Shown: one piece after another, positions 1 to 24,560 of the stretch
Layout of the letters: every line of letters begins with the position of its first letter
How positions within the stretch are numbered: position 1 is the first letter of the stretch
IMG/VR virus record: IMGVR_UViG_3300031569_000038
Coordinates: 1-24,560 of that record
Direction: 5' to 3' (one strand)
DNA from: a virus
Length of the DNA: 24,560 nt
Program-made: the position numbers and the translations under genes
Notes under the pieces: generated by a model
Seen by the model: only the letters and a program-made list of their open reading frames with translations
The model's database searches: none
What the model was told of the DNA's origin: nothing

Positions 1-1
1 C

Positions 2-30
2 TTGACAACACAAGGCCGTTATGATTTAAT
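2..30 (+). promoter_or_regulatory. Probable sigma70 promoter for the capsid operon
   Basis: A perfect -35 hexamer TTGACA (2-7) is followed after 17 bases by TTTAAT (25-30), which matches the -10 consensus at five of six positions. TG at 22-23 gives an extended -10 element. The start of transcription would be near 37, giving a leader of about 137 nt before the capsid ATG. The match is seen directly in the sequence; activity is inferred. The site is at the very edge of the window, so its upstream context is unknown. Confidence 0.6.
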
Positions 31-44
31 ACTTGTAACGGCCT
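13..44. repeat. Perfect 9-bp inverted repeat around the -10 box
   Basis: AGGCCGTTA (13-21) and TAACGGCCT (36-44) are exact reverse complements separated by 14 bases. The -10 element lies in the loop and the expected start site in the right arm. The six A residues that follow (45-50) do not make a terminator on the + strand, and on the - strand the T-run would come before the hairpin. An operator, or a hairpin formed only in read-through RNA, is more likely than an intrinsic terminator. Confidence 0.6.
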
Positions 45-50
45 AAAAAA

Positions 51-115
51 CCCCGGCGTTCGAGCAGGTTTAAATGGTTGTAGGCAGATAACTCTATCCC
101 CGGCGTTAAAGCAGG
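51..115 (+). repeat. 18-bp imperfect direct repeat in capsid leader
   Basis: Two copies of an 18-base element occur at 51-68 and 98-115. They share CCCCGGCGTT and AGCAGG and differ only at two bases (CG in the first copy, AA in the second). Start-to-start spacing is 47 bp. Both lie in the untranslated leader upstream of the capsid gene. They could be binding sites for a regulator or RNA elements; nothing else in the sequence decides this. Confidence 0.6.
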
Positions 116-173
116 ATAAGATATATTTACCGGCAAACATTTTTATATAAACCTTTAACTCGGAGCAAAAACC

Positions 174-1169
174 ATGAGTTTTGCAAATACGTCCGTAACG
201 GACATTCTTGCTACGACTATTGAAAACCGTAGTAAAACAGTTGCCGATAACGTAACTAACAACAATGCTCTTCTTGATCGCCTAAAAAGAAAAGGAAATA
301 TTAAATCTTTTTCTGGTGGTAATAAAATCTTTGAAGAGCTTTCATTCGCTGAAAACGGAAATGCAGGTTGGTATTCAGGATATGATATTCTGCCTACTAA
401 TGCTTCTGACGTAATTAGTGCCGCTGAATATACAATTAAACAGTGTGCGGTTCCAGTAGTCATCTCTGGCCTAGAACAGCTTCAAAACGCAGGTAAAGAA
501 CAGTTCATTGATTTGATGGAAGCTCGCTTAAAAGTAGCTGAAAGCACAATGGCTAACCTTATTACTGGCGGATTGTATTCTGACGGTACTGGCGCTTCTG
601 GTAAAGAAATTGACGGCCTAGCCGCAGCTTTACCTGTTGATCCTACAGCAGCTTCTTACGGCGGAATTGACGGAAACGTATTTACGTTTTGGCAAAATGC
701 AGTAAGTGACCAAACAGCCGCTAACGGCCTAGACTCTACAAAAATTGCAGGTTTCTGGAATCTACTCTACGCTGATCTAGTGCGTGGTGCAGATCGCCCT
801 GACCTTATTATGGCTGATAGCACAGTGTGGAACACATACATGAAGTCTCTACAATCACAACAAAGGTTCTCAAACACTCAAATGGGTGATAGCGGATTCT
901 CTAATGTGAAATATATGGATTCTGATGTAGTTCTTGATGGAGGTATCTATAACGGTACTGTTACAGCAGGAACACCCGCAGGTACGGCTTACTTTATTAA
1001 CTCAAACTATATAAAGTATCGCCCACATGCGCGTCGCAACATGGTTCCACTTTCTCCAAACAAACGCTACTCAACTAATCAAGATGCTGAAGTGCAAATT
1101 ATTGCATGGGCAGGTAACTTGACATGTTCAGGACGTATGTTCCAGGGACGCTATGACGCAAACGGCTAA
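174..1169 (+). CDS. Major capsid protein
   Basis: This 331-aa protein is most likely the major capsid (coat) protein that forms the icosahedral head. Its composition and patterns fit phage coat proteins of this size: an N-terminal helical stretch (about residues 10-45), then a mixed alpha/beta body with a stretch around residues 145-175 (EIDGLAAALP then YGGIDG) typical of HK97-fold podovirus coats. The gene stands alone between a strong promoter-like leader and an intrinsic terminator, an arrangement expected for a very highly expressed gene. GGAG at 162-165 lies 8 bases before ATG 174. It is followed by a small decoration-like gene and neck genes, the usual order. Fold assignment is from family resemblance, not from an alignment. 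Portal and scaffold genes are presumably upstream of the window. Confidence 0.85.
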   Translation: MSFANTSVTDILATTIENRSKTVADNVTNNNALLDRLKRKGNIKSFSGGNKIFEELSFAENGNAGWYSGYDILPTNASDVISAAEYTIKQCAVPVVISGLEQLQNAGKEQFIDLMEARLKVAESTMANLITGGLYSDGTGASGKEIDGLAAALPVDPTAASYGGIDGNVFTFWQNAVSDQTAANGLDSTKIAGFWNLLYADLVRGADRPDLIMADSTVWNTYMKSLQSQQRFSNTQMGDSGFSNVKYMDSDVVLDGGIYNGTVTAGTPAGTAYFINSNYIKYRPHARRNMVPLSPNKRYSTNQDAEVQIIAWAGNLTCSGRMFQGRYDANG

Positions 1170-1178
1170 CATTAATCT

Positions 1179-1212
1179 GGGGCGCTAGGCAACTAGTGTC
1201 CCCCTTCTTTTT
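1179..1212 (+). terminator. Intrinsic terminator after the capsid gene
   Basis: GGGGCGCTAG (1179-1188) pairs with CTAGTGTCCCC (1193-1203) through ten pairs, including one G-U, with a single bulged T. A GCAA loop (GNRA type, 1189-1192) closes the stem. The stem is followed by CTTCTTTTT (1204-1212). This is a strong rho-independent signature. It lies 9 bases after the capsid stop codon, and the T-run ends just before the AAGGA ribosome site of the next gene. It probably terminates a fraction of transcripts so that the capsid is made in excess over the downstream genes. Confidence 0.8.
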
Positions 1213-1224
1213 AAGGAAAATAAA

Positions 1225-1683
1225 ATGACTATAGGTTTAGATATAACCACAGTTGATAGCAGCGCCGAATTTAAACTAGGTACTGTTATGTCTAATATTG
1301 GAGCAGACGGCCCTATGAAAGCGTATAAATACGTTAAATGGACTGACGGCTCTGCTGCTGCGGCAGTAGTTGGCGAAGTAGCTTACTATCATGCGGCAGG
1401 CGGATCACAAGATACACTAGTATCTTCTGATGTTTCTGAAAGCGTTAATATTGGCGCAGGCGTTATTCAATCTTTACTAACCGAAGGTACTTACGGTTGG
1501 CTACAGGTTACTGGCCCGGCTACTCTAACAATCGCTCTTACGGCAGGCGCAGACGGTAATGCTCTTACTGCTGTTGGCGCAGCAGATGGTACTCTTGATG
1601 TATCAGGTGCAGTAACAGACTATGTTTGTGCGGTTGCAGATGATATTTCAGCTAAAGAAATAATCTGCTGTTTCCCTGTATAG
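1225..1683 (+). CDS. Putative capsid decoration / head structural protein
   Basis: This 152-aa, Gly/Ala/Val/Thr-rich protein has alternating short beta-like stretches and almost no charged helices. Segments such as GVIQSLLTEGTYGWLQVTG (about residues 85-103) resemble small beta-rich proteins often encoded directly after podovirus coat genes, which decorate or stabilise the head. Position directly downstream of the capsid gene supports this. AAGGA at 1213-1217 precedes ATG 1225. The protein ends in CCFPV with adjacent cysteines. No catalytic motif is visible. Alternative: a head fibre or other minor structural protein. Family membership was not tested by search. Confidence 0.6.
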   Translation: MTIGLDITTVDSSAEFKLGTVMSNIGADGPMKAYKYVKWTDGSAAAAVVGEVAYYHAAGGSQDTLVSSDVSESVNIGAGVIQSLLTEGTYGWLQVTGPATLTIALTAGADGNALTAVGAADGTLDVSGAVTDYVCAVADDISAKEIICCFPV

Positions 1684-1718
1684 AGCATACTTGCTTTGTA
1701 CATAGTGTTAGTATAAGA

Positions 1719-1751
1719 TAGGGCAGGTTTTAACAGCCTGCCCTAACTTTT
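1719..1751 (+). terminator. Hairpin, possible weak terminator
   Basis: TAGGGCAGG (1719-1727) and CCTGCCCTA (1737-1745) form a perfect 9-bp stem with a 9-base loop, followed by ACTTTT (1746-1751). The stem is strong but the T-run is short, so it may be a partial terminator or an RNA processing/stability element. It sits between the decoration-like gene and the next gene, so expression could be stepped down twice after the capsid. Confidence 0.5.
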
Positions 1752-1768
1752 AACACAGAGGACAAAAA

Positions 1769-2374
1769 ATGGACGATCTAGGTTTTAACGATTTTAACGC
1801 ACCCAATAATGCTACGCAAAATGAAGACGCAAATTTGTTGTGTAAATTTTTTTATAAGATGCGGCCTAATAAAGCAAAAGATATATTAGACCCAGAACAT
1901 AACGATTTACCTGATAGCGTAGAAGTTGAATATTACGATATTAAAGTTCCAGGTGAACGCGATAGTAAATCTGGCCCAGTTAATGAAAGCATAAAACAAC
2001 GCTTTCCACGACACTATGCAGCGTTTAAACAGCGTGTAGCTCCGCCAGTAGACGGCACACCATTAAATGATTGGGCAAGTATTTCCCGATCACAAGTTGA
2101 AGAATTAGCATTTAAAAATATTAAAACTATAGAAAACTTAGCAAATGTTTCAGACACGCATGTTACTTCTATACGAGGACTTACAAGTTTAAAACAAAAA
2201 GCTAAAACATATTTAGCTCAAAAAGAAGATTCTAAATATGTAGATCAATTAAATGCAAAGTTAGATGTGCGCGATAAAACTATATCAGCACTAGAAGAAC
2301 GACTAGCATTAATGGAAAAACGCTTTTCCGAAGGCGATACTGAAACAGTAAAGCGGAAACGCGCTATCAAATAG
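1769..2374 (+). CDS. Conserved phage structural-region protein, C-terminal coiled coil
   Basis: This 201-aa protein has no function I can name. Its central part (about residues 75-125, with FKQRVAPPVDGTPLNDW then a VEELAFKNIKTIENLANVSD segment) resembles a conserved protein seen between capsid and neck genes in many podoviruses. The VEELAFKNIKTIENLA region looks like a small helical hairpin. Residues about 140-195 are strongly charged and heptad-like, suggesting a coiled coil, and the tail is basic (KRKRAIK). AGAGGA at 1757-1762 precedes ATG 1769. Context suggests a virion or head-assembly role; that is inference. Confidence 0.6.
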   Translation: MDDLGFNDFNAPNNATQNEDANLLCKFFYKMRPNKAKDILDPEHNDLPDSVEVEYYDIKVPGERDSKSGPVNESIKQRFPRHYAAFKQRVAPPVDGTPLNDWASISRSQVEELAFKNIKTIENLANVSDTHVTSIRGLTSLKQKAKTYLAQKEDSKYVDQLNAKLDVRDKTISALEERLALMEKRFSEGDTETVKRKRAIK

Positions 2375-2386
2375 GGACGATACAAA

Positions 2387-3130
2387 ATGGTTACATACCC
2401 GACTACTATCACCACAGCCGATGCGATACTTAATAGAGTGGCGGCAGAAGTCGGGTTGACCCCTGTTTCCGATCCTTTTGGTAGCCCAGATGCTTCTTTT
2501 GTACAGCTAAGACATTTATTAAATGTAGCAGGCGATGAGCTTGCAGTTCTGTATGATTGGGAGGTTCTTCGCCGAGAAAAAACAATTACTACTGCTGCAG
2601 CTGATGTAGGTAACTATCCATTACCTACTGATTTTGCACGTATTGTAGATAATACTGCTTGGAATAGATCAGAAGATTTGCCTATGTTTGGCCCTCTATC
2701 GGCTCAAGAATGGCAAGCACTATTAGGCCGCACAGTTACTAATTTAATAAATTTAGGTTGGCGCATAACTAACGGAGAGTTTTTAGTATATCCGTATAAC
2801 CCTGTTGGCATAGTTGCTAGTTTATACTTTGAATATGTATCTAATAATTGGGTTTTAGATACAAACGGCACAACATACAAAAACGAAGTTACAGTTAACT
2901 CGGATAATATTCTTTATGACCGCACATTAATTGCACGATATTTAAAATTAAAATTTCTTTTAGCTCGCGGTTTAGATGCTACAGCCGCTCAGGATGACTT
3001 TAACCAAATGTTTGAGATGCTTACTGGGTCTGATAAAGGCGCAGGTACTCTTAATGCAGGTAATAGTAGTGACGTATATCCATTTATTAATGCTTATCGT
3101 AATATAGGGAACAGTAATTTTGGTAGTTAG
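2387..3130 (+). CDS. Head-tail adaptor / tail accessory protein (P22 gp4-like)
   Basis: This 247-aa protein resembles podovirus neck adaptor proteins that join the portal to the tail hub. Features typical of the family are the N-terminal helix with a DELAVLYDWEVLRREKTI segment (about residues 49-66), the YPLPTDFARIVDNTAW segment (about 77-92), a WRI-plus-P beta segment in the middle, and the C-terminal RTLIARYLKLKFLLARGLD helix followed by a tail. It is longer than P22 gp4 itself. It directly precedes and overlaps by 11 bases a gp10-like gene, the same order as in P22-like tails, which strengthens the call. The gp4-like label rests on context plus pattern, not on a search. Confidence 0.65.
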   Translation: MVTYPTTITTADAILNRVAAEVGLTPVSDPFGSPDASFVQLRHLLNVAGDELAVLYDWEVLRREKTITTAAADVGNYPLPTDFARIVDNTAWNRSEDLPMFGPLSAQEWQALLGRTVTNLINLGWRITNGEFLVYPYNPVGIVASLYFEYVSNNWVLDTNGTTYKNEVTVNSDNILYDRTLIARYLKLKFLLARGLDATAAQDDFNQMFEMLTGSDKGAGTLNAGNSSDVYPFINAYRNIGNSNFGS

Positions 3131-4760
3131 AGCCGCAAATGCCGCAACTAGACGTAGGCCAAGACCGCAAATAACGCAAGCCTCAGTTATTCCTGCGCCT
3201 ACAAATGGTGTTGACGCTCGCGTTTCTTTAGCTGCGGGAGATATGAGTGTATGTCCGTATGCCTATAATATAATGCCAGATGAAGCAGGTATGCGAGTAC
3301 GATTAGGCTATCGCGAATTTGTATTAAATGTTGAAGACGCTACTAGTTTTGGAGTAACAACAGTAATACCAATGGAAGGTATAGCCGGGTCAGATGATAA
3401 ATTATTTGCGGTAACTAACGAAGGTATATTTGACGTTACAGCTTATAATACTACACCAACTAAAAAAGCAGCTTTTACTGCTGATACTTCCGTTAATGCA
3501 GGGTACGGTACTTTTGTTAATTATGTTAATCAAGCAGGCGCACAGTTTATTTATTACGCCGATAATTTAAACGGGTTATGGTTCTATACTGTTAGTTCAG
3601 GGGTTTGGGCAGCAGTAACAAATATAACCGGCGTAGATGAAACTGACATTTGCGGTATTGTAGTACATAAATTACGAGTGTGGGTTTTTACACGTAACGA
3701 AGCCAGTGCGTATTATTTAGGTATTAATACTATTACTGGCGCAGCTACTGAATTTGTTTTTGGCGGTAAATTTAGACGTGGCGGGCATATAGCAGGTATG
3801 TATAACTGGACTTTGGACGGCGGTGCAGGGATAGACGATTACCTTGTAGTTGCTAGTTCAGCGGGGGATGCGCTAGTTTATCAGGGTGAAGATCCAAGTG
3901 CGTCCTCTACTTGGTCTATTGTTGGCACTTATGATATAGGCGCAGCCCCCGTGGATTATCGCGCAGGAATTGAATATGCAGGAGAATTATTTATTCTTAC
4001 TGGATATGGTTTAGTTTCTATGGATGAAATACTTCGCGGCGCCAACGCGGAAAATCCTGAAACAAGTAATATAGCGTATAAAATATCTAAAATAATACAG
4101 CAAAGTATGATAACGCTTAGAAATAGTGCCGGATGGCACCCTGTTTTTTTTCCTGCAGAAGGTTTAATAGTGCTTATAAGTCCTGTGCAATCAGATGGCG
4201 CATATATACAGTATGTTCTTGATTTGACTACAAACGGATGGGCGTATTGGCGAGGTTTGCCTATACTTTCAGCTTCAATATGGCAGAACAAACTTTATTT
4301 TGGTACTGCTGACGCTAAAATTATGGTCATGGATGTACATAAAGATGGTGTTACAATAACACCTCCAAACGCTCCTGCTGAAAATGGTAATCCTATAGAG
4401 TATTCTATACTTCATACGTCTACTGACATGGGAAGTCCAGGTATGATGAAACGCGGAGCTTTTATACGGCCTAATTTTCGTGCAGATTACGCACCAATAT
4501 ATGATAGTAGAATACTATACGATTACGCGCTTGCAGAATTTAGTGCAGTGTTAGCGCAACCTGCAATTAATATCGGTGTTTGGGATGCAAGTATATGGAA
4601 TACTGCTACTTGGGGTTCGGGAGCAGCTACATCTTTTGGTACTGCTACAGGCGCAAGTGGCATAGGTAGAACATTAGCTGTAGCTATACGGGGAAGTTCA
4701 AGTGCATCTACAGTTCTTATAAGTACAGACGTTATGTGGAACGTAGGCGGTATATTATGA
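3120..4760 (+). CDS. P22 gp10-like tail hub / DNA stabilisation protein
   Basis: This 546-aa, beta-rich protein matches the pattern of phage proteins annotated as packaged-DNA stabilisation or tail hub. It has an NGVDA segment with a PYAYNIMPDEAGMRVRLGY run near the N-terminus, repeated beta blades, and a conserved WSIVGTYDIGAAPVDYR segment (about residues 265-281) followed by GELFILTGYGLVSM. It should form the closure of the neck below the adaptor. The start is TTG at 3120, preceded by AGGGA (3105-3109); there is no ATG before residue 42, and the start overlaps the upstream stop by 11 bases, indicating translational coupling. The first residues (VVRAAN) are encoded by an 18-nt sequence repeated exactly at 6445-6462. 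Confidence 0.7.
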   Translation: MVVRAANAATRRRPRPQITQASVIPAPTNGVDARVSLAAGDMSVCPYAYNIMPDEAGMRVRLGYREFVLNVEDATSFGVTTVIPMEGIAGSDDKLFAVTNEGIFDVTAYNTTPTKKAAFTADTSVNAGYGTFVNYVNQAGAQFIYYADNLNGLWFYTVSSGVWAAVTNITGVDETDICGIVVHKLRVWVFTRNEASAYYLGINTITGAATEFVFGGKFRRGGHIAGMYNWTLDGGAGIDDYLVVASSAGDALVYQGEDPSASSTWSIVGTYDIGAAPVDYRAGIEYAGELFILTGYGLVSMDEILRGANAENPETSNIAYKISKIIQQSMITLRNSAGWHPVFFPAEGLIVLISPVQSDGAYIQYVLDLTTNGWAYWRGLPILSASIWQNKLYFGTADAKIMVMDVHKDGVTITPPNAPAENGNPIEYSILHTSTDMGSPGMMKRGAFIRPNFRADYAPIYDSRILYDYALAEFSAVLAQPAINIGVWDASIWNTATWGSGAATSFGTATGASGIGRTLAVAIRGSSSASTVLISTDVMWNVGGIL

Positions 4761-5179
4761 TTATTAACTATCGCAATATACAAAGTGAAGACGATTGGAA
4801 TTGGATTTCTAAACGTGCTGATCCTACACTTACTGAAAATACAAAAGGTATTGTTGCAGTAGATAAAACAATAGATAGAATAGTAGCTATGGCGGTATTT
4901 GATACTTGGACGCATAACAGTGTTCAAATACACTGGGCTATAGATAATCCGTTAATTTTAAGGCATGGATTTATACAAGAATGTTTTAACTATGTATTTA
5001 ATACTTGCGATAAAGGCATAATGTTGGCTACAATACCTAGTGATAATGCTAAGTCACTTAAATTAAGTTCTCATATTGGCTTAAATGTAGTACACACTAT
5101 AAAAGATGGTTTTAACAAAGGTGTAGATTATATACTTATGGAAATGAGAAAAGAAAACTGTAAATGGTTAAAAAATTAA
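4757..5179 (+). CDS. GNAT-like acetyltransferase in the tail region
   Basis: This 140-aa protein has the layout of a small GNAT fold: a beta segment GIVAVDKTIDRIVAMAVFD (about residues 32-50), an IHWAIDNP strand, a helix with HGFIQECFNYVFN, and a C-terminal SDNAKSLKLSSHIGLNVVHTI segment like the N-x-x-A/S-x-x-L...GF/GL motif of GNATs. It ends with a CKWL motif seen in phage members. The classical acetyl-CoA loop (R/Q-x-x-G-x-G/A) is not clearly present, so activity is uncertain. ATG 4757 overlaps the upstream stop as ATGA with AGGCGG at 4745-4750; a GTG at 4736 is possible but less likely. Similar small GNAT-like genes occur among podovirus structural genes; their substrate is unknown. Confidence 0.55.
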   Translation: MIINYRNIQSEDDWNWISKRADPTLTENTKGIVAVDKTIDRIVAMAVFDTWTHNSVQIHWAIDNPLILRHGFIQECFNYVFNTCDKGIMLATIPSDNAKSLKLSSHIGLNVVHTIKDGFNKGVDYILMEMRKENCKWLKN

Positions 5180-5199
5180 GGCAACCAAAGGCGTATTAA

Positions 5200-6486
5200 A
5201 TGGCTAAATATAAACAACCGTGGGCTGAAATAGAAGCAGATATACTGGCTAATCCTGAAGGTGGTGATATAGATTACCAACTTGATGAAGCTAGACAGAT
5301 GTGGGATATGGACTCTAGATCTGTAGCTCCTACAACTATACGCGATACGATTGTAGAAGCATTTAACGATCCTGCTCCTACACCTGATCCTACACCTACA
5401 CCTACACCTACACCTGATCCTACACCTGATCCTACACCTACACCTACACCTACACCTGATCCTACACCTGATCCTACACCTGATCCTACACCTACCCCTA
5501 CCCCTACCCCTACAGATGGCTATAAACAACCGTGGGCTGAAATAGAAGCAGATATACTGGCTAATTCAGAGGGCGATATAGATTACCAACTTGATGAAGC
5601 TAGACAGATGTGGGATATGGACTCTAGATCTGTAGCTCCTACAACTATACGCGATACGATTGTAGAAGCATTTAACGATCCTGCTCCTACACCTGATCCT
5701 ACACCTACACCTACACCTACACCTGATCCTACACCTGATCCTACACCTGATCCTACACCTACGCCTACACCTACACCTACAGATGGCTATAAACAATCGT
5801 GGGCTGAAATAGAAGCGGATATAATGTCTAATTCAAGTGGGGATATAGATTACCAACTTGATGAAGCTAGACAGATGTGGGATATGGACTCTAGGTCTGT
5901 AGCGCCTAAAGATATACGCGAAACGATTGTAGAAGCATTTGATACGGTTGATACAAGTGTACAACCGCCTAGCCCGCCTATTACAACGGCACAAGACGAT
6001 ATTTGGAACAATGATGAAGGCGATAAAGATTACCAAATAGATGAATTATTTAACTGGAGTGAATCTGATGCAGGTACGCAAGAATTTAAAGATTGGTTAG
6101 CCAAAGACGATAATTCATTATGGTATAATGAAGACGGTACTCGTACAGATTATGCAGGAGAAGGTAATCCTACTACTACAGACGCGCAAGATGAAGCCGA
6201 TGAAATATATGGTGAGCAGCCATATGACCCGTGGGTAGATACTTCACCAACTACAACTCCACCACCACCAACTACAACTCCACCACCACCAACTACAACT
6301 CCACCAACTACAACTGCACCTACACCTGCTCCGTTATCAGCAACAATGCAAGCATTTCAAGCGGCTAGGCTAAGAAAAGCTGCCGCACCTATAGACTTTA
6401 CCCCCACAAAAGCCGTTTCAGGTTATGAAAATGGTGGATGGGGTGTAGTTAGAGCCGCAAATACAGGAGGAACTTCCAATGGGTAA
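5200..6486 (+). CDS. Multi-domain repeat protein with Pro-Thr linkers
   Basis: I do not recognise a characterised family for this 428-aa protein. It contains a domain of about 54 residues (starting [13 protein letters not shown] and including [20 protein letters not shown]) in three copies at residues 4-57, 108-160 and 197-250, plus a degenerate fourth (about 264-290, [21 protein letters not shown]). Copies 1-2 and 2-3 are joined by Pro-X dipeptide linkers of 24 and 17 units. A further Pro/Thr-rich run follows (about residues 349-378), and the C-terminus has [22 protein letters not shown]. The domains are acidic and predicted helical. AAAGG at 5187-5191 precedes ATG 5200. The end overlaps the next gene by 8 bases. 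Position suggests a virion protein, perhaps exposed or ejected; that is inference. DNA identity between copies 1 and 2 points to very recent duplication. Confidence 0.7.
5209..5949 (+). repeat. Three tandem copies of a domain-coding unit
   Basis: Copies start at 5209, 5521 and 5788 (spacing 312 and 267 bp). Bases 5266-5439 are identical to 5575-5748 (174 consecutive bases), including part of the linker. The third copy shares long blocks with the others but has substitutions near its 3' end. The spacing difference of 45 bp equals seven linker hexamers plus one codon. Confidence 0.9.
5371..5781 (+). repeat. Hexanucleotide (CCTnnn) linker repeats
   Basis: Two tracts made only of hexamers starting CCT encode Pro-X dipeptides: 5371-5514 (24 hexamers) and 5680-5781 (17 hexamers). 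CCTACA and CCTGAT dominate, with CCTACC in the first tract. All are multiples of six, so gain or loss changes linker length without breaking the frame. This makes them good candidates for slippage or recombination. Confidence 0.85.
6246..6333 (+). repeat. Pro/Thr-coding low-complexity run
   Basis: Alternating ACTACAACT and CCACCACCACC blocks encode TTT and PPPP runs near the C-terminus of the same gene. The block recurs about every 21 bases. It is a flexible spacer in the protein and a further slippage-prone tract. Confidence 0.7.
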
Positions 6487-8533
6487 ATCTGCACCCGCCG
6501 TCCCAGATTATAGAGGCGCAGCCGAAGAAACAGCGCAAGCAAGTGGCGAAGCGGCTAATCAACAAAACTATGCTAATAGACCAGATCAAACTAATCCTTG
6601 GGGGTCAACAACATACGGTACTGAAGCATATACTGATCCGGCAACAGGTCAAGAAGTTACCAAATGGAGTCAAAACCAAACTTTAGACCCAAAAATACAA
6701 GGGGCTCTTGATAGCCAATTAGCACTAACACAAGACAGAAGTGATTTAGGTGGTGCGCTAATGCCGCGCGTAGCTGAAGACTATGCTCAAGGTATGGATT
6801 TTAGTAAATACGGCGATCCTAATATGGGGTATTCAGCTGAACAAATAGATATGTCATATTTACCTCAAGGGGTTGGCAGTTTAACAGCCGGGCAGTATAC
6901 CAGTCCTGAATTGCAACAAAATTTAGATTATTCTGGGGCTTCTGAAATAGGCCAAACACCCCAGGCCGGGGAGTATAACAGTCTTGATTTGCAACAAAAT
7001 TTAGATTATTCTGGGGCTTCTGAAGTAGGCCAAGCACCACAGGCCGGGCAATATACCGGTCCTGATTTGCGACAAAATTTAGATTATTCTGGGGCTTATG
7101 AAGTAGGCCAAGCACCGCAAGCCGGGCAGTATACTGGTCCTGAATTGCAGAAGAGTTTAGATTATTCTGGGGCTTCTGAAGTAGGCCAAGCAGGTAATTA
7201 TCGTAATCAAGCAGAAGATGCAATGTATAATCGCCGTACAAGTAGGTTAGACCCTCAATTTGAAGGACGGCAAGAAGCTCTTGAAGTTAAACTTAACAAT
7301 CAAGGCTTACGTCCGGGCGATCAAGCGTATGATTCGGCCATGCAAAGTTTAGGTATGGAACGCACAGACGCATATAGCGCGGCTCAAAACGAAGCTATTA
7401 TGAGTGGCGGCGCTGAAGCCTCTCGCATGTTTGGTATGGATATGTCGCGTAGAGGACAAGATATTAGTGAAGCAAATACTGCCGCTGATTTTTATAACCA
7501 ATCAAGAGCCCAACAATCAGCAATAGATTTAGATAGTGGCGATCAACAATTTAATGAGGGCGCTAAGCGTTTTGATATGGATATGTCTCGTAGAGGACAA
7601 GATATTAATGAAGCAAATAATACCGCTGATTTTTATAATCAATCAAGAGCCCAACAATCAGCAATAGATTTAGCTAGTGGCAATCAACAATTTAATGAGG
7701 GCGCTCAGCGTTTTGGTATGGATATGTCTCAAAGGGGACAAGATATTAATGAAGCAAATACTGCCGCTAATTTCTATAACCAATCAAGAGGCCAACAGTC
7801 AGCAATGGATTTAGCTAGTGGTGGGCAACAATTTGCTGAGGGCGCTCAGCGTTTTGGTATGGATATGTCTCGTAGAGGGCAAGATATTAGTGAAACAGAT
7901 TCTGCCGCTAATTTCTATAACCAATCAAGAGGCCAACAATCAGCAATAGATTTAGCTAGTGGCGGACAACGATTTAATGAAGCTCAAGGGGCAGGCGATT
8001 TTCAAAATGCCGCACGGCAACGTGCATTAGCTGAACAAATGACTATAAAAGATCGCAGCTATAACCAAGGTAATCAAGATGCAGACCGTCAAAATGCTAT
8101 TCGTACAGGTATGATGAACGAAGAAATGGCGCAACGCGGAGCAAACCTAAATGAAGTAAATGCGCTAATATCTGGACAACAAGTAAACGCGCCACAGATG
8201 GCAGGATTTCAAAATGCAGGCCGCGCACAATCCGCTGATTATTCAGGTGCAATGGGGAATGCGTATGATGCACGTTTAAATCAAACAAACGCTTCAAATG
8301 CAGGTGTTCAGGGAATGATGAATATGGGTGGGACTGTTGCAGGTATGTTCTCAGATCGTAGACTTAAAAAACATATTAAGCGCGTAGGTCAATTATTAGG
8401 TTATCCTCTTTACCGCTTTCAATATCTTTGGGGTGATTGGGCTGTAGGCGTAATGTCCGATGAAATTAATCAAGACGCTGTGTTTAAACATGCTTCAGGG
8501 TATGACATGGTAAACTATAAAGGAATAAAATAA
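6479..8533 (+). CDS. Probable ejection / internal virion protein with S74-like C-terminus
   Basis: This 684-aa protein has three parts. Residues 139-238 hold nearly four 26-aa repeats (pattern [21 protein letters not shown]). Residues 318-500 hold four 47-aa repeats (pattern [16 protein letters not shown]...[14 protein letters not shown]). The last 60 residues contain [31 protein letters not shown] and DMVNYKGIK, the signature of an intramolecular chaperone (Peptidase S74-like), here shorter than in tailspikes. Its position before three further candidate ejection genes suggests a P22-like internal protein released into the cell; a tail fibre role is the alternative. AGGAGG at 6465-6470 is an ideal ribosome site for ATG 6479. 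The start overlaps the upstream gene by 8 bases and the end overlaps the next gene as TAATG. Confidence 0.6.
6893..7192 (+). repeat. Tandem 78-bp coding repeat, 3.8 copies
   Basis: Units begin at 6893, 6971, 7049 and 7127; the last has 66 bases. Each encodes 26 residues with a core of [11 protein letters not shown]. The units are in frame and highly similar, with most differences at third positions or in the GPDL/SPEL segment, so they are older than the duplication in the upstream gene but still homogeneous. Confidence 0.9.
7430..7980 (+). repeat. Tandem 141-bp coding repeat, four copies
   Basis: Units begin at exactly 141-base intervals: 7430, 7571, 7712 and 7853. Each encodes 47 residues rich in Gln, Asn, Asp and Ser with conserved [10 protein letters not shown] and FYNQSRxQQSA segments. 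The fourth unit degenerates after RFNEA. The pattern suggests a repetitive, probably helical rod. Confidence 0.9.
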
Positions 8534-8994
8534 TGCCCGGTACAGAAGAAGAAAAAGTACAAAATGATATAAATCAAGCAGCGCTTACTGACCCTAATTT
8601 TGCTGCGGCCATAATGAATTTAACTGACGAAGAAAAATTAAATATGTACCGCGACTATATAGGGGAAACGGCTATTTTAGGAAGTGAGTTAGAAACTGCT
8701 AACGATACTTTATCTACAGCCATGCCTTCAGTTATCCAAGCCGGGAATACTGTTGTTGCTGATCCTACTGCTTTAGCTCAAGGGCTTAAAAATTTCCAAG
8801 CAGGCCGAGAAAGAAAAAGAATAAACACTGATTTAAAAGGTCTTTCAGCCGGGAAAACAGCCGGGACATTAACTACAGCTAATACTTTGGGTGACGTAGC
8901 TCAACAACAGATGACTGCGGACGCATTGCGCCGTAAAAAAGAAGAAGATAAACAAAGAGCTGCGGCTGCGTATCGCGGTAACGGAAGTATTTAA
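8533..8994 (+). CDS. Small putative internal virion protein
   Basis: This 153-aa protein has no recognisable enzyme motif. It is mostly helical by composition, with an acidic N-terminus (PGTEEEKVQNDINQ), an Ala/Thr-rich middle and a Lys/Arg/Glu-rich C-terminal helix (about residues 125-145, ADALRRKKEEDKQRAAAAY). It starts by a TAATG overlap with the preceding gene, preceded by AGGAA at 8521-8525, so the two are translationally coupled. Placement in the ejection-protein block suggests a small ejected protein or its chaperone, comparable in position to the small proteins of that P22 region. This is inference from context only. Confidence 0.5.
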   Translation: MPGTEEEKVQNDINQAALTDPNFAAAIMNLTDEEKLNMYRDYIGETAILGSELETANDTLSTAMPSVIQAGNTVVADPTALAQGLKNFQAGRERKRINTDLKGLSAGKTAGTLTTANTLGDVAQQQMTADALRRKKEEDKQRAAAAYRGNGSI

Positions 8995-9036
8995 TACAAA
9001 AATGAAGTACGTTGTAAAAAAATATAAGGATTTATA

Positions 9037-10215
9037 ATGCCGCCATATCAAGATTCTATAACCGCTTTAATGGGTGCGCCAACTACTTCTGATGAAGAAA
9101 GAATGGCTATGTCGCTGCGTAATGATCGCACCGCCGGCAATTTACTTGGCTTATCTACTATAGATCAAGTGTCTAATCTTGGAACAGGCATGACTAAAAA
9201 CACTATGGTAGCCGCTAAACAAGCAGGCGCGTTAAAACAAGCTAAAGAAAAAATGCTTTCAGATCAATTGCGAATAAAAGAAGCTGAAGATGCTAGAATT
9301 ACCGCAGCAAATGTAGCTAATGATCGTAGAATAGCAGCTGCTGCACTAGTACAAGAAGGAAGAGAAGACGCTAGAGTATTAGCCTTAGCAAACCGCCGTG
9401 AAGATAAAGAAGAAGCCGAAAACTATAAAAGAATTATGGCAGGCGTATTACCAAATGGCGCTCAGATGCGAGTTGAAGACCCTTCTCCTGAACAAGCTGT
9501 TTTATATGATAGATATGATAAATTAGTAGGTAAAAATAAAACACCTTTTTCTAAAATGCCTAGCGATACTGCGGTAAAAGAATTTGAAGATAGTTTTAAT
9601 CAATCTAAAGTATTGTTTGACGTAATGAAAACGTATAAACCCGAATATGCAAACATGCGCGAGATACCTTGGGGCGGTTCACTTTTAGAGTTTGCATCTT
9701 CTAAAACAAATATACTTACTAACGAACAACAGGAAGAAGCTGCTGCTTGGTGGGCTAATTTTAACAGGCAATTTACTTTAGGCGCACGTAACGCATTATT
9801 TGGTGGAGCATTAACCGAAGGTGAAAGCGCCGCGTGGGATCAAGCTAACCTTACATCTAATATGAACGAAAAACAAATTAAAATGTTTATGGATAACATG
9901 TATGAAACTGCGGTTAAAAAAGGAGAGCGTAATGTTCAATTAGGCGCTACTAAAGGATATCCTGAACAATGGATGTTACAAAACATGAATGGAGTATTAA
10001 ACGATCCTTTGGGATTTAATATTGCAGAAAATAATATTACTGTAGCCCCTAATGGTGAACCTTTACCCGAAGGTATTATATTTAAAAATGGTAAATATTT
10101 TAATTCTTCTACGGGAGAGGAAGTAGTATATAATGCTGTTGAAGAAACGGAAGAAATTATTACAAAGTTACCTCAAGCAAACAATAGAACTTTTTCTGGT
10201 GGGGGGTTACGTTAA
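9037..10215 (+). CDS. Putative DNA ejection / internal virion protein
   Basis: This 392-aa protein has a long N-terminal helical region rich in Ala, Lys, Glu and Arg (about residues 55-135), likely coiled coil. A conserved-looking middle follows with WWANFNRQFTLGARNALFG and GALTEGESAAWDQA (about residues 230-272), a pattern I associate with podovirus ejection-type proteins. The C-terminal part is a short beta-like segment (GIIFKNGKYFNSSTGEEVVY) that resembles small domains at the ends of other phage internal proteins. AAGGA at 9026-9030 precedes ATG 9037, and the gene abuts the next with no gap. It probably leaves the virion ahead of the DNA and helps form the transfer channel; this is inference from family pattern and context. 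Confidence 0.55.
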   Translation: MPPYQDSITALMGAPTTSDEERMAMSLRNDRTAGNLLGLSTIDQVSNLGTGMTKNTMVAAKQAGALKQAKEKMLSDQLRIKEAEDARITAANVANDRRIAAAALVQEGREDARVLALANRREDKEEAENYKRIMAGVLPNGAQMRVEDPSPEQAVLYDRYDKLVGKNKTPFSKMPSDTAVKEFEDSFNQSKVLFDVMKTYKPEYANMREIPWGGSLLEFASSKTNILTNEQQEEAAAWWANFNRQFTLGARNALFGGALTEGESAAWDQANLTSNMNEKQIKMFMDNMYETAVKKGERNVQLGATKGYPEQWMLQNMNGVLNDPLGFNIAENNITVAPNGEPLPEGIIFKNGKYFNSSTGEEVVYNAVEETEEIITKLPQANNRTFSGGGLR

Positions 10216-11643
10216 ATGGCTGAAAAATTACCATTAGGATGGACTGTTGTGCCACCAGAAGAAAAAGATAGCGGAGGCCAAGATTTTGCCGAAGGTTTAG
10301 GTTTGTCAGGACTTGAAACTATATACGGATTAAAGGGCCTTTTTACTGATTTATCCGAAGAAGACAACGCTAGATTAAAAGATTGGCGCGATGATGCGGG
10401 TGAAAGTGGTTGGGGTACTGCGGGACAAGTTGTAGGTGATATAGCACAAATGGCTTTACCGGGAGCTATGGGTGTAAAAGCATTAAAAGTCGGCAGTAGC
10501 GTATTAAAAGGTTCCGCAGCAGGAGGTGTTTTAGGCGCTATACAAGCCCCAGAAGAAAATGAAAATAGACTTACAAATGCCGGAGTAAACGCCGGAGCAG
10601 GTTTAGTAGGTGGAGGATTAGTAAAAGCTGCGGGTGGTTTAATTACAGGTGTTGGTAAAACGGCTGCGGCACAAAAAGTAATTAATAGAGGAGATTATTT
10701 AACCCCAGGACAAGCTGCGGATAATTCTATGGTTCGGGGTGCTGAAACTGTTATGGGAATGACTCCTTTTATAGCTAAAGGTACAAAAAGTTTACAAGAA
10801 AAAGGCGTGTCACAATGGCTTTTAAGTACGGCTAATAAAGTATCTAAGCCATTAGGCGTTAATTTAGACGATCTTGGTGAAAAAAGTATGCAAAAATTAC
10901 AAGATCAATTTAAAACTTCTTATACAGATGCTTGGGAGCAAGCTACTAATGTAATAGGCCCTGATAAAATTGCTAAATTTAATAAATTTATAGCCCCTGA
11001 AATTAAATTTATGGAAGATGCGCCTAAAAAAGCTGTAGAAAAAATACTTTCGCGTTTAAAAGAACTTAAAGGTTCTAAAAATCCTAAAGCGTTACGAAAA
11101 TTAGATAAACTTATTAAAGATAATATAGGTAAATACGCTAAAGACAACGATCTTTTAAAAATGTTTAATAATATGAAAAATACGTTACGCGAAAAAATGG
11201 GTGGGGAATCTACGGAATCTCTTAAAAAATTAGATAGTCTATACCCGGCGTACAAAACACTTACTACTGCTGCTCATAAAGCCTACGGGGGTAAAAATTT
11301 AACTCTTGATATTTTAAAAGAAACATCTAAAAATGTAGGTAGTAAAGGAACTAAAGCAGCGTATGGTAAAGCGCCATTACAAAATGAAATAGAATTAGGT
11401 CTTGACACTATTGGTCAATATACGCCTAACATATTATTTGATGTAGTTAAAGGTTTAGCTCAAAATGTTGCTTCACCAACACCAGTACTTGATTTTGGTG
11501 GCAGAGCTTTATTAGGGCAGACTGCAATACAAAAAACTGCACAAAATGCAATTAAAAAATCGGGCCTTAATAAAGCTCTTGAAAAATATCGTAACAAATA
11601 TAATGTAAATTCAAGTATGTTAGCTTCAAGATATGAACAGTAA
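10216..11643 (+). CDS. Putative DNA ejection protein with Gly-rich hydrophobic region
   Basis: This 475-aa protein begins with a short MAEKLPLGWTVVPPEE segment typical of phage internal proteins. Residues about 70-160 form a Gly/Ala/Val/Leu-rich stretch with glycine-zipper-like spacing (GAMGVKALKVGSSVLKGSA, then GAGLVGGGLVKAAGGLITG) that could insert into membrane. The rest is helical and Lys-rich, ending in EKYRNKYNVNSSMLASRYEQ. P22 gp16-type proteins have comparable membrane-active character, so a role in moving DNA across the inner membrane is plausible. The gene directly follows the previous one (stop and start adjacent). No peptidoglycan hydrolase motif is visible. Confidence 0.55.
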   Translation: MAEKLPLGWTVVPPEEKDSGGQDFAEGLGLSGLETIYGLKGLFTDLSEEDNARLKDWRDDAGESGWGTAGQVVGDIAQMALPGAMGVKALKVGSSVLKGSAAGGVLGAIQAPEENENRLTNAGVNAGAGLVGGGLVKAAGGLITGVGKTAAAQKVINRGDYLTPGQAADNSMVRGAETVMGMTPFIAKGTKSLQEKGVSQWLLSTANKVSKPLGVNLDDLGEKSMQKLQDQFKTSYTDAWEQATNVIGPDKIAKFNKFIAPEIKFMEDAPKKAVEKILSRLKELKGSKNPKALRKLDKLIKDNIGKYAKDNDLLKMFNNMKNTLREKMGGESTESLKKLDSLYPAYKTLTTAAHKAYGGKNLTLDILKETSKNVGSKGTKAAYGKAPLQNEIELGLDTIGQYTPNILFDVVKGLAQNVASPTPVLDFGGRALLGQTAIQKTAQNAIKKSGLNKALEKYRNKYNVNSSMLASRYEQ

Positions 11644-11658
11644 TTAAAGGAATAAATA

Positions 11659-13881
11659 ATGTCAAGAAACGCTAGTGGTACATACACCCTTCCAACAGGA
11701 AACCCTGTGGTTAGTGGTACAGATATTACCGTAACATGGGGTAATAACACCATGAATGATATTGCTACTGAAATGACAGACAGTCTTTCACGTAGTGGTA
11801 AAGGTGGTATGCTCGCGCCGCTAACTTTTTTTGATGGCTCGGTATCTGTCCCCGGTATATCTTGGGTGTCAGATGCCAATACAGGTTTTTATCGCATTGG
11901 TGCTGACAATATGGCAATGACTGCGGGTGGTGTTCAAATTGTTGACTATGCCAACAATGCGTTTACTTTTAGTGGCACGGCAAATACCTCAACGACAGGG
12001 CCAATTTTTTCTATTTTTAGAAATAGTGCCTCTCCCGCAGATGCTGATCTTATTGGCGATCTACGTTTTGACGGCGAAGACAGTGCAGGCAATAAAACAA
12101 CTTATGCGTCTGTATCTAGTCAAATAGACGATGTAACGAACGCTACAGAGGACGGCACATTGCTTGTTAAGACTATGACAGCAGGGACGCTCACTACACA
12201 GCTTGATATATCAAGTGCATTAGTAGATATTACTCCGGCTACAACAATAGCCGGGCTAACAACCATCGCCTCTTTAAAAGGTACTGGTGCAGTTACAATC
12301 ACTGACATCCTTGACGAAGACAATATGGCGTCTGACAGCGCAACTAAACTTGCTACACAGCAGTCTATCAAGGCTTATGTTGATGCTTCTAGTGGAGATC
12401 TTGAAGGCACAGCGGTATTATCTACAGGTGAGACTGGCACGTCTAAATTCTTGCGAATAGACGGAGATGGAACAAGTAGCTGGCAAGTGCCGCCAACTGG
12501 TGATATTACAGCCGTAATCGCAGGAACAGGAATATCTGGCGGTGGTACTTCAGGTGATGTTACAATTACTAACTCAGCGCCAAATATAGTTCAAACTACA
12601 GTAACGGGTAATGCAGGGACGGCTACAACTCTACAAACTGCAAGGACAATCGCAGGTGTTTCGTTTGATGGTTCAGCTAATATATCCTTAAATAACAATG
12701 CTATTACTAATGGTGCAGGGTACACAACTAGTGTAGGTGATATTACTGGAGTTACCGCAGGTACAGGTATTTCAGGTGGTGGTACAAGTGGTACAGTTAC
12801 AATCACAAACTCTGCACCAAACATAGTTCAAACAACAGTTTCAGGTAATGCAGGTACAGCTACAACCCTACAAACCGCAAGGACAATCGCTGGTGTTTCA
12901 TTTGATGGATCAGCCAACATATCTTTAAATAACAACGCAATTACTAACGGTGCAGGATACACTACAAATACAGGCGATATTACTGGAGTTACCGCAGGAA
13001 CAGGTATTTCAGGCGGTGGTACAAGTGGTACAGTTACTATTACTAACTCATCTCCAAACGCAACTCACACAGGTGAAGTAACCGGAGCAACGGCTCTTAC
13101 GATTGCAGACAATGTAGTAGATGAAGCTAATCTTAAAGTTTCTAATGCACCAACTAATGGCTATATGCTAACGGCACAGTCAGGAAACACTGGTGGATTA
13201 ACATGGGCTGCGGCTGCCAGCGGCGGTGGTGGTATGGTCTGGTCCGTAAAAACCACCACCTACACAGCCGCTACAGACGAAGCTATTATCGCTAACACTT
13301 CAGGTGGAATTTGGACTCTAACATTGCCAGCGACACCTGTTGTCGGGGATGTTGTTCGAGTTGCAGACGGAGCTAGTTGGGAAACCAACAACCTTACGGT
13401 AGCACGAAATGGATCAACCATTGAAGGTGTTGCCCAAGACGTAACGATGGATATTAACTCTGCTTCTGTTGACTTTGTTTATGATGGAACAACTTGGCAA
13501 GTTTATGTGAGCATGGGTACAGAACTTGTGGACTACCTACCTCTCGCTGGTGGTACTCTCACAGGTGATTTACAGGTTAAAGGTGTTCAGGAAACTGTTA
13601 TTGCACTCAGCGGAACAACTCCGGCAATTGATCCGACAGCAGGGACTATTGCTACGTGGACACTATCGGGAGCCTCTACACCTACATTCGGCGCAGGTTG
13701 GGCTGAGGGTGAAAGTATTTTGCTGATGATTGATGACGGTGCAGGTAATACTATTACTTGGCCTACTATGCAGTGGGCTGGTGGTACAGCGCCTACGTTA
13801 CCAACAACAGGCTATGCGGTTGTAACTCTATTCAAGGTCGGGGCTACTTTCTATGGAACTTCTGCAGGTGATATGTCGTGA
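11659..13881 (+). CDS. Tail fibre protein with triplicated module
   Basis: This 740-aa protein is probably the main tail fibre. The N-terminus (SRNASGTYTLPTGNPVVSG, then WGNNTMNDIATEMTDSLSRSGKGGM) is the widespread virion-attachment domain of phage fibres. About residues 190-240 carry the KGTGAVTITDIL...SATKLATQQSIKAYVD linker. Residues 281-517 hold three modules of 79 residues (the third partial) with GDITGVTAGTGISGGGTSGTVTI and TIAGVSFDGSANISL. The C-terminal region includes LPLAGGTLTGDLQV and a TITWPTMQWAGGTAP domain common in fibres of aquatic phages. Ribosome site AAAGGAA precedes ATG 11659. The fibre is likely trimeric, with receptor binding by this or the next two proteins. Confidence 0.8.
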   Translation: MSRNASGTYTLPTGNPVVSGTDITVTWGNNTMNDIATEMTDSLSRSGKGGMLAPLTFFDGSVSVPGISWVSDANTGFYRIGADNMAMTAGGVQIVDYANNAFTFSGTANTSTTGPIFSIFRNSASPADADLIGDLRFDGEDSAGNKTTYASVSSQIDDVTNATEDGTLLVKTMTAGTLTTQLDISSALVDITPATTIAGLTTIASLKGTGAVTITDILDEDNMASDSATKLATQQSIKAYVDASSGDLEGTAVLSTGETGTSKFLRIDGDGTSSWQVPPTGDITAVIAGTGISGGGTSGDVTITNSAPNIVQTTVTGNAGTATTLQTARTIAGVSFDGSANISLNNNAITNGAGYTTSVGDITGVTAGTGISGGGTSGTVTITNSAPNIVQTTVSGNAGTATTLQTARTIAGVSFDGSANISLNNNAITNGAGYTTNTGDITGVTAGTGISGGGTSGTVTITNSSPNATHTGEVTGATALTIADNVVDEANLKVSNAPTNGYMLTAQSGNTGGLTWAAAASGGGGMVWSVKTTTYTAATDEAIIANTSGGIWTLTLPATPVVGDVVRVADGASWETNNLTVARNGSTIEGVAQDVTMDINSASVDFVYDGTTWQVYVSMGTELVDYLPLAGGTLTGDLQVKGVQETVIALSGTTPAIDPTAGTIATWTLSGASTPTFGAGWAEGESILLMIDDGAGNTITWPTMQWAGGTAPTLPTTGYAVVTLFKVGATFYGTSAGDMS
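12499..13062 (+). repeat. 237-bp tandem module in the tail fibre gene
   Basis: Module starts are at 12499, 12736 and 12973, exactly 237 bases (79 codons) apart. The first two modules are complete and nearly identical in protein; the third stops matching after about 30 residues. Nucleotide differences are mostly synonymous, pointing to duplication followed by drift under protein constraint. The module can lengthen the fibre shaft. Confidence 0.9.
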
Positions 13882-13904
13882 TTACGTTAGGTGGAAAGCT
13901 AATA

Positions 13905-14708
13905 ATGAGCTCTGTTGCTGACAGTGGTATAAGCGGTCAGGTATTATTTGGTACTCCTGGTAGTTATACGTGGACTTGCCCAGTAGGCGTGACCTCAGTT
14001 TGTGTTGTTGCTGTTGGCGGTGGTGGGGGTGGCTTGCACTTCGTATCTGGAACACACTCTATGGCTGGTGGCGGCGGCGGCGGGCTTGGCTGGATCAATA
14101 ACTACTCGGTAACTTCGGGAACCACTTACTCACTTGCAGTTGGTGCAGGGGGGATTAATGGTGCATACAGTACGGGTTCAACTTCTGGCAGCCCGAGTTG
14201 GTTTGCTGGAGAGACAATAGTCAAGGGCTTTGGAGGTATCTATGGACGCTACAATACTGCCACACCACAAAGTGCATACACAGGTGATGGCGGCGGTAAT
14301 GGTGGCGGCGTCAACTTGAACACTGCCAATGGGTATGGCCCGCAAGGTGGAGGTGGTGCAGGGGGCTACTCTGGTGCTGGTGGACAGGGTGGTTATGACA
14401 CGATCCAACAGGCTACGGCTGGTACTGGAGGCGGCGGCGGTGGCGGTAGCAATAACGGCTCAGATTACGGTTTTGGTGGTGGAGGAGTTGGCGTCTTAGG
14501 TGAAGGTACTAGTGGAGCGGCAGGCTCAAACTCAGTAGGGCTCGGTGGGTCTGGTGGGGCGGATGGTATTGCTAGAACAGGCGGCATTTACGGTGGCGGC
14601 GGCGGCGGTGGGACTGCACAGGCAGCAGGTAACGGTAGCGGCGGTGCTATCAGAATCATATGGGGAGCAGGAAGATCATTCCCCAGCACCCTCACAGCAG
14701 ATCAATAA
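13905..14708 (+). CDS. Glycine-rich tail adhesin / receptor-binding protein
   Basis: This 267-aa protein starts with a YTWTCPVGVTSVCVVAVGGGGG segment, the classic opening of Gly-rich phage tail proteins. Glycine clusters then dominate to the C-terminus (GGGNGGG, GGGGAGG, GGGGGGGS, GGGGGGG), ending with AIRIIWGAGRSFPS. Such polyglycine sandwich domains form exposed loops that bind host receptors, as in gp38-type adhesins. I chose ATG 13905 with GGTGGA about 9 bases upstream. GTG 13878, overlapping the previous stop as GTGA with AGGTGA at 13866-13871, is a real alternative (276 aa). The gene is visibly richer in G and C than its neighbours, largely because glycine codons are GGN. It sits directly behind the fibre gene, so the products likely assemble together. 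Confidence 0.7.
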   Translation: MSSVADSGISGQVLFGTPGSYTWTCPVGVTSVCVVAVGGGGGGLHFVSGTHSMAGGGGGGLGWINNYSVTSGTTYSLAVGAGGINGAYSTGSTSGSPSWFAGETIVKGFGGIYGRYNTATPQSAYTGDGGGNGGGVNLNTANGYGPQGGGGAGGYSGAGGQGGYDTIQQATAGTGGGGGGGSNNGSDYGFGGGGVGVLGEGTSGAAGSNSVGLGGSGGADGIARTGGIYGGGGGGGTAQAAGNGSGGAIRIIWGAGRSFPSTLTADQ

Positions 14709-14723
14709 TAGGAGCATTATAAA

Positions 14724-15476
14724 ATGACAACACTAACATCAATAGTCAGAGCATCAGGCTTTGCAACAACAGCTCAGGGTGAACTTGCAGATACTGCGGT
14801 GCAGCCTAACGATAGTCCTACATTCGGAAATATAACCGCTACAGGTACTGTAGATGGAGTGGATATTGCAGAGGCTATCCCAGCAAGCCTTGGAACAGCA
14901 GCTCAGGTTCTTACTGTCAATGCAGGTGCAACTGCGGGTGAGTGGGCTGATGCTGGCGGTGGCGGTTCTATGACGCACGTTAGCACATCTACAGTATCAG
15001 GCACGAGTACTAATAGTGTGTTTTTAACAATGGATAATACATACAAAACTTATAAATTGTATACTAACTATGCGCAAAATGTACCAGTAACTGGGCAAAT
15101 ATATGTTCGGCTTACAGACGGTGGCACACCAATTACAACGAGTGTATATAATGGTTACAGGGCGTATAATGGTGGTGGTTTTGTAATAAATACACAAAAT
15201 TTTATGGCATGTGCTGGCGGTACTGGCGATGCCGCACTTGTAATACAAGAATGGACAATTTATATGGATGGTAACGATATAGAAGTGATGCGTTATGCAG
15301 AGACAAGTTGGGCGACACCAACTGCTTCTAGCCCTACAAGCCAACTTGGTGACTCTGGGTATATGTTAAATTCTAGTTACAGTGCTAGTGGTAATATTGA
15401 TGGATTAAATTTTACTACTCCTAACGCAGTATTCGCACCTGGCAGCACTTTCATACTTTATGGATTAGCAGAATAA
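14724..15476 (+). CDS. Second tail fibre-like / receptor-binding protein
   Basis: This 250-aa protein opens with a short attachment-like segment (about residues 1-80) containing SPTFGNITATGTVDGVDIAEAI and GTAAQVLTVNAGATAGEWADAGGGG, a linker pattern common in phage fibres. Residues 82-250 form a beta-rich globular domain that ends in FAPGSTFILYGLAE, resembling C-terminal domains of fibres in marine phages. AGGAG at 14710-14714 precedes ATG 14724. Base composition shifts within the gene: the first 265 bases are more balanced and the rest is AT-rich, suggesting a swapped receptor-binding module. Function as a host-recognition protein is inferred. Confidence 0.65.
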   Translation: MTTLTSIVRASGFATTAQGELADTAVQPNDSPTFGNITATGTVDGVDIAEAIPASLGTAAQVLTVNAGATAGEWADAGGGGSMTHVSTSTVSGTSTNSVFLTMDNTYKTYKLYTNYAQNVPVTGQIYVRLTDGGTPITTSVYNGYRAYNGGGFVINTQNFMACAGGTGDAALVIQEWTIYMDGNDIEVMRYAETSWATPTASSPTSQLGDSGYMLNSSYSASGNIDGLNFTTPNAVFAPGSTFILYGLAE

Positions 15477-15487
15477 AGGAAAATAAT

Positions 15488-15730
15488 ATGCAAAAATTAG
15501 TAAACGGAGTTCTTTATGACCTTATGGAAGAAGAAATAGCTCAAAATGTAATAGACGCAGAAGCATCAGCCGCAGAATATCTTTTGAACGGGCATAAAAT
15601 GTTGAGGCAAGTAGCATACCCACCGATGGAAGATTACCTTGACGGTATTGTTAAGGGTGACACTGCGCAAGTAGATAAATATATAGCAGATTGTTTGGCC
15701 GTGAAAGCGGCATACCCTAAAGGAGAGTAA
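15488..15730 (+). CDS. Small XkdW-like tail-region protein
   Basis: This 80-aa acidic protein has AYPPMEDYLDGIVKGD (about residues 43-58) followed by YIADCLAVKAAYPK. This pattern is typical of small proteins encoded beside phage fibre genes, related to the XkdW type or short tail fibre assembly proteins. AAAGGA at 15476-15481 precedes ATG 15488. It lies between the last fibre-like gene and the lysis block. A role as fibre assembly factor or minor tail component is possible; the family label is by pattern only. Confidence 0.55.
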   Translation: MQKLVNGVLYDLMEEEIAQNVIDAEASAAEYLLNGHKMLRQVAYPPMEDYLDGIVKGDTAQVDKYIADCLAVKAAYPKGE

Positions 15731-15732
15731 TT

Positions 15733-16032
15733 TTGTCAATTCAAAAAACAATGTTAGAATATATAGAGAAATTTATAAACGGGCTAGGTGATTTTAATCA
15801 CATGGTTATTGGCTTGGGTGTTATGGTTGTTTGTTCAATCATCCCTGCACTCCTTCCCTTTGCCGCCACGTTTATCTCTGCATTTTACTTAGGCAAAGAG
15901 CATCGCAGCTACATACATTTAGGCAGGCTAAGAAGCTTCCAAATTAATAAATGGAGCAAGCATGACCGTAGGCAAACTATTTTTGTGTGGATTGCGGTTT
16001 GGCTTTATGTTTTAGGTTTTAGTTTAAGGTAA
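15733..16032 (+). CDS. Small membrane protein of the lysis region
   Basis: This 99-aa protein has a long hydrophobic span at about residues 24-53 and a second near residues 80-97. A basic segment between them (KEHRSYIHLGRLRSFQINKWSKHDRR) is probably cytoplasmic. The FYLGKEHRSY...KHD-RQT layout resembles small membrane proteins found near phage lysis genes. TTG 15733 is the likely start because AGGAGAG at 15721-15727 is well spaced; ATG 15751 is the alternative. It could be an accessory holin or antiholin, or an unrelated virion membrane protein. No spanin motif such as a lipobox is visible. Confidence 0.5.
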   Translation: MSIQKTMLEYIEKFINGLGDFNHMVIGLGVMVVCSIIPALLPFAATFISAFYLGKEHRSYIHLGRLRSFQINKWSKHDRRQTIFVWIAVWLYVLGFSLR

Positions 16033-16037
16033 TAAAT

Positions 16038-16271
16038 ATGAGTAATGATCCTATAAGTCTTGAGTTTATGAAATGGTTGTGGGGTCTTCTTAGTATTCCG
16101 TTATGGTTTTTATTTAAAAAAACAGGAGAAGCGTCAAAAGATTTAGCTGATCATAAACTTTATGCTGCAAACACCTATGTTAAAAATACAGAAATAAAAG
16201 ACATGGAAAATCGTATTTTGGCAGCTATTGGTGAGCTTAGAGCGGAGCTTAAAACAAAGGCGGACAAATAA
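16038..16271 (+). CDS. Small protein: one membrane segment plus coiled coil
   Basis: This 77-aa protein has one membrane-spanning segment near the N-terminus (about residues 11-27, MKWLWGLLSIPLWFLF) followed by a charged helix to the end (about 30-77) with heptad-like spacing. Many podoviruses have a protein of this layout next to the endolysin. AAGGT at 16026-16030 precedes ATG 16038, and the stop overlaps the next start as TAATG. It may be a holin-type or accessory lysis protein; a spanin-like role is less likely since a periplasm-spanning length is missing. Confidence 0.5.
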   Translation: MSNDPISLEFMKWLWGLLSIPLWFLFKKTGEASKDLADHKLYAANTYVKNTEIKDMENRILAAIGELRAELKTKADK

Positions 16272-16627
16272 TGGGCGATCTAACTTTAAATTTAAGCCGT
16301 CATGAATTTAAATGCCACTGCGGGTGCGGATATGACACTGTGGATTTTGAATTAGTAAATGTTATTCAAGCCGGGTGCGAATACTTTGACACTACCGTTA
16401 GCATTAACAGTGGGTGTAGATGTACGCAGCACAATAAAAATATTCTTGGCCATTTTAAATCAAAACACATTGAAGCAAAAGCCGCTGATATAGTATATAA
16501 AAATGTCCGCCCTGAATTGACTGCTGCCTATTTAAACAGAACATATCCTGCTAAATATGGTATTGGTACTTACGATACGTTTACACATATTGACGTTCAA
16601 CCAAATAAAAAAAGATGGGGTATTTAA
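16271..16627 (+). CDS. Endolysin, M15-family peptidase
   Basis: This 118-aa protein looks like a compact zinc peptidase of the M15 type (VanY / M15_3), cutting peptide cross-bridges of peptidoglycan. The zinc-binding residues are visible: H66 and D73 in SKHIEAKAAD, and H106 in FTHIDV, with D108 adjacent. The usual glycine of the S-x-H-x-x-G-x-A-x-D motif is alanine (A69). The N-terminal HEFKCHCGCG segment with three cysteines is common in this family, and GIGTY...RWGI closes the fold. There is no signal peptide, so release depends on a holin. ATG 16271 overlaps the previous stop. Confidence 0.85.
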   Translation: MGDLTLNLSRHEFKCHCGCGYDTVDFELVNVIQAGCEYFDTTVSINSGCRCTQHNKNILGHFKSKHIEAKAADIVYKNVRPELTAAYLNRTYPAKYGIGTYDTFTHIDVQPNKKRWGI

Positions 16628-16628
16628 T

Positions 16629-17024
16629 ATGGCGTTACCAATCATAGGTGACATATTAGAAACTATAGGCAATTTAGCGGGAAAGTTTATTAAAGATAAA
16701 GATGCCGTGGAAGCGTTTAAACATGAAGTTAATATGTCTTTAACTAAAATGGACTTGGCACAAATAGAAATTAATAAAGTAGAGGCGGCCCATTTGTCCG
16801 TTTGGGTATCTGGGTGGCGCCCATTTATTGGATGGGTGGCAGGGTTAGCGTTAGCGCTAGAATTCCTAGTACGTCCTATCGTGCAGTGGGGTCTTGATAT
16901 ATCTGGGCAAGCTATTCAATTACCAAACATTGACAACCAAGAATTATATCCAATTTTGATGGGGCTTTTAGGTCTAAGCACACTTAGAACATACGAAAAA
17001 TTCAAAGGCGTTGCGCGTAATTAA
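16629..17024 (+). CDS. Holin of the 3TM (GTA-type) family
   Basis: This 131-aa protein carries the SGWRPFIGWVAGLALALEFLVRP segment (about residues 61-83), characteristic of 3TM phage holins (PF11351 type). Hydrophobic spans lie at about residues 65-88 and 105-119, and an amphipathic N-terminal half holds IIGDILETIGNLAGKFIKD. It should form inner-membrane lesions that let the endolysin out. I chose ATG 16629 with GATGGGG at 16614-16620; an upstream ATG at 16557 would overlap the endolysin gene heavily and lacks a ribosome site. The stop codon overlaps that of the convergent - strand gene. Confidence 0.8.
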   Translation: MALPIIGDILETIGNLAGKFIKDKDAVEAFKHEVNMSLTKMDLAQIEINKVEAAHLSVWVSGWRPFIGWVAGLALALEFLVRPIVQWGLDISGQAIQLPNIDNQELYPILMGLLGLSTLRTYEKFKGVARN

Positions 17025-17287
17025 TCTGGATTTATACCTTGCCTGGCAGTTTTAGATATTATCTCTAATCCTGGTACTCTATCCGCCATATCCATTATCT
17101 TCTTTAATGCCTTTACAGCCGGGGAATCCGCAGGCTTTTCATCTCCAGTAAAATTTTTTCTTAGACTGTTTGCAAAACTTAATAACTCTTCTCGCTTATC
17201 TTCAGGAACCCACACTTTTACCTGTGCGTGACCTTTGCGGGTCTTCTGCCGTTCGGCGTATCTCTGTTGGTGTATAAATTTATTCAT
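17021..17287 (-). CDS. Small basic protein, possible ribbon-helix-helix
   Basis: This 88-aa protein begins with a basic stretch, then AQVKVWVPEDKREELLSFANSLR, which looks like a ribbon-helix-helix strand-helix (a DNA-binding fold used by phage repressors and antitoxins). The tail (VKALKKIMDMADRVPGLEI) is helical. I chose ATG 17287 because AGAGGA (17303-17298) lies upstream; an ATG at 17341 overlapping the upstream stop gives 106 aa but has no ribosome site. It is the last gene of the replication operon and could regulate it. The fold call is tentative. Confidence 0.5.
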   Translation of the reverse strand: MNKFIHQQRYAERQKTRKGHAQVKVWVPEDKREELLSFANSLRKNFTGDEKPADSPAVKALKKIMDMADRVPGLEIISKTARQGINPD

Positions 17288-17333
17288 AATATTTTTGTCC
17301 TCTGAAATTTCTTTATTTTTTAAAATAGTATCA

Positions 17334-19829
17334 CTAGGCATCGGCTAGATCAAGAGCATTACTTACTGCGTCTTTTATTTTTTCTGAATCTAGCATACTA
17401 ACTTGTTCTCGTATAAACGCTTTGTCTATTTTACTAATATCTTCTATAAGAAACCTAGCTACATAACCTGGCTTTGCCAACGACAACATTTTTATTTTTG
17501 GTCTAACATTCTTACCGTCTATTTTTATAGTTCCGCAGGAAGAACCTTCAGTTTTGTAACGCATAACCGCTTTAATCTGCGTATCTAAATTTGATATGTT
17601 ATGTAAGTTTAGCCTCACTGCAAACTGATTTACTGCATGTCTAACATCCGATATAAGTATGAAATCCCCAGGTGTTGCATCTATTATAGCTTCTACTGCT
17701 ACCGTTAGTGGGTTCTTAGATGCTGCTATCATTGCTTTCTTAGCTTCAGTGCTAGGTGCAGGAGCTAGGAGCGCCTCTAAGTCTATATCTCTTTCTCGTA
17801 ACCATCGCCATATAGACTTAGCCCACTTAGGTCTGCCTATAGCATCTTTAACTTCTAACCATTTATTTAAGTCCGTAAAATAAGCAGGCGAGGCAGGGGT
17901 GATAGCGTTCTGCATGACATAGAACCGCCTATCACCGCCTGCCACCGCTAGGGCGTTATCGTGATTTGAAAACATAAGGTAGCTTGAATATACCATGCTA
18001 AATCTATGCTGTCCGTACTTTGGGTTAATACGTTCACGTTTCGGCCTTGGGTCTATATAATCTTTTAAACTCTCATACACTTTAAAATAGCTTTTAGTGT
18101 CCGAAGTATCTTTAGTTTCGTTTGTGACAACAAGTGGCTTCTCCATCCAATCGTTAAACACGCCGTCTCCGGTAAGTCTATTGAAAGGTACGTTCTCTAC
18201 ATTCTCTATGCCAATTATAGTTTCTATCATATCAGCTAGTGTAGTACGCCCAGTTCCCTGTTGCTTGGCTATCATAAGTATAGCTGCACCTCTAAAACTA
18301 AGGTCTTGCATCTTGGCTGATAGCCAATCAAGAAAATATTCTCTCTCTGCGTCTATAGGTACTAAATACGTTATGAACGCCATAAACATTTTTACGTCAG
18401 CTTCATCGTACGCACCTTCGCCCCACTCAGGTTGATGAAACATATTTATTCTTAAATCCTGTCCGTCTGTAACAATTTTAGCAGTATCTCTAGGATTAAA
18501 TGTTTGACCTTGTACTACAACTCGTCCGGGGGATGTTAGCCACAACTGCGTTTCAGCTACAGACTTAGCTTTACCATCTCTGGTAAACACCCTAACTTTT
18601 CGGGGGAAAGTATTTTTGAAGGCGTTCATTGTAATGCTGCGAGGTTGGGTCACGCCTTGTATCTGCCAGACAATATCGCCTGAGCTGTCGTATGCCCACC
18701 CCGCTACCAACTTTGCCGCAGGGTCAAATACTCCTGATTCTGGGCCGCCGTTGGTCGCCACGTAATGTAAGAAATCACTAGTGTTCATACTATCGCAGTG
18801 ACCATGAAAACATTTAAACGCTCGCCTATCTCCGTTCTCTTTACTTCTACCTAAAGGCATGTACCCTGCGGTATCTCCGGGAGTAGTATGATTAACACTC
18901 CAAGGACATTCTATCTCCACCCACTCATCGCTCTCTGAACGTACTTTTTTCTCTACATACAGCCATTCAAGTATTGGGTCTACAATACCGCCCATAGCCG
19001 GAGCTTCAGCTACTATTGGCGACCAAGGTGATGTTCCGACACTTCTAGACGCTCTACGTCTTGTCAGACCTTCGGCATCTTCTACTACCTCAGACCAGGC
19101 AACCTCAATCTCCATACACTCCAGTAATTTTTCTGGTGTCCAAGTAGGGCCATCAGTAGCTATAAGTTTAACAGGGAAATATTGTTTAGGTCCGGGCTTG
19201 TTATTAACCCCGCCTGGTAGCCTAACTAATTTTGTAGGCATCATTCCGCCAGTATCACTATAGCCGCTTTCATATACTAGCTGCACTAATGCCTGTGCAT
19301 GTTCTAATACGTCAATAGGCTTCTCTAACACGTAGCCGTATTGATAGTTTCCCTGACTACTTTCAATTATATATGTAGGCTGCAAGTTCTTGGGTATTTT
19401 TTCTACAGGAACTTTAGTGCCTATGTCATCAAGCACGACAACATGCAATCTTGTAAATAAATTTTTTCTGTTGTATAATCTCTGACTTTCTGGATCAGCT
19501 CTACACGTTGATGTCCCAAAATATAGTGCCATAGGCTTAGTTGCCCTAGCTAATCGTTTTAGCAGATCGTCCTCACCGCAGGGAAAACCGGGTATGTTTC
19601 TATCGGTAGCCCAACATAAAGTATTCTCATGTTCGTCAGAAGGATCCGCGCCTGCAAAAACCATATCCATGAAATCTTTAAGCTCGGCAAGATCGTATGT
19701 AACTCTAGTATCTGGATTGTCTTCTGCCATAGCAAATATATTACTGGTGCTTTTGCTAGGCTCGTCTGCTTTGATAATTTTAGCTTTAGTATCTATTTTA
19801 GTTTTTGTCATGCTAGTTTTACTTTCCAT
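17334..19829 (-). CDS. Primase-helicase (AEP-like primase + DUF5906 SF3 helicase)
   Basis: This 831-aa protein likely primes and unwinds DNA at the phage fork. Residues about 95-230 resemble a RepB/AEP-type primase: VVVLDD (acidic pair D134/D135), ESSQGNYQYGYVL, and KLVRLPGGVNNKPG. Residues 308-345 form a zinc cluster (C308, H314, C340, H342, H344, C345). Residues about 480-640 are an SF3 (DUF5906) ATPase: Walker A AKQQGTGRTT (521-530), Walker B LVVTNE (566-571), sensor MFSNHDNA (619-626) and GDRRF with a probable arginine finger. The Walker A lysine is arginine (R528). The start overlaps the polymerase stop by 11 bases; ATG 19811 is an alternative start. Confidence 0.8.
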   Translation of the reverse strand: MESKTSMTKTKIDTKAKIIKADEPSKSTSNIFAMAEDNPDTRVTYDLAELKDFMDMVFAGADPSDEHENTLCWATDRNIPGFPCGEDDLLKRLARATKPMALYFGTSTCRADPESQRLYNRKNLFTRLHVVVLDDIGTKVPVEKIPKNLQPTYIIESSQGNYQYGYVLEKPIDVLEHAQALVQLVYESGYSDTGGMMPTKLVRLPGGVNNKPGPKQYFPVKLIATDGPTWTPEKLLECMEIEVAWSEVVEDAEGLTRRRASRSVGTSPWSPIVAEAPAMGGIVDPILEWLYVEKKVRSESDEWVEIECPWSVNHTTPGDTAGYMPLGRSKENGDRRAFKCFHGHCDSMNTSDFLHYVATNGGPESGVFDPAAKLVAGWAYDSSGDIVWQIQGVTQPRSITMNAFKNTFPRKVRVFTRDGKAKSVAETQLWLTSPGRVVVQGQTFNPRDTAKIVTDGQDLRINMFHQPEWGEGAYDEADVKMFMAFITYLVPIDAEREYFLDWLSAKMQDLSFRGAAILMIAKQQGTGRTTLADMIETIIGIENVENVPFNRLTGDGVFNDWMEKPLVVTNETKDTSDTKSYFKVYESLKDYIDPRPKRERINPKYGQHRFSMVYSSYLMFSNHDNALAVAGGDRRFYVMQNAITPASPAYFTDLNKWLEVKDAIGRPKWAKSIWRWLRERDIDLEALLAPAPSTEAKKAMIAASKNPLTVAVEAIIDATPGDFILISDVRHAVNQFAVRLNLHNISNLDTQIKAVMRYKTEGSSCGTIKIDGKNVRPKIKMLSLAKPGYVARFLIEDISKIDKAFIREQVSMLDSEKIKDAVSNALDLADA

Positions 19830-21828
19830 ATCGCGTCATAATGACGGGTTCTGCTTTCAATGGAATACCTTTCGCCCAAACTGGGTTTGTTTCCATTACT
19901 TGTTGTAGCTCCTGTTTATATTTGTCTGCGCTCTCTACAGGAACTTCTTGTATTATCTCATCGTGTACATGCCCGACAACTCTATCTACTTGCCGTAGCG
20001 AATGCCTTAAAATATTAGCGCAAAGGGCTTGCGTCACGTTCTCAGCGAGTAGTCCAGGCCATAAAGATATGCGAGGCCACTCTTCTACACCTTGAGCAGG
20101 TATCCAATTAGCTTTCATGGCGGTGATGTTTAAGCGCGGTCCCCACTTAGTGTCCACGCTCTCTAGCTTGGCTTTAGGATATTGTATCACTAAATCACCG
20201 GGAAGTATGCAAAGTAACGTCCCGCCAAGCAAGTCTTTTATAAATAAATACGTCACTCGCCCGGCTTTATGTTCAGTGCCTGGACTTCGTATAGCTAACG
20301 TAGCCGCTCGGTCTAGTTGCGCCCAGAATATAGTTGCCCATACATTCTTCTCTCTCCAAGCATTTACAACGCCGCCTACTTCATTGTCTGTCATTTCTAC
20401 GCCGTACACTTTAGCCATAGCACTAAACGCTCCTAGGCCGCCGCCGTAGCCTAGAGATAGCTCCGCCACCTTACCAACTTGTCGCTCACCTAACCCAAGT
20501 TCGTCTGCCGTGTGCATGTATATATCAACATCATCAGCAAACATCTCTAGTCGGTCTTTAGCGTGTTCGCTTTTAGAAAGCCAAGGTAAAGCTCTGGCCT
20601 CAATGCTCGACCAATCGCCCACAACAAACACATTACCGTCATCAGGTATTAGCGCCGGGCGGAGTAACTTAGATAGAGTATCCATAACAGGTAGGTCGCC
20701 GGCATCATCTTCTAAGATATAGCCCTCACGCATCTGTTCTTTAAGGTCTTCAGCTTGGCTTGCGCTAAAACAATTCCTTGCCATATTGTGTAATTGCAGA
20801 CCTTTTGAGGCAAAACGCAGCGTCTGAGATGCTCCAGAATAAACAAATGCGCCCCGTACTCGGCTGTCCTCGCCTGTACAACGCCCTACCATCCGAGAAA
20901 ACTTAGCCACGCTAGACTTACTGCCCTTCTGTACTAAGGCAATAACTTCTTTAACTTGATCTGGTAACTCTATATGTCCTCGGTCTGCTTTTTCTAATAA
21001 CTCTGCCCGAACATTTTTATCTAAAGAATATTTCTTATCGCCGTCTTTATATATTTCCATTAAAGATTTAACTTTAACACCTACTTTAGTTAGCACCCAA
21101 TCTGCTATGCGCTTATGCTGAGTATGCTTCGTTACCGCTCTATCAGTTAGCTCGGATAACTTGCTGCCAATCTCGCCTTGCTCCATAGTCGCGTATTTCA
21201 TTGCGCCTTTTGCAAGCTCTAAGTCTATCTTAATACCGCGCTCGTTAATTCTTTCCGACACTAGCCAATCAGCATGTTCATCTTTTGTCATAGGTCTAAG
21301 CATAGCTACCGCTGATTTAGTTGCCCTGACATCATCTAAACAATACGCGCCCATCTCAGCCATAAGTTTTGGGTCCGCATTAAACTCACCAGTAAGTTTA
21401 TCAGGTATTGATAATAGTCGTATTAGCTGTGCGCCTCGGTGGTTCTTTTTATATTTGCTGTCTAATGCCTGGGTCAGCTTATCTAAACTCGCAGGCATAG
21501 CATTTACTCTTGCTTGTGCTGAAGTGCAGAACCATCTATCAAACTCTATTACCGGGAAGTTATGATCGTCTTCACCTATCTGCCAGATACCCCTATCAAA
21601 AGCGGCGTTATGTGCCATGACTAGTGGAGCTTGCTCGATAGCCTCAACAAGATCGCTCGGAAGCGCACCGTGTTCAGGATACCAAAGCCACTCGCCTTTT
21701 TGATTAGCTTCTTGATATGTAACCGCCAAGCAAATTATTTCTGTACTTGGGTGCATAACATAGTTGTCGCCGCCTTCTGTTTTTAAATCGCAGCGCGAGC
21801 GAGTTTCAAAGTCTATTATAATGTTCAC
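19819..21828 (-). CDS. DNA polymerase, family A, with 3'-5' exonuclease
   Basis: This 669-aa protein is the phage replicative polymerase. Exonuclease residues are present: D6 and E8 in DFET, D78 in HNAAFD, and Y162/D166 in YCLDD. Polymerase motif A is VVGDWSSIEAR (D405, E410, R412); motif B is RQVGKVAELSLGYGGG (R449, K453, Y461); motif C is GHVHDEI (H622, D623, E624). Position 457 in motif B, equivalent to E. coli Pol I 762, is leucine. I chose GTG 21828 because GGAAGGA (21841-21835) lies six bases upstream and the product begins MNIIIDFET as expected; an upstream TTG at 21843 overlaps the ribosome site. It overlaps the primase-helicase gene by 11 bases. Confidence 0.9.
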   Translation of the reverse strand: MNIIIDFETRSRCDLKTEGGDNYVMHPSTEIICLAVTYQEANQKGEWLWYPEHGALPSDLVEAIEQAPLVMAHNAAFDRGIWQIGEDDHNFPVIEFDRWFCTSAQARVNAMPASLDKLTQALDSKYKKNHRGAQLIRLLSIPDKLTGEFNADPKLMAEMGAYCLDDVRATKSAVAMLRPMTKDEHADWLVSERINERGIKIDLELAKGAMKYATMEQGEIGSKLSELTDRAVTKHTQHKRIADWVLTKVGVKVKSLMEIYKDGDKKYSLDKNVRAELLEKADRGHIELPDQVKEVIALVQKGSKSSVAKFSRMVGRCTGEDSRVRGAFVYSGASQTLRFASKGLQLHNMARNCFSASQAEDLKEQMREGYILEDDAGDLPVMDTLSKLLRPALIPDDGNVFVVGDWSSIEARALPWLSKSEHAKDRLEMFADDVDIYMHTADELGLGERQVGKVAELSLGYGGGLGAFSAMAKVYGVEMTDNEVGGVVNAWREKNVWATIFWAQLDRAATLAIRSPGTEHKAGRVTYLFIKDLLGGTLLCILPGDLVIQYPKAKLESVDTKWGPRLNITAMKANWIPAQGVEEWPRISLWPGLLAENVTQALCANILRHSLRQVDRVVGHVHDEIIQEVPVESADKYKQELQQVMETNPVWAKGIPLKAEPVIMTRYGK

Positions 21829-21841
21829 TATTTTTCCTTCC

Positions 21842-21882
21842 AAAGAAAAAGAGGGCGGTCAGTGCGAAAACTAGCCGCCCTC
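21842..21882 (-). terminator. Intrinsic terminator before the polymerase gene
   Basis: On the - strand GAGGGCGG (21882-21875) pairs with CCGCCCTC (21858-21851) in a perfect 8-bp GC-rich stem that can extend by a wobble. It is followed by TTTTTCTTT (21850-21842). It lies 8 bases after the stop of the preceding gene, and its T-run touches the ribosome site of the polymerase gene. It is on the - strand only; the + side has no T-run. Confidence 0.8.
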
Positions 21883-21890
21883 ATAAAAGA

Positions 21891-22535
21891 CTAAGCTACT
21901 TTTCTACGTCTTCTTTTCGGTATCTGTCCCTGAACTTCAGGTTTCGCTTCAGGCTCATCCTCTGTAACAGTGGATGAGTCTAGCCCTTCCCATTTGACTA
22001 TATCAAGTACAGGCGTAATGATTGTTCCGTACTTTTTATGTTTATAAGAAGAGTTTTTTAGATTGATAATTGGTACAATATCACTGTCCCCGTTCTCAAC
22101 CTTCAGCAAGAGCGCGGTCAATACACGTTGTATTTCATCTCTTGCACCTTTAGCGGTACTTTTAAACACCACTTGCTGACCTGTGTCCTCACCAGATACG
22201 CAAGCTAGTTGTATAGAGTATTGATCCGCCCAGTTTACTCCAACGTCTGCTAGTTCACTTCGCACTATTGGTGCATCATACGCCGGAGCCATTGCTTCAC
22301 CTAAGACGTTACTAGAATCGCCCCAAGCAATATACCCCATCTCAAAAGATTTAGGATTTATCGCCCACTGTGAGCCGTCTTGTACTTCGACTGAATCAGC
22401 CCCATACTCCCATGAAGCTAATTTAGTCAGCCGTAGAAAGTCTGCGCCTGTCCCGGCTGAAGCCGTTGACATTCTTGCTTTAGCGGCTTGTAGCCCCTTT
22501 AGCATATCGTCCATTTTTGTAGGTAGGTTTGACAT
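21891..22535 (-). CDS. Conserved phage replication-region protein, candidate SSB
   Basis: This 214-aa protein belongs to a group I recognise only as conserved phage proteins. The core has FLRLTKLASWEYGADSVEVQ, SQWAINPKSFEMGYIAWGD and YKHKKYGTIITPVLDIVKWEG, giving a beta-rich middle. The tail (about residues 190-214) is acidic (EDEPEAKPE) and then strongly basic (PKRRRRKVA). Its place between a nuclease and the polymerase, followed by its own terminator, suggests an abundant ssDNA-binding or recombination partner protein; that is inference. I chose ATG 22535 with AAGGAA just upstream; ATG 22559 would include the ribosome site in the gene. Confidence 0.55.
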   Translation of the reverse strand: MSNLPTKMDDMLKGLQAAKARMSTASAGTGADFLRLTKLASWEYGADSVEVQDGSQWAINPKSFEMGYIAWGDSSNVLGEAMAPAYDAPIVRSELADVGVNWADQYSIQLACVSGEDTGQQVVFKSTAKGARDEIQRVLTALLLKVENGDSDIVPIINLKNSSYKHKKYGTIITPVLDIVKWEGLDSSTVTEDEPEAKPEVQGQIPKRRRRKVA

Positions 22536-22569
22536 ATTTATTTCCTTTTCTGTTATCAATTAAGTTTCA

Positions 22570-23694
22570 TTAAAAACGATCTCTAAGAGCTTTAAGCCCT
22601 CTCACCGCCACGTACTCTGGTCTTTTATCGCTATGTCGAGCGATGGTAGTTCCAGAGCTAGTAGCACTACAATAGTCTTCGAATTTTTCAAAGTCAATTC
22701 CTTTTGTAGCGCATACTTTCTTGAGCTGCGTGGGCGATTTTATTTTACTGTCCACGCAATCTTCTATCTTTAATTTCTTTGCTTTGCGTACAAGTCCTAG
22801 GACTGTATCAGGGTCGTGCCACTTATTAATGGCTCGCTTTTGTACAAGTTTCCATCCGTCAAATTTAACACCAAGCTCCATCTGATCGTGAGCAAAAGCT
22901 CGCACATCTTTTATCCAAGCATCTAATTCTTCTGCTACAGCTAGAGCCTCGGATACTGTTTTTTGTTGCGTTGGTGCTAGTCGTTGCGCTTGTAGTATAA
23001 GTCCGGTCTTTGCAGGACAGGTTGGCGCAGCAGGACACCACTTACAGTGATCGCCTGGCATTGGCTTCTGACCGCCCTCTTCTGCCCGCCTGACAGCTTC
23101 CATAAACTCAGCCTCATAACAATCGAGATAAGCCATTTCGGTTTCCCAAGTTCTCAGGGTATCCTCGCCTCTATTGCTTGGCTGTATTATTGCAATAACA
23201 AGTCGGTCGCGCCCCTCAAACAAATCTGGTATTTCTTTTCGCGCAAGCATGGCATAAAATAAACCTTGTGCGCTGTGATCTGGCGATACAGAAATACCGT
23301 CACCAAATTTCCAATCGCCTACACACACTACATCTTTGCCTACTGCAATAAAATCTGCTGTACCGCCGATAGTATCGCTACACTGCATTGTGGCTTCCGC
23401 TTCATACTCTGACAGGCTGTACTCTTCACATAGTTCTGTAAAAGCATTGTTTGCAGGAATAAGTTTTTCAGTTACTAAATCGTTTGTAACTACAAATTTA
23501 CCGCGTCTAAACCCTACGCACGTTGCCAAAGTTTTATCGCCGAGTAGAATATTCTCCATGCAATCATGAAGCATAGACCCTATCTCGGCAAAACTGCTTG
23601 TGGCTTGTTTTGGCATCTCGGCAGATAGCTCTAACCAAGCAGGGCAGGCTATAGTTCGTGCGGCTGTTGAACCGCCGTACTTATAGTGCTGCAT
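22570..23694 (-). CDS. Cas4/DUF2800-type PD-(D/E)XK nuclease
   Basis: This 374-aa protein has the DUF2800 layout. H43 lies in SMLHDC, D114 in GTADFIAV, and D127-x-K129 in VCVGDWKFG gives the PD-(D/E)XK catalytic core, with Q143 in SAQGLFYA after it. Four cysteines (C17 in the N-terminal CPAW, then C217-x2-C220-x5-C226) match the iron-sulphur ligand pattern of Cas4/AddB-type nucleases. It probably acts as an exonuclease in DNA recombination or host DNA processing. There is no CRISPR locus in view, so a CRISPR role is not suggested. ATG 23694 overlaps the upstream stop as TAATG; the C-terminal part is helical and basic. Confidence 0.8.
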   Translation of the reverse strand: MQHYKYGGSTAARTIACPAWLELSAEMPKQATSSFAEIGSMLHDCMENILLGDKTLATCVGFRRGKFVVTNDLVTEKLIPANNAFTELCEEYSLSEYEAEATMQCSDTIGGTADFIAVGKDVVCVGDWKFGDGISVSPDHSAQGLFYAMLARKEIPDLFEGRDRLVIAIIQPSNRGEDTLRTWETEMAYLDCYEAEFMEAVRRAEEGGQKPMPGDHCKWCPAAPTCPAKTGLILQAQRLAPTQQKTVSEALAVAEELDAWIKDVRAFAHDQMELGVKFDGWKLVQKRAINKWHDPDTVLGLVRKAKKLKIEDCVDSKIKSPTQLKKVCATKGIDFEKFEDYCSATSSGTTIARHSDKRPEYVAVRGLKALRDRF

Positions 23695-24002
23695 TATACG
23701 TCCAATTCTTGTTGAGCCGCTAATTGATAGCCGTAAGCTGTGTAGACGCGATCATCCATACTAGCGATTGTTCCGACATGCACTACGTTGCGGCCTTTGT
23801 CGATTTGCAACGCTTTTCCGCCTACTTCAATAACTGCGATAATAATATCCTCAGTCTTTTTCTTGTTTGATCTGTCATAGGTAATAACAAGCTCATTGCC
23901 TTTGGCAGTATTAACAAAACCGCAGATGTTAGTTCCAGTCGGCACTTTAAGTTCGTTAATGCCGAGCTTAACTACAATTTTTTCAGATATTAATTTAATC
24001 AT
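23694..24002 (-). CDS. Small unknown early protein
   Basis: I do not recognise this 102-aa protein. It is beta-rich and mixed in charge (for example KIVVKLGINELKVPTG at the N-terminus and IIIAVIEVGGKALQIDKG in the middle), without cysteine clusters or catalytic motifs; a single cysteine occurs near residue 27. AAGGAC followed by seven A residues precedes ATG 24002. It overlaps the upstream small gene by 8 bases and the nuclease gene by one base, so it belongs to the same operon. Its role could be an accessory to replication or host takeover; nothing in the sequence decides. Confidence 0.5.
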   Translation of the reverse strand: MIKLISEKIVVKLGINELKVPTGTNICGFVNTAKGNELVITYDRSNKKKTEDIIIAVIEVGGKALQIDKGRNVVHVGTIASMDDRVYTAYGYQLAAQQELDV

Positions 24003-24183
24003 TTTTTTGTCCTTTTTTGTTTAGTGGATAAGCATGAACATGAGCCGCCAGGATAGCGTCTAACATTTTAGTCATCGAGGTTTCATATCGTAGGGCATAT
24101 TCCGTCATAATTTTATGCGCGGGTTCTGAGATCGCCATCATTTTGCGCTCAGTATTTATTTTTTTAGGCGGTACAAAATTCAT
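23995..24183 (-). CDS. Small RHH-like putative DNA-binding protein
   Basis: This 62-aa protein has a central MAISEPAHKIMTEYALRYETSMTKMLDAILAAHV segment resembling the strand-helix-turn-helix of ribbon-helix-helix proteins, flanked by basic ends (PPKKINTERK and NKKGQKND). It is short but is preceded by AAGGAA and starts at ATG 24183. It overlaps the next gene by 8 bases. A regulator of early genes is the natural guess; confirmation needs a structural search. Confidence 0.5.
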   Translation of the reverse strand: MNFVPPKKINTERKMMAISEPAHKIMTEYALRYETSMTKMLDAILAAHVHAYPLNKKGQKND

Positions 24184-24207
24184 TTTAGTTTCCTTTATTA
24201 AGTTTGG

Positions 24208-24480
24208 TTAATTGATTGCCGCCCAATCTTCGGCGGTTTCTGTAATATCTTGCGCGACAGAAATCATGTTTGTAGACGCAAAACGCCGAATATATAAGTC
24301 GTTAAAAACAGACAAATCTATTTCTTCATTGTCGGAATTGCAGACTGATATTTCGGTTATCTCAAAACTATCTCTGGGTGTTTTCCGCTCGTACCATACA
24401 TCTACAGTGAGTAGGTGGTCTTCATATAAGAAATACTCAAAACTTCTGTCTATTTCATTGCTCATCAAAATACCTAACAT
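24208..24480 (-). CDS. Small unknown acidic early protein
   Basis: This protein of about 90 aa has no recognisable family. It is acidic (SDNEEIDLSVF, DITETAEDWAAIN) with a beta-like first half (FEYFLYEDHLLTVDVWYER). I chose ATG 24480, which has AAAGG five bases upstream; ATG 24465 (MSNEIDRSFEYF) and ATG 24522 (104 aa, weak ribosome site) are alternatives. It is the most upstream gene of the - strand operon in the window; the promoter of the operon lies beyond 24560. Confidence 0.4.
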   Translation of the reverse strand: MLGILMSNEIDRSFEYFLYEDHLLTVDVWYERKTPRDSFEITEISVCNSDNEEIDLSVFNDLYIRRFASTNMISVAQDITETAEDWAAIN

Positions 24481-24560
24481 TTTGGCCTTTAGTATATTGG
24501 TTAGTGTATGTTCTCTCCACATGCCCGTTTGTTAGCCATTTAGGTTTAGTGTGTGCGCGT

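Follow-up and report, generated by a model that had tools for sequence, protein, structure and literature searches.

What does the protein encoded at 21891-22535 on the minus strand of this virus record do, lying as it does between a nuclease gene and a DNA polymerase gene? The window, by which we mean the whole stretch of DNA analyzed, is a 24,560-base virus record; as this is a 24.6-kb fragment, the absence of a single-stranded DNA-binding protein (SSB) gene from it speaks for the fragment, not for a whole genome. A preliminary description had suggested an unrecognized ssDNA-binding or annealing protein, a suggestion to which the OB-type predicted fold, the pairing with a nuclease, and the lack of any other recognized SSB all lend support. 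On these grounds, and because of its DUF2800-X-PolA slot, we consider it very likely that the candidate is the phage's own replicative OB-fold SSB, in a family that is recognized by neither Pfam nor NCBIfam.

The gene itself is real. Its open frame starts at 22559 (TTG) or 22535 (ATG) and ends at 21891, and a ribosome-binding-like box, AAGGAA, directly precedes the ATG, which we took as the start to give a product of 214 aa (21891..22535, minus strand; PHROG 9528 family). Codon changes number 19 synonymous and 5 nonsynonymous against one near relative (L001), and 21 and 6, respectively, against another (L002). These mostly synonymous substitutions, together with the relatives that tblastn finds in 54 of 50,697 phage records, agree with the earlier view that the protein is conserved.

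Similarly, Pfam matches of both neighbors bear out the placement between a PD-(D/E)XK nuclease and PolA that had been read from the window. Upstream, in the same direction, is the partner gene for a 374-aa DUF2800/PD-(D/E)XK nuclease (22570..23694, minus strand; DUF2800 E 1.7e-44, PDDEXK_1 E 4.5e-8), with motif-like residues, GTAD and DWK. Downstream are a family-A DNA polymerase of 674 aa (19819..21843, minus strand; DNA_pol_A match) and a primase/helicase of 831 aa (17334..19829, minus strand; DUF5906 and phage DNA primase PHROGs).

No Pfam or NCBIfam model matches the window protein, nor does any Pfam model match the 47 members scanned, and searches of PDB sequences gave nothing useful (one without any match, the other with 7lm6 as its best at E 0.48). 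On its own, the window protein retrieved only two relatives, both near-identical, from viral contigs; the wider family was gathered with smaller alignments, a 12-sequence alignment being too diverse as a query. The tblastn relatives come from phages of Caulobacter, Brevundimonas, Sphingobium, Erythrobacter, Mesorhizobium, Nostoc, and Microcystis, plus one uncultured podovirus, and in IMG/VR a relative is encoded in at least 535 of 599 candidate stretches. Our working set comprised 125 loci in 56 clusters at 80% identity. Several GenBank records, including those of the phiCbK member (L008, 5905-6984) and its relatives, carry the name (polyribo)nucleotide nucleotidyltransferase, and the CcrBL1 record names its member DNA polymerase III alpha subunit. 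Both labels look wrong. Judging from predicted structure and gene order, this is most likely a large type of phage SSB that is new to curated libraries and was previously unrecognized or labeled nucleotidyltransferase.

Once L003, which duplicates the window, had been set aside, 124 loci were available for the analysis of gene order, and 14 of these remained uncounted because their upstream flank was short. Each of the 110 loci with at least 1.5 kb of upstream flank has a same-strand PD-(D/E)XK-type nuclease gene ahead of the candidate (at most 2.6 kb away, with a 250-base overlap allowed), as counted with nuclease models built from the very loci counted; the co-occurrence proposed in the preliminary description thus holds wherever it could be examined. 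The distance is at most 1 kb in 106 of the 110, and L109, L110, L093, and L051 also have a nuclease upstream. By cluster representative, the figure is 50 of 50, made up of 26 DUF2800 and 24 RecE/Cas4-like nucleases, and the two sets show zero overlap between loci. The RecE/Cas4-like type is a nuclease by its matches to PHROG 434, 1706, and 1990 (four of four proteins scanned), Pfam having given no nuclease match in three proteins scanned. When the DUF2800 and RecE-like profiles were compared, only a short cysteine-containing stretch was common to both (E 0.0077, probability 5).

Within 3 kb downstream, the 93 loci with 3.5 kb of flank have PolA in 55 cases, a Dda-type helicase in 32, and neither in six. 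Nuclease type and downstream partner switch together: of the 38 cluster representatives for which both flanks are available, 15 combine DUF2800 with PolA (the window included), 21 combine a RecE-like nuclease with Dda, and two have DUF2800 without either partner. The candidate gene is constant throughout, and its retention while both nuclease and partner switch makes DNA a more likely ligand than any one partner. The phiCbK member, D865_gp299, sits between a RecE-like nuclease gene and a Dda-like helicase. In two further loci, from Nostoc and Microcystis phages (L005 and L006), DUF2800 and the candidate are on one strand, with polymerase and primase on the other, and a DNA helicase lies downstream.

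If the candidate is the SSB of these phages, is there another? We searched 11 GenBank phages and 11 IMG/VR contigs in which the gene occurs, 22 records altogether, along with controls that brought the number to 25 for PF10991 and PF08804. There was no match over cut-off in any of the 22 for the SSB family PF00436 (the named control genome gave one), for the Enc34 SSB family PF10991 (Enc34 alone matched among the 25), for gp32, PF08804 (T4 alone matched among the 25), or for T7 SSB, PF21265, in a search that had no control with a match. The same holds for the annealases RecT (PF03837) and Erf (PF04404), whose named control genomes matched. Across these six family searches, the sole sub-threshold match was one to PF21265 elsewhere in the CcrColossus genome (E 0.003, 14.7 bits). 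The reading that no SSB, Erf, or RecT gene is visible therefore stands for the window genes scanned and extends to 22 other records, and a separate SSB, which might have spoken against the proposal, did not appear over cut-off in them. The candidate family itself (47 members) gave no PF10991 or PF21265 match at E≤1 and no match to PF08804, PF03837, or PF04404. According to the available text of the phiCbK genome paper (PMC3556154), an SSB was found neither in phiCbK nor in its relatives; phiCbK carries D865_gp299.

The predicted structure points in the same direction. Two AlphaFold models were made: model 1 of the window protein, from an alignment of 47 sequences from both clades (pLDDT 85.0), and model 2 of the CcrColossus relative, from 20 jumbo-clade sequences with the window clade left out, an alignment that partially overlaps that of model 1 (pLDDT 82.4). 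In model 1, pLDDT exceeds 90 through most of the folded core, residues 30-185 (21981..22448, minus strand, computed from residue numbers). The best solved match is in both cases phiC31 gp3, in an integrase excision complex (PDB 9teh, chain I), with Z 9.2, rmsd 4.0, and 142 aligned residues for model 1 and Z 9.0, rmsd 4.4, and 155 aligned residues for model 2. Foldseek places the same protein at rank 2 for model 1 (probability 0.93, E 0.034) and at rank 1 for model 2 (probability 1.00, E 1.5e-3), with nothing in the PDB at E < 0.001 for either. The gp32 core comes second for model 1 (Z 6.0/5.9 over 126 residues) and reaches Z 5.6 over 143 residues for model 2; being below 8, this may on its own reflect just a common arrangement. 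SSB, RPA, BRCA2, and similar chains follow at lower Z with both models, and chains of Enc34 SSB and T7 gp2.5 are not among the matches listed for either in the comparison by Z. The comparison tool gives 7-8 as the usual Z of a model that has no clear match, and a value of about 9 exceeds this only slightly, so the case for the fold draws on its repetition, on the kinds of protein matched, and on gene order. The core is thus predicted to be an OB-type fold. The structure prediction suggested beforehand turned up OB-type ssDNA-binding proteins with both models, and this contradicts the description of the fold as unknown.

How does the candidate compare with known phage SSBs? Enc34 has the gene order DUF2800, SSB, and then PolA, and its SSB is proven to bind ssDNA, according to the text at hand of PMC5686142; similarly, excerpts of PMC8093625 describe duf2800-gp2.5-polA as a module, without ssb genes, and count gp2.5 among annealing proteins. 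The candidate fills the same slot between DUF2800 and PolA as the Enc34 ORF6/T7 gp2.5-type SSBs (PF10991, PF21265) and shares with them an acidic stretch in the tail and the expected role, but it lacks a profile match to them, its tail ends in arginines rather than acids, and a profile-profile comparison with the Enc34 SSB alignment gave nothing. With T4/RB69 gp32, the second-best solved match, the likeness covers the whole core, and in one candidate clade the neighbor is a Dda-type helicase, with which gp32 is paired in PDB 8gme; against this, there is no profile match, Z is only about 6, and the candidate tip is basic. Among the 47 members, zinc-type cysteines are absent from low-entropy columns except at position 70 (C in 17 of 47). 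The gp32 protein binds zinc.

Charge deserves a closer look. An acidic stretch followed by arginines is a constant and unusual trait of the family tail. In the window protein, it comprises a disordered acidic linker of low pLDDT, residues 186-202 (21930..21980, minus strand), and a basic C-terminal tip with KRRRRK, residues 203-214 (21894..21929, minus strand). Of 47 members, 46 have a tail that is net negative ahead of its last 12 residues, and all 47 have a net positive charge in those 12; all 56 cluster representatives are net positive over their final 10 residues, 54 have a basic pair there, and 24 have an aromatic residue among the last three. The usual tip of known phage SSBs, as in Enc34, is acidic, and the arginine-rich C-terminus of the candidate counts against the SSB reading. 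So does the core, which is net acidic (-3 to -15 across 47 members) and in this respect speaks against ssDNA binding, but the T4 gp32 core is also net acidic, at -4.

As a working mechanism, we infer that the protein binds ssDNA and perhaps also anneals strands. The core (residues ~30-185) would coat the ssDNA that arises from end resection by the DUF2800 nuclease, and also that exposed when the genome is opened and copied by the primase/helicase and PolA. It would probably help complementary strands to pair, like T7 gp2.5, and the flexible tail, with its acidic linker and arginine-rich tip, would likely touch the nuclease, the polymerase, or DNA.

The match to phiC31 gp3 (PF18897, Gp3-like recombination directionality factor), which makes the phiC31 integrase run in reverse, merits separate consideration. 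The two proteins are similar in length, and gp3 also lies in a replication region after an exonuclease gene: in phiC31, gp1 (annotated exonuclease), gp2, and gp3 stand ahead of the primase and polymerase genes. An annotated Cas4-type exonuclease is located 0.6-1.9 kb upstream of the Gp3-like gene in four of eight other records, and in the Sycamore record a gene annotated as helicase has exonuclease matches. Against the comparison are IAmGroot, with the exonuclease 2.9 kb upstream, Samy, with no annotated Cas4-type gene seen within 4 kb upstream, and SF3, with hypothetical proteins only. None of the nine Gp3-like records, phiC31 included, has a PF00436 SSB. As to experiment, the accessible portion of PMC3836970 reports that gp3 deletion yields no plaques, proposes that the protein takes part in replicating phage DNA, and finds no shift of double-stranded att DNA by phiBT1 Gp3; neither ssDNA nor single-strand occurs as a term in that portion. 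The deletion, the gene order, and the lack of att dsDNA binding together fit an ssDNA-binding protein that has an additional function. In sequence, no relation to gp3 is detectable, as the PF18897 profile matches none of the 22 records or 47 members and profile-profile comparison with the gp3 alignment gave nothing; common ancestry of the candidate with phiC31 gp3 or Enc34 SSB is consequently a matter of fold and gene order. With that in mind, we put forward tentatively, as an idea that falls a little short of probable, that a single phage SSB superfamily, tied to nucleases of the Cas4/RecE/DUF2800 type, includes both the candidate family and the Gp3-like directionality factors as branches. 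The SSB of phiC31-like phages would have been recruited to the serine integrase, its arrival signaling excision, and the candidate branch would have evolved a charge-inverted, arginine-rich tip.

Could the candidate instead be the directionality factor of a serine integrase, as the top match of both models might suggest? We think this most improbable, because no serine recombinase appears over cut-off in any of the 22 candidate-carrying records, the 11 from GenBank included (phiC31 matched; CcrColossus had one sub-threshold match). Even among the nine Gp3-like phages, phiC31 among them, four lack the serine recombinase domains PF00239 and PF07508. As a side observation, the phages of L167-L170 encode Gp3-like proteins, several of them annotated "recombination directionality factor," yet no serine recombinase is detectable in these phages. 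An enzymatic role has still less to recommend it: all 47 members match phrog_9528, labeled "nucleotidyltransferase," and several GenBank annotations agree, but none has a Pfam nucleotidyltransferase domain and the predicted fold is OB-like, so that we give this function hardly any credence.

Two other explanations keep the OB fold or the nuclease pairing. An accessory subunit with the nuclease or polymerase, rather than DNA, as its ligand would accommodate the acidic core and basic tip, as well as the phiBT1 Gp3 result; it is very unlikely given that the 22 records have no other SSB over cut-off and that the candidate stays as DUF2800 with PolA gives way to RecE-like with Dda. More serious, if still improbable, is a protein that is mainly a single-strand annealing recombinase, with host SSB coating DNA during replication. 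The constant pairing with RecE-like/Cas4-like or DUF2800 nucleases would be expected of it, and the standing of gp2.5 as an annealing protein also favors it. However, the folds among the matches listed are those of SSBs, not annealases, RecT and Erf profiles find nothing, and the slot, beside a polymerase or Dda helicase, is like that of replication proteins; moreover, gp2.5-type proteins combine something of both roles. The parallel with DUF2800-SSB-PolA phages favors an SSB over an annealase of the RecT/Erf type.

If the SSB reading is correct, the SSB missing from phiCbK-like jumbo phages and from a large group of environmental phages would be accounted for, and a misleading nucleotidyltransferase annotation would be corrected. 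The reading would also offer a reason for the presence of phiC31 gp3 among replication genes and for the loss of plaques on its deletion. Within the accessible excerpts of the open-licence PMC literature, we recognized no paper naming either the candidate family or phiC31 gp3 an SSB. Phage SSBs trigger several bacterial defense systems, as stated in the available part of PMC13381803, and for this reason unrecognized SSBs are worth naming.

The remainder of the window adds a few minor observations. Three small minus-strand genes upstream of the nuclease (23694-24002, 23995-24183, and 24208-24522) are without a convincing library match, and a counterpart of the first is also found upstream of the nuclease in L001. 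Downstream of the primase, a small minus-strand protein (17021-17341) matches phrog_11804 and, below the cut-off, NCBIfam UrfF (29.1 bits where 100 are required). The plus-strand genes include those for head, tail, ejection, and lysis proteins, and amid the structural genes is one (4736-5179, plus strand) for an acyl-CoA N-acyltransferase-like protein (phrog_4470, E 7e-22).
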